From Synechocystis sp. PCC 7509 (lineage in GTDB: Bacteria > Cyanobacteriota > Cyanobacteriia > Cyanobacteriales > Chroococcidiopsidaceae), in the NCBI RefSeq assembly GCF_000332075.2, contig NZ_ALVU02000001.1:1507193-1571192 (forward strand): a DNA stretch of 64,000 bases, given 5' to 3'. Shown here in pieces: positions 1 to 64,000 of the stretch. The first letter of the stretch is position 1. Every line of letters starts with the position of its first letter. The notes beneath the pieces are model-generated. The model searched no databases, had not been told where the DNA came from, and worked only from the letters and a program-made list of their open reading frames with translations. The position numbers and the translations under genes were made by a program.

Positions 1-53
1 ACTCCAGCTAAAACAAATAAACCAATGGATGCAAGCGGTTTTAAGCTTTTCAT
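1..53 (-). CDS. N-terminus of an unidentified hydrophobic protein (partial, cut by window edge)
   Basis: Only the first 17 or so codons lie in the window. They read from an ATG at 53 down to base 1 and give a short basic start (MKSLKP) followed by a hydrophobic run (IGLFVLAGV), as in a signal peptide or first membrane helix. It is on the same strand as the glycosyltransferase just upstream, 66 bases away, so the two may be co-transcribed. The family cannot be named from so little sequence. Confidence 0.4.
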   Translation of the reverse strand, partial: MKSLKPLASIGLFVLAG

Positions 54-119
54 TTCTAAATAATTTTCATTATTTATTTTTGATATTAATTCATCTGTGC
101 CTACTACACACTGATCTAG

Positions 120-794
120 TTATCTTTGATACCATGTAGCAATTTTATTAGGGGAAATACCAGTAAGGTAAGCAATAATTGCTACTTGATTAATGAAAAT
201 AGTCTGAATAATTCCCAACTTTTGCCAGCGCCTTTTTGAAGTGACAACGGGAGTAGAAATAATTGCAATTTGTCCTCTGCGTCGCAAACGACAAATTAGC
301 TCAAAATCCTCCATAATTGGCAAATTAGCAAAACCACCTAATTTGTGAAATAGTTTGGCATCAAGGAATATAGCTTGATCTCCATAGGGTAACGCAAAAA
401 TGCGCGATCGCACATTTACAGCTATTTCAACTAATCTTAGCCTCCGCAAAGAACTATCAATTCTCAATGCAAACGCACCCGCCGCAATTTTTCTAGCAAT
501 TGCTTGATGAACCATAGTATCAAATTGTCTCGGCAAACGAGTATCGGCGTGCAAAAATAATAAAATCTCTCCGGTGGCGACTTGTGCGCCTAAGTTCATT
601 TGCTGGGCGCGATTAGCACAATTAGAGAGCAAAACCTTAACTCCCAAGGCTTGCGCTATTTGTACTGTATTGTCTTGGCTACCACCATCAACAACAATTA
701 CCTCTGCATTTTTTGTACTGGCGAGGGTATCGGCAATATTTTCGGCTTCATTTAAAACCGGAATAATTACAGAAATACGAGTAGGATGGGTCAA
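120..794 (-). CDS. TIGR04283-type family 2 glycosyltransferase
   Basis: The 224-residue protein begins with the GT-A nucleotide-sugar binding pattern: PVLNEAENI near residue 12, VVDGGSQDNT near 35 and an LHADTRLP metal-binding segment near 80. An acidic MEDFEL motif near 162 fits the catalytic base region. Length and motifs match the TIGR04283 family of soluble glycosyltransferases, which in some bacteria are linked to arsenosugar formation. That specific role is not shown here because no arsenic gene is adjacent. The sugar donor and acceptor are unknown. The C-terminus carries a basic, partly hydrophobic tail that could associate with membrane. Confidence 0.8.
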   Translation of the reverse strand: MTHPTRISVIIPVLNEAENIADTLASTKNAEVIVVDGGSQDNTVQIAQALGVKVLLSNCANRAQQMNLGAQVATGEILLFLHADTRLPRQFDTMVHQAIARKIAAGAFALRIDSSLRRLRLVEIAVNVRSRIFALPYGDQAIFLDAKLFHKLGGFANLPIMEDFELICRLRRRGQIAIISTPVVTSKRRWQKLGIIQTIFINQVAIIAYLTGISPNKIATWYQR

Positions 795-1038
795 AATCTA
801 GTTATTATCGCCAGGAAAACGGAACAATTTTACAGGAAATGTAGTCAACAATAACAAAAATTGTCATCGGTCAAATCATCGATCGTAAGTATATTAGCTA
901 GAGAGACTGAGTTAGAATAGTTCTCAGTACAAAGAGTAGTGAAAAGTCTTTATTTGACTTTAAGCAAATAGCGTTGACGATCGCTTCTTATCCTACAACA
1001 CAAGATTAAAGGCTTTTTAAGTCTGTTTTTTACTCATC

Positions 1039-1491
1039 ATGCTTACCCAACATCGCTTGCCTGTAAGTCTGTCTCTAGTCTCCACAGACCTACCTCTGTG
1101 GTCAGTTGTAGAAACTTTTGCAACACTATATCAAAAAACCTGTGAGCAGTTCCATATAGTCTTACATGAACCACCTTTGCAGCATCTAGAAGTAGCTACT
1201 CCCCGTTTGCTGTGGCTAGATATTTCCCCTCATCGAGTGACTATGAGTATGCAAGCAAGTGGAAAAGTAAGTTATCGTCATTCATGGCAACAAGGGACTT
1301 ATGGCTATAGCTATTATTGGCTGCAAAGTCAGTCGTTCAAACCTCAAGAACAACTGCGATTGCGAAATTTTACTTGTAATTTAAAACTTGTAGGGCGGAC
1401 AATACCCGAAAATTTGCGCTTGGAATATGAGTTGTGGTCGGAAAAAGTGCAAATGGGACGCTATACATTGAATTTAGATATTCATCATTAA
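1039..1491 (+). CDS. Conserved-looking cyanobacterial protein of unknown function
   Basis: A 150-residue protein I do not assign to a named family. It has no signal peptide or membrane helix. It is rich in aromatic residues, with a GTYGYSYYWLQ stretch near residue 90, and has alternating hydrophobic patterns that suggest a mostly beta structure. It begins at an ATG after a 245-base gap and stands alone, with the iron gene block starting 100 bases downstream on the same strand. Codon use and HIP1 content of the surroundings look native, so it is likely a real gene. Confidence 0.6.
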   Translation: MLTQHRLPVSLSLVSTDLPLWSVVETFATLYQKTCEQFHIVLHEPPLQHLEVATPRLLWLDISPHRVTMSMQASGKVSYRHSWQQGTYGYSYYWLQSQSFKPQEQLRLRNFTCNLKLVGRTIPENLRLEYELWSEKVQMGRYTLNLDIHH

Positions 1492-1549
1492 CTTATTGAG
1501 AATTATTGACGATAAGAACTGCGATCGCCTATACTAACCATTGGACGTA

Positions 1550-1568
1550 ATTGCAAATAATTTGCAAT
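1550..1568. promoter_or_regulatory. Perfect 19-bp palindrome upstream of the iron gene block
   Basis: ATTGCAAATAATTTGCAAT is a perfect inverted repeat centred on A1559. It ends 27 bases before the ATG of the multicopper oxidase gene. Its place and AT-rich dyad make it a candidate operator for a dimeric repressor. Because the genes downstream handle iron, a Fur-type regulator is a reasonable guess, but the sequence is not a close match to the classical GATAATGATAATCATTATC box. Confidence 0.5.
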
Positions 1569-1595
1569 AAATAGTAATCAGCGCGATCACACAAT

Positions 1596-2597
1596 ATGGG
1601 CAACGATACACTACAAGCTAAGGCACAGCTACGATTGAGCCGCCGACAATTTTTAGAAATTGCTTTAGCTGGGGTAGGTATTACGGGCGCAGCCCTTGCT
1701 TATCAAGCAATTAATCAAAAGTCTGTACCTGTGCGGATTCCCAATAGTTCATCTAGCGACTTGCCAGAAGATAGCAATAATCCGATGGCAATAGTGCGAG
1801 ATTTTGATTACGGGACGGTAAAACAGGAAAAAGGACGGACGATTAGAGAGTTTAAAATTGTTGCGGAAAATTCCACAATTGCTTTAAATAGCGCGGTTAA
1901 TTTTAATACTTGGAATTTTAACAATCGGATTCCAGGGCCAACATTAAGGGCAACTCAGGGCGATCGCATCCGCGTAGTATTTTACAATAATGGCGGACAT
2001 TCCCATTCTATGCACTTTCACGGCATTCATCCGGCGGAAGCTGATGGTTTGCGCCCAGTACGTCACGGAAATGCCGCAATTTACGAGTTTGATGCCGAAC
2101 CTTTTGGCGTTCAATTGTACCATTGCCATACTGACCCCGTAACGCGGCATATTAGCAAGGGATTGTATGGAATGTTTATTATCGATCCTCCTAAACCCCG
2201 CCCCCCAGCCGATGAGATTGTATTAGTTATGGGAGGATTTGACACAAACGACGATAACATTAATGAGTTTTACGCTTTTAACGGACTACCAAATTATTAT
2301 AAAACTCATCCGATTCCTATCTATCAAAATCAGCTAGTGCGGCTTTATTTACTCAACATGATTGAGTTCGATCCGGTGGCTACTTTCCACCTCCATGCTA
2401 ACTTTTTTCAAGTTTATAAAACGGGTAGAACTCTTAAGCCTACAGAAGAAAGCGATGTAATTACAATGGGGACGGCGGAGAGACATATTTTAGAATTTGC
2501 TTACAAATATCCGGGCAAATATATGTTCCATCCTCATCAAGATGCGATCGCGCAATCAGGTTGTATGGGTCTATTTGAAGTTATCCCAGCTAGTTAA
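1596..2597 (+). CDS. Tat-exported multicopper oxidase, probable ferroxidase
   Basis: The 333-residue protein starts with a twin-arginine signal (SRRQFLEIALAG, Arg16-Arg17), so it should be exported folded. It then has two cupredoxin domains. Copper-ligand motifs are visible: HFH at 140-142, HCH at 176-178 with His185, HLH at 265-267 and HPH at 312-314. The only HCH cysteine (Cys177) is in the first domain, which suggests the type 1 copper is there, as in short two-domain multicopper oxidases. The lipoprotein, ferritin-like and FTR1 genes downstream point to Fe(II) oxidation coupled to permease uptake. A laccase or copper-detoxification role is the main alternative. Confidence 0.82.
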   Translation: MGNDTLQAKAQLRLSRRQFLEIALAGVGITGAALAYQAINQKSVPVRIPNSSSSDLPEDSNNPMAIVRDFDYGTVKQEKGRTIREFKIVAENSTIALNSAVNFNTWNFNNRIPGPTLRATQGDRIRVVFYNNGGHSHSMHFHGIHPAEADGLRPVRHGNAAIYEFDAEPFGVQLYHCHTDPVTRHISKGLYGMFIIDPPKPRPPADEIVLVMGGFDTNDDNINEFYAFNGLPNYYKTHPIPIYQNQLVRLYLLNMIEFDPVATFHLHANFFQVYKTGRTLKPTEESDVITMGTAERHILEFAYKYPGKYMFHPHQDAIAQSGCMGLFEVIPAS

Positions 2598-2629
2598 CAA
2601 AGTTTTTCCAATAACACTAAATAAGTACC

Positions 2630-3637
2630 ATGTCTATTATCAAGTTTTTGTTTCTCACTTTGGCGGCGGCTATGCTTTCAGTTTTATTTAGCTGCAATCA
2701 AACGCCGTCAGTTGTAGCACCAAATGTCTCGCCTAGTAACGTTTCTAGCCCGGCGGTAGTAGCAACAGGCAAAAACAAAATCAATATCAACAATGCTATT
2801 TTGTCGGAGTTAGATAAACTAGAGGCAAAGTTAGGTATTCCGGCTTTATCTAATCAAATTCAAGCGCAACGTCCTTATGGAAGCCCAGAAGAATTAGTAA
2901 GTAAAAAAGTTATTAGTCAAGCGCAATACGAGCAAATTAAGGACATTGTGACAATTGAAGACATTGTGCTTACAGGTGTTGCTAAAGATGTTGATTATAT
3001 GACTAAGCTGGGATTAATGAAGGGACACTTGTTAGTAGCTAAAGAACTCTTAGATTTACAAAAACCTGCTCAAGCTGAACCTCATATTGGACACCCAGTA
3101 GAAGAAATTTATATCGATGTAGAAGACCAATTAAACGAGCGTAATGTCCCGGAATTTAAAACAAGTTTAATTAGTTTGCAAGACCTAGTAAAAGCTAAAT
3201 CGGCGAAGGTAGATACTAATTTTACTGAAGCAGTGAAATCGGTAGATAATGCGATCGCAGCTTTACCAGAAGTAATGCGATCTTCACCAGAATTTGTTTT
3301 ACAAGTAATCAATGGTTTGCTAGACACGGCTAATTCTGAATATACCGCAGCGATCGCTAATGGCAAAATATCCGCCGCTATTGAGTATCAAGACTCGCGT
3401 GGTTTTGTCAACTATGCAGAGGAGTTATACAAAGGTATTTCCAGTCAAGTAAGTGCAGGAAATGCGGACACTGATAAATCTATCACGACTAACATGAGCG
3501 AATTAACTAAAAATTGGCCCACCGTTATTCCTCCAGCAACTCCTGTCAACCCTCCATCTTTAGTTACACAGTTGATTAAAACTATTGAAAAAGAGTCGCA
3601 AAAAGTGGTAGACAGTAACACCACTGCCCAACAATAA
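2630..3637 (+). CDS. Lipoprotein with helix-hairpin-helix region, iron-block member
   Basis: The 335-residue product opens with a lipoprotein signal: a hydrophobic segment ending LFSC, with Cys22 as the likely lipidated residue. A Thr/Ser/Pro/Val-rich linker follows. Residues of about 50-110 form an HhH-like segment (ISELDKLEAKLG ... SPEELVSKKVIS) resembling ComEA-type HhH modules. The rest is helical and rich in charged residues. It lies 32 bases after the multicopper oxidase gene and 5 bases before the ferritin-like gene, so co-transcription is likely. On a surface lipoprotein in an iron cluster, the HhH fold more likely serves as a protein-interaction scaffold than in DNA uptake; this is inference. 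Confidence 0.7.
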   Translation: MSIIKFLFLTLAAAMLSVLFSCNQTPSVVAPNVSPSNVSSPAVVATGKNKININNAILSELDKLEAKLGIPALSNQIQAQRPYGSPEELVSKKVISQAQYEQIKDIVTIEDIVLTGVAKDVDYMTKLGLMKGHLLVAKELLDLQKPAQAEPHIGHPVEEIYIDVEDQLNERNVPEFKTSLISLQDLVKAKSAKVDTNFTEAVKSVDNAIAALPEVMRSSPEFVLQVINGLLDTANSEYTAAIANGKISAAIEYQDSRGFVNYAEELYKGISSQVSAGNADTDKSITTNMSELTKNWPTVIPPATPVNPPSLVTQLIKTIEKESQKVVDSNTTAQQ

Positions 3638-3642
3638 AAATT

Positions 3643-4089
3643 ATGCGCGAACTTGACACAGAAAAAGCGATCGCTTTGCTTAACTCCATCATGGAATTTG
3701 AACTAGCTGGGGTAGTACGTTACACCCACTATTCCTTGATGGTGACAGGCCCGAATCGTATCCCGATTGTAGAATTTTTTAAAATGCAAGCAACAGAATC
3801 TCTTACCCACGCCCAGCAAGTAGGGGAGATTTTGACAGGTTTAGAAGGGCATCCCAGTTTGAGAATTGCCCCAATGGAAGAAACTTTTCAGCATTCAGTA
3901 AAAAATATTCTGGAAGAAAGTTTAAATCACGAAAAGAAAGCACTAGAATTGTATAAAATATTGCTTGATACTGTCAGCGATGCCAGCGTGTATTTAGAAG
4001 AATTTGCGCGGACAATGATCGGAACAGAAGAATTACACAACATACAAATCAAAAAAATGTTGCGCGATTTTAGCGGTAATGGAATTTAA
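3643..4089 (+). CDS. Ferritin-like / bacterioferritin-type diiron protein
   Basis: A 148-residue four-helix protein. The first helix carries EFELAGVVRYTHYS, the second EFFKMQATESLTHAQQVGE, the third LNHEKKALELYKILL and the fourth EEFARTMIGTEELHNIQI. The regularly placed Glu and His residues fit a diiron site. No N-terminal export signal is seen, so it should be cytoplasmic and could store or oxidise iron delivered by the permease downstream. The start is 5 bases after the lipoprotein stop. It is shorter and more divergent than classical bacterioferritin, and no haem-ligating Met is evident. Confidence 0.78.
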   Translation: MRELDTEKAIALLNSIMEFELAGVVRYTHYSLMVTGPNRIPIVEFFKMQATESLTHAQQVGEILTGLEGHPSLRIAPMEETFQHSVKNILEESLNHEKKALELYKILLDTVSDASVYLEEFARTMIGTEELHNIQIKKMLRDFSGNGI

Positions 4090-4146
4090 GACAAAATATG
4101 ATGGCAGAGGCGGATAATTTTATTAACCCTCTGCCTTTAAAAAATC

Positions 4147-4206
4147 GGCGTTGCTAAAAATGTGACGATTTTCTTACCAATTACCCATTACCAACTCAGC
4201 AACGCC
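4147..4206. repeat. 9-bp inverted repeat with an AATTACCCATTACC-type spacer, before FTR1
   Basis: GGCGTTGCT at 4147-4155 is exactly complementary to AGCAACGCC at 4198-4206. Between them lies a CCAATTACCCATTACCA stretch, of the short repetitive type found between cyanobacterial genes; a near copy occurs after ilvA at about 20703-20719. The structure ends 10 bases before the FTR1 start codon, so it could affect translation or separate the permease transcript from the three genes upstream. Confidence 0.45.
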
Positions 4207-4216
4207 AAAACAAACT

Positions 4217-5176
4217 ATGAATTTTAGTGCAGCTATACCTACGTTTGTAATTACTCTCCGCGAAGGAGTAGAAGCAGCTTTAGTAGTAGGAATTGTCCTA
4301 GCTTGCTTAAAAAAAGCTGGGCAAAAGGGCTTAAACTCTTGGGTTTATGCGGGTGTAGGAGTAGGAATTATTGTTAGTGCAATAGTTGGAATACTTTTTA
4401 GCCTTGCAATCCCCATCATTAGCGCCGCTAATCCAAAGTACACGACGGTAGTTGAACCCTTATTAGAAGGCGGATTTAGTGTAATTGCGATCGCTATGCT
4501 GAGTTGGATGTTAGTGTGGATGACTCGCCAAGCTAGATTTATGAAAGCCCAAGTAGAAGGAACAATTAGCGCCGCTTTGCAAGACAAAAATGCTGGCTGG
4601 GGCGTTTTTACCTTAATTTTGATAGCTGTAGTGCGAGAAGGCTTTGAAACCGTACTATTTATCGCTGCCAACTTTCAACAAGGCTTATTTCCTGCTTTTG
4701 GGGCGATCGCGGGGGTAATAACTGCCGCCGCAATTGGTGTAATGCTGTTCCAATGGGGAGTTAAAATTAACATCCGTTTGTTTTTTAAAACTATGGGAGT
4801 GTTATTGCTGCTAATTGTCGCCGGATTAGTGGTAGCAGCTTTGGGACACTTTGACGTAGCTTTTGCAACGCTGTCACAAATGGATCGTTCTTCTCAAGGT
4901 TTGTGCTTTTACTACGAAAGGTTTACTAAAAACCCTTCCTGTATATTGGGTGCGAGAGTTTGGAATACATCAAAAATCCTGCCCGATGACCAGTTTCCAG
5001 GGATAGTATTTAATGCTTTATTTGGCTACACAGAAAACCTGTTTATCGTGCAAGCAATCGCTTATGTCGTGTTTTTGTTAACTATAGGTGGTATCTATTT
5101 TCAGAGTTTAGGCGGTAAAGTAAGTAAAAAAATTGAAAATTCGCCTCAATTACCGTTAAAAACTAGACCCGATTAA
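4217..5176 (+). CDS. FTR1-family iron permease
   Basis: A 319-residue integral membrane protein with about seven hydrophobic segments. It has the two REGxE iron-binding motifs of the family, REGVEAALVVG near residue 12 and REGFETVLF near residue 140, the latter right after a charged loop. FTR1 proteins import iron oxidised by a partner ferroxidase, and such a candidate, the multicopper oxidase, is the first gene of this block. A 127-base gap with an inverted repeat separates it from the ferritin-like gene, so it may have its own signal. The Cys pair near 230-245 (GLCFYY, PSCIL) lies in a predicted external loop. Confidence 0.88.
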   Translation: MNFSAAIPTFVITLREGVEAALVVGIVLACLKKAGQKGLNSWVYAGVGVGIIVSAIVGILFSLAIPIISAANPKYTTVVEPLLEGGFSVIAIAMLSWMLVWMTRQARFMKAQVEGTISAALQDKNAGWGVFTLILIAVVREGFETVLFIAANFQQGLFPAFGAIAGVITAAAIGVMLFQWGVKINIRLFFKTMGVLLLLIVAGLVVAALGHFDVAFATLSQMDRSSQGLCFYYERFTKNPSCILGARVWNTSKILPDDQFPGIVFNALFGYTENLFIVQAIAYVVFLLTIGGIYFQSLGGKVSKKIENSPQLPLKTRPD

Positions 5177-5180
5177 GCTT

Positions 5181-5963
5181 ATGAATAGTACGGCATTAGT
5201 CAAAGAATTATTTACGCATCCAGTTAAAGGTTTAACTCCCCAAAAATGCGATCGCGTATTTTTGCAAGTAGAACATGGTATCCCAGGCGATCGCGCTTTT
5301 GCCTTAATGTATGAAAGCGTTACTACCGATGTTCCCGACACTGCGATACCTTGGATGCAGAAAAAAAACTTTGCCATGCAGTGCGATTTACCAGTTTTAG
5401 CAGCTTTAAATTGTCAGTACGACAGCAATACAACTATTTTGACAGTTAAACAGAACGATAGAGAGTTAGTAAGTGCTGCAACTAATAATCAAGCAGGACG
5501 CGATCGCCTAAGTAGCTTTTTTAGCGAGTATATAGCCCCCCACCGCCCTCAAAAAGGAACTTTGCGCCTAATTGGAGATCCAGAAGGTAAAACTCGGTAT
5601 AGCGATCGCCAACCTGTGCATATATCCTTAGTTAGTCAAGCAACTTTAGACGCACTTTCTAGCGCCGCAGGACAAGAAATAGATGCACGGCGATTTCGCC
5701 CTAATGTTGTCCTAGAAGGAGTACCAGCTTGGGAAGAATTTAATTGGGTAGGACAAGAATTACAAATAGGACAAGCAAGAATTAGGATCTCTGCGCCGAT
5801 TACTCGCTGCTTGAATATTGATGTCAATCCCGATACCGGAGAACAAGATATTAAGCTTTTTTCTTTGTTAAAGCAGCACTTCCAGCATCAAGAAACGGGC
5901 GTAGTAGCGCAAGTAATTAGTAGCGGCGATGTAGCGGTAGAGGAGCGCTTGATTAGAGAGTAA
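5181..5963 (+). CDS. MOSC-domain protein
   Basis: The 260-residue protein has a MOSC N-terminal barrel (LFTHPVKGL, PGDRAFAL) followed by a MOSC domain (RRFRPNVVLEG, then ITRCLNIDVN with the conserved Cys near residue 214). MOSC proteins are related to the C-terminal domain of molybdenum cofactor sulfurase and bind sulfur carried by a Cys. It starts 4 bases after the FTR1 stop and so is probably read with it, although no iron role for MOSC proteins is established. The substrate is unknown. Confidence 0.85.
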   Translation: MNSTALVKELFTHPVKGLTPQKCDRVFLQVEHGIPGDRAFALMYESVTTDVPDTAIPWMQKKNFAMQCDLPVLAALNCQYDSNTTILTVKQNDRELVSAATNNQAGRDRLSSFFSEYIAPHRPQKGTLRLIGDPEGKTRYSDRQPVHISLVSQATLDALSSAAGQEIDARRFRPNVVLEGVPAWEEFNWVGQELQIGQARIRISAPITRCLNIDVNPDTGEQDIKLFSLLKQHFQHQETGVVAQVISSGDVAVEERLIRE

Positions 5964-6322
5964 ATAGGGTGCGCGATCGCCAAATAGATTAAGACGTTTG
6001 ATCGCTAAGTCGCCGTCATCAGGAATTCACTCAATGGTGTACTTTTAGACCACCTTCGCAGATGGGCGATCGCTCGAAAAAAAGGTAAATTATCTAGTAA
6101 GCTTAAAAGCTAAACTAGGTATGTATATAATTGGTGTACTGTATCTCGGTTTCTAACCATAACACAATACAAAGATACTATTGGAACTAGGAAGTTACTT
6201 TAAGTTTTACAGATAAATGCAAGCACGCTCGTTTAGAGGTTGTTAAGCTTGGTGATGAACATAAAAAAATGAACAATCTATTATTTTTCATAGGTAAAAT
6301 CATTTTTGATTAAAGGTACATA
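5964..6322. other. Intergenic stretch with no gene seen
   Basis: This gap of about 360 bases has two HIP1 sites, near 5975 and 6066, and then becomes AT-rich and HIP1-free. I find no open frame of useful length, no tRNA and no clear terminator. The change in composition near 6100 coincides with the start of the TIGR04255 cassette and may mark its left border. Confidence 0.5.
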
Positions 6323-7075
6323 ATGAGGCTTGCTAATTCTCCAATTGTTGAAGCAATATTCGATATAAAGGTCGAATTATCTGATGAGTTTCAAGTAAAC
6401 GAACTTTTAGCATTCCGGGAAAAAGTCGGAGGAAAATATCCTAATAACAAACCACAGATGGAGTTTTTGGGGCAGCTTAATTTTGAAGTAAATTTACCTC
6501 TAGAAATTCAATCATCATCCAGTCATTTAGGGTTTATTTTTATTTCTGATGATGAAAAAAAGATTGCTCAAGTTAAATTGGATGGCTTTACTTTTAGTCA
6601 AGTCAAACCATATCAAAATTGGAAAGATTTTTATGAAGAAGCTTACAAGCTATGGCAGTTCTATGTAGAAATTGCAGCTCCTAAAGCGGTAAAGCGTGTT
6701 GCTTTACGGTATATTAATCGAATTTTAATTCCTTCAGCAGAACAAATAAATTTAAAAGATTATATGAGAATCTTACCGGAGACTCCTGATACATTTTCAG
6801 TAACAATATTAGACTATTTTCTAAGAATCGTGGTAGCTAATCAAGAAGATAGTAACGTCAGAGCAATTATTAATCAAACTATTCCAAGAGATGATCAATT
6901 AGATTTAGAAAAGGATAGCATACCTTTAATTTTAGATATTGATGTATTTCAAGAAAACGATCTCACTATGGATGATACTGAAATTAGAAATATATTTGAA
7001 AATAAATTGCGTAAGTTTAGAAGCAAAATATTTGATGAGAGCATAACAGATAAAACAAGGAGTCTTTTTCAATGA
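6323..7075 (+). CDS. TIGR04255 family protein
   Basis: The 250-residue protein opens with RLANSPIVEAIFDIKVEL, the typical beginning of TIGR04255 proteins. A mid-protein KRVALRYINRI segment near residue 130 is also characteristic. The biochemical role of the family is not established; members are patchily distributed and often sit in accessory DNA. No signal peptide or membrane helix is present. The stop codon overlaps the start of the next gene (ATGA), so the two are translationally coupled. The gene is AT-rich and lacks HIP1 sites, unlike most of the window, which suggests transfer. Confidence 0.75.
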   Translation: MRLANSPIVEAIFDIKVELSDEFQVNELLAFREKVGGKYPNNKPQMEFLGQLNFEVNLPLEIQSSSSHLGFIFISDDEKKIAQVKLDGFTFSQVKPYQNWKDFYEEAYKLWQFYVEIAAPKAVKRVALRYINRILIPSAEQINLKDYMRILPETPDTFSVTILDYFLRIVVANQEDSNVRAIINQTIPRDDQLDLEKDSIPLILDIDVFQENDLTMDDTEIRNIFENKLRKFRSKIFDESITDKTRSLFQ

Positions 7076-7614
7076 GTTCAACACTTACTATACTAAAAGA
7101 CGAAAAAAATACTTTTACTAACTCTAGTCAAGGTACAAGTAAAGAGCAGGGAATAATCATTCATGAGGCTAAAAAAGCAATAGCTCATGTACGAATGACT
7201 CGGTTGTCAATGTCTTCTGTCTCTTACCATTTATTTAGTAGCTCAAATATTTCTGAATTTGAGGATAGAGTTGAGGAAATCTATAATCAGCTATTAGAAG
7301 GTCGTACACTATTTTCGGATAGAGATATAAGCTTTCTAGAGGCAATAATTGATCGATTAACAATTTCACAATTGTTAGCTTTAGCAAGGCTTTTTGGACC
7401 TTTCCTGGAAAAAAATCGCTACTCACAAAAAGCTAGTAGTATGATAAAAAAGCTCCTTCGGCATTCTTGTCCAGAAGCAAGATATGCAGCATTAGAAGCA
7501 ATAAGTTTTGCTTTAGGTGAAGTGTCAATTGCTGAAAGTATGCTTGAGGAAGCAAAAGACATACTTAAAAATGAGACAAGTTCTTTTGTATTGGATTATT
7601 TAGAGTCACTATAG
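7072..7614 (+). CDS. Unknown protein coupled to TIGR04255
   Basis: A 180-residue protein whose ATG overlaps the TGA of the TIGR04255 gene by four bases. The N-terminal 60 residues are Ser/Thr-rich and look disordered. The rest is helical and resembles ARM/HEAT-like alpha repeats (ISQLLALARLFGPFLEK; CPEARYAALEAISFALGE). I do not recognise a named family. Tight coupling to its neighbour suggests the two products act together, with the helical part perhaps a scaffold. HIP1-free and AT-rich like its neighbours. Confidence 0.65.
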   Translation: MSSTLTILKDEKNTFTNSSQGTSKEQGIIIHEAKKAIAHVRMTRLSMSSVSYHLFSSSNISEFEDRVEEIYNQLLEGRTLFSDRDISFLEAIIDRLTISQLLALARLFGPFLEKNRYSQKASSMIKKLLRHSCPEARYAALEAISFALGEVSIAESMLEEAKDILKNETSSFVLDYLESL

Positions 7615-7623
7615 GATTTATGA

Positions 7624-8133
7624 GTGCTACGGTACTATAGAAGCGTTGGTAGTCTTACTAAATGGCAAAAAGGCAGAGAGATGCGTGCTATTCCAGATGA
7701 ATATGCAAGCGCTTATTTAAAAGATATCAAGCAGGGAACCGGACTTCCTTCTTTATGGCTGGCGGAAAGCGAGTGTGATTTGGAAAAGATTGCCCTAGGA
7801 ATACTACTAAGAAAGGGCAATCTTGACAATATTAGATTAGTTGGCTTCGATAGTAATTGTTTTAGCACCGTAGGCATTCAAGTAAAACAGAAAGACGATC
7901 TTGAATTTCCAGTACATACAGTATGTCACCTTCACCACGAACTATCTACTTCGGAAGATGAAAAGTTAAAATCTGCTATAGAGATTTTTTTTAGAGGTGA
8001 AGGTGGATTTAAAGAATTTTTTAAATCAAATCTAAAAGATACTAATATGCGCCTAATTTCTGCTAAACATATTGGTGAAGTGACAGATGCCTACAAAGGA
8101 AAAGCTCAAGAATGGGGACGCATCTCTAGTTAA
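7624..8133 (+). CDS. Unknown third member of the TIGR04255 cassette
   Basis: Read from a GTG at 7624, with a TAGGA ribosome site just before it, this gives 169 residues. An ATG at 7681 (MRAIPDEYASAYL) is an equally plausible start and would give 150. A competing ATG at 7620 runs into a stop after six codons. The protein has a mixed alpha/beta pattern and a CHLHHEL segment near residue 100 that could bind metal, but I recognise no family. It lies 9 bases after the previous gene and seems to end the cassette. Confidence 0.6.
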   Translation: MLRYYRSVGSLTKWQKGREMRAIPDEYASAYLKDIKQGTGLPSLWLAESECDLEKIALGILLRKGNLDNIRLVGFDSNCFSTVGIQVKQKDDLEFPVHTVCHLHHELSTSEDEKLKSAIEIFFRGEGGFKEFFKSNLKDTNMRLISAKHIGEVTDAYKGKAQEWGRISS

Positions 8134-8183
8134 AAAGCAAGAACTTTATCATTAAATGTTTTGATTGTTTTGTCTTAAAGCAA

Positions 8184-8268
8184 CGGAGAAGGGGAGATTC
8201 GAACTCCCGGAAGCTTTCACTTCATCTGATTTCAAGTCAGACGCAATCGACCACTCTGCCACCTCTCC
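8184..8268 (-). tRNA. tRNA-Ser (UGA)
   Basis: Reading the minus strand from 8268 gives acceptor GGAGAGG pairing with CCTTCTCC before a G discriminator. The D arm is GGCAGAGTGGTCGA, the anticodon loop is CTTGAAA (anticodon TGA), there is a long variable arm, and the T arm contains GTTCGAATC. The length of 85 nt with a long variable arm is typical of serine tRNA. The CCA end is not encoded. It directly follows the HIP1-free cassette. Confidence 0.95.
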
Positions 8269-8309
8269 AATTTATCAGTCGGTCAAAACTGACAGATAAC
8301 CATCATACC

Positions 8310-9272
8310 TTACGATCGCACTGGCTGCACTACTTGATTTGGTTGCTGATAAACAATTTCTTCTGATACCACTGTAAAATCCTTGCCTACCCAAACTAGA
8401 GAGGCTTGAGTAACTACTCCAGCTTGTAAATATACTAAAGAGAAGTTTCGCAGCACGTCCCTTTGAGGAGTTGTGATAATTCGGGGAACGCGCGCCGCAT
8501 TTAGATACATTGTTCCTTCAGGACTGACTAAAAACGTCTTTCTTAACTGTTGTTTTGTATACCTTAGATCGTGGTGCATATGACCGAAGGTAACTAAAGG
8601 AATAGTTTTACCTAATTTTCGCACTTGAGCGATCGCTTCTGTCAAATCAGGATCGCCATAATCGCCGCCTAGAGGTTGCCAATCTTTCCCACAGGGATCA
8701 TCGGCGTTACTTCCTAAACCTACGGGCCCATTATGACCAAGAAATATTATTGTTTCATAAGCTGCGGTTTCGGCGGCGGCTACTATTTTGGCTGTAGACT
8801 CGGCAAAACTTGTAACTCCAAACCTTTCTTTGTAAAATTCGGCATTTTTCCAAACTTCTCCACCCCAGCTAAACGGACGGCTACCAACTACAGTGAGTTT
8901 TAAGTCAGGAAAATCGAGCTTACCATAACCTACATGAATTTCTTTTAATAAATCTATCTGGTCTTGAACCCAATCTTCTTTTTGGCGATCGTAGGGGCAT
9001 TTTTGTTTACCCCAGTCTGAAGCGCTGTACCATGCGTCATGATTGCCAAATACTGCGGCTTTAGGCAGCTTTACTGCGGCAATTTCTCGTACTACCTGTA
9101 CCGATTCGTTGCCAAAATCTCCCACAAATAATACTAAATCTACACCCAAATGCTGAAGGGCGATTTCGTCGGCGGTTTCCCAGCGATCGTGTATGTCTCC
9201 GACAACAGCGATTTTAATCGATTTGCTAGAGAAAATATTATCTTTTTGTTCGTGCGTTCTCTGGCTGGTCAT
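8310..9272 (-). CDS. TIGR04168 family metallophosphoesterase
   Basis: A 320-residue calcineurin-like phosphoesterase. Metal-binding motifs follow the usual order: DIHDRW near residue 27, FVGDFGNE near 50, FGNHDAW near 75, GHNGP near 180 and TFGHMHHDL near 232. This order and length fit the cyanobacterial/plant TIGR04168 group. The substrate is not known. It is transcribed away from nadA, with 130 bases between the two starts. Confidence 0.87.
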   Translation of the reverse strand: MTSQRTHEQKDNIFSSKSIKIAVVGDIHDRWETADEIALQHLGVDLVLFVGDFGNESVQVVREIAAVKLPKAAVFGNHDAWYSASDWGKQKCPYDRQKEDWVQDQIDLLKEIHVGYGKLDFPDLKLTVVGSRPFSWGGEVWKNAEFYKERFGVTSFAESTAKIVAAAETAAYETIIFLGHNGPVGLGSNADDPCGKDWQPLGGDYGDPDLTEAIAQVRKLGKTIPLVTFGHMHHDLRYTKQQLRKTFLVSPEGTMYLNAARVPRIITTPQRDVLRNFSLVYLQAGVVTQASLVWVGKDFTVVSEEIVYQQPNQVVQPVRS

Positions 9273-9402
9273 CCCTTTTTCCTTGCCTGTCTTTCCCTAG
9301 GATAGGAAACCTCAATCTATTTTGACAGAAAAAAGTCCCACAGCTAGTTTTGGTAAAAACTACTATAATTAAATTTAGAACTGATTAAGCTATTTAAAAC
9401 CT

Positions 9403-10371
9403 GTGTTTACAACTGCCCTTGCTCAAAAAAGTCCCGCTAATGAGTTACCTATAGATTTATTTGCAGCAATTTCCGATCTTAAAAAAGAGTTAAATGCTGT
9501 AATTTTAGCTCACTACTACCAAGAACCGGATATTCAAGATGTCGCCGATTATATTGGCGATTCTTTAGGACTTTCCAGACAAGCCGCTAGTACAAATGCC
9601 GATGTAATTGTCTTTGCTGGCGTTCATTTTATGGCAGAGACGGCAAAAATTCTCAATCCCAATAAATTAGTATTATTACCAGACTTAGATGCTGGCTGTT
9701 CGTTGGCTGATAGTTGTCCGCCGCAAGAGTTTGCCGCTTTTAAAGCTGCTAACCCGGATCATTTAGTCATTTCCTACATTAACTGCACTGCCGAAATTAA
9801 GGTGATGAGCGATATTATTTGCACAAGTTCTAACGCTGTGCAAATTGTCAAGCAAATTCCCGAAACTCAGCCGATTATTTTTGCACCCGATCGCAATTTG
9901 GGACGTTACGTGATGGAACAAACCGGGCGAGACTTGCTACTGTGGCAAGGTAGCTGTATTGTTCACGAAACTTTTTCCGAACGAAAGCTAGTTGAATTAA
10001 AAATTGCTCATCCCGAAGCGGAAATAATTGCTCATCCCGAATGCGAGACAAGCGTACTGCGCCACGCTAACTATATAGGTTCTACTACAGCTTTACTCAA
10101 ATACTGTACAAAATCCTCGGCAAAAGCCTTTATCGTTGCCACCGAACCGGGGATTATTCACCAAATGCAAAAAGACGCTCCCGGCAAGCACTTTATCCCT
10201 GCACCCCCGATAAATAACTGTGCTTGTAATGAATGCCCATATATGCGGCTAAATACTTTAGAAAAGCTGTATTTAGCGATGAAAAACCGCACGCCAGAAA
10301 TAACTATGTCTGAGGAAGTTAGATTAGCAGCACTCAAGCCTATGCAACGAATGCTAGAAATGAGCAAGTAA
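9403..10371 (+). CDS. nadA: Quinolinate synthase A
   Basis: A 322-residue NadA that condenses iminoaspartate with dihydroxyacetone phosphate to quinolinate for NAD synthesis in the cytoplasm. [20 protein letters not shown] near residue 37 is the family signature. Cysteines for the 4Fe-4S cluster are in [17 protein letters not shown] and [14 protein letters not shown]. The start is a GTG at 9403, with an AT-rich TATAAT-containing stretch about 35 bases before it. A second, diverged copy of the last codons lies just downstream at 10421-10503. Confidence 0.96.
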
Positions 10372-10420
10372 ATTAACAAAACATAGAATCTGTTTTATTT
10401 GCCTCAAATTGTCTGTATTA

Positions 10421-10503
10421 GAGGAAATGCGTTTAGCTGTTCTCAAGCCTAGGCAACGAATGCTAGAAATGAGCAAATTAAAATACAGAATCTATTTTAT
10501 TCG
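10421..10503 (+). repeat. Displaced second copy of the nadA 3' end
   Basis: From GAGGAA at 10421 the sequence parallels nadA from 10312 onward, including CTCAAGCCT, CAACGAATGCTAGAAATGAG and then the non-coding CAGAATCTATTTTATT that follows nadA. In the coding part several changes are synonymous or conservative (AGA to CGT, GCA to GCT, AAG to AAA). One change turns Met into Arg, and the stop TAA is now TTA. This looks like a homologous nadA terminus rather than a fresh tandem duplication. Confidence 0.75.
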
Positions 10504-10551
10504 TCGTAAGTTGTATATAATTATAGATTGCGTCCTTATTGCAGTCTGTAT

Positions 10552-10749
10552 ATGCCTAAACTAAAAACTCGCAAAGCCGCCTCCAAGCGCTTTCGCGCTA
10601 CTGGTACTGGTAAAATTGTCCGCCGCAAAGCTGGCAAAAACCACTTACTTCAACACAAATCGTCAGACAAAAAGCGTCGCTTCTCTCAAATGGCAGTAGT
10701 AGACGAAAGCGACGCTAAAAATGTCCATTTAATGCTGCCATATTTGTAA
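10552..10749 (+). CDS. rpmI: 50S ribosomal protein L35
   Basis: Sixty-five residues beginning [14 protein letters not shown], with the lysine/arginine-rich L35 core ([20 protein letters not shown]). An upstream in-frame ATG at 10528 would add eight residues (MRPYCSLY) foreign to the family, so the ATG at 10552 is preferred. L35 is part of the large ribosomal subunit. It sits 21 bases before rplT, the usual bacterial pairing; infC is not adjacent. Confidence 0.96.
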
Positions 10750-10770
10750 ATAACTAAGGATAAATAAACT

Positions 10771-11124
10771 ATGACACGGGTAAAACGCGGTAATGTAGCC
10801 CGCAAACGCCGCAAGAAAATTCTTAAACTAGCTAAAGGATTTCGCGGTTCTCACTCTACGCTGTTTAGGACGGCAAACCAACAGGTAATGAAAGCCTTGC
10901 GGAGTGCTTATCGCGATCGCAAAAAACGCAAGCGTGATTTTCGCCGTCTATGGATTGTCCGTATCAACGCCGCCGCCAGACTTCATGGAGTTAGCTACAG
11001 CCAACTGATGGGCAATTTGAAAAAGGCTAATATTGGTATCAACCGTAAAATGCTGGCACAAATGGCAATACTAGATCCCACAGGTTTTAGCAAAGTTGCC
11101 GAAATGGCAAGCCAAGTTAAGTAG
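10771..11124 (+). CDS. rplT: 50S ribosomal protein L20
   Basis: A 117-residue protein beginning [18 protein letters not shown], with the family core [20 protein letters not shown] and the [10 protein letters not shown] segment. L20 binds 23S rRNA early in large-subunit assembly and in some bacteria represses its own operon; no such leader is evident here. The start follows rpmI after an AAGGA-containing spacer. Its stop codon abuts the start of the next gene. Confidence 0.97.
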
Positions 11125-11955
11125 ATGCAGCTAAAAGGCAAAAGGATAGTTATATTCCTGATTGCTTTTTACTGCGGTTTTTTGAGTTTTTGCGGTGCTT
11201 GTAGCGCCGCCGAACTTAAAGAAATTCAACGCCGAGGCTACCTAACGGTGGCTGTAAAAGATAATTTGCGTCCTTTGGGCTTTCGAGATGGTCAGGAGAA
11301 TTTGCAAGGCTTAGAGATTGATTTAGCTAGGCGTTTGGCACAAGATTTGTTAGGCAAGCCAGAATCTGTAAAGTTGCAACCAACAGAAAATAATTTGCGG
11401 CTTTCGGCAGTTTTAGAAGATAAAGTAGATATTGCGATCGCAGATTATACCGCTACCGAGTCTCGCGCCCGATTGGTCAGCTTTAGTTTGCCTTACTATT
11501 TTGACGGTACAGCTTTAATTACCAAAGATGCCGCCATCCAAAAATTAAGCGATGTGGTTAGAGGCAAAATTGCAGTTATTAATGGTTCTAGTACCATAGC
11601 CAGCATCCGTTACTTGTTACCACAAGTGCAGTTAGTGGGTGTTGATAGCTATCAAGCTGGGAAAAAACTATTAGAAGCCAACGGTGCAGTAGCTTTTGCG
11701 GGGGATGCCAGCGTGTTGACGGGCTGGAAGCAGCAAAACGAGCAATATAGACTTTTACCTAGTTTAATTGGCGCAGAACCCCTTGCTGTAGTCATGCCGA
11801 AAGGATTGCAGTACGATGAGTTACGCAGACAAGTTAACTATGCGATCGCTCGTTATGTATCTGAAGGTTGGCTAGAAGAGAGAGTTAATTATTGGGGTTT
11901 ACCTAATTCTATTTCTAGATTAAGAAGTGGCAAGATGGAACAAGACGTAAACTGA
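11125..11955 (+). CDS. Periplasmic amino-acid-type solute-binding protein
   Basis: The 276-residue protein starts with a Sec signal peptide (IVIFLIAFYCGFLSFCGACSAAE), then ELKEIQRRGYLTVAVKDNLRPLGFRD, the usual start of family 3 extracellular solute-binding proteins. DIAIADYTATESRARLVSFS and GKIAVINGSSTI are further family segments. The ATG follows the rplT stop with no spacer, so translation may be coupled to it. No ABC permease or ATPase is adjacent, so its partner and ligand are unknown. Confidence 0.83.
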   Translation: MQLKGKRIVIFLIAFYCGFLSFCGACSAAELKEIQRRGYLTVAVKDNLRPLGFRDGQENLQGLEIDLARRLAQDLLGKPESVKLQPTENNLRLSAVLEDKVDIAIADYTATESRARLVSFSLPYYFDGTALITKDAAIQKLSDVVRGKIAVINGSSTIASIRYLLPQVQLVGVDSYQAGKKLLEANGAVAFAGDASVLTGWKQQNEQYRLLPSLIGAEPLAVVMPKGLQYDELRRQVNYAIARYVSEGWLEERVNYWGLPNSISRLRSGKMEQDVN

Positions 11956-11972
11956 AACTATATTTTTTAAAA

Positions 11973-12497
11973 ATGGATAATTTACCAGTTGTATATCTTT
12001 CAATTTTATTAATTGTGCTGCTAGGTAGTGGTGTATTTGTGTTTCGCCAGGTGTTGAAAACCCGCAAAACCGAAAATGCCCTAGGAAGACTACAGAAAAA
12101 ACTTAGTAAAGATAAGGGGACGGTTCAAGAGTGTTACGAGTTGGGCAGTATATATCTAGAGAAGAAATTGTACTCCCAGGCGATCGCCCTATTTCAAAAA
12201 GCTATCAAAGCCGCCGAACAAGAAACTGAGGAAAATATCGCCCCAATTTATAACGGTTTGGGCTATGCGGCTTTTTCTCAAGAACAGTACGACTTAGCAA
12301 TTCGTCACTACAAGGAAGCTTTGAAGGAAAACCCAGATTACATTTTTGCTCTCAATAACTTAGGTCATGCTTACGAAAAGAAAAGTTTAATGACTCCAGC
12401 ATTGGAAACTTACGAGCAAGTATTAAAGTCTGAGCCAAATAATACCACTGCCAAACGTCGCGCTGAATCCATCCGCAAACGATTAGTTACCTCTTAA
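11973..12497 (+). CDS. Membrane-anchored TPR protein
   Basis: A 174-residue protein with one N-terminal membrane helix (VVYLSILLIVLLGSGVFVF) and then about three tetratricopeptide repeats. Examples are YELGSIYLEKKLYSQAIALFQKAI, YNGLGYAAFSQEQYDLAIRHYKEAL and ALNNLGHAYEKKSLMTPALETYEQVL. TPRs bind other proteins; the partner is unknown. It follows the solute-binding protein by 17 bases and ends just before a strong terminator. Confidence 0.82.
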   Translation: MDNLPVVYLSILLIVLLGSGVFVFRQVLKTRKTENALGRLQKKLSKDKGTVQECYELGSIYLEKKLYSQAIALFQKAIKAAEQETEENIAPIYNGLGYAAFSQEQYDLAIRHYKEALKENPDYIFALNNLGHAYEKKSLMTPALETYEQVLKSEPNNTTAKRRAESIRKRLVTS

Positions 12498-12504
12498 ACA
12501 CCAT

Positions 12505-12540
12505 AAAAAACCGACTGCTCTATTACGCAGTCGGTTTTTA
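12505..12540. terminator. Bidirectional intrinsic terminator between TPR gene and psbY
   Basis: CCGACTGC at 12511-12518 pairs with GCAGTCGG at 12527-12534, with an A-run before and a T-run after, so the hairpin can work in both directions. It lies between the convergent TPR gene (plus) and psbY (minus). Confidence 0.88.
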
Positions 12541-12563
12541 GCTTAAATATCGCTATTTTGGGC

Positions 12564-12683
12564 TTATTTCTCTAAAAAGCCTTGAATTTGTCTAATAGCT
12601 GCGGGCGCAATATTGAAAACTGCCCAACTTGCGGCGGCAATTAGTGGTAATAAAACTATGGCTACGCGAAAATCAATATCCAT
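12564..12683 (-). CDS. psbY: Photosystem II protein Y
   Basis: A 39-residue reading frame on the minus strand, starting at the ATG at 12683. It reads [19 protein letters not shown] followed by [15 protein letters not shown]. One membrane helix preceded by an acidic MD..FRV start and followed by NI.PA...Q matches PsbY, a small subunit at the edge of photosystem II near cytochrome b559. A ribosome site (AGAGAGGA) lies about 10 bases upstream. The gene is monocistronic and shares a terminator with the convergent TPR gene. It confirms an oxygenic phototroph. Confidence 0.85.
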
Positions 12684-12797
12684 CTGATTGTTATCCTCTC
12701 TTATTTAGAGATTAAAGTTTTTTAGAGTAGTTCTCATTTTTTATTTTTAGCTGAAACAGGCAAATAAGCTAGACCTTTTACCGATAAATGTTTTTAA

Positions 12798-13331
12798 TTA
12801 ATCTGTTGTCACTGTAAAACCCATATCTGTACCCTTGCCAGCGTGAACTAAAGCTAACTTTTTGTAACGCTCTGCGTGTTCTATAAGTTCGGCGACAGTT
12901 TGGGGAGAATTTTCTTTAATCGGTTTTCCCGGTACGCCGACAACTAACGAAAAAGGCGGGACATCTTTAGTTACAACCGATCCCGCACCAATAATACTAC
13001 CCGTACCGACTCGCACACCGTCCAAAATTATCGCCCCAATTCCAATTAAACAACCTCGTTCGATATAAGCGCTGTGAATTACCGCCCGATGTCCAACAGT
13101 AACAAAATCCTCTAGAATGGTTGGCTTGCCAGGATCTCCATGCAAAATTGCCCCATCTTGAATATTAGTACATTCCCCAATTTCAATTCGCTCTACATCG
13201 CCGCGAACTACTGCGCCATACCAAATACTCGCCCCGGTAGCTATTTTAACTTTACCAATAACCACAGCATTAGCCGCAACAAAAGCAGCTAGAGAAAGAT
13301 CGGGCGCGGGGAAGTAAGACATAATAGACAA
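12798..13331 (-). CDS. Gamma-carbonic anhydrase family protein
   Basis: A 177-residue left-handed beta-helix protein with hexapeptide repeats ([65 protein letters not shown]). The three zinc-ligand histidines of the family are in ILHGD, VGHRA and VIHSA. It could hydrate CO2 or be an inactive trimeric scaffold; activity cannot be told from sequence. It is a stand-alone relative, not CcmM, since the RuBisCO-like C-terminal repeats are missing. Confidence 0.87.
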
Positions 13332-13496
13332 CAGCAGCGAATAGATTTCCAGGAAAATAGTTGTAAAGGCTCAAAATGCAGCGCTTTAAGCACGATATCA
13401 TAGTGCTAACCTCCCAGCAGGCAAAGCGATACAGAGGCAGCAATGACACAAAACCACTGGCGCTAGTGAAGAAGTAACTATGCTGATAAGCACTTC

Positions 13497-14003
13497 ATGA
13501 TCAACTCAAGCTTACAATATCCAATTTTTGGCCCAGAAATTCAGTGTCCCCATTGTCGCCAAACCGTCCCGGCGCTGACACTAACAGATACTTATTTATG
13601 TACTCGTCATGGTGCTTTTGAAGCTGACCCCAAAACCGGGGAATTAGTACACCTCCAATCTGGTCGTCATTGGAAACAATGGGGCGATGAGTGGTATAGA
13701 CAACATACCCATCCTGACGGGATCAGATTTGAAATTCATGAAGCTTTAGATCGACTTTATACTCAAGGCTTCCGCGCGACAAAAGTAATTATTGCTTGGC
13801 GTTATCAAGAATTAATTAGCGGCTATTTAGAACGTAGCACCCCTTGGCGGGGACAATCAGACCAGTTTCCCAAACTTTACGGATTACCTGTAGATTTTAG
13901 TCCCAATCCCGAAGCAGATGCGCGTTGGGAAGTAATTAATTTTGACCTAGAAAAAGAGCCTGGTGTTCCAGTACGTTATCCTTATTTTCGCTTGTTTGAG
14001 TAA
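13497..14003 (+). CDS. TIGR02652 family protein
   Basis: A 168-residue protein beginning with a zinc-ribbon-like part: GPEIQCPHCRQTVPAL, then TYLCTRHGAFEADP. The remainder (GRHWKQWGDEWYRQHTHPDGIRFEIHEALDRLY) matches the small conserved cyanobacterial family TIGR02652 of unknown role. The stop overlaps the ATG of the next gene (TAATG), so the pair is coupled. The CxxC and C..H residues suggest metal binding. Confidence 0.8.
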   Translation: MINSSLQYPIFGPEIQCPHCRQTVPALTLTDTYLCTRHGAFEADPKTGELVHLQSGRHWKQWGDEWYRQHTHPDGIRFEIHEALDRLYTQGFRATKVIIAWRYQELISGYLERSTPWRGQSDQFPKLYGLPVDFSPNPEADARWEVINFDLEKEPGVPVRYPYFRLFE

Positions 14004-14437
14004 TGCACCACGTTTCTATTCGTACTGGAAATATTCATAAAGCGATCGCATTCTACGAATTACTAGGCTTTACTGTAGGCGATCGCTTTACAACTGGCTA
14101 CACTCTAGCTTGTTGGATGGAAGGCTTGCAGGGACGTATTGAATTGATCCAAATTCCTCAACCTCACCCTGCCCCTGATGCTTTTAACGATGAGCATTAT
14201 GTTGGTTATTATCATTTGTCTTTTGACTTAACCGAGACTGCACCAGACTTGACCGATTGGTTAAACTCTTTGCAACAGCGTTTTGCTAAAGCGCACCAAG
14301 AACAGCCAGAACAATATTCGCCGTTAAAGATACTATTACCGCCAGAACAGCAGCAAATCGGCAATTCTATCTATGAAGTTGCCTTTATTGCCGATATTGA
14401 TAACTTACCTTTAGAATTTATCCGCAAATTGAATTGA
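14003..14437 (+). CDS. VOC-family (glyoxalase-like) protein
   Basis: The 144-residue protein begins MHHVSIRTGNIHKAIAFYELLGF, the standard vicinal-oxygen-chelate opening, and has RIELIQIP and GYYHLSFDL strands. It has the beta-alpha-beta-beta-beta module with candidate ligands His3 and Glu near 52 (RIEL). It could be a lyase, dioxygenase or binding protein. It is translationally coupled to the TIGR02652 gene. Confidence 0.8.
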   Translation: MHHVSIRTGNIHKAIAFYELLGFTVGDRFTTGYTLACWMEGLQGRIELIQIPQPHPAPDAFNDEHYVGYYHLSFDLTETAPDLTDWLNSLQQRFAKAHQEQPEQYSPLKILLPPEQQQIGNSIYEVAFIADIDNLPLEFIRKLN

Positions 14438-14518
14438 ATTATGCCCCCCCAGAGGATTGCATTTTAATTAAAATATAGCTTTGATTAAGAAAAATTCATA
14501 TTTGGTTAGAGAGTAAAT

Positions 14519-15271
14519 TTGTTAACTACAGTTACAGGCAGTTTATTGTCTTCAACCTTTTTGGATTGGACAATTACGCCGCATTTAGCCTTACACATTC
14601 CTGATGGGTTTTTAAACTTACCTGTGATCCTTGTCACCTCCTTGGCAGCGCTAGGGTTAATTGCTTTAGCTCTAAATCGAGTACAGGCAGAATATCAGGA
14701 AAAAGCTGTACCTTTGATGGGAGTTTGTGCAGCGTTTGTATTTGCGGCACAAATGATTAATTTTCCCATTCCCGGCGGTACTTCCGGTCACTTACTCGGT
14801 GGAACTTTAGCAGGTGCTGTGTTAGGCCCTTGGGCTGGTTCTTTGGTGATGACAGTAGTGTTTATCGTCCAAAGCGTGATGTTTCAAGATGGCGGCTTGA
14901 CAGTTTTGGGAGCAAATATTTTTAATATGGGCTTGGTGGGTACGTTTGGCGGCTATTACCTCTACAAAGTAATTAGACTTGCCATTGGGAGAAATAAACT
15001 ATCGGGCTTAGTCGTAGGATCTGCTGTAGCATCCTGGACGAGCGTTGTCGCGGCGGCAGCGATCGCAGCACTACAATTAGCCATTTCTGGTACTGTACCC
15101 TTGTCTGTAGCTTTAACAGCTATGGCTTCTTGGCACGTAATTATTGGGATTGGCGAAGCACTAATTACTGTAGTTGCCCTATCTTCTATTTGGCGGACTC
15201 GACCAGATTTATTTTACGATCCCCCCCGCAGAACTAGGGTTACAGCCTCTCGTCCAGTTTCTAGGTATTAA
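14519..15271 (+). CDS. cbiM: ECF-type cobalt/nickel transporter, substrate-specific component CbiM
   Basis: A 250-residue membrane protein with about six helices. The metal-recognition motif HIPDGFL is present, but after an extension of about 25 residues. In typical CbiM/NikM it follows the start Met directly, because His2 and the free amino end bind the metal. Here an alternative start or processing is needed for such a site. The assigned start is a TTG at 14519. It leads a four-gene transporter operon. Co and Ni cannot be told apart; no B12 riboswitch fits in the 81-base gap upstream. Confidence 0.88.
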   Translation: MLTTVTGSLLSSTFLDWTITPHLALHIPDGFLNLPVILVTSLAALGLIALALNRVQAEYQEKAVPLMGVCAAFVFAAQMINFPIPGGTSGHLLGGTLAGAVLGPWAGSLVMTVVFIVQSVMFQDGGLTVLGANIFNMGLVGTFGGYYLYKVIRLAIGRNKLSGLVVGSAVASWTSVVAAAAIAALQLAISGTVPLSVALTAMASWHVIIGIGEALITVVALSSIWRTRPDLFYDPPRRTRVTASRPVSRY

Positions 15272-15274
15272 TTT

Positions 15275-15652
15275 ATGAATAATAATAATGTGCGATCGCG
15301 CAATCTTGGCTTTACCATTGCAGGCTTAGGGGTTGCTCTCCTAATTGCTATATTTCTTTCTCCTTTAGCTAGTCAAAACCCTGATGGTTTAGATAGAGTT
15401 GCCCAAGACTTGAAGTTTGAAGATAAAGCTTTAGAAGATACACTGGCTCGTAAAACGCCTTTTGCTCAGATATTTGATGAATATGCATTTATTGGCGTAC
15501 CAGAAAGCGTTGCGACTCCAATAGCCGGATTAGTAGGAACTTTAGCAGTGTTTGGTTTAGCTTGGGGAATTGGCAAAATTGCTGTGCGGGGTTCATCTCC
15601 AAAAAACGAGCAGTTGCCTTACTCCGACGATTCAGACTCGCAAAGGCACTAA
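15275..15652 (+). CDS. PDGLE-domain (CbiN-like) component of the metal ECF transporter
   Basis: A 125-residue protein with an N-terminal helix (LGFTIAGLGVALLIAIFLSPLAS), then NPDGLDRVAQDLKFED, the PDGL(E) signature, and a C-terminal helix (PIAGLVGTLAVFGLAWGIG). Such two-helix proteins act with CbiM as CbiN equivalents in Co/Ni uptake. It starts 3 bases after cbiM and abuts cbiQ. Confidence 0.85.
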   Translation: MNNNNVRSRNLGFTIAGLGVALLIAIFLSPLASQNPDGLDRVAQDLKFEDKALEDTLARKTPFAQIFDEYAFIGVPESVATPIAGLVGTLAVFGLAWGIGKIAVRGSSPKNEQLPYSDDSDSQRH

Positions 15653-16429
15653 ATGCTGTTACACGTTGGCGCTTTTAAGCTAGATATCGATAGCAAACAT
15701 CGTACACCTTGGCACGCGATCGCCCCTCGTACCCGCTTGCTGTGCGCCTTACTATTTGTATTTGCTGTAGTTTTGACACCTAACGGACATTGGCAAACTT
15801 GGGCAGTTTATGGGTTAGGTTTATTGAGTTTAATTTTGCTTAGTCGCATTACTATTGCCGTACTGTTGAAGCGTTTGGTAGTAGAATTTGCCTTTGTGGG
15901 TGTAGTGCTGATTGGTACGTTATTTCGGGAAGGAGGACAAGTAATTTGGTCTTGGGGAATATTAAAAATTACCACCGTAGGACTAACTATTTTGGCAAGC
16001 GTCAGCATCAAGGCAATGCTGTCGTTAACAATATTAAATCTACTAACGCTGACAACTTCTATCCCCGCAATCTTGAACGGGATGAAAGAATTACGCATTC
16101 CGCCCTTACTGGTGGCAACTTTAGCCTCCATGTACCGCTACATTGGCGTGTTGATTGCCGAGTTTGAGGCGATGCGACGGGCTGCATTGTCACGCAACTT
16201 GATGAATAGCAATCGTTCTATCCGTTTAGTAGTGGGTAATACTATTGGAGCGTTATTTATTCGCACCTACGAGCGCGGAAATCGCATACATCAGGCGATG
16301 CTGTCACGAGGTTATCAAGGAATCCCACCAATGGAAGAAATAGCCCCAGGTGGAAAAAAAGACATTGTAGCCTTGACTTTAACTTTGCTACTGGCACTGC
16401 TAGGGCAGGTCATTTACTTGCGAACATAA
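15653..16429 (+). CDS. cbiQ: ECF transporter transmembrane (T) component CbiQ
   Basis: A 258-residue membrane protein with about five helices and the coupling motif ARG-type segment near the end (RRAALSRNLMN and MLSRGYQG), which contacts the ATPase. ELRIPPLLVATLASMYRYI is typical of CbiQ. It shares its first base with the end of the PDGLE gene and lies 18 bases before cbiO. It couples ATP hydrolysis to movement of CbiM in the inner membrane. Confidence 0.9.
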   Translation: MLLHVGAFKLDIDSKHRTPWHAIAPRTRLLCALLFVFAVVLTPNGHWQTWAVYGLGLLSLILLSRITIAVLLKRLVVEFAFVGVVLIGTLFREGGQVIWSWGILKITTVGLTILASVSIKAMLSLTILNLLTLTTSIPAILNGMKELRIPPLLVATLASMYRYIGVLIAEFEAMRRAALSRNLMNSNRSIRLVVGNTIGALFIRTYERGNRIHQAMLSRGYQGIPPMEEIAPGGKKDIVALTLTLLLALLGQVIYLRT

Positions 16430-16447
16430 TTATTATCTGTTGTCTCA

Positions 16448-17236
16448 ATGCACCATAATCCGATCGCAATTCAAAACCTTAGCTATGTTTACCCCGATGG
16501 AACGCAAGCACTACAAGGAATTAATTTATCTATTGCTGCTGGCGAACGAGTAGCATTAATTGGGGCTAATGGTTCGGGAAAATCTACCTTACAATTGCAT
16601 CTCAACGGGATAATTTTGCCTCAAGAAGGAGAAGTAATTATTGGTGAGTGGTCAGTAAAAACAGAAAACTTGCGCTCTATTCGTAATTTTGTGGGTTTGG
16701 TGTTTCAAAACCCCGATAATCAGCTATTTATGCCTACAGTTTGGGAAGATGTGGCTTTTGGTCCTATGAATTTAGGCTTGCGCGGTACAGAACTAAAAAA
16801 GCGAGTATTTGGCGCTATGCACGCCGTAGATATCGATCCTGAATGGTATGGACAAAGATGTACAGAAAACTTGTCTGGGGGGGAGAAAAAACGTATTGCG
16901 ATCGCCGGGGTACTAGCAATGCAGCCGCAAATCTTGGTATTTGACGAACCATCGGCGCAGTTAGATCCGCGATCGCGTCGTCAACTAATTGAATTATTGC
17001 AAACATTGCCTTTAACACAGTTAATTGCTACTCATGATTTGGATTTAGCCTTAGAAATATGCGATCGCACAGTGGTACTCAGTCAAGGAAAAGTAGTATT
17101 TGATGGCGAAACAGTGCAAGTAATGAGCGATCCTGATTTTCTCCATCAACACGCTTTAGAATCGCCTCTTAGTTACAGTCGCCCTTATTGTTTGTTGGAA
17201 CATTCCCCAGTTAAGAAGTCTTACTCTTTGAGTTAG
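16448..17236 (+). CDS. cbiO: ECF transporter ATPase CbiO
   Basis: A 262-residue ABC ATPase. Walker A is GANGSGKST near residue 40, the Q-loop is GLVFQNPDNQLF, the signature is NLSGGEKKR, Walker B is ILVFDEP and the switch is ATHD. Q-loop and signature variants match the CbiO branch. It completes the metal transporter operon. The energising dimer is likely a homodimer, because only one ATPase gene is present. Confidence 0.93.
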   Translation: MHHNPIAIQNLSYVYPDGTQALQGINLSIAAGERVALIGANGSGKSTLQLHLNGIILPQEGEVIIGEWSVKTENLRSIRNFVGLVFQNPDNQLFMPTVWEDVAFGPMNLGLRGTELKKRVFGAMHAVDIDPEWYGQRCTENLSGGEKKRIAIAGVLAMQPQILVFDEPSAQLDPRSRRQLIELLQTLPLTQLIATHDLDLALEICDRTVVLSQGKVVFDGETVQVMSDPDFLHQHALESPLSYSRPYCLLEHSPVKKSYSLS

Positions 17237-17242
17237 AGGTAG

Positions 17243-17551
17243 AATGCGATCGCACAGGCAGCAAAAGGAGAAAATGCGATCGCTGTTCAAATTCCCGCCC
17301 AAACAAACCTTGTATATGCAGCTATTTATGAGGGTGCAACAGCTTTATTACCAGACAGTTTAATGACAGTAGAAGCTTGGCAACAAACCTTAGAAACTTG
17401 GCAAACACCGTATCAATTAGTTAAAGCGGAAAATGGTTTAGGGGCAACAGTTGTAAGTGTTTTAGAGATTGCCGAATCTCAATGGCAACAAGGGAAATAT
17501 CCTAATTGGATAGATGCCGTACCTTTTTACGGTCAATCCCCTGTAAGCTGA
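17243..17551 (+). pseudogene. C-terminal remnant of tsaB
   Basis: An open frame of about 100 codons with no proper start runs from just after the cbiO stop. Its translation (LVYAAIYEG, then LMTVEAWQQTLETW, ending NWIDAVPFYGQSPV) resembles the C-terminal half of TsaB, the dimerisation subunit in t6A tRNA modification. The N-terminal half is absent, including the ASKH fold core. The preserved reading frame suggests a fairly recent truncation or selection on the fragment. An intact tsaB should exist elsewhere. Confidence 0.6.
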
Positions 17552-17568
17552 GTCTTGTTTCTGGGTCG

Positions 17569-18426
17569 TTAAGTGCGATCGCTTTGATTAATAGGTTGCT
17601 TATTTCCTGTCCTTTCAAGATGACACAGAAGAATTTGTTTGGAACTAAGTTTGACTTCAAATTCATCACCAGGCTTTAGCCCCATTATCTGAGTGTACTT
17701 GGCACTGATTGTAATTTGACCGCGTTTATCTACCCTACCGCGATACGGTGCTTGTATACCGAGATTTTTTCGACGAGACAAGAGAATTTGCTTAGAACTA
17801 AGTTTGACTTCAAATTCATCACCAGGCTTTAGCCTTATTGCCTGAGTATACCTGGCACTGATTATAATGTTACCGTGTTTATCCACCCTACCGCGATACG
17901 GTGCTTGCCGAGTGCGCTTTTCTCTTATTTTCTGATTTATCTCCACAGCCTTCATAGCAGAAGAATTACTAAATAGCCTTGGAAATTCTTGTTTTGATAA
18001 GTAAAAAAAGTTAATATTTTTTTGAACTAGAGATTCTACTTTTGAAGGATAAGAAGCTGATCTTACTGCTTCAATAATCTTTTGGATTAGAGATTTTGCT
18101 TTTGAAGGATTAGAAGCTGATTTTATTGCTTCAATAAAATTATTTTCTGATTGAATCGCCGCTATAGTTTCCTGCGATGATGTATCTTCGCTCGCAGCTA
18201 ATAATTTAATTGCTTTATCTAATAATATTGAACTATCCCAAAAAGTAGCAGAACTAGGCAGAATTAGCTGGACTGGTCTATCTAGCTCGTCAGTTGAACG
18301 TTGAAACAGTATTATGTTCTGATTTGGATGAGGAACTTGCTGCCATCCAATTTTTTGTGCATAAGATATAGTCTTTTCCAACAATAAGTTGTCAAAATGA
18401 GGAGTATCAGACAGTAATTTATCCAT
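17569..18426 (-). CDS. Unknown protein with two C-terminal AbrB-like DNA-binding domains
   Basis: The 285-residue protein has an N-terminal domain of about 100 residues I do not recognise. A middle part holds an internal duplication (SASNPSKAKSLIQKIIEA / SASYPSKVESLVQKNI). Two near-identical AbrB-type swapped-hairpin modules follow (RGRVDKHGNIIISARYTQ ... LKPGDEFEVKLSSKQILL, then again). These modules resemble cyanobacterial AbrB (cyAbrB) domains, which normally occur once per chain and dimerise; two in one chain could make a complete DNA-binding unit. The start is 2 bases after the DUF4365 gene stop, so the two form an operon. Confidence 0.72.
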   Translation of the reverse strand: MDKLLSDTPHFDNLLLEKTISYAQKIGWQQVPHPNQNIILFQRSTDELDRPVQLILPSSATFWDSSILLDKAIKLLAASEDTSSQETIAAIQSENNFIEAIKSASNPSKAKSLIQKIIEAVRSASYPSKVESLVQKNINFFYLSKQEFPRLFSNSSAMKAVEINQKIREKRTRQAPYRGRVDKHGNIIISARYTQAIRLKPGDEFEVKLSSKQILLSRRKNLGIQAPYRGRVDKRGQITISAKYTQIMGLKPGDEFEVKLSSKQILLCHLERTGNKQPINQSDRT

Positions 18427-18428
18427 AG

Positions 18429-18935
18429 CTAAAACTCTCCTGTTTTAACTTTATTGAGTAAGGCGATCGCTGATTCTGGTGTTAGCAGATTCTGTTGAGG
18501 GATATAAATCGTTTTCCCTACCTTATTTGATGTACGCAAGCCAGTGGGATAATACCAGTAGCATCCTCCTCCTATTGTGACTTTTGTTTCCACACACTCC
18601 AACCATTGCTCTCGGTTTTTGGGTAAAGTTAAAAGAATTAGAATACAAGGTACAGCACCGTTTGCGCCCATCTGAATTAGATCGTTGTAGGTTTTTGCTT
18701 CTAGGTTATAGATAATTTTATCTTCTTTTTGTTGCCACTGGATTGATGCCTTGAGTTGATAGTGCAATGAAAAACCTGACTGGCAATGTCTTCCATTAAT
18801 AATACTAACCTCACTAAAAGTACCGTCAATACCATAATCAAATTCGGTTCTTGATATGATTAAGCCAGACTTTGCGGCAATTGCTTGGACGCAAGCACGA
18901 CTCAATCCTTCTTCAATGTGCTGCTCTGTGATCAC
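18429..18935 (-). CDS. DUF4365 domain protein, PD-(D/E)xK nuclease-like
   Basis: A 168-residue protein opening with EEGLSRACVQAIAAKSGL, typical of DUF4365. It is followed by FDYGIDGTF, where Asp residues fit the first catalytic position, and HYQLKAS, which gives the Q-x-K of the nuclease core. DUF4365 domains are predicted restriction-type nucleases and often occur in defence-related settings. It is read first in a two-gene unit with the double-AbrB protein, which may regulate it or act as an antidote. Confidence 0.75.
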   Translation of the reverse strand: MITEQHIEEGLSRACVQAIAAKSGLIISRTEFDYGIDGTFSEVSIINGRHCQSGFSLHYQLKASIQWQQKEDKIIYNLEAKTYNDLIQMGANGAVPCILILLTLPKNREQWLECVETKVTIGGGCYWYYPTGLRTSNKVGKTIYIPQQNLLTPESAIALLNKVKTGEF

Positions 18936-19164
18936 TATTGATTAAATTTTGCTCTAAGTGACTTGACTGAATTAGAGCATTATCAACTATAAAATGCTTA
19001 TTGCTATACTTACGCCATCACGAAAGCGTAATCTTTGTAAGTTTCGGTGCGATCGCAAATGCTAATAACGCCTTTGAAGCTTGCGATATAATTTACTGTT
19101 TCTCTCCACCGATCGCACCTATCAGTAAAGTAAAATTATCTCCCACCCTGCCTTTACTAACCCC

Positions 19165-20676
19165 ATGCTTTGCGACTACTTAGTACAGATTCTCACCGCC
19201 CGCGTTTATGATGTTGCCCAAGAAACGCCCTTAGAATACGCCCCCAACTTGTCAACGCGATTAAATAACAAACTTTTGCTGAAACGCGAAGATATGCAAT
19301 CTGTCTTCTCTTTCAAGCTGCGGGGTGCTTACAACAAAATGGTAGGACTCTCGCCCGATAAACTAGCCAAAGGAGTAATTGCCGCCTCTGCCGGAAATCA
19401 TGCCCAAGGAGTGGCTTTATCTGCCCGTCAGCTAGGAACTAAAGCTATTATTGTCATGCCCATAACTACGCCCCAAGTTAAGGTAGATGCGGTAAAAGCG
19501 CGGGGTGGCGAGGTTGTATTGCATGGCGATACTTATGACGATGCTTATAGTTATGCGCGTCAAATAGAAGCAGAAAGAGGTTTAACTTTTATTCATCCTT
19601 TTGATGACCCTGATGTAATTGCCGGACAAGGTACGATTGGGATGGAGATTTTGCGCCAGTACCAGCAGCCTATTCATGCGATTTTTGTGGCGATTGGTGG
19701 TGGTGGGTTAATTTCTGGGATTGCGGCGTATGTAAAAAGGTTGCGTCCAGAAATTAAGATTATTGGGGTTGAACCTGTAGATTCTGATGCAATGAATCAA
19801 TCGCTAAAAGCAGGTAAAAGGGTAAGGTTGTCTCAGGTTGGTTTATTTGCTGATGGGGTGGCGGTGCGGGAAGTTGGCGAAGAAACTTTTAGACTATGCC
19901 AGCAATACGTTGATGAGATTATTTTGGTTAATACTGATGCTACTTGTGCAGCAATTAAAGACGTATTTGAGGATACAAGGTCAATTTTAGAACCTGCGGG
20001 GGCATTGGCGATCGCTGGGGCGAAACTTTATGTTGAACGAGAGCAAATTGAAAACCAAACCCTAGTTGCGGTTGCTTGCGGTGCAAACATGAATTTTGAC
20101 AGACTCCGGTTTGTAGCCGAAAGAGCAGAATTAGGAGAACGTCGAGAGGCTATTTTCGCGGTGGCGATTCCTGAAGCGCGGGGAAGTCTGCGTAAGTTTT
20201 GTGAAGGTTTGGGAAGGCGCAACTTAACGGAATTTAGTTATCGGATTGCAGACGAAAAAGAAGCACATATTTTTGTAGGCGTACAAATTCAAAACCGCGC
20301 GGATGCTGCTTTGATGGTAGAAAACTTTGAAGCCCATGGATTCAAAACTATAGATTTAACTGATGATGAATTAACAAAATTGCATTTACGGCATATGGTA
20401 GGAGGGCGATCGCATTTAGCCGATAATGAATTAATATATCGCTTTGAGTTTCCCGAACGTCCCGGCGCATTAATGAAATTTGTGGGTTCTATGAGTCCCG
20501 ATTGGAATATTAGCTTATTTCACTACCGCAACAACGGCGCAGATTACGGGCGAATTGTTGTAGGCGTACAAGTTCCCCCCGATGAGATGCAACAATGGCA
20601 AGCATTTCTCGATAATTTGGGCTATCAGTATTGGGATGAGAATAACAACCTGGCATACAAGCTATTTTTAAGATAA
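19165..20676 (+). CDS. ilvA: Threonine ammonia-lyase, biosynthetic
   Basis: A 503-residue PLP enzyme that converts threonine to 2-oxobutanoate, the first step to isoleucine. The PLP lysine is Lys51 in SFKLRGAYNKM, and the phosphate loop is IGGGGLISG. Two ACT-like regulatory domains follow from about residue 325 (FAVAIPEARGSLRKFCEGL; YRFEFPERPGALMKFVGSM), where isoleucine inhibits and valine activates in relatives. Full length, with start at the ATG after an AT-rich gap. Confidence 0.96.
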   Translation: MLCDYLVQILTARVYDVAQETPLEYAPNLSTRLNNKLLLKREDMQSVFSFKLRGAYNKMVGLSPDKLAKGVIAASAGNHAQGVALSARQLGTKAIIVMPITTPQVKVDAVKARGGEVVLHGDTYDDAYSYARQIEAERGLTFIHPFDDPDVIAGQGTIGMEILRQYQQPIHAIFVAIGGGGLISGIAAYVKRLRPEIKIIGVEPVDSDAMNQSLKAGKRVRLSQVGLFADGVAVREVGEETFRLCQQYVDEIILVNTDATCAAIKDVFEDTRSILEPAGALAIAGAKLYVEREQIENQTLVAVACGANMNFDRLRFVAERAELGERREAIFAVAIPEARGSLRKFCEGLGRRNLTEFSYRIADEKEAHIFVGVQIQNRADAALMVENFEAHGFKTIDLTDDELTKLHLRHMVGGRSHLADNELIYRFEFPERPGALMKFVGSMSPDWNISLFHYRNNGADYGRIVVGVQVPPDEMQQWQAFLDNLGYQYWDENNNLAYKLFLR

Positions 20677-20714
20677 TAATTGTTTACCATCCTTCCCTTT
20701 CTCCCAATTACCCA

Positions 20715-21800
20715 TTACCACCCTTGCATTTCTACCAATTCTATGCAGAGATTATCAATCTTTTGCAAATTTGGACTATGAGGTAAAGTTGATTGTTGCA
20801 TAGCTTCATCCATTTGAGCGATTAAATCTTCTGCCATTTTCATGACTTCTTCGTAAGTATACGCGCCTTGCAAAATAGCTTTTAATTCGTCTACATCTCC
20901 GGCTACTTGGCGATTGACAATTACTTTACCTTGGCGCAATATTTCTAAACCACAACGCAACAATCTAATACAGTGCATTCCATGCTTTAAATCAAAACCC
21001 GATTGTTTTTCCATTTCTGCTCTTTTCGGATTTCTATTTTGCTGCCATGACAAATAAGCTTTCCACTCGCGCATTGCTCCTTGATACTTCTGGCTTTTTT
21101 GTAATAGGCGAATAAAATCAGCGCGACTATTAGTTAATTTTTGCGTATATGCTAAAGTTTCATCGGGCAAAGTATGCTGTTTTAACATACCTTTAAAATC
21201 AATATCCGCCGTGAGTAATTGATATAATTCTTCGGCTTCTTCTAAAAATTCAATTCGTCCTCTAACTAAGTTATACAAATATTCTAAAAAAGCATTTAAT
21301 TCGTCTTTAGTTAATGGATCTTCTAGGATGCCAAAATCTGCGGGTAAAGGCTTATTTTCTGGTGGATGTAACAACCATTTACGATGAGTTTCTATTTTTT
21401 TGATTTGAGCAAAAGCATAGCCAGAATAAGTATGTTTAACCTTTTTGCTGAGAAATAATTGTCTATGTTCAATTAAATATTCTCCTACTTCTGTAAGAAA
21501 AGGATAATTATCTAACCATAGCAATTCTAATACATTAGGATTTGCCGCCGCTAGTAATTGAACAACTTTTTTTAACTCGTAAATAACCGTATCTTCATTA
21601 CCATCTATAAACGGAAATATTCCTTCTTCATTCCAACCGCTATCTTTTTGTTCTATAGAATTAAATCCTAAATAGTATTCTTTTGGCGCAATAAACACGC
21701 CACGATAATCATAATCTGATTTAGGATGATTCAATCCGTAAGCATGACTACCAGCTAAACCCACAAAAATAGCTCTTTCTTCAACCTCTTTTCTTTTCAT
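20715..21800 (-). CDS. Nucleotidyltransferase-domain protein (DNA polymerase beta superfamily)
   Basis: The 361-residue protein begins with the superfamily motif GLAGSHAYGLNHPKSDYDYRG, where G-S-x-Y and the D-Y-D metal-binding pair are intact. The C-terminal two thirds are helical and unassigned. Stand-alone nucleotidyltransferases of this size occur as phage-related enzymes and in bacterial accessory DNA; the target here is unknown. It converges with ilvA and lies at the border of the accessory island. Confidence 0.78.
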   Translation of the reverse strand: MKRKEVEERAIFVGLAGSHAYGLNHPKSDYDYRGVFIAPKEYYLGFNSIEQKDSGWNEEGIFPFIDGNEDTVIYELKKVVQLLAAANPNVLELLWLDNYPFLTEVGEYLIEHRQLFLSKKVKHTYSGYAFAQIKKIETHRKWLLHPPENKPLPADFGILEDPLTKDELNAFLEYLYNLVRGRIEFLEEAEELYQLLTADIDFKGMLKQHTLPDETLAYTQKLTNSRADFIRLLQKSQKYQGAMREWKAYLSWQQNRNPKRAEMEKQSGFDLKHGMHCIRLLRCGLEILRQGKVIVNRQVAGDVDELKAILQGAYTYEEVMKMAEDLIAQMDEAMQQSTLPHSPNLQKIDNLCIELVEMQGW

Positions 21801-21887
21801 TTTTTTGCGTCTAAAACTTTAGATGCGCGATCGCACTATCAAGTTATCTTAAACAATATGCGCTTGCTATATGGAAAAGCGATCGCA

Positions 21888-22691
21888 TTACCCTAGCCAA
21901 GTTTCCAAATCTGTAATACTGGTAAAATCTAATAAAGATTCCCCCAAAGCCTCTAATCTTTCCAGACTTAGATTACTCACTTTTGCCGTTATTTCTAGCG
22001 ATAAACTACCCAACTTCCGGGTAAGCAATTTGAAAACTAATGTTTTTTCTCCATCGGTGCGACCTTCGCGTAAAATAGATTGATACATGGTAGACTCGCG
22101 CATCGCCGGACTCCTCATTAATTGTCGGATTGTCTGCTCCTCTAATTCTAACCCTGCTAAGATGCTTGTAGCTGCTACTAAATTACTCTGTTCTCTAGAA
22201 TCAGCAATTCGCTCTAGTTGATTTACCACTTGCGCTAACACGCTTTCCTTATCTGCTGCGCTGCTTAATACTGCATAAGGTAATAATCCTGGGGTTCTCA
22301 AAAACACCTCTACTGGTTCTTCCCATAACCGAATTGTGCGAAACTGATGAGTCATTACAGGCGTTACATATCGTTCTTGTCTAACTAAGTTTGAATTTGT
22401 CTTTTTTAAATAAATGACTACTTGTTGAATAGTTTGTTGGGGAAACTTACGTTTTAGACGCAAGTAATAATCCGCCATCCGAAAGGGCATTGTTTCATCG
22501 CCAAAAGTTTGAAACTCTGTGTGCAGGATAACGGTACTCGATTGCAGTAACATTACTGAATCGGCTCTAATGGGTTCTACATTTAGTTCGGTAGGATTAA
22601 TGGTAGTTAGACTAATTGCGTCACCTAATAACCAAGCTGCAAAATCATTAGAATACTGTTCGATCAGAAACTTTGAGATATTATCTATCAC
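21888..22691 (-). CDS. Rpn-family (DUF4351-ended) recombination-promoting nuclease-like protein
   Basis: A 267-residue protein with a PD-(D/E)xK-type core near the N-terminus (SVMLLQSSTVILHTEFQTF, where E and Q fit the active site). A helical part follows, and a C-terminal DUF4351-like segment (LLTRKLGSLSLEITAKVSNLSLERLEALGESLLD). Such proteins are abundant in cyanobacteria and relate to the RpnA-type nucleases that raise RecA-independent recombination. It could be mobile-element derived. Alone on its strand between the nucleotidyltransferase and the higBA repeats. Confidence 0.8.
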   Translation of the reverse strand: MIDNISKFLIEQYSNDFAAWLLGDAISLTTINPTELNVEPIRADSVMLLQSSTVILHTEFQTFGDETMPFRMADYYLRLKRKFPQQTIQQVVIYLKKTNSNLVRQERYVTPVMTHQFRTIRLWEEPVEVFLRTPGLLPYAVLSSAADKESVLAQVVNQLERIADSREQSNLVAATSILAGLELEEQTIRQLMRSPAMRESTMYQSILREGRTDGEKTLVFKLLTRKLGSLSLEITAKVSNLSLERLEALGESLLDFTSITDLETWLG

Positions 22692-22714
22692 TGGTAGATC
22701 ATTAGATGTAACTT

Positions 22715-22848
22715 AAAGCGATCGCATTTAAGACTGATGTAAAATCAATCTATTACCATCAGGATCGCACGCATAAATTTCTTTACCGTGAGAAGCTATA
22801 ACAATCTCCCCCGTTGGTGGGTAGCCTATATTAGTTAAATGCGCGATC
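22715..22848 (-). repeat. Left copy of the 134-bp direct repeat (displaced VOC 3' end)
   Basis: This stretch matches 23561-23694 at all but two of 134 positions, and both differences are synonymous when read as VOC coding sequence. It encodes the last 40 or so residues of the VOC protein, ending DPDGNRLILHQS and a stop. The reading frame that enters it from higBA is accidental. The two copies flank the higBA cassette exactly. Confidence 0.92.
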
Positions 22849-22849
22849 T

Positions 22850-23155
22850 CTACTTTTTCATTAACGGTTTGATGTTTTCTAACGCATCTGCTTCCTTCTG
22901 TTGTGCATGATATAAATCCCATCGCAGTTGAAGATTTAACCAGAAGTCAGGGGACATTTGAAAAAACTTAGCTAAACGTAGCGCAGTTCTAGGCGTAATT
23001 CCTCGGCGACCATTAATAATTTCATTAATTCGTTGGTAAGGAACTCTAAGCTCTTGAGCGAGAGTAACTTGAGTTATATTCATCGGCTCTAAAAACTCCG
23101 CTTTCAACATTTCTCCGGGATGCGTCGGAACTCTATGGGTAGGAATACGAATCAT
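22850..23155 (-). CDS. higA: HigA-type antitoxin (XRE family)
   Basis: A 101-residue protein beginning with the VAPI/HigA pattern (THPGEMLKAEFLEPMNITQVTLAQEL), with a helix-turn-helix (VPYQRINEIINGRRGITPRTALRLAKFF) and the C-terminal DLYHAQQ segment. It neutralises HigB and represses the operon. It lies 25 bases after higB, the usual toxin-first order. Its stop is beside the displaced VOC repeat. Confidence 0.92.
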   Translation of the reverse strand: MIRIPTHRVPTHPGEMLKAEFLEPMNITQVTLAQELRVPYQRINEIINGRRGITPRTALRLAKFFQMSPDFWLNLQLRWDLYHAQQKEADALENIKPLMKK

Positions 23156-23180
23156 CTGGGTTTCCTATAAGTGGATGTGT

Positions 23181-23474
23181 TTAGTGATAATCAACAATTT
23201 CAACATCTTCTGCGCCGTTTTGTGTCCAAATAAAGCAGATACGATATTGGTCATTAATCCGAATGCTGTATTGACCTTGGCGATCGCCCTCTAATGCTTC
23301 CAATCTATTTCCTGGTGGAACGCGAAGCTCATTTATTTCAACGGCGGAGTCGATTTGATCTAACTTTCTAAATGCAACGCTGTATAGGGTTTGAGGACAG
23401 GTTTTACGTGCAGACTTTGTATTTTCGCCATTAAAAATATCCTCCGTGCCTACATTTTTAAATGACACTATCAT
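23181..23474 (-). CDS. higB: HigB-type toxin (RelE superfamily)
   Basis: A 97-residue protein with the HigB core: LRVPPGNRLEALEGDRQGQYSIRINDQYRICFIW, ending DVEIVDYH. Family members are ribosome-dependent mRNA endonucleases, and the Arg/Tyr/His residues at the end are consistent with an active protein. It is the first gene of a two-gene unit with higA. The whole cassette (about 22849-23560) is bounded by two copies of the VOC 3' end. Confidence 0.92.
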   Translation of the reverse strand: MIVSFKNVGTEDIFNGENTKSARKTCPQTLYSVAFRKLDQIDSAVEINELRVPPGNRLEALEGDRQGQYSIRINDQYRICFIWTQNGAEDVEIVDYH

Positions 23475-23560
23475 ACTAACACTCTATCACGGTTATCATG
23501 CTATTATGTAATCATGTCTCTAGCTGTATCTGGCATTCCAATATTTCTCAATACTGCGGA

Positions 23561-23694
23561 AAAGCGATCGCATTTAAGACTGATGTAAAATCAATCTATT
23601 CCCATCAGGATCGCACGCATAAATTTCTTTACCGTGAGAAGCTATAACAATCTCCCCCGTTGGTGGGTAGCCTATATTAGTTAGATGCGCGATC
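23561..23694 (-). repeat. Right copy of the 134-bp direct repeat, inside the VOC gene
   Basis: This copy is the actual 3' end of the VOC gene plus 13 bases downstream, including an AAAGCGATCGCATTTAAG tail that is also present in the left copy. Differences from the left copy are A/C at the GGT/GGG glycine codon and A/G at a leucine codon. Confidence 0.92.
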
Positions 23695-23942
23695 ACACTT
23701 TCCAAATCTTTCACCTCTAAACACAAGCTCATCCTACTACTTTGACTACTCGCAAACTCAGATTCTTTGCTTTGCTGCGGCTGAAAAATACCCAAGCGCA
23801 AGCCAGAGATTTCAAACTCAGCATACACATTTTCTCGATAAATCTGCGGTTCTTGTTGCCATAACTCTGTATAAAACAACACGAGCTTATCTAAGTTGCT
23901 AGTTGCCAAAGTTACAAAAGCAGCAGTGTAATTAGATAACAT
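23574..23942 (-). CDS. VOC-family (glyoxalase-like) protein
   Basis: From the ATG at 23942 the product has 122 residues: MLSNYTAAFVTLATSNLDKL, then VLFYTELW, EFEISGLRLGIFQP, SLCLEVKDLESV and CDPDGNRLILHQ, a complete single VOC module. The longer upstream reading frame adds 51 residues that run into an IS end and are not credible. The Glu in SLCLEV and the DPDGN loop fit the family. Substrate unknown. Its 3' end is duplicated downstream beyond higBA. Confidence 0.85.
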   Translation of the reverse strand: MLSNYTAAFVTLATSNLDKLVLFYTELWQQEPQIYRENVYAEFEISGLRLGIFQPQQSKESEFASSQSSRMSLCLEVKDLESVIAHLTNIGYPPTGEIVIASHGKEIYACDPDGNRLILHQS

Positions 23943-23970
23943 TAGGTTCAACCTGTCTATAGGTAAGTGC

Positions 23971-24077
23971 TTATAAAGTAACGTGAGTTCGACAGAATTA
24001 AAAAATAGCAGGAAGTAGTACAGGTAAGCCTTTTGGCTAAATTTCAATAGACGGTTTTTTCGGCAAATAGTATAAGA
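23971..24077. mobile_element. Solo end of an IS also present at 45014-45814
   Basis: TTATAAAGTAACGTGAGTTC and the following hundred bases match the reverse complement of 45708-45820 closely, including GACAGAATTAAAAAATAGCAGGAA, GGTAAGCCTTTTGG and TTTTTTCGGCAAATAGTATA. No other end and no transposase are seen here, so only one terminus remains. It sits just upstream of the VOC gene and could serve as promoter DNA. Confidence 0.8.
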
Positions 24078-24101
24078 TGCTAAACCTACCATCAAAATTA
24101 T

Positions 24102-24551
24102 TTAAACATTTAGCGGATATACTTTTTCTGTCTTTAAAGCATTGCTTGCATAGCTCAAACAAGCTTTTATATCTTCTTGTGTTATTCCTAGATGATTTTT
24201 TAGTATGTCTGCTTCTAACCATCCTTGAGCTAAAAGCTCGACAATAAATTCTATGGACAGACGAATACCTTTAATTACTGACTTTCCTGCCAATATCTCT
24301 GGATTAATAATAATGCGGTCTTGCCAATCCATGTTATCTACCTTACCTTTCATTGCGACCCCAATCCGATAATCACCTACACGAATCTTATATTTATCTA
24401 TATAACCAGTCATTTTTTCAATATATCCTAGTGCAAAAGGATTTTCTGACTCTAGTTCGGCAAATACAATAGGTTCGACACGGGTTTGAATTTCTAATGG
24501 TAAAGTAGCCAAATCTTTTAAAAATCGCTTAGTATATTCAACTTTCCACAT
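24102..24551 (-). CDS. RelE-type toxin domain fused to a DUF433 domain
   Basis: Residues 1-70 of 149 (MWKVEYTKRFLKDLATLPLE ... YIDKYKIRVGDYRIGVAM) form a RelE/ParE fold but stop before the final strand that normally holds catalytic residues. From residue 74 (MDWQDRIIINPEILAGKSVIKGIRLS) it is a whole DUF433 domain, which has a winged-helix fold and acts as antitoxin-like partner of PIN/Mut7-C proteins. The joint looks like a deletion that fused two neighbouring genes. Toxicity is probably lost, but this is untested. Overlaps its antitoxin gene by 14 bases. Confidence 0.75.
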   Translation of the reverse strand: MWKVEYTKRFLKDLATLPLEIQTRVEPIVFAELESENPFALGYIEKMTGYIDKYKIRVGDYRIGVAMKGKVDNMDWQDRIIINPEILAGKSVIKGIRLSIEFIVELLAQGWLEADILKNHLGITQEDIKACLSYASNALKTEKVYPLNV

Positions 24552-24750
24552 TACTATCCTTTAGCAATTGATAAAACTTTAAAGCTTCATTTTTAGCAAG
24601 TTGTTCCTCGTTATGAGTTTCATCCATTAGTTTTACTAAACCATAATTTTCGAGAATTTCCTCAATTTGCTCAAACTCAGCAATGGGAATTTGTACAGCT
24701 ATAGGTTGCTGCTGTTCGTTTAAAACATAATTTTTGTGAATTTCAAGCAT
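24538..24750 (-). CDS. RelB/Phd-like antitoxin
   Basis: A 70-residue protein with an N-terminal strand-rich part (YVLNEQQQPIAVQIPIAEFEQIEEILENYG) like Phd/YefM-type antitoxins and an acidic helical tail that would wrap a toxin. The stop overlaps the start of the RelE-DUF433 gene by 14 bases, standard for antitoxin-toxin pairs. Confidence 0.78.
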   Translation of the reverse strand: MLEIHKNYVLNEQQQPIAVQIPIAEFEQIEEILENYGLVKLMDETHNEEQLAKNEALKFYQLLKDSNVES

Positions 24751-24891
24751 TGTATTACTTGTCTAATGGTTGACTATAGTAGTTTATCAATAATTAAGCG
24801 ATCGCACTTTTAGATAAGGATGCGATCGCTGTGAAGTTTTTTATTTTAGAGTATCGTTATAGTCACTTAGTATTCTAAATAACCAATAAAT

Positions 24892-25224
24892 TCAATAACA
24901 GTCGCCTTCAAAGTCGTAGGTTGGCAAGTCAGTTTCAAATTCTGACATTTGCTGTTGATATAGAAGTAAATATTCATGTACTGAATCAGTTGTGACTTGC
25001 AACCATGTAGTAGCACCCTCAAAAGAGTTTCTTACTACTTCCATTCGTTCTTGAATATTTCTTAGATCGTATGTTTTCTGCTTTAGTAATGTTAGATTAC
25101 CTTGTTTATCTAGAGGATAGCGAAATGTTATACCTCCAGGATCTAATCGATGAATATCTAATATAGTTTCGCATATACTTTCTTTAAAGCCAACTTCACT
25201 TATTAATCGTAATTTTTCAGTCAA
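24892..25224 (-). CDS. Unknown protein, probably the C-terminal part of a broken gene
   Basis: A 110-residue frame (TFRYPLDKQGNLTLLKQKTYDLRNIQERMEVV ... TTDSVHEYLLLYQQQMSEF). The FRYP-x-D-K-x-G segment commonly follows a helical domain starting like the product of the next upstream gene. I therefore think the two were one gene, with a central part lost. It could still be translated. Function unknown. Confidence 0.45.
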   Translation of the reverse strand: MTEKLRLISEVGFKESICETILDIHRLDPGGITFRYPLDKQGNLTLLKQKTYDLRNIQERMEVVRNSFEGATTWLQVTTDSVHEYLLLYQQQMSEFETDLPTYDFEGDCY

Positions 25225-25255
25225 GTATTTTAATACCGTTTTTAAACAGTGGGTG

Positions 25256-25597
25256 TCAAGCTAGCTTATTTTTAACTCTTTTTTTAAGTTCTCCATAATT
25301 CGATTCAATTTCTTTAAGGACATCATAAGCATCCTCTACCTTATCTATTAAATCCTTCAAACTTAACTCTATGTAATGTCTGTAGTTAAAAACGACCGGG
25401 AAAAACAGCATATCTCTATCTCTATCTCTATCTCTATCTCTGTTTCTATCACTAGCTAAAGCCGAATTAACTAAAATATTAGCAGCTTTGTAATAACCGT
25501 GAATGTGATTATTTGAGCCTAGTAAGTAATTTCCACCTGCTATTGCTTCATTTTGCCAATTCTTCTTTGTTGATGAAATAAAAGTTTTGTTTATCAT
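25256..25597 (-). CDS. Unknown protein, probable N-terminal half of a broken gene
   Basis: A 113-residue frame with NEAIAGGNYLLGSNNHIHGYYKAANILV and then VVFNYRHYIELSLKDLI. The latter is reminiscent of HEPN-type helical proteins, which carry an R-x4-6-H motif; here R-H-Y is present without a complete motif. A (Arg-Asp) repeat from a hexanucleotide microsatellite lies between the two segments. It ends 31 bases before the next frame of what was probably the same gene. Confidence 0.45.
   Translation of the reverse strand: MINKTFISSTKKNWQNEAIAGGNYLLGSNNHIHGYYKAANILVNSALASDRNRDRDRDRDRDMLFFPVVFNYRHYIELSLKDLIDKVEDAYDVLKEIESNYGELKKRVKNKLA
25411..25440. repeat. Hexanucleotide microsatellite TATCTC x5
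   Basis: Five exact tandem copies of TATCTC, followed by the imperfect copies TGTTTC and TATCAC. Read on the minus strand they encode alternating Arg-Asp. A six-base unit changes length without shifting the frame. Confidence 0.9.
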
Positions 25598-25704
25598 AAG
25601 GTTGTAATAACGATCTGAATACTCTATTTTAAATGACTTAAGTATGTTATGGAAATTTAAATTGGCAATAGATACTTAAATCTTGCTTAAATTATTTTTT
25701 GCAA

Positions 25705-25944
25705 TTATTCTAAAAAGCTTTCAATTTCTTCATTTGTAAAGCCAAATTGTCTACAAATGCGTAACACATAAGCAGGTGACATTTCTCCTGCGCCTATATC
25801 TATAGGAACGACTTTTCGCACTGCATCAATTTCATGAGTATATAAGCAATGGTCGCCTTTCCCTTGTCTATAAAATGTACAGCCTGCTTTTTCCAAAAGC
25901 TTAATCAATTCTCTAGGTTTAAGAGAAGGTATATTTTTAGGCAT
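25705..25944 (-). CDS. hicA: HicA-type mRNA interferase toxin
   Basis: A 79-residue protein with the HicA pattern: LKPRELIKLLEKAGCTFYRQGKGDHCLYTH, with a catalytic His in KGDH, and IDIGAGEMSPAYVLRICRQFG. HicA has a double-stranded RNA-binding-like fold and cuts mRNA. The gene overlaps hicB by 8 bases. Here the antitoxin gene is first and the toxin second. Confidence 0.9.
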   Translation of the reverse strand: MPKNIPSLKPRELIKLLEKAGCTFYRQGKGDHCLYTHEIDAVRKVVPIDIGAGEMSPAYVLRICRQFGFTNEEIESFLE

Positions 25945-26212
25945 AAACCTTTCTCAATTCATAGGACTCTGAATCGTTTTGTCGATCTTCTACCATTAGA
26001 AACTCGTGCAGTTCTTCTATAGAAATAGGGGCAGTATAAATATTATTTTCAATTGCCCGAACAGCTTGAAAAGACTCAATGGCTTCTTTTAACTTATCAA
26101 TGGCTTCTTGTTGATTTTTTCCTTGTCCTACAATTCCATTTTCTAGGCATAAGCTAACCCAATAGCCTGCACTTTGTCTAATTACTGCTGTATAAAACTC
26201 CATAGATTTCAC
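25937..26212 (-). CDS. hicB: HicB-type antitoxin
   Basis: A 91-residue protein with the HicB RNase H-like half: FYTAVIRQSAGYWVSLCLENGIVGQGKNQQEAIDKLKEAIESF. The C-terminus is short, without a clear helix-turn-helix, so autoregulation may use another element. It overlaps hicA and lies 59 bases after acnB on the same strand. Confidence 0.88.
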   Translation of the reverse strand: MKSMEFYTAVIRQSAGYWVSLCLENGIVGQGKNQQEAIDKLKEAIESFQAVRAIENNIYTAPISIEELHEFLMVEDRQNDSESYELRKVYA

Positions 26213-26271
26213 TCGTTATTATTCAAATGTAGCAAGGTAGTTTATCAAAGTACCCTGCTACTTATTATCGA

Positions 26272-28881
26272 CTAGCGCAGCGTACCTGCGGGGATGCCTA
26301 AAATATCCTCAATGCGAGGCATTTCTTCTAAGGGAATTACTCGCCCTTCGTCTTCAAAATTGGCGATTTGGTCAAAGTTCAGATAGCGGTACAAATTGTC
26401 AGCAAAAGGATTAATTTTATTTGCTACAACCTGCATATATTCCTGTACTGTGGGAATCCGCCCTAACATTGCACAAACAGCAGCAAGTTCCGCCGAACCA
26501 AGATAAACTTGCGCTCCTTTACCCATGCGGTTATTAAAGTTGCGCGTTGAAGTGGAAAATACGGTTGTTCCATCTCCTACCCGTGCCTGATTGCCCATAC
26601 ACAAGCTGCATCCCGGCATTTCTGTTCTCGCACCCGCCGCGCCAAAGGTGCTGTAAACTCCTTCTTCTTTTAGCTGATGTTCGTCCATCCGCGTTGGGGG
26701 ACAAATCCATAGTCGAGTTTTTACAGGGGGTTCGCCTTCTAATACTTTGGCTGTAGCGCGGTAATGACCAATATTTGTCATGCAAGAACCGATAAATACT
26801 TCCTGCACCGCATCCCCTGCTACTTCTGATAGTAGTTTGACATTATCCGGGTCATTGGGGGCAGCAACAATTGGCTCTTTAATTTCGTTCAAGTCAATCT
26901 CAATAATCTCTGCGTACTCTGCATCGCTATCAGCTTCCATTAGTATGGGATTTGCTAACCACTGTTCCATTTTGGCGACGCGACGCATAATAGTACGAGC
27001 ATCTTCATAACCCCGCGCTACCATATTTGTCATTAAGGCAATATTAGAACGCAGATATTCTGATACTGTTTCTATATTTAGCTTAATCGTACATCCCGAA
27101 CACGATCGCTCGGCAGTGGCATCAGTTAGTTCAAAAGCTTGTTCTACCTTCAAGTCGGGCAATCCTTCTATCTCCATAATCCGCCCAGAGAAGATGTTTT
27201 TCTTATTCTCTTTAGATACCGTTAATAAGCCTTTTTGGATGGCTATATAAGGAATTGCGTTCACAATATCTCGCAGGGTTACTCCCGATTGCAATTCCCC
27301 CTTAAACCTGACTAACACTGATTCCGGCATATCTAAAGGCATCAATCCCAACGCCCCAGCAAAGGCTACTAAACCCGAACCTGCGGGGAAGGAAATACCC
27401 AAGGGGAAACGGGTATGAGAGTCGCCGCCAGTACCTACAGTATCGGGTAATAGCATTCGATTTAGCCAAGAGTGAATAATTCCATCTCCAGGACGTAACG
27501 CAACGCCGCCCCGTTCTGCCATAAAATCGGGTAATTCGTGATGAGTTTTAATGTCTACAGGCTTGGGATAAGCGGCGGTATGACAGAAGCTTTGCATGAC
27601 TAAATCTGCGCTAAAACCAAGACAAGCAAGTTCTTTAAGTTCATCGCGGGTCATGGGCCCTGTGGTATCTTGAGAACCTACCGTAGTCATAATTGGTTCG
27701 CAGGATGTACCGGGGCGCACTCCTACGAGTCCGCAAGCTTTACCGACCATTTTTTGCGCTAATGTGTAGCCTTTCCCTGTATCTACGGGCGAACGAGGAC
27801 GAATAAATATAGAACTAGGTTCAATTCCTAACGCTGCTCTAATTTTGTCCGTCAAACTGCGCCCAATTAGTAGCGGGATACGTCCCCCAGCGCGGACTTC
27901 ATCGGCAATTGTATCGGGTTGGAGGTTGAAAGTTGAAATTACTTCTCCGGATTCGTTAACAACTTCACCTTTGTAGGGATAGATAGTAATAATCATCCCG
28001 GTTTCTAGCTGAGAAACATCGCATTGAATCGGTAAAGCGCCGGAGTCTTCGGCGGTGTTGAAAAAGATAGGAGCGATCGCACTTCCCAATATATACCCAC
28101 CAGAACGCTTATTTGGCACGTAGGGTATATCTTGCCCAATATGCCACAATACAGAATTTATAGCAGATTTGCGCGACGAACCCGTCCCCACTACATCGCC
28201 TACATAGGCTACAGGATGCCCTTTAAGCTTCAATTCCTTAATAATTTCTAACGCCCCCGGCATTTTTGATTCCAGCATTACCAAAGCGTGCATCGGAATG
28301 TCTGGGCGGGTTGTGGCGTGAGGTGCGGGGGAAAGATCGTCGGTATTTGTTTCTCCCGGTACTTTAAATACCGTTACAGTAATTTTTTCCGCTAAAGGGG
28401 GGCGATTTGTAAACCATGTAGCATCCGCCCAAGCTTCAATTACTTGTTTAGCATAGGTATTAGTTTCTGCTAGGTCAAAAACATCGTGGAAAGCATCATA
28501 AACTAAGACTGTATGACTAAGCGCTTTTACCGCCGCTTTTGCTATTTCCTCGTTATCAGAAGACAGCAAATCTACCAAGCTTCGGACGTTATAGCCGCCA
28601 AGCATAGTTCCTAATAATTCTATGGCGTAGATAGGCGAAACTAAAGGGCTGCTAATTGCTCCTTTGGCAATTCCCGTCAAAAATCCAGCTTTTACATAGG
28701 CTGCGGGATCTACTCCTGGGGAAATGCGATCGCGCAATAAATGTAATAATGTTTCTTTCTCCCCTACTGGTGGCGCTTTCAGTAGTTCGCACAACTGGGA
28801 TGTCTGCGGCGCATCCAATGGTAATGGGGGAATATTTAACGCCGCTCTTTCGGCGGTATGTTGGCGATATTCTTCAAGCAT
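26272..28881 (-). CDS. acnB: Aconitate hydratase B / 2-methylisocitrate dehydratase
   Basis: An 869-residue AcnB that interconverts citrate and isocitrate. It has the N-terminal HEAT-like domain specific to AcnB (residues 1-160), the swivel domain ([35 protein letters not shown]) and the cluster domain. 4Fe-4S cysteines are in [20 protein letters not shown] and GCSLCMGNQ. The final SRNFNNRMG-type motif reads [19 protein letters not shown]. Length is normal. Cyanobacteria commonly have AcnB for glutamate supply. Confidence 0.97.
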
Positions 28882-29040
28882 TCTATATAAATCCTCTCTT
28901 TATTTTGTTTCTACTGCCAGATTAGCGCTGCTGCTAACATCAATACGGTTTGTCATGATACTTCTAAAACTAAATCCCTAGGAAGTCGCGGTACAATTAT
29001 TTTTTAAAGCTGTAAGGGCGCTACTCCTAACTGTTTCTAT

Positions 29041-29364
29041 ATGCCTCAAACTTACACCGTTCAAATTCTCCACGCCGGAACAACTCATACTATCCAAGTT
29101 CCCGAAGACCAAATTATCCTTAAAGCTGCCGATGCTGCGGGTTTGGGGTTGCCAAGTTCTTGTAATGCGGGGGTTTGTACTACCTGTGCTGCCCAAATTT
29201 TAGAAGGAACTGTAGAACAAAGCGAGGGTATGGGTATTAGCCTTGAACTTCAAAAAGAAGGCTATGCTTTGCTTTGTGTTTCCTATCCTCGTTCTGACTT
29301 GAAAATTGAGACAGAAAAAGAAGACCGAGTTTATCATTTACAATTTGGTCAGTTCCAACAATAG
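29041..29364 (+). CDS. Plant-type 2Fe-2S ferredoxin
   Basis: A 107-residue ferredoxin with ligands Cys41, Cys46, Cys49 (SSCNAGVCTTC) and Cys79 (LLCVSYP). The C-terminus is extended by an acidic DRVYHLQFGQFQ tail, typical of a cyanobacterial minor ferredoxin rather than the main photosynthetic PetF. Its partners are unknown. It is the first of three closely spaced genes, followed after 10 bases by a small conserved protein and then DUF3326, divergent from acnB. Confidence 0.9.
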   Translation: MPQTYTVQILHAGTTHTIQVPEDQIILKAADAAGLGLPSSCNAGVCTTCAAQILEGTVEQSEGMGISLELQKEGYALLCVSYPRSDLKIETEKEDRVYHLQFGQFQQ

Positions 29365-29374
29365 CTCTTAATTT

Positions 29375-29560
29375 ATGACTACTCACTTTATCACCGCCGA
29401 AATTAACCTAGAAGAAACCCCCACCCAACTCCACAAAGCCATTGAGTCAGAATTGGCAAAACAGGGAGAACCTTTGCGTTGGGCGATCACATCGGTAAAT
29501 ATGCAAAAGCAAACTGTGATCGTTGAAGCCGTTGTTACCTTAGAATCACCTCGCGAGTGA
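29375..29560 (+). CDS. Small conserved protein of the ferredoxin-DUF3326 operon
   Basis: A 61-residue protein (HFITAEINLEETPTQLHKAI ... WAITSVNMQKQTVIVEAVVTL) with a beta-alpha-beta pattern and no membrane segment. I do not know its family by name. Its stop overlaps the GTG start of the next gene (GTGA), so coupling with DUF3326 is likely. Confidence 0.7.
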   Translation: MTTHFITAEINLEETPTQLHKAIESELAKQGEPLRWAITSVNMQKQTVIVEAVVTLESPRE

Positions 29561-30600
29561 ATCATCCTTACACTGCTATTTTAATTATACCAACGGGAAT
29601 TGGTGCGGCAATTGGCGGTTATGCTGGAGATGCTTTGCCCGTTGCTCGTGCGATCGCCTCAGTATGCGATCGCCTAATTACTCACCCAAATGTCCTCAAT
29701 GGCGCTCAATTATACTGGTCAATGCCTAATGTTCTCTATGTAGAAGGTTATGGACTTGACAAGTTTGCTGCTTCTGCTTGGGGTTTGCATCCAGTGCGGC
29801 AAAATCGGATTGGGTTAATTCTCGACAAGGGAATTGAACCAGAATTGCAAGTTAGACAACTCCAAGCCGCCGAAGCTGCTAGAGCAACTTTAGGACTATC
29901 TCTAACGGATTACGTGATTACCGATACTCCTTTAAATGTAGAATTACGTACCTCAGCATCGGGGGCAAGTTGGGGAACTATAGAAAATCCCGATAGTTTG
30001 TTACGAGCGGCGCAAAAATTAATTGATATAGGGGCAAATGCGATCGCAGTTGTAGCCCGTTTCCCCGATGATATCGATAGCACCGCTCTAGAACAGTATC
30101 GTCACGGGCAAGGAGTAGATCCTTTAGCGGGGGCGGAAGCCGTTATTAGTCACTTAATAGTTAAAACCTTTAAAATCCCTTGCGCTCACGCTCCAGCCTT
30201 ATTACCACTGCCCATCGACCCCAATATATCACCGCGATCGGCGGCGGAAGAATTAGGTTATACCTTTTTGCCCAGCGTGCTTGTCGGTTTAAGTCGCGCT
30301 CCTAGATTTACAAGCGATCGGCGCGATATTTGGGCAAAGGAAGTTGATGCTGTCATCGTACCTGCAACCGCCTGTGGTGGCAGCGCTATTTTAAGCTTAA
30401 GCAATAGCACTGCTCAAATAATTACCGTGAGCGACAATCATACTAAAATGCTCGTTCCTCCAGCACCTCTGGGGATTAAAGCAATTCAAGTAAACTCTTA
30501 TTTAGAAGCCGTTGGAGTGCTAGTAGCTCATAAAGCAGGCGTAGATTTAGCTAGTTTTAGCCCCACTATTTCACCTTTAAACTGTTTATTAACTATGTAA
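29557..30600 (+). CDS. DUF3326 domain protein
   Basis: A 347-residue protein whose start (ILIIPTGIGAAIGGYAGDALPVARAIASVCDRLITHPNVLNGAQLYW) and RQLQAAEAARATLGL segment identify DUF3326, present across cyanobacteria and plant plastid lineages. Function unknown. The many Gly-rich turns and the VVPATACGGSAI segment near residue 275 suggest a nucleotide- or cofactor-binding fold. It starts at a GTG that overlaps the previous stop. Confidence 0.85.
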   Translation: MNHPYTAILIIPTGIGAAIGGYAGDALPVARAIASVCDRLITHPNVLNGAQLYWSMPNVLYVEGYGLDKFAASAWGLHPVRQNRIGLILDKGIEPELQVRQLQAAEAARATLGLSLTDYVITDTPLNVELRTSASGASWGTIENPDSLLRAAQKLIDIGANAIAVVARFPDDIDSTALEQYRHGQGVDPLAGAEAVISHLIVKTFKIPCAHAPALLPLPIDPNISPRSAAEELGYTFLPSVLVGLSRAPRFTSDRRDIWAKEVDAVIVPATACGGSAILSLSNSTAQIITVSDNHTKMLVPPAPLGIKAIQVNSYLEAVGVLVAHKAGVDLASFSPTISPLNCLLTM

Positions 30601-30690
30601 AAAATTAACTTTAAGTTGTACTTCCCCTTGATTCCATCTTAGATACTAAATATTAAGCCCAGTTTGCCAAAAATAGCGGCAGTTTAAAAA

Positions 30691-32013
30691 ATGTCTTCCA
30701 TTACTCTAGAAGTTCTGCTCCTCTTACTGTTGATCCTTGCTAATGGCATATTTTCTATGTCGGAAATGGCGATCATCTCCTCCCGGAAGGTAAGGCTGCA
30801 AAACATGGCGAATCAAGGAAATAAAAAAGCAAGAGTTGCTCTAGATTTGGCTGAATCCCCCAATAAATTTTTGTCTACAGTCCAAGTAGGTATTACCTTA
30901 ATCGGCATTTTGGCGGGTGCTTTTGGGGGTGCTACTATTTCCGAAAAATTAGCAGAAAATCTCAATCAAATTCCTTGGTTAGCACCCTATAGTCAAGGGT
31001 TATCTTTTGGGATTGTGGTTATGGTGATTACTTACCTATCCTTGATTGTGGGCGAACTTGTACCCAAACGCCTCGCTCTAAATAATCCCGAAGTGATCGC
31101 CGCTACTGTAGCAATGCCTATGAGAGCGATCGCCGCCTTTGCTTCCCCGGTTGTCCATCTACTCAGCGCCTCTACAGACTTAGTATTGCGAATAATAGGC
31201 ATAGGCCCTTCCAGCGAACCCCAAGTAACGGAAGAAGAAATCAAAGTATTGATCGAGCAAGGTACAGAAGCAGGGATGTTTGAAGAAGCCGAACAAGACA
31301 TGGTAGAACGAGTATTTAGATTAGGCGATCGCCCCGTTAGTGCTTTAATGACACCGCGCCCCGATATCGTTTGGCTAGACTTGGAAGACACCAGCGAAGA
31401 AAACCGCAAAAAGATGATGGATAGCGCCAATTCTCGCTTTCCCGTTTGCCAAGGTGGTTTGGACAATGTTTTAGGAATTATGCCTGTCACCGACTTATTA
31501 GCTCGTAGTTTGTCCGGGGAAGCACTAGATTTAACAGTCTCTTTACGTCAACCTGTATTTGTCCCCGAAAGCACTCGCGGCTTAAAAGTGCTGGAGTTAT
31601 TTAAACAAACAGGTACTCATATGGCGCTAGTAGTCGATGAATACGGCGTAATTCAAGGCTTAGTGACTTTAAATGATATTTTAGTAGAAATTGTCGGCGA
31701 TGTGCCTTCCGCCGACGAATTAGACGATCCTCAAGCTGTGCAACGAGAAGATGGATCTTGGCTATTGGATGGAATGTTAAGTGTTGATGAATTTTTTAAA
31801 ATCTTTGCTGTACAAGACTTTCAAGGGGAACATCGTGGTAGCTATCAAACCCTAGGTGGCTTTGTAATTACCCATTTAGGACGCATCCCCAACGCCGCCG
31901 ATCATTTTGAATGGGATGGAATGCGGTTTGAGGTGATGGATATGGATGGCAATCGCGTTGATAAGGTTTTGGTAGTCCCAGCCGAAAAACCCTCTATGCA
32001 ATCATCGGATTAA
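30691..32013 (+). CDS. Hemolysin-family CorC/CNNM-type membrane protein
   Basis: A 440-residue protein with a DUF21/CNNM membrane domain (residues 1-190; ILANGIFSMSEMAIISSRK), a pair of CBS domains (MTPRPDIVWLDLEDTS; VDEYGVIQGLVTLNDILVEIVGD) and a C-terminal CorC_HlyC domain. Family members take part in Mg/Co efflux or Na-coupled transport; hemolysin is a historical name. Full length, and alone in its transcription unit. Confidence 0.9.
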   Translation: MSSITLEVLLLLLLILANGIFSMSEMAIISSRKVRLQNMANQGNKKARVALDLAESPNKFLSTVQVGITLIGILAGAFGGATISEKLAENLNQIPWLAPYSQGLSFGIVVMVITYLSLIVGELVPKRLALNNPEVIAATVAMPMRAIAAFASPVVHLLSASTDLVLRIIGIGPSSEPQVTEEEIKVLIEQGTEAGMFEEAEQDMVERVFRLGDRPVSALMTPRPDIVWLDLEDTSEENRKKMMDSANSRFPVCQGGLDNVLGIMPVTDLLARSLSGEALDLTVSLRQPVFVPESTRGLKVLELFKQTGTHMALVVDEYGVIQGLVTLNDILVEIVGDVPSADELDDPQAVQREDGSWLLDGMLSVDEFFKIFAVQDFQGEHRGSYQTLGGFVITHLGRIPNAADHFEWDGMRFEVMDMDGNRVDKVLVVPAEKPSMQSSD

Positions 32014-32227
32014 AGGGTTATTTGCAACTTAACTTCACATTTTTTTCAGTAAAGATACTGTGTTACTTTAGCTGTCTGTACTGCTATTAATTAGTTATAC
32101 CCGAACAGCAATAAATTATTTCTTCGAGGCGCTGGCTTTAATTAAAAAGAAATAATCTAGAGTTTGACAATTTTTATAATTTTTTTCCCTTGTCCAATTT
32201 AAACCTAGTTAAAACTAACTAATCATT

Positions 32228-32680
32228 ATGAGTACTACAATTTCTAATTTTAATGAAACCGCTAATCAGTCTACAGATCCTGATATTTGGTTAGTTAAAG
32301 GTAACGACCTAGCGAACTTGGGCGATTACGAAGAAGCTCTGAGCAGTTTTAACAAAGTAGTAGCAATTCAACCGCAAAACACTACCGCTTGGGTACAGAG
32401 ATCCGTAGTTTTAATCCATCTCAATCGTTACCTAGAAGCCGTTGATAGTTGCGATCGCGCTTTAGAAATTGATGACAGTGATCGACAAGCTTGGCTGTTT
32501 CGCGGTGCAGCATTAAATCATTTAGGTCGTTACAAAGAGTGTTATGCCAGCTACGATAAATCTTTAGGAATCGAGCAGCAAACCTTAAGACAAAAACTCA
32601 GCTTCAAACTTAAATCAATATGGCATAATTCCTCAGAAGTAAAAGCCCCTCAAATTAGCAATATTTCCCATCAAGTTTAA
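32228..32680 (+). CDS. TPR protein
   Basis: A 150-residue protein of about three tetratricopeptide repeats: WLVKGNDLANLGDYEEALSSFNKVV, AWVQRSVVLIHLNRYLEAVDSCDRAL and AWLFRGAALNHLGRYKECYASYDKSL. There is no signal peptide. A short basic tail follows. Partner unknown. A perfect hairpin closes the gene before the histidine kinase. Confidence 0.8.
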   Translation: MSTTISNFNETANQSTDPDIWLVKGNDLANLGDYEEALSSFNKVVAIQPQNTTAWVQRSVVLIHLNRYLEAVDSCDRALEIDDSDRQAWLFRGAALNHLGRYKECYASYDKSLGIEQQTLRQKLSFKLKSIWHNSSEVKAPQISNISHQV

Positions 32681-32717
32681 AAAGTTCTTTACCCCCAGCC
32701 CATGAGTATAAAAGCTT

Positions 32718-32743
32718 ATTCCTTTCCCGATTGGGAAAGGAAT
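32718..32743. terminator. Perfect hairpin after the TPR gene
   Basis: ATTCCTTTCCC at 32718-32728 is fully complementary to GGGAAAGGAAT at 32733-32743 across a 4-base loop. A long T-run is missing, so it may be a weak terminator or an RNA-stabilising structure between the TPR and kinase genes. Confidence 0.6.
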
Positions 32744-32856
32744 ATTAGTATAGGAAAGACAAACTCACTAAATTTTTTATTATTATTTGCTTAAGGTGTG
32801 TATTCTCCGATCAAACTGGGCAAACTATAAGTACACATCGTCAAAACCAAAAAACC

Positions 32857-35800
32857 GTGTTAGAGAGTGAAAAAGAACAAGTCAAACACTTACTAGCGAT
32901 CGAAGACAACCGAGGTAAACGCACAATTAGTCTAGAAAGTGCTAACTATTCAATTGGTCGTAATCCTACTAATTCTATAGTGCTACACTCCCAGTTGGTA
33001 TCGCGACAGCACGCTATTTTGGTGAGACTAACAGACCAAAGTCCGCACCTATTTCGGCTGATTGACGGCAATTTAAAAGGTGTACGCAGCACAAACGGCT
33101 TAAGAGTCAATGGTCAACATTGTTTTGAGCGCGAACTTAGCCATGAAGATGAAATTATTTTTGCCGATGACGTTAAAGCTTGGTACTACACAACGGTTGA
33201 CTCCCTAGAAATAAGTCCAGAGAATAGAGAAAAAGAAGTGATAAAAGTAGCTTCAAGTACCCTAATTGGAGTAGAGCGAGAAATAGCAAACTACAGTGAT
33301 GCGGCACTGCTAAAACTGGCAGCTTTTCCCGAACCCATTGCTAATCCAATTATTGAAATCGATCTAACAGGAAATATTACTTATATTAATCCCTCGGCAC
33401 TGGCACAGTTTCCAGACCTTAGAGAAACTAAGCTGCAACACCCTTTGTTAGAAGAAATAGTCCCCATTGTCAAAAACGGTCAAGAAACTTTTTTTGTGCG
33501 AGAAGTAGAAATTGGCAGTAAGATATTTTCTCAATCAGTTCATTATGTTGCCGTTAGCGGTCTAATTAGAAACTATATTGTCGATATTACCGAGAGCAAG
33601 CATACCGAACTTGCCTTACGCGAAAGCGAAGCTAAAAATCGAGCTTTATTAAACGCAATTCCTGATTTGATGTTGCGGCTTGATAAAAATGGTAATTGTT
33701 TAAATTATTTGCCAGCAAAAACAGATACTGACCGCCCTAACGAGTGTGCAATTCTACCTCAAGAAATAATAAGTCAGAGGATGCACCATATAAATCGAGC
33801 TTTGCAAACAGGCGAAACTCAAATTTTTGAGTATCAACTCCAAGTCCAGGGTACTACGTGCCATCATGAAGTAAGAATCGTTGTTGACGGCGAAGACGAA
33901 GTTTTGGCAATTGTTCGCGATATTAGCTCCCGCGTTACGGCTGAAATCGAACTCAAACAAGCTAAAGACGAACTAGAACTTCGCGTTCAAGAACGTACCA
34001 CAGAACTCCAAAAGGCTAACAATCGATTGCTTAGAGAGATCGTTACTCGCCACAGAGCCGAAGAAGAAGTACGTTTTCTCCAAACGATGACTCAATCTAT
34101 TGGCGAATCGGCAAACTTTCACTCGGCTTTAGGTGTAGCACTGCGCTTAGTGTGCGACTTTACAGGTTGGGCGTTTGGAGAAGCCTGGATTCCTCATGGT
34201 GGCGCTCTTGAATGCAGTCCGGCTTGGTATAGAAATACCCAAAATCTCGATAAGTTTAGACTGGAGAGCGAAAACCTGACTTTTTTGTTAGGGGTAGGAT
34301 TGCCAGGGCGGGTTTGGTCATCAAAGCAGCCGGAATTGATGCAAAGTGTTGTTAATGCTTCATACACCGATTTTTTGCGTAAAGCTTGCGCTTTAGAGGT
34401 TGGTTTTAAGTCTGGGTTAGGTATTCCAATTGTAGCAACGGATCGCGTTTTGGCGGTTTTGGTGTTTTTTATGTTTACCGCCGACGACGAAGACAAACAC
34501 TTAGTCAAGCTTGTTTCTACCGTAGCAACCCAGTTGGGCGCATTAATCCAACGCAAGCAAGTAGAAGAAGCTTTATCCGATAGCGAGGAGCGTTTTCGGC
34601 TATTAGTAGAGGGCGGGAAAGATTACGCTATTTTTATGCTCGATATAGAAGGAAATATTATTAGCTGGAATACTGGAGCCGAGCGAATCACAGGTTATAC
34701 GTCCGCAGAAATTTTAGGCAGGTCTTTTTATTGTTTTTATCCACCAGAAGATAGAGCTATAAACAAACCTGAATATCTGCTACACCTAGCTAAAGTAAAT
34801 AGTCAAATCGAAGATGAAGGCTGGCGAATATGTAAAGATGGTTCGCAAATTTGGGTGGATGAGATTATCACCGCCCTGAAAGATCAAAATGGGCAACTAC
34901 GAGGCTTTTCTAAAGTGGTACGCAATACTACAGAAAATCGGCGCAGTCAACAAGCCTTACAAGAGAGCGAACAGCGTTTGCAGGCAATACTCGACAACTC
35001 TACAGCCTTAATTTACGTTAAAGACCTCCAGGGAAGGTTCATTACCATTAATTCTTGGTTTGGAATTGTGTTCAATATCCACAGAGAAGAGATTAAAGGC
35101 AAAACTGACTATGATCTCTTTCCCAAAGAAATAGCTGATACCTACCGAGCAAACGAATTAAAAGTAATAGAAACTAAAAGCCCAATGGATTGGGAAGAAG
35201 TGGCTCCGCAAAGTGACGGATTGCATACTTATATTTCGATCAAGTTTCCCCTATTTGACGCGGTGGGAAAAATCTATGCCGTTTGTGGGATTTCTACCGA
35301 TATTAGCGATCGCAAACGAGTAGAAGATGCTCTAAATTCAAGTTTAGCGACAAATAGAGCCTTGCTTAACGCTATCCCCGATTCAATGTTTCGCATTAGT
35401 TTTAAGGGAATTTTTGTTAATTTTAAAGCTGTAAAAAATAATCGTTTACCACTACCTACACAAGAATTTTTGGGCAAAAGTTTGTATGAGGTATTTCCTT
35501 ATCAAGTAGCTAATCCGATGATGGATTGCGTACAGTTGGCTTTGACTACCAAAAATATGCAAATTCTTGAATATCAGTTGCTATTAGATGACAATCTTTT
35601 GGACTACGAGGCGCGAATTGCTGTTAGTGCAGAAAATGAAGTAATGGCGATTATTCGCGATATTACTGAGCGCAAGCACGTAGAAACAGATATTCGCCAG
35701 GCTTTAGAAAAGGAAAAAGAACTGGGCGAACTAAAATCGCGGTTTGTGACCATGGCTTCTCATGAATTTCGGACTCCTTTGGCGACAATTTTATCGTCTA

Positions 35801-36408
35801 GCGAGTTACTGGAATATTACAGTCATAAATGGAGCGACGATAAAAAACTCAAACACCAGCAGCGCATTCAATCTAGCGTTAAACATATGACAAGTTTGCT
35901 AGATGATGTGCTATTAATTGGCAAAGCTGAAGCTGGAAAACTAGAATTTCAACCAAGATTGCTAGACATTATCCAATTGAGCCGCGACTTGGTAGAAGAA
36001 GTCCAAGTTACAACCCAGACTCATACTATTAATTTTTGCCCTCAAACGCAATGGGATAGACTTGATGGACTGATAGATGAGAAGCTATTTCGGCACATTA
36101 TTACTAATTTGCTCACAAATGCTGTGAAGTATTCACCGCAAGGCAAAGAAGTCGATTTTAATTTAGAGTGCGATCGCACAAGGGCAATTTTTTCGATTCA
36201 AGATGGGGGAATTGGGATTTCAATTGAAGACCAACAACAGTTGTTTGAGTCCTTTCATCGCGGCAGGAATGTGAGTAATATTCCTGGTACGGGCTTGGGA
36301 CTTGCGATCGTTAAAAAGTCTGTGGATTTACACGGAGGCACAATTACCGCCGAAAGCCAATTAGAAGTTGGCACAAAGTTTACAGTTACACTGCCATTAA
36401 ATCAATGA
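32857..36408 (+). CDS. FHA-PAS-GAF hybrid-input sensor histidine kinase
   Basis: An 1183-residue kinase starting at a GTG. In order: an FHA domain (about 20-105; YSIGRNPTNSIVL, SRQHAIL), PAS-type domains near 150-245 and 255-355, a short coiled coil, a GAF domain near 415-560 (WAFGEAWIPHGG), and PAS domains near 570-690, 700-825 and 835-935. Then HisKA with His969 in SHEFRTPL, and a HATPase domain with N, G1 (QDGGIGI) and G2 (GTGLGLAIV) boxes. No membrane helix, so it senses inside the cell. An FHA domain, which binds phosphothreonine, at a kinase N-terminus hints at cross-talk with Ser/Thr kinases. It pairs with the response regulator 10 bases downstream. Confidence 0.93.
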   Translation: MLESEKEQVKHLLAIEDNRGKRTISLESANYSIGRNPTNSIVLHSQLVSRQHAILVRLTDQSPHLFRLIDGNLKGVRSTNGLRVNGQHCFERELSHEDEIIFADDVKAWYYTTVDSLEISPENREKEVIKVASSTLIGVEREIANYSDAALLKLAAFPEPIANPIIEIDLTGNITYINPSALAQFPDLRETKLQHPLLEEIVPIVKNGQETFFVREVEIGSKIFSQSVHYVAVSGLIRNYIVDITESKHTELALRESEAKNRALLNAIPDLMLRLDKNGNCLNYLPAKTDTDRPNECAILPQEIISQRMHHINRALQTGETQIFEYQLQVQGTTCHHEVRIVVDGEDEVLAIVRDISSRVTAEIELKQAKDELELRVQERTTELQKANNRLLREIVTRHRAEEEVRFLQTMTQSIGESANFHSALGVALRLVCDFTGWAFGEAWIPHGGALECSPAWYRNTQNLDKFRLESENLTFLLGVGLPGRVWSSKQPELMQSVVNASYTDFLRKACALEVGFKSGLGIPIVATDRVLAVLVFFMFTADDEDKHLVKLVSTVATQLGALIQRKQVEEALSDSEERFRLLVEGGKDYAIFMLDIEGNIISWNTGAERITGYTSAEILGRSFYCFYPPEDRAINKPEYLLHLAKVNSQIEDEGWRICKDGSQIWVDEIITALKDQNGQLRGFSKVVRNTTENRRSQQALQESEQRLQAILDNSTALIYVKDLQGRFITINSWFGIVFNIHREEIKGKTDYDLFPKEIADTYRANELKVIETKSPMDWEEVAPQSDGLHTYISIKFPLFDAVGKIYAVCGISTDISDRKRVEDALNSSLATNRALLNAIPDSMFRISFKGIFVNFKAVKNNRLPLPTQEFLGKSLYEVFPYQVANPMMDCVQLALTTKNMQILEYQLLLDDNLLDYEARIAVSAENEVMAIIRDITERKHVETDIRQALEKEKELGELKSRFVTMASHEFRTPLATILSSSELLEYYSHKWSDDKKLKHQQRIQSSVKHMTSLLDDVLLIGKAEAGKLEFQPRLLDIIQLSRDLVEEVQVTTQTHTINFCPQTQWDRLDGLIDEKLFRHIITNLLTNAVKYSPQGKEVDFNLECDRTRAIFSIQDGGIGISIEDQQQLFESFHRGRNVSNIPGTGLGLAIVKKSVDLHGGTITAESQLEVGTKFTVTLPLNQ

Positions 36409-36418
36409 GTATAAACAA

Positions 36419-37135
36419 ATGAAAAAAATTTTAGTAATTGAAGACGAACCCGCAGTAAGAGCAAATATTTTAGAATTGCTAGAAGCAGAAGATTTTGAGG
36501 CGGTAGGGGCAGAAAATGGGTTTATGGGTGCAATGTGGGCGCAAGAATACCTACCCGATTTAATTATTTGCGACGTAATGATGCCCGAAGTTGATGGTTA
36601 TGAAGTTTTAGGGGCTTTGCGTCAAGTTCCAGAAACCGCAGCAATTCCGTTTATTTTTCTAACAGCGATGGTAGATAAAGCTGATATTCGTCACGGAATG
36701 GACTTAGGAGCGGATGACTATCTAACTAAACCATTTACAAGATCGGAGTTATTGGGAGCCATTACTTCACGGTTTAATAAACAAGCCGTTGTCATGCAGC
36801 AATTTCAAACCGAGCGCGAACGTGCGGAAAGTTTACAAAAAAAAGTGCTTGAACTTCAGCAGTCTGTGAGTAGCCAAGGAGAAATCTTACAGCAACTACA
36901 ACAAGAAATGCGTAATACTGTACCAAAAATTACTATGGCTATTGGATTTCTTAAAAGCATACAACCTGGAGGGCAGCGCGATCGCTGCATACAAATTTTG
37001 CAACAATCTTGTCAATCGGAAATTGCTTTACTTAATCAACCTAATTTACAAAAGTTCCTAACTCCTGAAGACTTAATACTGCTACGCCAGTTGAATTTAA
37101 TTAACCCAACTCCTCATTCACCTACTCATAGCTAA
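36419..37135 (+). CDS. Response regulator with receiver domain and coiled-coil tail
   Basis: A 238-residue protein with a receiver domain (acidic pocket EDE, phospho-acceptor Asp52 in ICDVMMPEVDG, Lys in LTKPF) and then a long helical, coiled-coil output (ERERAESLQKKVLELQQSV) without a DNA-binding domain. It most likely receives phosphate from the kinase encoded just upstream and acts by protein contact. Confidence 0.9.
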   Translation: MKKILVIEDEPAVRANILELLEAEDFEAVGAENGFMGAMWAQEYLPDLIICDVMMPEVDGYEVLGALRQVPETAAIPFIFLTAMVDKADIRHGMDLGADDYLTKPFTRSELLGAITSRFNKQAVVMQQFQTERERAESLQKKVLELQQSVSSQGEILQQLQQEMRNTVPKITMAIGFLKSIQPGGQRDRCIQILQQSCQSEIALLNQPNLQKFLTPEDLILLRQLNLINPTPHSPTHS

Positions 37136-37185
37136 CTTTGAATTAAATAAAATTTTGCTTTAATCAACAGATAATTTTTTTTAAA

Positions 37186-37216
37186 ATAGCCCTGGACTAG
37201 CTTATTCTGGGGCTAT
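37186..37216. terminator. Hairpin between convergent response regulator and hisG
   Basis: ATAGCCC at 37186-37192 pairs with GGGCTAT at 37210-37216. On the minus strand, in the direction of hisG, it is followed by a short T-run, so it fits a hisG terminator. It may serve both convergent genes. Confidence 0.65.
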
Positions 37217-37220
37217 CATT

Positions 37221-37865
37221 CTATACCTCCGCTAGTATCCGCGCTCTCATTTGTTCGACTAGCTGATGTAAATTACTTGTATTGAGGCGATAACTTAAAG
37301 GATGAGCAATTAGCCGTGCTGTACTAATAAATAACGTCTCAATTTCAATTAAGCCATTTTCTTGTAAAGTTCGCCCGGTGGAAACCAAGTCAACGATCGC
37401 TTCAGACATTCCAGTAATAGGCCCTAATTCCACTGAACCATAAAGCGGCACAATTTCTACAGGCAAATCTAGGCTATCAAAATAATCTTTGGCGCAGTTA
37501 ACAAATTTAGATGCAACTCTACCATGAGGTGGCAATTCTAAAGCCGAGCGATACAAGCTTGATTGTCTCACCGCCACCGATAGCCGACAAAGCCCAAATT
37601 GCAAATCGATTAAGTTAGCAACTTGTGGTTGTTTTTCTTGCAAGACATCGTAACCGACAATACCTAGTTGCGCTTGACCGTATTCTACATATACTGGAAC
37701 ATCTTGCGCTCTAACAAGTAAAGCTTTAGCCGTCTGTGTGGGGTCAGAAATTTGTAATTGCCTATTAGTGGAATCGAGAAAAGCACTAAAATCTAGTCCC
37801 ACTGATTGTAATAAACGGATGCTATCTTTTAAGAGTGAGCCTTTGGGCAATGCGACAGTAAGCAT
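37221..37865 (-). CDS. hisG: ATP phosphoribosyltransferase, short form
   Basis: A 214-residue HisG, the first step of histidine synthesis (ATP plus PRPP). Family segments are [39 protein letters not shown] and the PRPP loop [19 protein letters not shown]. The C-terminal regulatory domain of the long form is absent, so it should need HisZ, encoded elsewhere. Confidence 0.95.
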
Positions 37866-37928
37866 AATTAAGAATTAATATATTGAAGCTTCGGGCATAA
37901 TAATAGCCCAAATGCGATCGCCTAAGTA

Positions 37929-38615
37929 ATGCAAATACTGCTAGTTGATGATGAAGTTGAATTGACAGATCCTCTCTGTCGAGTGCTAAAGCGTGAAGGT
38001 TACAGTGTTGATGTAGCTTATGATGGCGCAGCCGGAAGCGATCTTGCCGCCAAAAGTGGGTACGATTTGCTGATTTTAGATTGGATGCTACCTCACAAAA
38101 CCGGGTTAGAGATTTGCCAACAAGTACGAAAGGCGGGACAAGCTACCCCGGTACTATTTCTTACGGCTAAAGATACCATAGACGATCGCGTACAAGGATT
38201 AGACGCGGGAGCGGATGATTATTTAGTTAAACCTTTTGAACTAAGGGAATTATTAGCACGAGTCCGGGCATTATTGCGTCGTTCGGCATCTGACAGCGCG
38301 ATCGCCCCTTCTCAACGGCTAAAGGTGGCAGATTTGGAGTTGGACTGCGAAAACCAGTTAGGTTATCGCCCAGGGCGCAATATTGAGCTATCAGAAAAAG
38401 AAACCCAACTATTGGCTTATCTGATTGAAAATAACAGTCAATTGCTAACTCACGCTCAGATTTATCAACATCTCTGGTCTGAGGGCGAACAACCTAGTAG
38501 TAATGTGTTGGCGGCTTTAATTCGGTTATTGCGGCGCAAAATTGAAGCACCAGGGGAAACTCAATTAATTCACACGGTCTATGGTAAAGGCTACCGCTTT
38601 GGGGAGAATAGTTAG
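37929..38615 (+). CDS. rppA: OmpR-family response regulator, RppA-like
   Basis: A 228-residue regulator: receiver domain with Asp51 (LLILDWMLPHKTG) and Lys in LVKPFE, then a winged helix (NIELSEKETQLLAYLIENNSQ ... LIHTVYGKGYRFGE). Closest in pattern to cyanobacterial RppA/NrsR, which respond to redox state or nickel. In relatives a kinase gene (rppB/nrsS) follows; here none does, so its partner must lie elsewhere. A nickel role would fit the metal transporter at 14.5 kb, but that is speculation. Confidence 0.82.
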   Translation: MQILLVDDEVELTDPLCRVLKREGYSVDVAYDGAAGSDLAAKSGYDLLILDWMLPHKTGLEICQQVRKAGQATPVLFLTAKDTIDDRVQGLDAGADDYLVKPFELRELLARVRALLRRSASDSAIAPSQRLKVADLELDCENQLGYRPGRNIELSEKETQLLAYLIENNSQLLTHAQIYQHLWSEGEQPSSNVLAALIRLLRRKIEAPGETQLIHTVYGKGYRFGENS

Positions 38616-38695
38616 ATTGAATGTGCTGGCGATCGCCGCTTTGGGTTTAGGTATAGAAGTGCGATCGCATTAAAAGCCTGAAATAGGCAAAGGCT

Positions 38696-39091
38696 TTACT
38701 CTAATTTCCATACAATACGGGAACGCTTGGCTAACAGACCTGCCAACCGTTCAGCCTCAACTAAATTATCTTCTTGATATGGTAGCCCAGTTATATTTGC
38801 ATGATCTGGGGAATCTTGTTCTACATTTAACCCAATTTCTCTAACACGACCAACTTCAAGGCTGGCAATTCCATAACACTTACGAAACAAGTTAGCACAT
38901 TGCTCTAAAGAATACGCACTTGCCAAATTAACCGAAAGCCCAAGTTCATTAGCTCGCAAAAAATAAGCATCTGCTTTTATCCTTCCTGTATCTTCATCAA
39001 TCCACTGTTTTCGCAGTATTGCTCGATAAATAATGCTATCTGCTGGCAATGGCTCAAAGGGGTTTATGCTCGATTCAGCCATTCCAACCAC
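38696..39091 (-). CDS. Unknown partner of the BrnA/Mrr-N chimera
   Basis: A 131-residue protein (NPFEPLPADSIIYRAILRKQWIDEDTGRIKADAYFLR ... GRVREIGLNVEQDSPDHANITGLPY). I recall no named domain. The Arg-Lys-Trp, HANITG and ERLAGLL segments look conserved in type. Its start lies 28 bases inside the end of the upstream gene (an ATG at 39082, MAESSIN, is an alternative), the usual overlap for a two-gene toxin-antitoxin-like unit. A toxin role is a guess. Confidence 0.6.
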   Translation of the reverse strand: MVGMAESSINPFEPLPADSIIYRAILRKQWIDEDTGRIKADAYFLRANELGLSVNLASAYSLEQCANLFRKCYGIASLEVGRVREIGLNVEQDSPDHANITGLPYQEDNLVEAERLAGLLAKRSRIVWKLE

Positions 39092-39957
39092 TGCATCAAG
39101 ATGGATGATGTAACTTCGTGTTCTACGGCATAATTGTCGCCTAATTCGTGGTACAGATACACGGGTTGATCTTTACTACCAGGACAAATTAGTCTAACTT
39201 CACTTTCAACTTCTAGTTTGCTCCATGTTAGTCTAATGCCACCTTTCTCGTCGGTAGATACTGATGCTTTGGGAAAATTATCACCCATTAATTCGTAAGC
39301 TTCTACAACAAATTGGATTGCTAGTTTAAACGCTGATTGACTTGGTTGCAAAATGCCATAATCATCTGTTTCCTCTGCTTCTAAAAGATCAGTGAGCCGC
39401 TTTCGTGTCACTGCGAGATTGCTGCTAAATGGTTTCAATGATTGTGCAGGTTGTGCGATTTTGCTTTTATCAGCTTCTCGGACAATTTTAACAATCTCTT
39501 TTGCATCCAGACTATCAATATTTATAGACGTTGAAATTAAAGACCACACTCCTCGCTCTGAATTTTGTAAAAGCCCATATTTTTTTAAATAAGTGCGACT
39601 CCATCCGAGTCGGTATTCAACTTCACTCTGTGATGTACTTCCATGTGGAGTGTTTAATACTTCATCAGGCAAATCAAGAAGTTGTGCTACTTTCTCATAA
39701 ATCTCTTCAGTAGTGCCAGACCCACCCAAAACTTGTAGAGCCTGAATTGTGGGAAGGAGCATTGAGTCAAAGGTAGGAATTAAAGAGCTAGATCGCTTCA
39801 TAGGAAAACTATAATCTGGAAAAACTGCTGCTACATCAGGATCTAACTGAACATTTAGGGTAGATTTTTTGCGTCCTTGACCACGCGCTACAACCGGGAG
39901 TTGAGTAAAATTGTATTCAGGTCGTAAGTCATCATCCATTTCAAAGGTCTGATTCAT
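39064..39957 (-). CDS. Chimeric protein: BrnA-like N-terminus, Mrr-type winged helix, unknown C-terminal domain
   Basis: Residues 1-48 of 297 (DDDLRPEYNFTQL ... LNVQLDPDVAAVFPD) resemble the N-terminal half of BrnA-type antitoxins, as in the protein at 40140-40364 (NLAPEYTFDY ... VVVLDEDVAKVF). Residues 65-145 (MLLPTIQALQVLGGSGTTEEIYEKV ... YRLGWSRTYLKKYGLL) form an Mrr N-terminal winged helix. Residues 205-297 form an acidic domain of unknown kind. The fusion suggests a DNA-binding regulator or antitoxin for the small gene downstream. Confidence 0.65.
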   Translation of the reverse strand: MNQTFEMDDDLRPEYNFTQLPVVARGQGRKKSTLNVQLDPDVAAVFPDYSFPMKRSSSLIPTFDSMLLPTIQALQVLGGSGTTEEIYEKVAQLLDLPDEVLNTPHGSTSQSEVEYRLGWSRTYLKKYGLLQNSERGVWSLISTSINIDSLDAKEIVKIVREADKSKIAQPAQSLKPFSSNLAVTRKRLTDLLEAEETDDYGILQPSQSAFKLAIQFVVEAYELMGDNFPKASVSTDEKGGIRLTWSKLEVESEVRLICPGSKDQPVYLYHELGDNYAVEHEVTSSILMQWLEWLNRA

Positions 39958-40040
39958 AGCGCTGATTCACAACAATTCCTTTTCCCAGCCTACCAGTATA
40001 GTTTTATCTAAAGTTACAAATAAAACTTCGCCTTAACCTC

Positions 40041-40108
40041 GTTTCATGGTAACTATACTTTGCATTTTGTCGCGCAATTCTTGAGCTTGTTTGTAGAAAT
40101 GCGATCGC
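40041..40108 (-). repeat. Displaced second copy of the acyltransferase 3' end
   Basis: Sixty-two of 68 bases match 40723-40790. Read on the minus strand it encodes [21 protein letters not shown] and a stop, against [21 protein letters not shown] in the intact gene. Changes are thus conservative, and the copy kept its frame and its stop. It lies just beyond brnA, so the two copies flank brnTA. Confidence 0.88.
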
Positions 40109-40139
40109 GCTAGTCATTATATTATTAGATTGTTGATTT

Positions 40140-40364
40140 TTAGGGCATTGTTTCAATCAACGCTCTCAGAACTTTATTGACCGTTTCGGGATTGGAAAAG
40201 ACTTTAGCAACATCTTCATCCAAAACAACCACTGTCATTTTTCTTTCCTTATCTTTTGCTGCAAATCGGTTAGGCTTTGCTTTCTTATAGTCGAAGGTAT
40301 ATTCTGGGGCTAAATTGTCATTAGTAGGTATTTCATCAGAATGCGTTGTTTTCATAGTCTTCAC
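40140..40364 (-). CDS. brnA: BrnA-type antitoxin
   Basis: A 74-residue protein (NLAPEYTFDYKKAKPNRFA; MTVVVLDEDVAKVFSNPETVNKVLRAL) with the BrnA ribbon-helix-helix-like end. It would bind the BrnT toxin and repress the operon. Its start lies inside the end of brnT (29-base overlap), the normal brnT-brnA order. Confidence 0.85.
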   Translation of the reverse strand: MKTMKTTHSDEIPTNDNLAPEYTFDYKKAKPNRFAAKDKERKMTVVVLDEDVAKVFSNPETVNKVLRALIETMP

Positions 40365-40614
40365 GTTCTTTTTGAGTTACAATACGAGCGCTGATAATGC
40401 GGATTACTTGGGGACGTTCAGTGAAGCTGACTAGCAATAGCCGATTTTGTTGAGAATGACCGATAATAATTTCCCGATGCTTTTGCCTTGAATGCAATTC
40501 ATCCTCAAAAATTAGTGCTAATGGATTATTAAAGACAGTTTGAGCCTCTTCAAAGCTGACATTATGCTTCTTAATATTGTTAGCAGCTTTGGTAGTGTCC
40601 CCTTCGTAATCCAT
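40336..40614 (-). CDS. brnT: BrnT-type ribonuclease toxin
   Basis: From the ATG at 40614 the product has 92 residues: MDYEGDTTKAANNIKKHNVSFEEAQTVFNN, then DELHSRQKHREIIIGHSQQNRLLLVSFTE and IRIISARIVTQKEREDYEN. This matches BrnT, a RelE-fold RNase. An upstream in-frame TTG at 40647 would add 11 residues not usual for the family. Catalytic Arg/Lys positions (RIISAR) are kept. Confidence 0.87.
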   Translation of the reverse strand: MDYEGDTTKAANNIKKHNVSFEEAQTVFNNPLALIFEDELHSRQKHREIIIGHSQQNRLLLVSFTERPQVIRIISARIVTQKEREDYENNAF

Positions 40615-40714
40615 AATTAGATTGTAACGGACTCGATAAAATCGCAAAAGCAGTAAATTAGTTGTAAAGGAAATACAACCAAAACGAGAATTGTTTGAGT
40701 ATAAATACTTTGCA

Positions 40715-41740
40715 CTACCCCAGTTTCATCGCAATTATACTTTGCATTTTGTCGCGCAATTCTTGGGCTTGTTGGTAGAAACGCGATCGCACTTTTCCCG
40801 GCGAACTTTCTATTACAGGCGTTTTATATACTGGTTGAATGTAGTAATCTAACTTGCTTCTGGCTGCCCAAACTCCCATTGAAGGAAACAGTAGAAAAAT
40901 AAACATTAATGGCGATAAGGGTAAAAAAGGTAATTGCAAGCGTCTTGCTAGACTTTTGATATTAAAAGCCCAAGAATGTAAGTATTCATTACCCATGCAG
41001 ACTACAGGCAAAATTGGGATAGAGGAAACTTCGCTTAGACGCATAAAACTAAGATCAAAGGTTTCTAATTGATGGCGTTTTTGCCAACCTTTACTTGGCC
41101 CTCGTAAACCTTCTGGAGCATAAAGTAAAATAGTTTTTTGCTCTACTGCTTGCTCAAAATCATTCATCTCGGCGCGAACTCCACCCATTACTTTTGCCCA
41201 ACCTGGAGGTAGCCACCAAATTAACCAAGGGTGTTCAAATAAAGATACATCTGCTAATGGTTGCAATACCCAACCTGGTTGAGTATTACTCAATAGATAG
41301 CCCAAACTTAAAAAGTCCCAAGGGAAACACATCCCGGCGTGATTCATCGCCACGATAAAGGATTCTGTGGCGGGTAAATTCTCAGTTTCGTGTAATTGGG
41401 CGCGAAAATAATGTTTGATGATGGGAGCAAGAATTTCCTCACTAAAATGTTGCTGATAACTCAAGTCAAATTGTTCGTTTTGAGGACGTGGTAAACGGCA
41501 ACCCAAACGCAGCCAGCGAATTAATAAAGCCACATAGAATCCCCCAGGGATAAGAAATAGTAAGTATTCCAGCCAATTCCAGCCATCAGAATCGCTATTG
41601 TAGCGTTGCCAATGACGGTTAAATAAAATCAGCCAACCTGGAGGATACCAAAGACAAAACCAATCGAACCAACTAAATTGATACGCCTGTTTTAGTGGCT
41701 CGATTGTGTCAACTTCGCGCAATTGTTTCATTTTAGGCAA
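40715..41740 (-). CDS. Lysophospholipid acyltransferase family protein
   Basis: A 341-residue PlsC-like protein with membrane-interface helices near residues 30-75. The acceptor/catalytic region is [20 protein letters not shown]. Here the His-to-Asp spacing is seven residues, longer than the H-x4-D of classical PlsC. The second motif is [16 protein letters not shown] and the third [10 protein letters not shown]. It likely acylates a lysophospholipid or related lipid at the membrane. Its start overlaps the aldolase stop by 8 bases, so the two are coupled. Confidence 0.8.
40723..40790 (-). repeat. Acyltransferase 3' end, in-gene copy of the 68-bp repeat
   Basis: This is the real end of the acyltransferase reading frame ([10 protein letters not shown] and stop). 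See the copy at 40041-40108. The region between the two copies holds only brnT and brnA. Confidence 0.88.
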
Positions 41741-42815
41741 TAGTCACATCTGGAGATAAATAAACATCCTGAATAGCGTTAAACAGCTTTACTCCATCTT
41801 CAAAAGGACGCTGGAAAGTTTTGCGCCCCGAAATTAAACCAGAACCGCCAGCACGTTTATTAATTACGGCGGTGCGAATTGCTTCAGCAAAGTCATTTTT
41901 GCCGGAAGCACCACCAGAATTGATTAATCCCGCCCGTCCAGAGTAGCAATTTAGCAACTGGTAGCGCGTTAAATCGATGGGGTGATCGGTGGTAAGGTCA
42001 GAATATACGCGATCGCTCGTTTTTCCGTAACTTTTCCCTGAAGCCTTCTCTACGGCTTCGTAACCGCGATTGTCTTCCGGTAATTTTTGTTTAATAATGT
42101 CGGCTTCAATGGTTACGCCTAAGTGATTTGCTTGTCCGCTCAGATCCCCTGCTAAATGATAGTCTTTGTCTTGCTTAAAAGCATTATTACGGAGGTAGCA
42201 CCACAAAATTGTTGCCATTCCTAGCTCGTGAGCGCGGGCGAAAGCCTTGCTTACTTCTTGAATTTGCCGCGTCGATTGTTCCGAACCAAAATAGATTGTT
42301 GCGCCTACAGCTACTGCTCCTAAGTTCCAAGCTTGTTCTACTGAAGCGAACATTATTTGATCGGCTTGGTTGGGAAAAGTTAACAACTCGTTATGGTTAA
42401 TTTTGGCAATGAAGGGGATTTTATGAGCATATTTGCGGGAAACACTGCCTAAAACTCCTAAAGTAGTAGCTACAGCATTACAACCCGATGCGATCGCCAA
42501 CTTTACTATATTTTCCGGGTCAAAATATATTGGATTGGGTGCAAAGGAAGCCCCCGCCGAGTGTTCAATCCCTTGATCTACAGGCAAAATTGATAAGTAA
42601 CCAGTGTTTCCCAATCGTCCAAAGGAATACAGTTGTTGTAAGCTGCGTAATACTTGGGGAGAGCGATCGCTGATAGTAAATATGCGATCTATAAAGTCTG
42701 CGCCAGGTAGATGCAATAAATCCCTAGAGACTTTAGCTTTATGAGTAAGTAAGTCTTCAGCTTCCTTACCTAGCAATGATGCGATCGATTGAGGGGCGGA
42801 TAATGTTGCGGTCAT
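41733..42815 (-). CDS. fbaB: Class I fructose-bisphosphate aldolase (DhnA/FbaB type)
   Basis: A 360-residue DhnA-type aldolase. Family segments are [15 protein letters not shown] near residue 85, [15 protein letters not shown] and [38 protein letters not shown] at the C-terminal phosphate site. It splits fructose 1,6-bisphosphate through a Schiff-base lysine. It is the first gene of a pair with the acyltransferase. Confidence 0.92.
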
Positions 42816-43036
42816 AGCAGTTATGCCTCAAATACTTAAGTTGTTAGTTGTTCTTGCGGTGGAAAGCCGTGTTGTTCTCTTCTTGGTGCGCCATCGTATT
42901 TTTTGGAGGTTTTGTATAGTTCAAAACTTCCATCGGCGGCTAAAAGTGTAAATTTATCGCGCAGCGCTTGCAATTGTTCAGTATTCATCAGTTTAAATCC
43001 CCTAGGTACAGCCAAGTTTTGCCGCAACACTTGTAT

Positions 43037-43180
43037 TGACCTCCTCCCCGACCTTAAGGTACGGGGATTCCTAAGACTCACGACTTAGGTTTCTGTTTCT
43101 TTCCCTTTCGGGTTTTTTGCAACTGCCTTTTAGACTCTTGCCTATCGGGTCTTATGTTCGCTCCACAGACTGACACCGCA
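43037..43180 (-). ncRNA. Putative omega-RNA scaffold at the right end of the TnpB element
   Basis: TnpB nucleases use an RNA from the 3' end of their gene and the right end of the element, with the guide formed by the flanking host DNA. Here the last bases hold GGAATCCCCGTACC and GGTCGGGGAGGAGGTCA, which can fold. The guide would then begin ATACAAGTGTTGCGGC in the former aldo/keto reductase gene. The 5' limit is an estimate. Confidence 0.4.
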
Positions 43181-44262
43181 AGCCCTGCGGCAAGTATATT
43201 CCTACTCGCGTTGATATCACGGTCATGGTTAGTTTGACACTTAGGACAATCCCACTCACGTACATTCAACGGCATTTTGTCTACTATATGCCCACAGTTT
43301 CCGCACCTTTTGGAGGAAGGAAACCATCGGTCAATTTTAATCAGTTCTCGCCCGTGCCACTCGCACTTGTAAGCAAGCTGGCGGACAAATTCACCCCAAC
43401 TAGCATCGCTAATCGAGAGCGCCAATTTATGGTTTTTGACCATGTTTTTGATTGCCAAATCCTCAACCACGATGGTTTGGTTTTCGTTCACCAGTTGAGT
43501 AGTTAGCTTATGCAAAAAGTCTTTGCGACTATCAGTTATTTGTCCATGTACTTTGGCTACTTTGAGCCTTTGCTTATGTCGATTGTTCGACCCCTTCTGC
43601 TTACGAGACAAAGATTTCTGGACTCGTCTAAGCTTTGCGATTCTGCGTTTAAAGTGCTTGGGATTAGCGATTTTGTCCCCATTACTGGTAGCAATCAAGC
43701 TAGTTATCCCCATATCCAAACCAATAGATTTATTGGATTTTGGCAATGGTTCAATCACTGTGTCTACGAGCAAAGAAACGTGGAATCGCCCACTCGCATC
43801 CAACTTGACCGTGATGGTAGACGGTTCGCATCCCTTGGGCAGTTGCCTACTCCAACGAATCGGCAGCGCTTCAGTACACTTGGCAAGCCATACTTGCCCA
43901 TCCTTCCACTTAAAAGCGGACTTAGTGAACTCAGCAGAGCCACCATTATGCTTCTTTTTAAAGTTGGGATACTTAGCGTGTCCCGCCCAAAAGTTTGCAA
44001 AGGCTTTTTGCAAGTGTCTAAGTCCTTGCTGCAAAGGTACGCAGCTAACCTCGTTCAGAAATTGCAAGTCTTCTTGCTTTTTCCATTGGGTAAGCATGGC
44101 AGAAGTTTTGATGTAGTCAACCTTTTCTTGCCTTTCGTACCAACCTTCCGTCCGGGAAGCCAACGCTCGGTTGTAAACCAAACGCGCACAACCCATAGTT
44201 CTCCGCAACAAGGTTTCTTGTTCGGAAGTTGGGTAAACGCGGTAACGGTAAGCTTTTTGCAT
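43078..44262 (-). CDS. tnpB: TnpB RNA-guided nuclease
   Basis: A 394-residue TnpB with an N-terminal helix-turn-helix/WED region (KAYRYRVYPTSEQETLLRRT) and a RuvC core: Asp183 in IGLDMGI, Glu267 in VVEDLAI, and the last Asp in HDRDINAS near 349. A zinc finger has Cys320, Cys323, Cys339 and Cys342. All catalytic residues are present, so the protein looks active. Proteins of this kind cut DNA at a target motif to keep the element in place. There is no TnpA in the element, so its movement needs a partner elsewhere. Confidence 0.92.
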   Translation of the reverse strand: MQKAYRYRVYPTSEQETLLRRTMGCARLVYNRALASRTEGWYERQEKVDYIKTSAMLTQWKKQEDLQFLNEVSCVPLQQGLRHLQKAFANFWAGHAKYPNFKKKHNGGSAEFTKSAFKWKDGQVWLAKCTEALPIRWSRQLPKGCEPSTITVKLDASGRFHVSLLVDTVIEPLPKSNKSIGLDMGITSLIATSNGDKIANPKHFKRRIAKLRRVQKSLSRKQKGSNNRHKQRLKVAKVHGQITDSRKDFLHKLTTQLVNENQTIVVEDLAIKNMVKNHKLALSISDASWGEFVRQLAYKCEWHGRELIKIDRWFPSSKRCGNCGHIVDKMPLNVREWDCPKCQTNHDRDINASRNILAAGLAVSVCGANIRPDRQESKRQLQKTRKGKKQKPKS

Positions 44263-45013
44263 ACCTCACATTATAACACAAAATATGTGGGAATCTCCGG
44301 GGTGTTGAACCCCATCGATTCCCCTCCTATCCCTCCCCGTGCTGAAGCAACGGGGTTTCCCGGAGAATCCCGATGAATCTATCCTGCTTACGGTTGTAGT
44401 TACAGGTAAATTCATAGCGTAGCGTAAAGCTTCAACAGGGGTAATTACGACTTTTTTTACGGATTCGCCACCGCCTCCTATGCTTTTCATTCCAATTACA
44501 GCAATTCCCCGCTTATTTAATTCTGGCAAAACTTCCCGCTCAAAGCTGCGAAAGTTAGCATCAAAACAGTTAAGCGGTAGTTGACAAACATCAAAGGGAA
44601 AATTGTAGGAAAGCATTTTGAGATGAATTGCTGGATCTTTATACTCCCAGGCGTTATCGATAAACGTTATTCCCGCATCCATTGCTTCCTGTAGAGGCGG
44701 GTTGCTTCGGCTTGGGTTTTTACCATGCCAAGATGATAACCACCTAAAGCTAGGGCAGATACTTCAATATTAGCCCGTCCAAATTTGCGTTTTGGGACTG
44801 TACCAAAAACTACACTTGGAGGAAATTGGGCGATCGCCTCCTCATTCCCAAAACTCTGTACTATTAAGTCAGTTAATGCTACTCCTGCGCCAATTATCCC
44901 CCACTCTTTTCAAAACCTCACGCCGTTTCCAATCAAATAGGGGATTTTTGTTTTCTGTAATTTTCTACGCCTAACAATAATTTTGTTTTTAACAATTATG
45001 CTTTCTGCTAATT

Positions 45014-45814
45014 TAACGTGAGTTCGACAACGAACGAAAGCCAGAAAGCTTGTTCTTAGGGGAATCTAAGAAATTGGCTAGAATACAATAACTAAGATTT
45101 ATGGAGAATAGGTGAAAAAGGCATAAAAAAACACCGACACTAAAAAACAACTTAGAAAAATCATGGTTTCGGCTAGGTCTACTAATAGACATCTCCAAAA
45201 TCTATCAAACAGTTACTGGCAAAGAGTTTCATCTAAAAATACAAGTCTAAGCAAATACCGAAAATCGACGCTACAATCGAGTTTTGAGATATTTAATGTT
45301 AATATCAATCTAAAAAATAATCGGTTGCCTCCTCAATTATTCTTGTTCCTAACCTCAGAATTAATATTAGGTAATCTTAATCCTCCAATCCTTAATCTTA
45401 CAATTCCACAAATAGTGAGAATTATTTGTTTGTATTTGTATATATTTAATCTAAATCTTTCTTTGGCTACGCGGAAGACTTGTACTAGACGAATTAAATG
45501 TTCCACAAATATTCTTTGATAAGATAGCTTTTTATTCTGGTTTTTTTGTTCAGCCGTTAACTCAAGTCTGGGCTTTTTCTTTTGTGGAGTTCTAATGAAC
45601 GGCTCTCCAATATAAGCCTTGTCTCCTTTAAACTTTTGCTCTCTGTTAAAATTCTTCTGCTGTTGCCATGAACAAATTAATATCACTTTTTGTTCCCGGA
45701 CTTCCTAGGATAACATCCTATACTATTTGCCGAAAAAACTGTTTATTGACATTTGTCCAAAAGGCTTACCGGCGCTAATTCCTGCTATTTTTTAATTCTG
45801 TCGAACTCACGTTA
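45014..45814 (-). mobile_element. Decayed IS with DDE_Tnp_4-type transposase remnant
   Basis: Exact 16-base inverted ends, TAACGTGAGTTCGACA at 45014-45029 and its complement at 45799-45814, bound about 800 bases. The transposase is present only in its C-terminal half, so the element has lost an internal segment. Its right terminus also occurs alone at 23971-24077. Confidence 0.82.
45333..45710 (-). pseudogene. C-terminal part of a DDE-superfamily transposase
   Basis: The translation holds FKGDKAYIGEPFIRTPQKKKP, KNQNKKLSYQRIFVEHLIRL and the last DDE helix, as in the DDE_Tnp_4 group of IS5-like transposases. Upstream the frame breaks: GSPGTKSDINLF is found one frame off, between 45675 and 45710. 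The helix-turn-helix half is gone. Not functional. Confidence 0.8.
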
Positions 45815-45936
45815 CTTTATAAAGCGATCGCACTATTTCAACTTACAATAAGGCGATCGCCCTTAATATAGAGAGGTGAGAAAATATTATCCATTACCAT
45901 AAGCAGTAAATTGATATTTGAAGGCAGATTGATTGA

Positions 45937-46782
45937 TTAGGCGGATTTCTTACCTAAAGCAAAAATAACTGGCACATCTAGCCAAATTCCTTTATCTGTC
46001 GCCAATTTCTCAACTTCTGCCAAATGCTCGGTTTTAAACTGTGCTAATTTTTCTGGTAAAATCTGCGAAACTGAATGACGAAAGCCAGTATGCCACACAA
46101 TATCCCACCATTCGTTTGCATTTTGGAGATGGTAGCCTAATTGCTCTGGATGAATTTTAATATTGTCTCTACAAAAACCCGCTTGCTGCATTAAATCCTG
46201 GCATTTTTGAATAGTATTCAACCTCTGAAATCCTCTAGATGCTGGTAACACAACACCATAATTATTTTGAATCCTATTTGCATACATTTCACGCATTGGA
46301 TTAAAAGCAGTTTCGCCAAAACTAGAAAATGCTACTACTCCACCGGGTTTAGTTACCCGCAGCCATTCCTTTAACCCCGCCAGCATATCAGGTAAAAAAA
46401 AGATCCCCGAAGCGCAAACTACTCGACCAAAACTGCACTTCTCAAAGCTGAGATGTTCCGCATCTCCTGGTTGCAACTGGATATTATTTAGACTAGCTTT
46501 GGTAATATTTTGCCGTGCTACTGTCAGCATATCAGGTGCTATATCGATACCAATTACTCGACCCCTTGCACCGACAAGTGTTGAAATTGCGATCGCACTA
46601 TGTCCCGTTCCGGTCGCTACATCTAAGATATTTTCATTAGTCTCAATGGCAGCTATTTCTACTAAACGTCTGGCTGTCAAAGCCAAAAATCTCACCGCTT
46701 GGCGATCGTAGCCTACTGAGGCTAAATTAAAACCCGCCGCCACTTGCTGTTTGCGATCGCTAAAAGTTTGCTCTTGAGTCAT
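45937..46782 (-). CDS. Class I SAM-dependent methyltransferase
   Basis: A 281-residue methyltransferase with motif I (ILDVATGTGHSAIAIS), an acidic end of strand 2 (VIGIDIAPDML), motif II (LQPGDAEHLSF) and motif III (VTKPGGVVAFSSFG). It resembles the UbiE/MenG group but lacks clear signatures to name the substrate. Complete, on its own strand next to the decayed IS. Confidence 0.85.
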   Translation of the reverse strand: MTQEQTFSDRKQQVAAGFNLASVGYDRQAVRFLALTARRLVEIAAIETNENILDVATGTGHSAIAISTLVGARGRVIGIDIAPDMLTVARQNITKASLNNIQLQPGDAEHLSFEKCSFGRVVCASGIFFLPDMLAGLKEWLRVTKPGGVVAFSSFGETAFNPMREMYANRIQNNYGVVLPASRGFQRLNTIQKCQDLMQQAGFCRDNIKIHPEQLGYHLQNANEWWDIVWHTGFRHSVSQILPEKLAQFKTEHLAEVEKLATDKGIWLDVPVIFALGKKSA

Positions 46783-46920
46783 AGTTTTTAAGATTTAACA
46801 TATCACAGCAACAGAAGTGATGATTTTGTAAAAAATATTGCAGTTTGTAACTATTTTTGTATCCCTCTACACTATTCCTTTAGACTAATTGAAATAAAAA
46901 ATCTTGGGATACAAAGCTAT

Positions 46921-47244
46921 ATGCACATCCTAAATTTGGGTTGGCACAATCTGCTAATGATTTTTTCTTTCTGTGCTTGTATTACTGGTCTTTCGCTCCT
47001 GATAGACACCAAGTCTGACAAAGTAAACGACCTACAAGAAAGCGAACAAATCTTGTTTAGAATGACTTTTTCCTACTGGATGGTTTACTGTGTTTGTTTT
47101 GGTCTACAAAAGCTCGGTTTACCAGAAAATGAAATTGTCCTTATGAGTATAAATATTACGGCGGCGCTCTCTTACTTTCTTACCTTTGCTTGCGTGTTGT
47201 GTTTGCCATTGCATCGGTTTTCCGTCAAGCAAGTTGAGCAGTAG
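46921..47244 (+). CDS. Small membrane protein of unknown function
   Basis: A 107-residue protein with three predicted helices (LLMIFSFCACITGLSLLI; MTFSYWMVYCVCFGLQ; SINITAALSYFLTFACVLCL). No family recognised. It stands alone, with a terminator-like hairpin 33 bases after its stop. Confidence 0.55.
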   Translation: MHILNLGWHNLLMIFSFCACITGLSLLIDTKSDKVNDLQESEQILFRMTFSYWMVYCVCFGLQKLGLPENEIVLMSINITAALSYFLTFACVLCLPLHRFSVKQVEQ

Positions 47245-47277
47245 TACACACGAGCATTTAGCAATATCAATATTACA

Positions 47278-47320
47278 AAAGGTCAAAAGAATGATTATTT
47301 CTTTGACCTTTCTACTTTTT
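47278..47320 (+). terminator. Intrinsic terminator after the small membrane protein gene
   Basis: AAAGGTCAAA at 47278-47287 pairs with TTTGACCTTT at 47302-47311, followed by CTACTTTTTTCT. Confidence 0.75.
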
Positions 47321-47364
47321 TCTGGCTTTATTATCAAACCATGACAAATTAGCTTTTACTCAAA

Positions 47365-47388
47365 TTATGTCATGAAAGCATGACATAA
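47365..47388. promoter_or_regulatory. Perfect 10-bp inverted repeat in the DUF4912 upstream region
   Basis: TTATGTCATG at 47365-47374 is complementary to CATGACATAA at 47379-47388 with an AAAG loop. It lacks a T-run, so it is more likely an operator or RNA hairpin than a terminator. The rest of the roughly 390-base gap (47321-47707) shows no gene. Confidence 0.45.
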
Positions 47389-47707
47389 CGATCCCCAAAA
47401 GGCTGATTAATGCGTATATATGCCTAAAAAGGCTGCCAAAAACCTTGATCCCAGCTAGTGTTTGCTGCTACAAATTTAATCATAGAGCGATCCCCAAGCT
47501 CGAAAAGCACATCTTTATCAAATTGCTGCGAACTCAGTTCAATAAAAATCGAATATGTTTAAACAGCAAATAGCAAAGCTGTAACCCTTTAATAAGTAAG
47601 CGTAGAAATTGTATAACTCCTAGTTTTCAATGCAAGACTACGCGCTCAAAAGAGTTTTTGTCCGTAGAGAAAAGGATTCAAAAGATCGAACTATCGGAGA
47701 ACACGAC

Positions 47708-48961
47708 ATGGCAAAAGAACGCCCCCCTTTAGAGGAGATGACATTACGTCAACTACGTAAAGTAGCTAGTGAATGCAGCATCTCTCGTTATAGTCGAATG
47801 CGTAAATCGCAACTGCTGACAGCAATTCAACAAGTCCAGCACCCAAAATCCGTAGTCCCATCTCAAACCCTGGAGGCACAAGAAACTGTGGAAGCAGCAA
47901 AATTTGAATTAGGTACTGAAGATCGTATCGGTGGTGATATTTCAGATGTAGACGAAGGACTTGCGGACTTACCTGCGGGTTACGGTGAAAGCCGGATTGT
48001 CCTCATGCCTCGCGATCCTCAGTGGGCTTACACTTATTGGGATATCCCCAACGAGCGCAAAGAAGAAATGCGCCGCCAAGGTGGACAGCAATTAGCCTTG
48101 CGGATTTACGATGTTACCGACATCAACTTAGAATACCAAAGCCCCCACAGCATCCAAGAATACCCCAGCGACGAACTAGCAAGAGAATGGTACTTACCAA
48201 TTCCGGTTAGCGATCGCGATTATGTAGTAGATATTGGTTATCGTTGCGCTGATGGTCGCTGGCTGGTTCTAGCTCGTTCTATTCCTGTCCATGTCCCGCC
48301 TGTCTATCCTAGCGATTGGATTGAAGATCAATTCATTACTGTTGATTTTGAGCAAGATTTACGCGCTAAGACAATATTTGAACTAATAACACCTGCTAAA
48401 CGCATGGCAGCTACCTCTAGCGAACAAACGACTCCTACTGGGACTTATGGCAACCCAATTTATGATGATATTTTTGGGATGGCTCAAGGCGCGGAAACTC
48501 AAAGAGTTGCCGGATCGATCTTTGGCTCGATGCAGCAAGCGCCTATGCACGAACAAGCGATTAGTTCCTATGTATTCCCTTCTGGGGTAGGTATGTGGGC
48601 AGTTCCCACTGCTTCAGGTTTAACCATGTCTGGTGTGGGAATGTCTGGAATCGGTTTTGGCGCTTCCATGGCTCCGATTCGTCCTCGTCAGTTTTGGTTG
48701 GTTGCGGATGCGGAATTGATTGTTTACGGTGCAACCGAGCCAGATGCTACAGTCACTATTGGCGGTCGTCCGATTAAGCTCAATCCCGATGGGACTTTCC
48801 GCTATCAAATGTCTTTCCAAGATGGTTTAGTTGACTACCCAATTATGGCGGTAGCTGTAGATGGAGAGCAAACACGCTCGATTCATATGAAGTTCAATCG
48901 CGAAACTCCATCGCGCAATACTAATACCAAAGAAGAAGCCGTACCGGAATGGCTAATCTAA
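47708..48961 (+). CDS. DUF4912 protein with Rho-N/SAP-like N-terminal domain
   Basis: From the ATG at 47708 (GGAGAA eight bases upstream) the product has 417 residues. An earlier ATG at 47630 adds 26 residues without a good ribosome site. MTLRQLRKVASECSISRYSRMRKSQLLTAI is a Rho-N-like three-helix domain that binds nucleic acid. The DUF4912 domain follows (YGESRIVLMPRDPQWAYTYWDIP; LALRIYDVTDI; YVVDIGYRCADGRW). A Met/Gly-rich linker and a C-terminal beta domain (GATEPDATVTIGGRPIKLNPDGTFRYQMSFQDG) end the protein. Function unknown; a Rho-N domain suggests RNA binding. Confidence 0.85.
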   Translation: MAKERPPLEEMTLRQLRKVASECSISRYSRMRKSQLLTAIQQVQHPKSVVPSQTLEAQETVEAAKFELGTEDRIGGDISDVDEGLADLPAGYGESRIVLMPRDPQWAYTYWDIPNERKEEMRRQGGQQLALRIYDVTDINLEYQSPHSIQEYPSDELAREWYLPIPVSDRDYVVDIGYRCADGRWLVLARSIPVHVPPVYPSDWIEDQFITVDFEQDLRAKTIFELITPAKRMAATSSEQTTPTGTYGNPIYDDIFGMAQGAETQRVAGSIFGSMQQAPMHEQAISSYVFPSGVGMWAVPTASGLTMSGVGMSGIGFGASMAPIRPRQFWLVADAELIVYGATEPDATVTIGGRPIKLNPDGTFRYQMSFQDGLVDYPIMAVAVDGEQTRSIHMKFNRETPSRNTNTKEEAVPEWLI

Positions 48962-48979
48962 AAGTTACACCTTGATAAC

Positions 48980-49013
48980 AAAAAATCTCTAACATACCGT
49001 TAGGGATTTTTTG
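48980..49013 (+). terminator. Intrinsic terminator after the DUF4912 gene
   Basis: AAAAAATCTCTAAC pairs with GTTAGGGATTTTTT across a short loop, with T-tract in the stem end, 18 bases after the stop. Confidence 0.88.
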
Positions 49014-49223
49014 TAGCTATTATGCTACTACTTGCGTAGTAGTCAAGTAAAAACAATTGCTAGTTTTTTAATTAAAAACCCACCTAACGATACAAGTAGC
49101 TTGCTTGGGTATTAATTAAAATCAAATAATATTAATCATTTCCTTGACCTAAACCGTGTGTAAAATAATACTAAGTAGTATTTAAGGAATTGGTTTGCTA
49201 ACTAGCTAAACAACAATAAACCT

Positions 49224-49787
49224 ATGACACCACAAGAAATTGCGATCGCATTAGCAAAATTATTTGAACCAACAACAATAACAACAATTGCTCCTGGTTC
49301 ATGGCAAATAGAACAACAAAATTTGCGATTATTAGTATTGCTATCGGAAGACCACTCTTGGCTAAGAATTTTAGTGCCAATTATCTCCGCCCAAGTAGCC
49401 AAGCCATTTATGGAGCAGTTTCTAGAGTCGAATTTTGATGATACTCAAGAAGTGCGCTATGCGCTGCATCAAGGCGTAGTATGGGGAATATACCAGCATA
49501 GCCGCGAGAGTTTGATTCAAAGCGATCTAACCAATGCGATCGCCCGTTTGGTAGCGTTGCATCAAACAGGAATAACCGGAGTATTTAATCAATTAGTAGA
49601 AAGTCGTATCGGTCAAATTGTCCAAACTGCCAAGCAGCAAGGACAATCGTTAGAAAACACCCTACAAACTTTAGATCGTTTTTATGAAGAAGGAGTATTA
49701 GGCGACCTCGAACAAAACTCCCAATCACGCGAACAAATTTTACAATCTTGGCGACGGCAATTAGAGCGGATGTGGGCAGAAAGATAG
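49224..49787 (+). CDS. Unknown cyanobacterial-type protein
   Basis: A 187-residue protein without membrane segments. The first 100 residues have a mixed alpha/beta pattern that recalls secretion-chaperone/YbjN-like folds (WQIEQQNLRLLVLLSEDHSWLRILVPI). The C-terminal 70 residues are helical and acidic/glutamine-rich. I cannot name a family. It is 6 bases before the DUF2358 gene, so the two are likely co-transcribed. Confidence 0.6.
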   Translation: MTPQEIAIALAKLFEPTTITTIAPGSWQIEQQNLRLLVLLSEDHSWLRILVPIISAQVAKPFMEQFLESNFDDTQEVRYALHQGVVWGIYQHSRESLIQSDLTNAIARLVALHQTGITGVFNQLVESRIGQIVQTAKQQGQSLENTLQTLDRFYEEGVLGDLEQNSQSREQILQSWRRQLERMWAER

Positions 49788-49793
49788 GAAATT

Positions 49794-50180
49794 ATGGATA
49801 TTGTAGAAATACTGGTTGATGATTATCGTAGGTTTCCAGTCGATCAAAATTACAACCTTTATGCCCAAGATGTGTTTTTTCAAGATCCATTGAATAAATT
49901 TCGCGGCATCAACAAGTACAAAGCAATGATTGGTTTTATCAATACTTTTTTTATTGAACCAAAAATGGATTTGCTGGCAATTAATCAAGTGGGCGACACA
50001 ATTAAAATGGAGTGGGTTTTAAGTTGGAATACTCCCCTTCCTTGGAAGCCTCGCATTGCTATTCCCGGTCAAAGCGAACTAAAAATCAACGCCGATGGAC
50101 TGATTGCTTCTCATGTTGATTATTGGAATTGTTCTCGCCTTGATGTAATAAGGCAGCATTTTTTAAAACCAGTTAAGTAA
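49794..50180 (+). CDS. DUF2358 domain protein
   Basis: A 128-residue protein starting IVEILVDDYRRFPVDQNYNLYAQDVFFQDPLNKFRGINKYK, the usual DUF2358 opening, with a SnoaL/NTF2-like alpha+beta pattern (KMEWVLSWNTPLPWKP). Found in cyanobacteria and plastids; role unknown. It ends 5 bases before the tRNA-Phe remnant. Confidence 0.83.
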   Translation: MDIVEILVDDYRRFPVDQNYNLYAQDVFFQDPLNKFRGINKYKAMIGFINTFFIEPKMDLLAINQVGDTIKMEWVLSWNTPLPWKPRIAIPGQSELKINADGLIASHVDYWNCSRLDVIRQHFLKPVK

Positions 50181-50184
50181 AATA

Positions 50185-50229
50185 TGCCAGGACGCAGATT
50201 TGAACTGCTGACATGAGGATTTTCAGTCC
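50185..50229 (-). other. 3' half of a tRNA-Phe(GAA), pseudo-tRNA
   Basis: On the minus strand, reading down from 50229, GGACTGAAAATCC is the 3' side of a tRNA-Phe anticodon arm with anticodon GAA. It is followed by a variable loop, a T arm with TTCAAATC and an acceptor end TCCTGGCA. The 5' half is missing and a few stem bases no longer pair. Such 3' halves are typical of attachment-site leftovers of integrating elements. Confidence 0.78.
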
Positions 50230-50326
50230 AAGTATAAAGGCTGGTAAATATTGAGTTACAGCTATTTTTGCTAAAATTTACACCATCTTTACACTATTTA
50301 ACGTCAGTTCGGGTCAAGCAGAGGGC

Positions 50327-50394
50327 AGCAAATTGTGGATGGTAGCAAATTGTGGATGGTAGCAAATTGTGGATGGTAGCAAATTGTGGATGGT
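50327..50394. repeat. 17-bp tandem repeat, four exact copies
   Basis: AGCAAATTGTGGATGGT is repeated four times without change (50327-50394) and starts a fifth time, inside the IS982 end. Confidence 0.95.
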
Positions 50395-50421
50395 AGCAAT
50401 ACTTGGCTTCTTTGGTTGATG

Positions 50422-51283
50422 TCAATAAGCAATCAATTCACAGAGGATGTTGACAAAGCAGTTGACTGGCGAACGATGCCTTGAATGCTCTATCTGGGAA
50501 ATATTCTTCAATTGATCAATAATAGTTTCGATCACAGCACGTTTACGTAAAGCTCTCCGGGGGAATCTTGCCCCGGAAGACTTTACGTAATAGTAGTCGA
50601 TTACTGAGGGGCATCAAACGCTGCTTCATGTTGCGCTTGAGCTTAGTAATAAGTTGTACTCCAACCTTCTCCAACAAATCTTTTGTAAGTTTCACAGAGA
50701 TGTAGCCCTTATCAGCAAACACTTTACCAAAAAGATGTTGTAGTAGCTTAGGGACAGGTCGACGATCATCAACATTGCCTGGAGTCACCTGAAAGTTAAG
50801 CAATTCACCAAAATCATTGACGACTAGATGTAGTTTAAAACCAAAGAACCAATCTACGGAGGTCTTGCCACGAGCCGCTAGATTCTCAAATACTTTATGC
50901 TGACTGATGCGCTTGTTATGACAGACTCTCAGGCTAGTGGAGTCCATGAAACTGATACCACTGCAAGCGCCAAAACGAGAACGTAGATAGGCGCACAAGG
51001 GTATTAAAGTGCTAGGCATCCACTCTAAAAAACGGTTGTAACTCACAAAGAATGGAAAATAAGCCCGCCAATGTTTTTGTACCTTTTCCAAGTAATAGGT
51101 TTTAAAATTCCGGTAACAAGACTGGTGAAAGCCAATCAGAATCGTCATGATTTCGCTCAAACATAAAGTGCGCCTACGTTTGCGCCGTTGTAAATTGTGA
51201 CCAAGCAATTGATTTTCCCACCGTGGTTCAAAGATTTGGCAAAAATCATCGACGGAGCAGAATAGTTCCTCTAAACTGAGCAT
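50422..51283 (-). pseudogene. IS982 transposase, broken by a palindromic insert and a stop
   Basis: The first 230 or so residues read through LGHNLQRRKRRRTLCLSEIMTI, FMDSTSLRVCHNKRI and NVDDRRPVPKLL to SNRLLLRK, with the IS982 DDE residues. The frame then enters a 40-base insertion (50551-50590) and stops. Past the insertion, [22 protein letters not shown] continues, but TGA replaces a Cys codon before HQPKKPS. So there are two lesions. Confidence 0.87.
50542..50590. repeat. 31-bp palindromic insert with 9-bp target duplication (SDR-like)
   Basis: TTTACGTAA occurs at 50542-50550 and 50582-50590. Between them lie 31 bases forming an imperfect hairpin (TCTCCGGGGG / CCCCGGAAGA). Removing the core and one copy restores the transposase frame exactly. 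Size, hairpin and duplication resemble the small dispersed repeats known from Nostoc-type genomes. Confidence 0.8.
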
Positions 51284-51383
51284 AAGGCAGCCAGGTGGAT
51301 TGATTAGTTAGTTAGTTAGTTAGCACTTTCAGACTACCTGTTTTGCCCCTTTTTTGCTTTTTCCTTATCCCGAACTGACGTTA

Positions 51384-51766
51384 TTAGTGACGCTAGTTGG
51401 TCAAAGTTTGTCTCCATGCTGGAATACAAAGCGGATTGGCATGACAGAATTGTGCAGAAAGTTGGTACATTCTTCCCCTCATCTCAAACTTGCAATTCTT
51501 GCAAAGTGATTAACCCACTTGTCAAAGATTTAAAGTTGCGTGAATGGACTTGCCCTAGCTGTAATAGTTATAACTTGAGGGATAAAAACGCAGCCCTCAA
51601 TATATTAAGTGAGGGTTTGAGATTATTAACCGCCGTCGGTACGCCGGAGGTTATAAAAAACGCTTGTGGAGAACTTGTAAGTCCTGGAGTAATTCAGGCA
51701 GAGATCGTTGAAACAGGAATCACGCCACTTTTTTTTAGTGGTGTGAGGTTCAATCTACAGAACTAG
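51384..51766 (+). pseudogene. C-terminal remnant of a second tnpB
   Basis: The frame resumes at the IS982 border with ISDASWSKFVSMLEYKADW and keeps the zinc finger (CNSCK ... CPSCN) and RDKNAALNI, the last RuvC segment. The N-terminal two thirds are missing, and nothing upstream of IS982 supplies them. The expected element right end is GTGAGGTTCAA near 51753, inside the last codons. It differs from the tnpB at 43078, so it is another element. Confidence 0.85.
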
Positions 51767-52493
51767 CTAGTAGAAACACGCGATCCCCAGAACCATGAGT
51801 TGGATCGTCCATTAAGTTTATAAGTTTTAAGTTTGTTAATTTACAAAATTCTTGAATTTGTTTGGTACTTAACGATGTACCTGTCCATGTCGGGTCAAAA
51901 GTGAAGGGAGCAAAACCAAAAGTTTGCAAAAACTTTTGTGGGGTAAGATGCTTAATAAATTTTTTAATAGCCTTTTTGAGTTTGCCCTGGTCGTTCATTA
52001 AATGTATATAAGCAATGCCTTGAGGGCGTAGCACTCTATGAATCTCTTTTAGGTTATTTAAAATGATTTCTGGCGAAGGCATATGTTGAAATACTTCGTA
52101 AGAGAAAACAAAATCAATGCTGCTAGAAAGTATAAAATCCAGCGATGTACCGTTTGTAGACTGTAAATGCAAATTAGGATAAAGATTAGATGGATGTAGC
52201 TCTCTAGCTTGGTTAATCATTTCGTCAGAAACATCAACGGCTGTTACCTGTTGAAAACGTTGAGAGAGTTGGCGACTAAAACGTCCTAAGCCACAACCAA
52301 TTTCAAGAATATGGGACTTTTGAATATCAACATTCATATCCTTCAACATTGGATCTAGAATAAGTTGAGTTCGTTCTTCACCTAGAAGAAAAAACTTTTC
52401 AACATCACCATCCCAGAATGCAGATTCAACATAGTAGAAAGCATCCTTTTTTGCCCGCTGATTCCACATCTGTTTCATTAATGGAGTAGTCAT
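51750..52493 (-). CDS. Class I SAM-dependent methyltransferase
   Basis: A 247-residue protein with motif I (ILEIGCGLGRFSRQLSQ), an acidic VTAVDVSDEMINQ and FDFVF-type motif II (IDFVFSYEVFQHMPS), then LRPQGIAYIHL. Substrate unknown. The stop codon TGA is made by the last bases of the TnpB element (TTCAAT read in reverse), so the C-terminus (LLASSVD) may have been altered by that insertion. Confidence 0.82.
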   Translation of the reverse strand: MTTPLMKQMWNQRAKKDAFYYVESAFWDGDVEKFFLLGEERTQLILDPMLKDMNVDIQKSHILEIGCGLGRFSRQLSQRFQQVTAVDVSDEMINQARELHPSNLYPNLHLQSTNGTSLDFILSSSIDFVFSYEVFQHMPSPEIILNNLKEIHRVLRPQGIAYIHLMNDQGKLKKAIKKFIKHLTPQKFLQTFGFAPFTFDPTWTGTSLSTKQIQEFCKLTNLKLINLMDDPTHGSGDRVFLLASSVD

Positions 52494-53006
52494 AATTCCC
52501 TCACAAATCTATTTTTGCAAAAAGTATCGCATTTGGCAGAAAATTTTCGTATAGCATCCCTAGTTGGAGAAAGTAGAAATTTTCTGTCTGTTCAATATGT
52601 ATGGAACTGTCTATTCATTATGTATGGAATTAGTATACATAACTTTCCTCATATATACACATTTTATTGTGCTAATATTGCGGGGATATTTTTTTGCTAA
52701 AGTAATAGTTTGAACGCCTATTAGTAGTATTAAAAACAAAGTTTTTTAATATTACTAACTAAAAGCAAACAAGCTCTAGCTTTTTAGAGATTGTTTAAGT
52801 ATTATCACTGCTTTAATTAGTTTTTATATATACAGTAAATATTTTGCAATTAATTAAAGCAATCAAATTTTGGCGATCGCCGGTCTTACCAACTGGCAAA
52901 CAAAATGTCTAAAAAAGAAATAACGTTTGTTGTATAATCCGCTATTGACTGCTACAATTACATATTTGGCAAACTTTAAGCATAATTAGTAGATACAGGA
53001 AAATTC
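52494..53006. other. AT-rich intergenic stretch upstream of rpsD
   Basis: No gene is seen in these 513 bases. A long hairpin at 52721-52758 (TTAGTAGTATTAAAAAC against GTTTTTTAATATTACTAA, one mismatch) stands in the middle. A TATAAT at 52933-52938 with HIP1 near 52874 could be the rpsD promoter, 70 bases before the start, though the -35 is weak. Confidence 0.5.
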
Positions 53007-53615
53007 ATGTCCCGATACAGAGGACCACGGCTAAGAATCATCCGTCGCCTAGGCGACTTACCAGGATTGACGCGCAAAAGCGCTAGACGAGCTTACCCAC
53101 CAGGTCAGCACGGACAAAATCGTAAAAAGAGATCGGAGTACGCTGTTCGTTTAGAAGAAAAGCAAAAGCTAAGGATGAACTACGGATTGACCGAAAAGCA
53201 AATGCTGCGCTATGTCCGTAGAGCAAGACGAGTTACCGGATCTACCGGGCAAGTATTGCTACAACTATTAGAAATGCGTTTAGACAATACCGTATTTCGC
53301 TTAGGGATGGCTCCGACTATCCCCGCCGCTCGTCAATTGGTCAATCACGGTCACGTGACGGTAAACGGTCGCGTAGTTGATATTGCAAGTTACCAATGCC
53401 GTCCTGGAGAAACCGTTGGAGTCAAAGATAGAGACGCGTCGCGTAAGCTGGTAGAAGCAAACTTGCAATATCCAGGTTTAGCAAATTTGCCCAGTCATCT
53501 AGAATTTGACAAAAACAAGATGGTAGGCAAAGTCAATAGCTTAGTAGAGCGCGAATGGGTAGCGCTGCAAGTTAATGAATTACTGGTTGTTGAGTACTAT
53601 TCAAGACAAGCCTAG
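53007..53615 (+). CDS. rpsD: 30S ribosomal protein S4
   Basis: A 202-residue S4: [52 protein letters not shown], and the S4 RNA-binding domain ([32 protein letters not shown]). It nucleates small-subunit assembly on 16S rRNA. Stand-alone, as usual in cyanobacteria, and closed by a strong terminator. Start ATG after AGGAAAA. Confidence 0.97.
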
Positions 53616-53681
53616 TCTTACATTGGCTACAACTACCGTGCGGCTGCGGTAAGCCATTTACAGAATTATTATAGTTTTGAG

Positions 53682-53721
53682 CAAGCTTCCTAAATCCGTT
53701 AATTAGGAAGCTTGTTTGATT
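53682..53721 (+). terminator. Intrinsic terminator after rpsD
   Basis: CAAGCTTCCTAA at 53682-53693 pairs fully with TTAGGAAGCTTG at 53703-53714, followed by TTTGATTT. Confidence 0.9.
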
Positions 53722-53870
53722 TAAGTAACTTCTTGTCCTCCCCCTAAATTCCCATAAATGGTTGTACGCTTTACCGCTTGTAACGCTGATAACAATCAAA
53801 AGGCTCGGCTTTTGATTAAACTAAATTACAATATTTACTAAGCTGAAAATCAAACGATAAATTTCAACGC

Positions 53871-54122
53871 ATGGATGCTTTTGCGCCAAATCCTCCAGAA
53901 TGGATAGCTACCGCCACTCACGCTCATCAATTTTGCTGTCCTAGTTGCCTTTCAAGTAGCCAAGAAGCTGACCAAGTTTGGCTAAACCGACGTTCTCCAG
54001 TAATGACTGACAACTACCGCCGTAAATGGCAAGAATTTTATCAATGTCGCTGCGGTTATGTTTGGTGGGCTTGGAGTAGCGATCGCCCGCCATCAAAATA
54101 TAGCAAAGAAGAAAATATTTAG
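53871..54122 (+). CDS. Small zinc-ribbon-like protein, unknown role
   Basis: An 83-residue protein with CCPSC near residue 24 and CRCGYVWW near 57. The two cysteine pairs fit a zinc ribbon. NRRSPVMTDNYRRKWQEFYQCRCGYVWWAW looks like a conserved cyanobacterial type. Alone between rpsD and the tRNA. Confidence 0.7.
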   Translation: MDAFAPNPPEWIATATHAHQFCCPSCLSSSQEADQVWLNRRSPVMTDNYRRKWQEFYQCRCGYVWWAWSSDRPPSKYSKEENI

Positions 54123-54172
54123 TTGCAACTACGGCAATTTCTATGCTATAGTAGCAAAGGTTAAAAACAAAT

Positions 54173-54246
54173 GGCTCAGTAGCTCAGTTGGTTAGAGCGC
54201 GGGACTCATAAGCCTGAGGTCGGCGGTTCAAATCCACCCTGAGCCA
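54173..54246 (+). tRNA. tRNA with CAU anticodon (tRNA-Met, possibly tRNA-Ile2)
   Basis: GGCTCAG pairs with CTGAGCC. D arm GCTCAGTTGGTTAGAGC, anticodon loop CTCATAA (anticodon CAT), T loop TTCAAAT. One A-G pair in the anticodon stem and one C-A in the T stem deviate. The CAT anticodon may be Met (elongator) or, if modified to lysidine, Ile. CCA not encoded. Confidence 0.9.
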
Positions 54247-54312
54247 TAAATAATTAAAAATAATTGAATAAAAGTATTACGAAGCTCAAGAACTCGACAT
54301 ACTGCGAGTATG

Positions 54313-54627
54313 TCAAAATCCTTGCTCTCTAGCTTCTTGATACCATTTCTCGGCTTTTGCTTGATCGATAGCTATACCGCGATCTCCAATCGCAAAAATT
54401 CCTGCTAAGTTATTCGATGCTATGCCATAGCCCTGAGCGGCGGATTTCTTGTACCACTTAACTGCCTCCAAAACATCCTTTTCTAATCCAAGACCTAAGT
54501 GATACATATTTGCAACTATAGATTGCGCTTCAGCATCTCCCCGCTCGGCAATCGGTTTTAATAATTTGAAGGCATCATGATAATTTTTAGCTTCAAAAGC
54601 GGCTAAACCTGCTTTCAAACTGGACAT
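54313..54627 (-). CDS. SEL1-repeat protein
   Basis: From the ATG at 54627 (AAGGAG ribosome site) the product has 104 residues: MSSLKAGLAAFEAKNYHDAFKLLKPIAERGDAEAQSIVANMYHLGLGLEKDVLEAVKWYKKSAAQGY, about two and a half SEL1-type helical repeats. A longer upstream frame extends into the debranching enzyme gene and is not credible. SEL1 proteins bind other proteins; role unknown. Confidence 0.82.
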   Translation of the reverse strand: MSSLKAGLAAFEAKNYHDAFKLLKPIAERGDAEAQSIVANMYHLGLGLEKDVLEAVKWYKKSAAQGYGIASNNLAGIFAIGDRGIAIDQAKAEKWYQEAREQGF

Positions 54628-54671
54628 TTTAATTAAACTCCTTTTTGGAAATAACTTGCGATCGCTGTCAC

Positions 54672-56642
54672 TCAAGACTTGATATCGTGCCAGTGGCGAA
54701 TTAATTCGGCAACAGACCAAGCTTGAGAAACCGCACCTTGAGGCGCGTGAGGCGGATCGCCATCAAAAATCTCTGATATTGAACCAATACAACCAGAATT
54801 GTACAAATGCTCTAGTAAAGGTTGCTTGCTAATCGGGAGAGTTTCATCAGGGTAAAAACGCTGCCAAGCACGGATAAAAGCACCCATTAGCCACATCCAA
54901 ACTGTACCTTGATGATAAGAAAGATCGCGGTGGTAAGAATTGCCCGCATAGTTGCCTATATATTCGGGATCGGTGGGATCGAGACTGCGTAAGCCATAGG
55001 GCGTAAGTAAGCGATTTTTTGCTACTTCTACAATGCGTTGTCCTTGCGCTGCACTAAATGCACAGTAATGCAGAGATAGAGCTAAAACAGCATTAGGACG
55101 GATTTGGGCATTGAGGAGATCGTCTGGCTCAATTAAATCGTACAAGTAACCTGTAAGCGGATTCCAGAACTTTTGCAAAGAGTCTTTTACTTGTTGAGAT
55201 TGGGCGGTGTAATACTGAGATTGTTTGAGATAGCGATCGCTTCCAGTAATTGCAAATAAGCGCTCTGCCCAACTGCTAGACCAACATAACGCCGAATACC
55301 ATAGGGCATTAATTTCTACAGGCTTACCGCACCTCGCAGTCACTGGCTGAGTGCCAATTACAGCATCCATCCATGTTAAAGCTACATGGGGCGCATCCCA
55401 ACCGAGCAAACCATCCGCCGCATCTACTTGAATGTTGTATTTCGTACCAGCGCTAAATGCTTTATAAATTTGCCGGACGGTGGGGTATTGCTCAATTAAA
55501 AAATCCCAATCTTTAGTCGCTTCTAAATATAACCCCAAGGCTTCAATCCACCACAGTGTTGCATCAAGACTGTTATAAAATGGTTCGCTATTGGTATCGG
55601 GAAAAGCGTTAGGAATCAAACCATCACGGCAATAACGCCCAAAAGTTTGCAATAGTCCTTTTGCTAGATCAAACCGTTTAGTAGTTAGTGCTAATCCCGG
55701 TAAAGCAATCAGCGTATCGCGTCCCCAATCATTAAACCAATGATAGCCAGCGATCGCACTAAGTCCTTTAATTGACTGACGATAAACTATAAAACTATCT
55801 CCAACCTGTAATAGTTGCGGCAGCACAGAAGTTGCTGAGAATAATTGTTTGAACCTGCTTTGCTGGGATTCGACGGCGCTAGTAAAGTCTTGCTCTTTGA
55901 GTATTGGTGTGTCACCAGATCCTAAGCTTGCTTCTATAGTTAGGCTTTCTCCTGGCAATAATTTTACGGTTAGGTAGCCCGGACTATGTAAGTCTTCGCG
56001 ATCTCCTAATCCTCTTCTAGTTTCTTCAATCAGTTGATAATCCCAATACCATAAAGGGTTAGCTTGATACTCTCCTCTTGTCCATTGCAACTGCCAAAGA
56101 GTACCGATTTGTCCTGGTCGAATTGCTTGCAAATATAGCTGGTTTTGTTTTACTGATTGAGAAAATTGTAAATTGGGTTCGGCGCGTTGCTGGTGGTGAA
56201 AATTGCGATCGCCAATCATCAATCGCAACCTTAAAATTGCGGCTTCTTTGCCTTCGTAGCGATATTGAATCAAGACGCAATGGGAAAATTTTTCGGCTTT
56301 TTCTCCTTCATGGGGCATAACTATTTGTCTAGTCAATTGCCAATCACTTTCACCCCATACCCAAGTTGGAATTGGATCGATACTAAAGGAGCGCAACAAC
56401 TTATAGCCCAATGGCTCTACTATGCCGCTACCCCAGAAATTTGTCCCCAAATTCTGCATTTCCCCACTTACTTCTAAGCAGGCTTCTAAGTGGGAAAATA
56501 ACATAGTGCGACTTCTTGGGGGATTGAGCGCCGCTACTAGCCAACCGTGATAAGTCCGCGTCCTCGCATCGCTTACCGTCCCACTGGCAAAACTTCCTAG
56601 CCCGTTTGTTAGCAGCCATTCTCTTGTATCTAAATCGCCCAT
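54672..56642 (-). CDS. Amylo-alpha-1,6-glucosidase-type glycogen debranching enzyme
   Basis: A 656-residue protein. The N-terminal beta domain is REWLLTNGLGSFASGTVSDARTRTYHGWLVAA, and the (alpha/alpha)6 catalytic domain has GYHWFNDWGRDTLIALPGL, RYCRDGLIPNAFPDTNSEPFYNSLDATLWWIEAL and SYHQGTVWMWLMGAFI. Family enzymes remove 1,6-branches of glycogen (GH133 type). Asp/Glu candidates are in GRDT and the DATLWW segment. Full length. Confidence 0.9.
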   Translation of the reverse strand: MGDLDTREWLLTNGLGSFASGTVSDARTRTYHGWLVAALNPPRSRTMLFSHLEACLEVSGEMQNLGTNFWGSGIVEPLGYKLLRSFSIDPIPTWVWGESDWQLTRQIVMPHEGEKAEKFSHCVLIQYRYEGKEAAILRLRLMIGDRNFHHQQRAEPNLQFSQSVKQNQLYLQAIRPGQIGTLWQLQWTRGEYQANPLWYWDYQLIEETRRGLGDREDLHSPGYLTVKLLPGESLTIEASLGSGDTPILKEQDFTSAVESQQSRFKQLFSATSVLPQLLQVGDSFIVYRQSIKGLSAIAGYHWFNDWGRDTLIALPGLALTTKRFDLAKGLLQTFGRYCRDGLIPNAFPDTNSEPFYNSLDATLWWIEALGLYLEATKDWDFLIEQYPTVRQIYKAFSAGTKYNIQVDAADGLLGWDAPHVALTWMDAVIGTQPVTARCGKPVEINALWYSALCWSSSWAERLFAITGSDRYLKQSQYYTAQSQQVKDSLQKFWNPLTGYLYDLIEPDDLLNAQIRPNAVLALSLHYCAFSAAQGQRIVEVAKNRLLTPYGLRSLDPTDPEYIGNYAGNSYHRDLSYHQGTVWMWLMGAFIRAWQRFYPDETLPISKQPLLEHLYNSGCIGSISEIFDGDPPHAPQGAVSQAWSVAELIRHWHDIKS

Positions 56643-56785
56643 TTGCTACTCAAAATCGTTATGACTATGATATAGTTGTAACAGTTCGTAAATAATCAAT
56701 TATTTCATGGGCGGGTAGAATTTAGCTAAATATTACCCGCGAACAGATTGAGAAAACGTATAAGTTATTAAGGAGAACTAATTTA

Positions 56786-57397
56786 ATGCCTCTAAGTTAC
56801 GCAGCCGAAGGATGCTTGAGAGTTGGACAAACAGCGCCAGAATTTTCCGCCACCGCCGTATTTGACCAAGAATTTAAGACAATCAAGCTATCTGACTATC
56901 GTGGCAAATACGTCATTTTGTTCTTCTATCCTCTAGACTTTACCTTTGTTTGCCCTACAGAGATTACTGCTTTTAGCGATCGCCATAACGAATTTAAAGC
57001 CATCAACACGGAAGTATTGGGAGTTTCGGTAGATAGCGAGTTTTCACACTTAGCATGGATTCAGAGCGATCGCAAATCCGGCGGTGTGGGCGACTTAAAT
57101 TATCCTTTAGTCTCGGATATCAAAAAAGAAATTAGCGCCCTTTACAACGTCCTTGATCCCGAAGCAGGGGTTGCTTTACGTGGTTTATTTATCATTGACA
57201 AAGATGGCGTAATTCAACACGCAACCATCAACAACTTGTCCTTTGGACGTAGTGTAGATGAGACATTGCGGACATTGCAAGCGATTCAGTACGTACAATC
57301 TCACCCTGACGAAGTATGTCCCGCAGGTTGGCAACCCGGCGATCAAACAATGGTTCCCGATCCCATCAAGTCAAAAGTATTTTTTGCTTCGGTCTAA
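56786..57397 (+). CDS. Typical 2-Cys peroxiredoxin
   Basis: A 203-residue peroxidase that reduces H2O2 and organic peroxides with thioredoxin. The peroxidatic Cys56 is in DFTFVCPTE and the resolving Cys178 in [20 protein letters not shown] and the tail are those of the sensitive chloroplast/cyanobacterial type. AAGGAGAA ribosome site. A hairpin separates it from the second redoxin gene. Confidence 0.95.
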
Positions 57398-57428
57398 GTT
57401 TCGTTAACTGAAAATTAAACTAAAAAAT

Positions 57429-57484
57429 GCCCCAATTGCTAAGAGATTAAATATCTACGGCTGATTGGGGCTTTAATATTTTTA
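57429..57484 (+). terminator. Intrinsic terminator between the two peroxiredoxin-like genes
   Basis: GCCCCAAT at 57429-57436 pairs with ATTGGGGC at 57464-57471, then TTTAATATTTTT. It ends 16 bases before the next ATG, so partial read-through may set the level of the second gene. Confidence 0.8.
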
Positions 57485-57499
57485 AGGAGATAACTATTT

Positions 57500-58033
57500 A
57501 TGCTGACTTCTAACGACTTTAGCGGTTTATTAACCGAGCGTTTTTTCCGCAATCTTTTGCCGATTCCCGCCACGAACGATTTAAAACTAGGCGAACTAGC
57601 ACCGGGTTTCAGTTTGCCAGATATTACGAATAGTCGCACGATTAAATTTTCCGAATACCGCCACAAGCAGCCTGTATTGCTTGCTTTTACGCGCATTTTT
57701 ACTGAAAAGCAGTATTGTCCGCTTTGCTTTCCCCATATAAAAGCTCTAAATGAAAACTACGAAAAGTTTACAAGTATGGGTGTAGAAGTTTTATTGATTG
57801 CTAGTACCGACGAAGCGCAAAGCCAAACAGTTGTTAAAGACTTAAAGCTGAAAATGCCTTTATTGAGCGATCCTACTTGTCGGGTGTTTCATTCTTATAA
57901 ATTAGGTCAAGCCTTGGGAGCGCCTTTACCAGGGCAATTCGTTACAGATATAGAAGGTAAGTTGCGCTACAAACATTTATTTTCCTTTCTTTCTCACAAC
58001 GCTAGTATAGAAACTTTGCTAGAGCAATTTTAG
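57500..58033 (+). CDS. Peroxiredoxin-like (AhpC/TSA) protein with CxxC
   Basis: A 177-residue redoxin: LGELAPGFSLPDITNSRTIKFSEYRHKQPVLLAFTRIF then QYCPLCFPHIKALNENYEKF. The active site is CPLC rather than the peroxiredoxin T-x-x-C alone, so it may act as an atypical peroxiredoxin or disulfide reductase. Placed after the 2-Cys peroxiredoxin, it fits oxidative stress defence. AAGGAGAT ribosome site. Confidence 0.82.
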   Translation: MLTSNDFSGLLTERFFRNLLPIPATNDLKLGELAPGFSLPDITNSRTIKFSEYRHKQPVLLAFTRIFTEKQYCPLCFPHIKALNENYEKFTSMGVEVLLIASTDEAQSQTVVKDLKLKMPLLSDPTCRVFHSYKLGQALGAPLPGQFVTDIEGKLRYKHLFSFLSHNASIETLLEQF

Positions 58034-58060
58034 AGATTAAGTATAAGAATTTTGATGTGA

Positions 58061-58087
58061 AGACGTTACATTGCAACGTCTCTTTTA
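58061..58087 (+). terminator. Intrinsic terminator after the second redoxin gene
   Basis: AGACGTT at 58061-58067 pairs with AACGTCT at 58075-58081, followed by CTTTTAT. Confidence 0.82.
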
Positions 58088-58175
58088 TATCCCGGAGAAA
58101 GGCACGAATGGCAGAGAGTAAGTAATTATAGTTTTAGTGAGGAAGTAGTTGTAATGTAATGCACAAGGAAATAGC

Positions 58176-58355
58176 TTGATAAATCCAACACCACCACAGC
58201 TATTAGCTTTATTTCAAGATTCAGTATTTTTAAGCGATGCGTTAAAAAGTATTCATTTAGTAAGAATTGACGAGCGCACGAATAAAGTAGTGATTTTAGC
58301 AGGTGATTCAATCCAAATAGAAATTAGCATTAATGGAAGGAGAGAGATTCGATGA
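58176..58355 (+). CDS. DUF6888-like small protein (TTG start)
   Basis: A 59-residue frame from a TTG at 58176, with AAGGAA just before it: INPTPPQLLALFQDSVFL, then HLVRIDERTNKVVILAGDSIQIEI. The RIDER...ILAGD segment is like DUF6888 of cyanobacteria, usually next to DUF6887, which follows here. Its TGA overlaps the next ATG. A conserved pair of unknown role. Confidence 0.68.
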   Translation: MINPTPPQLLALFQDSVFLSDALKSIHLVRIDERTNKVVILAGDSIQIEISINGRREIR

Positions 58356-58585
58356 CTAATTTAGGGTTTATGACTTTGGGGGACGATTCCCAAAAACGCC
58401 CAGACTTCTCTAGTATGTCTGATACAGACTTGAGAGATTACGTGCTTGCTCACAGAAAAGACCAAGCAGCTTTTTATGCCTATGTAGACCGGATGCACGA
58501 ACGCCCGCCAATTGCCATAATTGAACCGGAGGACTGGAGCGAGGAAAGGATGCAGGAAGCTATAGAAGGGACTAATGAACTGTAA
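58352..58585 (+). CDS. DUF6887-like small protein
   Basis: A 77-residue protein (RPDFSSMSDTDLRDYVLAHRKDQAAFYAYVDRMHERP) that matches the DUF6887 pattern: PDFS-M-D--L--YVL-HR, then DR. It is coupled to the previous gene by ATGA, with AAGGAGAGAG as ribosome site. The pair could be a toxin-antitoxin-like unit, but that is only suggested by size and layout. Confidence 0.75.
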   Translation: MTNLGFMTLGDDSQKRPDFSSMSDTDLRDYVLAHRKDQAAFYAYVDRMHERPPIAIIEPEDWSEERMQEAIEGTNEL

Positions 58586-58618
58586 AATCATTTACAGACC
58601 AAAACTTTTGATTAAAAA

Positions 58619-58652
58619 CTTGGACGGAGGAAATTTCTCCCCGTCCATTTTT
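58619..58652. terminator. Bidirectional terminator between DUF6887 and dnaJ
   Basis: TGGACGG at 58621-58627 pairs with CCGTCCA at 58641-58647, with further GGA/TCC pairs inside and a T-run after. It serves the two convergent genes. Confidence 0.85.
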
Positions 58653-58660
58653 AACAAAAT

Positions 58661-59674
58661 TTACAACTTAACTTGCTGTAAATTACTGCGCGGATTAAAG
58701 GTACGGAGATCGCGGATTTTTTCATAATACTCGCGCTCTTGGGGAGTTATTTCTTTGGGAGATGCGATCGCAATTTTGACTAACTCGTCGCTGCGTCCAT
58801 CTTTGGCTAAACGCCATCCCTTACCCTTCAACCGTAAAGTTTGACCGGAGCGAATTCCCGCCGGAATATTTACTTTTACCGTACCATCTGGTGTTGGGAC
58901 ATCAATTGACGCACCTAGCACCGCTTCATCGGGTGTAATCGAGACTTCACAAGTTAAATTATCGCCGTCAAACTGAAAAAATGAATGGGGAAGTATATCT
59001 ATTTTGAGGTATAAGTCGCCCCGTTGTTGGTTTGTAGGGTTGATTTGACCTTTTCCCCGTACTCGCACTCGGCTACCAGCTTTAACACCCGCAGGAATGC
59101 GAACTTCAATAGTTTCATTGCCTAAACTCAAGCGTTTTTGTACGCCATTAAACGCCTCGCCAAAACTTAGAGAAATTGCTGCTTCTGTATCTTGAGCCGT
59201 TGTTCTCGCGGTAGCATTATTGAAACCCGCAAAATCGCCGAAATCATCAAACCCCGCACTTCCCGGCGTAGTTCGATAACTGTAAGCTTGTCTATTGCTA
59301 GAACCGCCGCTACTAGGCTCGTTGAAGCGTCCTAGTAAATCATTGATAAATTCATCAAAATTAGTATATTTACCAAATTCAACTTCATTAAAGTCAGTGT
59401 TAGCCTTAGTATTTCTAGAAGCCCAAGGGGTTTGTCCAGCCTGTCGCCAATACTGACCAAACTCGTCGTATTTTTGCCGTTTTTCCTTGTCTGACAGTAT
59501 CTCGTAAGCTTCGCTTACTTCTTTAAACCGGGCTTCCGCTTCTTTGTTTTTTGGGTTAACATCTGGGTGATATTTACGAGCTAGTTTGCGGAAAGCTTGT
59601 TTAATGTCTTCGTTGCTGGCAGTTTTGTTTACTCCCAAAATACTGTAATAATCTTTGAAGTCGGTTGCAGCCAT
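58661..59674 (-). CDS. DnaJ/CbpA-type Hsp40 co-chaperone
   Basis: A 337-residue protein with a J domain ([36 protein letters not shown] at 38-40), a Gly/Phe-containing linker and two C-terminal substrate domains ([54 protein letters not shown]). There is no zinc finger, so it is CbpA/type II rather than DnaJ type I. It stimulates an Hsp70. Start ATG preceded by AGGAGGC. Confidence 0.93.
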
Positions 59675-59877
59675 CTACTAGCCTCCTGTAGTCCCCATTA
59701 TATTTTCTCTAAAATATCGATTTACTGAATAAATCTCGTCAAAACCTTATAGTCTTTGAGCTTAACCTATCAAAGCTTAAAGTACCGTCAAGTTTGGTTA
59801 TTGCTCAAAAAATCGCCACAACTTCCGCCCAATTTCAAATTATGCTGTTTTCAATCGCCTCTAACTAAATTTAATTT

Positions 59878-60390
59878 ATGCAAACTAAAGTTATTTGGCA
59901 GCAAAATAGCCAACAACCTGATAATACTGATAACTTAGCTTTGATTAGTCAATGGTGGTCATCTTTAGCCAATCAAGGTATCACTTTCGCCCAGCGATTG
60001 ATTCCCGATAATGGCGCATTAGACCAAATTAATTGGGAAACACAGCGTTTTGATGAATTTTTCCCGATCGCAAATCCTCAAATTCGCGGGATTACTCTTT
60101 ATTGGTGCAAATTAGATTCCGATCTTGAACGCAACACGTTGCCTTACCAACTTGTACTCGATACTCGCCGTCAGCAGTTGTATATATTTCCCCAATCCCA
60201 AAATCAGCTAATTATTCGCGTCGGATTACCAGAGGTTTCCTACGAAAAGGTAGAAATTACTAATCCAGAAATTGAGTGCAAGCAATTTGATAGCAAGTAT
60301 CTTTTAACTTTACGGGATACAGCCCAGCATATTGAAGTTAAAGTAACTCTCACCCCGGAAAATTTGAGCCAATTAAAACAAAAATTATGA
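59878..60390 (+). CDS. Unknown cyanobacterial-type protein
   Basis: A 170-residue protein, mostly beta strands in the second half (PYQLVLDTRRQQLYIFPQSQNQLIIRVGLPEVSYEKVEI), with no signal or membrane segment. No family recognised. Divergent from dnaJ, with 203 bases between the two starts. Confidence 0.6.
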   Translation: MQTKVIWQQNSQQPDNTDNLALISQWWSSLANQGITFAQRLIPDNGALDQINWETQRFDEFFPIANPQIRGITLYWCKLDSDLERNTLPYQLVLDTRRQQLYIFPQSQNQLIIRVGLPEVSYEKVEITNPEIECKQFDSKYLLTLRDTAQHIEVKVTLTPENLSQLKQKL

Positions 60391-60560
60391 GGATAATTGC
60401 CACTAGAGAGAGTTTAGTTTTTGATAAACAACTTTTTGCCTAGCTGCCTATCTTCGCTCTATACAGCAATACAAATGAACTATTCAATCTAGAATTTGTT
60501 TGATAAATGTTACGACAAGAGTATTGTTAATATGTTTGTGCTGATGGCAAAGGAAATTTT

Positions 60561-61994
60561 ATGGAGTCCAAACATACAACTAATCAGGCGATCGCGTATC
60601 CTCCAGTAACGCCACCTAATAATCATCTTAAAATTTTGGTAGGGATAACTGGCACTAGCGCGCTAATTTTATTTATATATAGCGCTTTACGCCATATATT
60701 GTTTCAGTCAACAGCTTTTGATTTAGGTATTTTTGACCAAGCAGTCTATCTGATTAGTCAAGGAAAAACACCAATTTCTACATTCATGGGATTTCATATT
60801 ATTGGCGATCATGCAGGTTTTATTTTTTATCCCTTGGCTTTGTTATATAAAATCTATCCTAGTGTTTATTGGCTGTTTGCCTTACAGGCTTTAGTTTTAG
60901 CATCGGGGGCGGTGTTTACCTGGTATATCGCCTTGCATCGGGGGTTAAAGGCAGATATGGCGATCGCAATTTCTGTGGTTTATTTACTGTACCCGGTAGT
61001 TTTTAATATTAATTTATTTGATTTTCATCCCGAAGTCATTGCTGTACCACTACTATTGGCAGCAATTTTAGCCGCACAGTTAGGAAAAATTGGCTGGTTT
61101 TGTTTGGCTATTTTAATAGTTTTGTCGTGTAAAGCAGTCCTATCTTTGACTGTTGCTGCCATGGGTTTCTGGCTATTAATCTTTGAAAAAAAACGTTGGT
61201 GTGGTGCGATCGCTATTTTTGCTGGTATTAGCTGGTTTTTAATTAGCACTCAAGTAATTATTCCCTTTTTTAGTGGACGAGAAGCCGCCGCCGTCGGACG
61301 TTATAGCTACTTGGGTGACTCTGTTCGAGAAATTGGTCAAAATATTTTATTTCATCCAGGACTTGTTTTTGGGAAAATTTTATCTTTAGCCAATTTAGAA
61401 TATTTAGTTTTATTGTTTGTACCTATAGTTTGGGGACTTTCCCTCTTAAGTCTCAAACCATTAGTTGGTGCGATACCGTGCGTTGCACTCAATATATTAG
61501 CTGACTATCAAGCGCAAAAAGATTTAGTTCATCAATACTCTTTACCTGCGTTGCCTTTTTTAATTTTGGCGGTCATATCTAGTTTGGCGGTAGGTAAAGG
61601 ATTGGTGCAAAATAAACGAGTAATTATTGTCTGGTCGTTAGTAACATTTTTGTTTTTATCAAAGCTTTTTAGTTTTGGCTCAAATAATTTTCAGCAGCTA
61701 GATACTTGGCAAGCCACAAACACAGCAACGTCACACGTTACAACTAAAGGCAGCGTGCTGACAACGGCAGAAATTGCCCCACACTTATCTCATAGAGAAT
61801 TAATCAAGTTAGCTCGTGCTGATGCTCCACCAGACAATCTCAATGAATTTGATTATTTTCTCCTCAACGTCCGTCATCCTGGATGGGCGAGTAATCCTGA
61901 ATTTGCGAAAAAGTTAGTCGAGCGATTGCAAAAAGCCCAAGAATTTAACATGAAATATCACCAAGACGATGTTTATCTATTCGCTAAAAAGTAG
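60561..61994 (+). CDS. DUF2079 multi-pass membrane protein
   Basis: A 477-residue protein with about 11 helices. HILFQSTAFDLGIFDQAVYLISQGKTPIST and FDFHPEVIAVPLLLAAI are typical of DUF2079, which is related to GT-C glycosyltransferases of the ArnT/PMT kind. Conserved acidic residues in the first outer loop (FDLGIFDQ) could bind a lipid-linked sugar. It is 8 bases before the next membrane protein, so the two may work in glycosylation of an envelope compound. Confidence 0.85.
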   Translation: MESKHTTNQAIAYPPVTPPNNHLKILVGITGTSALILFIYSALRHILFQSTAFDLGIFDQAVYLISQGKTPISTFMGFHIIGDHAGFIFYPLALLYKIYPSVYWLFALQALVLASGAVFTWYIALHRGLKADMAIAISVVYLLYPVVFNINLFDFHPEVIAVPLLLAAILAAQLGKIGWFCLAILIVLSCKAVLSLTVAAMGFWLLIFEKKRWCGAIAIFAGISWFLISTQVIIPFFSGREAAAVGRYSYLGDSVREIGQNILFHPGLVFGKILSLANLEYLVLLFVPIVWGLSLLSLKPLVGAIPCVALNILADYQAQKDLVHQYSLPALPFLILAVISSLAVGKGLVQNKRVIIVWSLVTFLFLSKLFSFGSNNFQQLDTWQATNTATSHVTTKGSVLTTAEIAPHLSHRELIKLARADAPPDNLNEFDYFLLNVRHPGWASNPEFAKKLVERLQKAQEFNMKYHQDDVYLFAKK

Positions 61995-62002
61995 ACCCAT
62001 AC

Positions 62003-63235
62003 ATGGCTAAACTACAAAAAAGTTGGAAGTATTGGTTATTATTTCCACTCTGTTTGTGGTTATTTAGCCGCTTAGTTATTTGTATAGTCATGGTAGACTT
62101 CGCCCCATTATTACCCGCACCACCGGGGGGAATTGTTGCTACAGGGGGATGGGATGTGTTTGCAGCTTGGGATAGCGACTTTTACGAACGCATTGCTATT
62201 TTTGGCTACAACACGCCTCATTCTGTCGCTTTTTTCCCTTTATATCCGCTTCTGGTCAGGGGAGTAATGGCTTTAGGTTTGCCCTTTGTGGTGGCGGGTA
62301 CTATAGTCAATAATTTAGCTTTTTTAGCGGCATTAATCTTTATCTACAATTGGGTAGCCAGCAGTCATAGTAAAAGCGTTGCAAGGTGGACAATAGTTGT
62401 TTTAGCCTGGTTTCCACTTTCTATTTTTGGCACGGTTATTTACTCCGAAGGATTATATTTATTACTTAGTTCTGTAGCCTTACGTGCTTTTGAGCAAAAG
62501 CGTTACTGGTGGGTAGTTTTGACGGGTTCTCTAGCTACTGCTACTCGTCCAACTGCGATCGCCCTAATTCCCACATTTTTAATTGTCTGTTGGCGAGAAG
62601 GTCGAAAAGTAAAGGCTTACATTGCTAGTTTAGCTACGGGTTTAGGTGTATTTTTTTATAGCTTGTATTGTCAAATTTATTTTCAAGATGCTTTAGCGTT
62701 TATCCACGTCCAAAAAGCTTGGCAACCAGCACAGGATTTTTTGGGTCAAGATTGGCTAAAAATGGTGATGCAGGTTGCTGTAGGTACGAGAAACTGGCAA
62801 CGGGGGACAATTGTTGATGTTTGGCATCCCCTAATATTTGTAGTTATTTGCGTTAGTGGTTGTTCATTGTGGAAGTCAAGTTTTAAGCTACGCGGTTATA
62901 GTTTGTGCTTTTTGGGGTTTGTTTTATGGTTAGTTGCGGGGAATCCGTTACTTAATAGCGCGATTACTTTTGGTGGTATTTATTTACTATGGTATTGTCG
63001 CTCTTTACTTAGCAATACCTTAGTTACTTACGGGATTTGTAGCTATGCTTTGATTTTGAGTACCGGGCGAACAACTTCTATTGAGCGTTATGTTTATGCA
63101 ATTGTCAGTGTGGCGGTTTCTCTAGGAATATTATTGTCGCGCTATCCTCGCTATGGATATATAGTTAGCGCTTTTTTTGCTTTTTTGCTTATTCTCTACT
63201 CTTTGCGCTTTGCACAACACCTGTGGGTAGCTTAG
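62003..63235 (+). CDS. GPI-mannosyltransferase-2-like (PIG-V-like) GT-C membrane protein
   Basis: A 410-residue protein with about 10 helices. GGWDVFAAWDSDFYERIAIFGY near residue 45 holds the W-D-S/W-D motif of the PIG-V-type family, followed by AFFPLYPLLVRGV. TATRPTAIALIPTF and the rest fit the same group. Likely a lipid-linked sugar transferase; a GPI role is not expected in bacteria. Read with DUF2079. Confidence 0.8.
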   Translation: MAKLQKSWKYWLLFPLCLWLFSRLVICIVMVDFAPLLPAPPGGIVATGGWDVFAAWDSDFYERIAIFGYNTPHSVAFFPLYPLLVRGVMALGLPFVVAGTIVNNLAFLAALIFIYNWVASSHSKSVARWTIVVLAWFPLSIFGTVIYSEGLYLLLSSVALRAFEQKRYWWVVLTGSLATATRPTAIALIPTFLIVCWREGRKVKAYIASLATGLGVFFYSLYCQIYFQDALAFIHVQKAWQPAQDFLGQDWLKMVMQVAVGTRNWQRGTIVDVWHPLIFVVICVSGCSLWKSSFKLRGYSLCFLGFVLWLVAGNPLLNSAITFGGIYLLWYCRSLLSNTLVTYGICSYALILSTGRTTSIERYVYAIVSVAVSLGILLSRYPRYGYIVSAFFAFLLILYSLRFAQHLWVA

Positions 63236-63517
63236 AAAAATTGCTTTGCTTCTAGCTTATTCCAGTTTGGTTGGGCGATCGCTCCCAACAATTGTTCCTT
63301 TGTTAAGAAGTTTTACATAACCTCCCATCCTTCCGAAAAATAGAGATGAAAATCTGATTCCTAGTTTAGGGAGCAAAACATTAACTTGTGATTGCTCAAG
63401 CATGACTTGAGAACGCATCTTTCTACCTTGGTTCAAATCTCATAAGCCTATAAATACTTTACTGATTACCTCGATTAAATAAAACCATCAAATTACACCC
63501 TTTAGGGAGAATTAATT

Positions 63518-64000
63518 ATGAGGGATACATCTAAAGACGGGTTTAGAAATAAACTAGAAACCTATGCTTTGACTCACTTTAAGCCAATTTGGAACTTAAT
63601 TCAAAGCAACGATACTCTCAAAAAAAAAGTTAATAAGTTTCTTGTCAACAACGCCATTTATAAAGTTCCTACTCGCCCTTATCCGTTTAGTACCATGTCT
63701 CCCTACACTTCTTGGGATTCATTGAGCGATCGCACTTATAGCGGGCTTCATCTTCCACCCCTTGATTGGCAACCTTTAACTAATGAAAATCATTTAAAAC
63801 TTAAGTTGGCTGATACGAAAGACTTTGAGAAAAAGCTACCAGCTATAGAAGATTTGCGGGGGTTATATCGCAAATCTGGCGAAACAAAATACTCGCCCAA
63901 ATCTACCTTAATTTTTCCTTATTTTGTTCAATGGTTTACCGATAGTTTTCTCCGCACAGATCGCCATAATCATCGTAAAAATACTTCCAATCACCAAATC
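63518..64000 (+). CDS. N-terminus of a cyclooxygenase-like haem peroxidase (partial)
   Basis: From the ATG at 63518 (AGGGAGA ribosome site) 161 codons lie in the window and stay open to the end. RPYPFSTMSPYTSWDSLSDRTYSGLHLPP and then STLIFPYFVQWFTDSFLRTDRHNHRKNTSNH are the start of animal-type (prostaglandin synthase-like) haem peroxidases found in some cyanobacteria. The distal-haem and proximal His are beyond the edge. It could be a fatty-acid dioxygenase. No export signal is evident. Confidence 0.8.
   Translation, partial: MRDTSKDGFRNKLETYALTHFKPIWNLIQSNDTLKKKVNKFLVNNAIYKVPTRPYPFSTMSPYTSWDSLSDRTYSGLHLPPLDWQPLTNENHLKLKLADTKDFEKKLPAIEDLRGLYRKSGETKYSPKSTLIFPYFVQWFTDSFLRTDRHNHRKNTSNHQI

Follow-up and report, generated by a model that had tools for sequence, protein, structure and literature searches.

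How chromosomal toxin-antitoxin (TA) pairs without a transposase or an integrase move is unsettled, and the purpose of HIP1 likewise. Both matters are touched by one locus of Synechocystis sp. PCC 7509. In a stretch of 64,000 nucleotides (contig NZ_ALVU02000001.1, positions 1,507,193 to 1,571,192 of the forward strand; hereafter the window), a predicted higBA pair is flanked by two almost identical copies of a VOC/glyoxalase-fold gene's 3' end. How did the pair come to be placed there, and what does the repeat represent? A reading of the sequence alone had proposed that the repeat forms the exact bounds of higBA, either inserted recently or flanked by copies that are kept similar by gene conversion.

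Gene organization of the higBA locus

The features of the locus, all on the minus strand, are as follows (HIP1, GCGATCGC; G002, G003 and G004, related genomes; G000, the genome of the window).

20715..21800, minus strand: RlaP-type gene, the syntenic anchor common to G002 and G003 (PF10127, 91.3 bits; synteny)
21819..21844, minus strand: r', vestige of the edge of an earlier VOC tail, GATGCGCGATCGCACTATCAAGT, located upstream of the Rpn gene (96% to the VOC of G002 over 27 columns)
21888..22691, minus strand: Rpn-type nuclease gene with C-terminal DUF4351 (72.3 bits)
22704..22714, minus strand: f, 11-bp flank of R2
22715..22848, minus strand: R2, detached VOC 3' tail, the inner end of which is a one-mismatch HIP1, GAGATCGC (GCGATCGC in the orthologues)
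22850..23155, minus strand: higA, predicted antitoxin, 101 aa (TIGR02607, 109.5 bits, cut-off 47.7)
23181..23474, minus strand: higB, predicted toxin, 97 aa (PF05015, 70 bits, cut-off 27)
23515..23560, minus strand: D, what is left of the first codons of a pentapeptide-repeat gene, adjoining the VOC tail (aligned part 23517-23552)
23561..23694, minus strand: R1, VOC 3' tail in place (121 coding nt and 13 nt past the stop), with HIP1 at 23564-23571
23574..23942, minus strand: VOC/glyoxalase-fold gene, intact, 122 aa (Pfam Glyoxalase, 20.4 bits, just below the cut-off of 20.6; orthologues in G002, G003 and G004)

The two genes higB and higA are adjacent with the toxin gene first, and are recognized by profile as a HigBA type II pair; by gene content and order, they form a predicted HigBA type II toxin-antitoxin operon. 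The Rpn-type protein of the window scored 48.4 bits against TIGR01784, under the cut-off of 52.1, and its G003 orthologue scored 63.4. Upstream of VOC, a stretch of 112 bp (window 23971-24082) has a 90% inverted copy about 22 kb away (L002 1419-1530, near 45.7-45.8 kb).

Direct repeat around higBA

The repeat search gave a direct repeat of 134 bp, R2 at 22715-22848 and R1 at 23561-23694, with 132 of 134 positions matching (98.5%) and a start-to-start distance of 846 bp. By script comparison only two mismatches exist, 22755/23601 (A/C) and 22838/23684 (A/G), both synonymous in the VOC frame. The outer copy R2 consists of the final 121 coding nucleotides of VOC and 13 nucleotides past the stop. 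In extent, content and differences the repeat is therefore as the sequence-only reading had described it, and it is real. The repeat is not due to chance: direct repeats of at least 60 bp with more than 90% identity within 6 kb were searched for in 464 kb of the genome (the window and 20 stretches of 20 kb), and the sole other match was a tandem array at the start of L081.

The claim that higBA is exactly bounded by the repeat holds at one end. At the higA side the stop codon (22850) and the end of R2 (22848) are 1 bp apart, but on the higB side a leader of 86 bp separates the start of higB (23474) from R1 (23561), and about 46 bp of this leader is derived from the pentapeptide-repeat gene. 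The only ORFs of at least 55 aa between R1 and R2 are higB and higA, and no transposase or integrase was found among them; the repeat search detected no inverted-repeat pair of at least 20 bp bounding the unit. A crossover between R2 and R1 is predicted to give Rpn - f - tail - VOC, the order found in G003, and the product encodes the same VOC protein, in agreement with the earlier prediction that loss across the repeats leaves the VOC gene intact.

The VOC structure was seen in a single assembly, which could suggest an artefact of assembly. We consider an artefact extremely improbable, since G000 (4.9 Mb in 4 contigs) is rated 100% complete, the two copies differ at two sites, their distinct flanks recur in other genomes, and an analogous structure around a brnTA pair is present in two independent assemblies.

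The VOC site in related genomes

A total of 59 related genomes were searched by DNA, including 5 of the genus, two of which are less than 75% complete. The order in the window is RlaP gene - r' - Rpn gene - f - R2 - higBA - D - R1 - VOC. In G002 it is RlaP gene - pentapeptide-repeat gene - D - VOC tail - VOC, both higBA and the Rpn gene being absent from the VOC site. G003 shows RlaP gene - pentapeptide gene - D - decayed VOC tail (R') - Rpn gene - f - VOC tail - VOC, and G004 shows f - VOC tail - VOC with other genes beyond. The VOC site of G003 is free of higBA, with the Rpn gene, the 11-bp flank and VOC contiguous, and its alignment with the window extends without a break over the Rpn gene and f and into the tail (window 21827-22851, 77%). 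R' of G003 is a longer decayed VOC tail in the same place as r' of the window. The local alignment scores of D against the start region of the pentapeptide gene were 30 (G002) and 40 (G003), and neither was reached by any of 2000 shuffles; the likeness of f to the VOC flank is short, with 9 of 11 bases in G004 and 7 of 11 in G003.

The arrangement Rpn-f-tail-VOC of G003 fits the outer flanks of the window unit, and VOC tails of G002 and G003 also have the inner flank D beside them. The junctions D|tail and f|tail thus both seem to pre-date the present arrangement; since D also follows the VOC tail in G002 and G003, the D|VOC-tail junction would be older than the presence of higBA in the window. 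Judged from these alignments, the f|tail junction of G003 is a site that higBA does not occupy, and the empty site that an alignment to relatives was expected to reveal is indeed there, though with the Rpn gene lying between VOC tails. A simple single insertion of higBA is not supported by this comparison, because its inner neighbour D, the start of the pentapeptide gene, already adjoins VOC tails in G002 and G003. The VOC site is, as the gene orders indicate, one at which modules have been stacked and swapped, with more than one cassette insertion in the relatives, and the window locus looks like two old arrangements joined together, not like a fresh target duplication.

Homologues of higBA and age of the repeat

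The HigBA pair of the window is 81-82% identical to the pairs of G002 and G003, which are 86% identical to each other. G000 and G002 share 88% identity in the RlaP gene, against 81% for HigBA, so the window pair is not a vertical orthologue of the G002 and G003 pairs in any simple way. These homologues occupy a different locus, where their neighbour in G003 is a GIY-YIG-like gene (21.3 bits, cut-off 22.6), and no direct repeats were found around them in G002 (L103) or G003 (L102). Relatives that carry higBA without the repeat had been named beforehand as evidence that would speak against the earlier interpretation; half of this was found, as higBA of G002 and G003 (81-82%) is repeat-free, but elsewhere. 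Because higBA stands elsewhere without such repeats, the repeat belongs to the VOC site and not to higBA. The view of the repeats as the ends of a mobile higBA unit was rejected, as the homologues L103 and L102 are repeat-free at another locus and the repeats are target-gene sequence. A plasmid origin was also rejected: 18 plasmid records gave partial matches of 65-82% identity, mostly higBA-like, and none covered 80% of the query.

R1 and R2 share six changes that are absent from G002, G003 and G004, indicating that their divergence, or their homogenisation, came after the lineage had split from G002. A recent insertion and gene conversion both fit the likeness of R1 and R2, which as a sequence comparison would not separate them. 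At both variable sites R1 agrees with G002, where the tail is linked to D, and R2 agrees with G003, where it is linked to f; with two sites, and with six other changes common to both copies, this match is weak. The two differences were also considered for dating or polarising the event and set aside, two synonymous changes out of two not being strong where 29% is expected by chance.

An order could also be permuted within one lineage without import, by tandem duplication between VOC tails, unequal crossover and deletions. Such internal reshuffling would account for the related modules in permuted order between G003 and the window, for the remnant r' of an older tail kept in the window, for the derived changes shared by R1 and R2, and for the G002 order, which is what a crossover between G003-type tails would leave. 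We nevertheless regard it as unlikely, as three or more steps are needed and higBA, which lies at another locus in G002 and G003 (beside the GIY-YIG-like gene in the latter), is left unexplained.

Recurrence of gene-tail repeats at other TA loci

The window contains a second tail repeat, around a BrnT/BrnA-like pair.

40020..40111, minus strand: detached tail copy of a 341-aa gene, 85% identical, with HIP1 3 bp inside its inner end
40140..40647, minus strand: BrnT (40336-40647) and BrnA-like (40140-40364) pair between the tail copies (PF04365, 87.7 bits at window 40366-40599, G000:C1:1547558-1547791; ORFs)
40701..40793, minus strand: 3' tail in place of the 341-aa gene (40715-41740, minus strand)

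The ORF at 40140-40364 beside BrnT is presumably BrnA-like. The same brnTA tail structure is present in G002, where the copies are 92.6% identical (L033 10957-11706).

A total of 134 TA loci were then screened, 66 in the genus and 68 in the rest of the family. The genus sample comprised all matches listed (4 HigB, 30 BrnT, 20 ParE and 12 HicA), and the sample from the rest of the family comprised 10 of 10 HigB, 40 of 58 BrnT and 18 of 45 ParE matches, with HicA outside the sample. The gene-tail script looked for direct repeats that span the toxin gene and have one of their copies at a neighbouring gene's 3' end. It flagged 10 of the 134 loci, and nine were kept after L123 was dropped by eye as a repeat element: L101 (higBA of the window), L104, L108, L114, L117 and L128, L127, L137 and L236. 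Among these, L117 and L128 are the brnTA pair of G002 and the window, L104 is the second HigBA of G003, behind a gene that we take to be cobM-like, and L137 is a ParDE pair in the window genome; L108 was missed by the first gene-tail script and found by a relaxed one. As a random control, 3 of 600 slots were flagged in 1.2 Mb of the window genome (L090 once, L094 twice), and these look like paralogous neighbours as far as L094, the one inspected, is representative.

Gene-tail repeats therefore recur at TA loci, 9/134 against 3/600 random slots (Fisher one-sided p = 2.4e-5), and in the window genome alone 3/18 (L101, L128 and L137) against 3/600 (p = 3.9e-4). The mirror case, repeats of gene heads, was found at 1/134 TA loci (L236) against 3/600 controls, indicating that the effect is one-sided. 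The pattern is concentrated in the genus, 8/66 loci against 1/68 in the rest of the family (Fisher two-sided p = 0.016). HIP1 is common outside the genus and in it alike (1.12 and 1.56 per kb), and the concentration of the pattern in the genus counts against a family-wide mechanism.

In a wider count, flanking repeats were present at 14 of the 59 TA loci that had full flanks, at 7 of 300 random windows and at 4 of 29 DUF4351 loci; this count was rejected as evidence and kept as background, several of the 14 being interspersed repeat elements by eye (L113, L123, L131 and L146). DUF4351/Rpn loci as a class gave 0/30 by the strict gene-tail script. The Rpn gene of G003 at VOC (L058) does lie between VOC tails, the older of which is 65% identical and so below the 70% limit of the script. 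In 1.264 Mb of the genome, the only short clean tail pair beyond the two window cases was L180 (50 bp), and the remaining tail pairs, among which L094 was inspected, look like tandem paralogues or a CRISPR-like array.

Several other repeats were observed in the course of this survey. In L180 (1898-1947 / 2374-2423), an ORF of 94 aa lies between the 50-bp gene tail and its 92% copy, and the joint is free of HIP1. In G001 and G002, the C-terminal DUF4351 region of Rpn-like genes is duplicated as direct repeats of 243-308 bp with 79-93% identity (L052, L054, L057, L059, L062, L063, L068 and L076), and the duplicated regions possibly form extra short C-terminal proteins. In L074 (659-757 / 1849-1946), an Rpn-like gene of the window genome lies between direct repeats of 99 bp (84%), which have HIP1 words at both ends and do not represent a gene tail. 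In L077 (908-947 / 2702-2741), a pentapeptide-like gene stands between two Rpn-like genes, and the first 40 bp around its start are found again 1.8 kb further along (95%). In L137 (488-612 / 1897-2021), where ParDE lies behind a gene, the tail copies are the same mid-way and different at both ends, like a gene-conversion tract.

HIP1 at the junctions of detached tails

HIP1 fills these cyanobacterial genomes, and its function in cyanobacteria is debated. It occurs 588 times in 464 kb of the window genome, and a random position in 1.264 Mb falls within 4 bp of it with a probability of 0.021. An exact HIP1 is located at the inner end of the detached tail in L104, L108, L114, L117 and L128, L127 and L137; L117 and L128, with HIP1 5 and 3 bp inside the repeat, were counted as one event. 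The inner end of L101 is the one-mismatch word GAGATCGC, the position being an exact GCGATCGC in the orthologues of G002, G003 and G004. HIP1 was absent from the junction of L236 and from that of L180, the cargo of which is not a TA pair. Exact HIP1 thus marks 6 of 9 independent junctions, L180 included, where 2.1% is expected for each (binomial p = 7.5e-9, for a small number of junctions inspected by eye and not blind); with the slightly higher HIP1 density of TA loci the value is p = 2.5e-8. The older tail at the Rpn gene of G003, which ends 2 bp past HIP1 by BLAST and about 11 bp by eye, was left uncounted, and taking it as a miss gives 6/10 (p = 1.8e-8).

In L108, L114, L127 and L137, HIP1 of the detached tail stands in the reading frame of the gene and the intact copy is without it, the detached A-I-A corresponding to P-I-A, A-T-A, A-V-A and V-I-V, respectively, in the intact copies. 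At the position of the L137 joint, the words in two orthologues differ from HIP1 by one base. Since the word is in frame in the detached copy and missing from the intact copy in these four cases, the copies look like different alleles, and the detached tail seems to start at a HIP1 belonging to another allele of the gene.

Proposed import of modules with displacement of the gene tail

These observations led us to the following reading, for which we put the chances at about even: the repeat arose when a gene tail was displaced by the import of a module, with homology on one side and a HIP1 or otherwise illegitimate joint on the other. The incoming DNA would consist of the 3' part of VOC, D and higBA, and its homology to the resident VOC gene would let the two pair. 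At its other end an illegitimate joint, or one of short homology, would form within the tail of the resident gene, presumably at the HIP1 site GCGATCGC (codons A-I-A), which is now GAGATCGC. The new VOC end together with higBA would replace the old end, and the old tail with f would be pushed downstream, giving the order VOC-R1-D-higBA-R2-f-Rpn. As the VOC protein would never be broken, the event could be tolerated. The Rpn gene between VOC tails would be the trace of earlier rounds, and later recombination between tails could remove the module cleanly or homogenise the copies. Arrival from another cell, the homologous crossover and a role of HIP1 beyond that of short homology are parts of this scheme that we infer.

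The import reading explains why a module stands behind an intact gene, why the detached tail can carry the older flank, and why tails are stacked at VOC. In its favour, the detached tail of L137 ends like the orthologue of G002 and continues into the downstream flank of that orthologue (97/100 bp; 87/100 for G004), and the intact gene next to ParDE differs from it in 3' end and flank. This is suggestive of a gene end beside the cargo that came from a donor and a displaced tail that came from the recipient. The Rpn gene of G003, lying between a decayed VOC tail and intact VOC, also agrees with import. Against it, the left end of the L137 detached tail resembles G004 and not G002, and outside the genus the pattern was found at one of 68 TA loci, without HIP1. 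No donor haplotype VOC-D-higBA lacking the detached tail was detected among the 59 genomes searched by DNA (5 from the genus, two less than 75% complete). In the other tail pairs and R' of G003, 57 of 144 coding differences are synonymous (40%, chance being 29-30% in three tails), a mild excess that neutral decay of a plain duplicate fits nearly as well.

That codon pattern, being close to neutral decay, also agrees with a long target duplication, in which a linear TA fragment joins two sister chromosomes at nearby points and the interval between them is duplicated; the two joining points are perhaps two HIP1 sites of the VOC tail. HIP1-type words do bound the repeat on both sides at VOC and at brnTA of G002, and target duplications of similar form, long and variable, are cited for restriction-modification (RM) systems in the accessible part of PMC3031569. 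Under this explanation, however, the insert would end by coincidence at D, a segment that VOC tails of G002 and G003 already adjoin, and the different 3' ends of the L137 copies also speak against it. We hold it to be rather unlikely.

The near-identity of R1 and R2 (98.5%, with six lineage-specific changes shared) also weighs against import, which would need a very close donor or later gene conversion. Gene conversion as the whole account, that is, an old insertion the tails of which have been kept alike and which would be neither recent nor informative about mechanism, draws on the same six common changes and on the copies of L137, alike mid-way and unlike at both ends as in a conversion tract. 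It appears very unlikely to us: the other tail pairs are 71-94% identical, so that conversion would need special strength at VOC, and it is compatible with the import reading rather than exclusive of it. Returning to import with tail displacement, the earlier interpretation is partly supported, in that clean loss is permitted, but the repeat would be a tail displaced by module swapping rather than the ends of a higBA cassette.

A more general proposal is that HIP1 serves as a preferred joint for the acquisition of TA modules, with a homology anchor in the host gene, closure at a gene-internal HIP1 and displacement of the old tail, the tail repeats then allowing modules to stack, swap and leave. 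This we put forward tentatively, as a possibility with somewhat less than an even chance of being right.

Relation to known systems

The cargo genes are ordinary members of the type II families HigBA, BrnTA and ParDE by profile score, and what is new relative to the usual accounts of these families lies in the placement of the genes. Long target duplications were reportedly described for RM insertions by Nobusato et al. in 2000 and Furuta et al. in 2010. At the higBA locus, a long direct repeat of target sequence (134 bp at 98.5%) does flank an addiction module. As far as the accessible text of the citing papers goes (PMC3874152 and PMC3031569), RM systems are inserted with long target duplication, and the locus resembles them in its addiction-type gene pair, its long direct repeat of target sequence and its freedom from a transposase; PMC2654758, in its accessible part, only cites that work. 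It differs in that the flanks in relatives point to two older haplotypes and in that HIP1 lies at the joint.

For arrays of type VI secretion system (T6SS) effector-immunity genes, the accessible part of PMC5361080 proposes an anchored import that displaces the old 3' piece, and homology-facilitated illegitimate recombination is a general concept in that of PMC2884548. With the T6SS arrays and the orphan Rhs 3' ends, so far as PMC5361080 could be consulted, the import proposed here would share a homologous anchor in a conserved part of a gene, an illegitimate joint on the opposite side and an old 3' piece downstream, with repeated rounds giving arrays. It would differ from those arrays in its cargo, which is intracellular (a TA pair or an Rpn nuclease), in an anchor gene that has no relation to this cargo, and in an illegitimate joint that lies mostly at HIP1. 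The accessible part of a review on HIP1 (PMC4390886) mentions evidence that ties HIP1 to site-specific recombination and, at low efficiency, to illegitimate recombination, and finds none for homologous recombination. In agreement with HIP1-promoted excision and recombination in cyanobacteria, GCGATCGC is found at joints of rearrangement, and in contrast to those cases it marks here the starts of displaced gene tails beside TA modules. No report linking HIP1 or tail displacement to TA modules was found among the papers listed by searches of the open-licence literature. The process of anchored import is thus already known, and the new elements are TA pairs as the cargo and HIP1 as the joint.

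The recurrence together with HIP1 makes this a case of wider interest than a single higBA locus. A displaced gene tail is a readable scar that marks the target gene, the joint and the older neighbour, and the arrangement shows how an addiction module can arrive and depart with its neighbour gene intact. The coincidence with HIP1 (6 of 9 independent junctions, with 2.1% expected for each) makes a role of HIP1 in module acquisition testable by transformation. If the reading of HIP1 as the joint is true, a module would land right behind an intact gene, and modules could later stack, swap and leave harmlessly.
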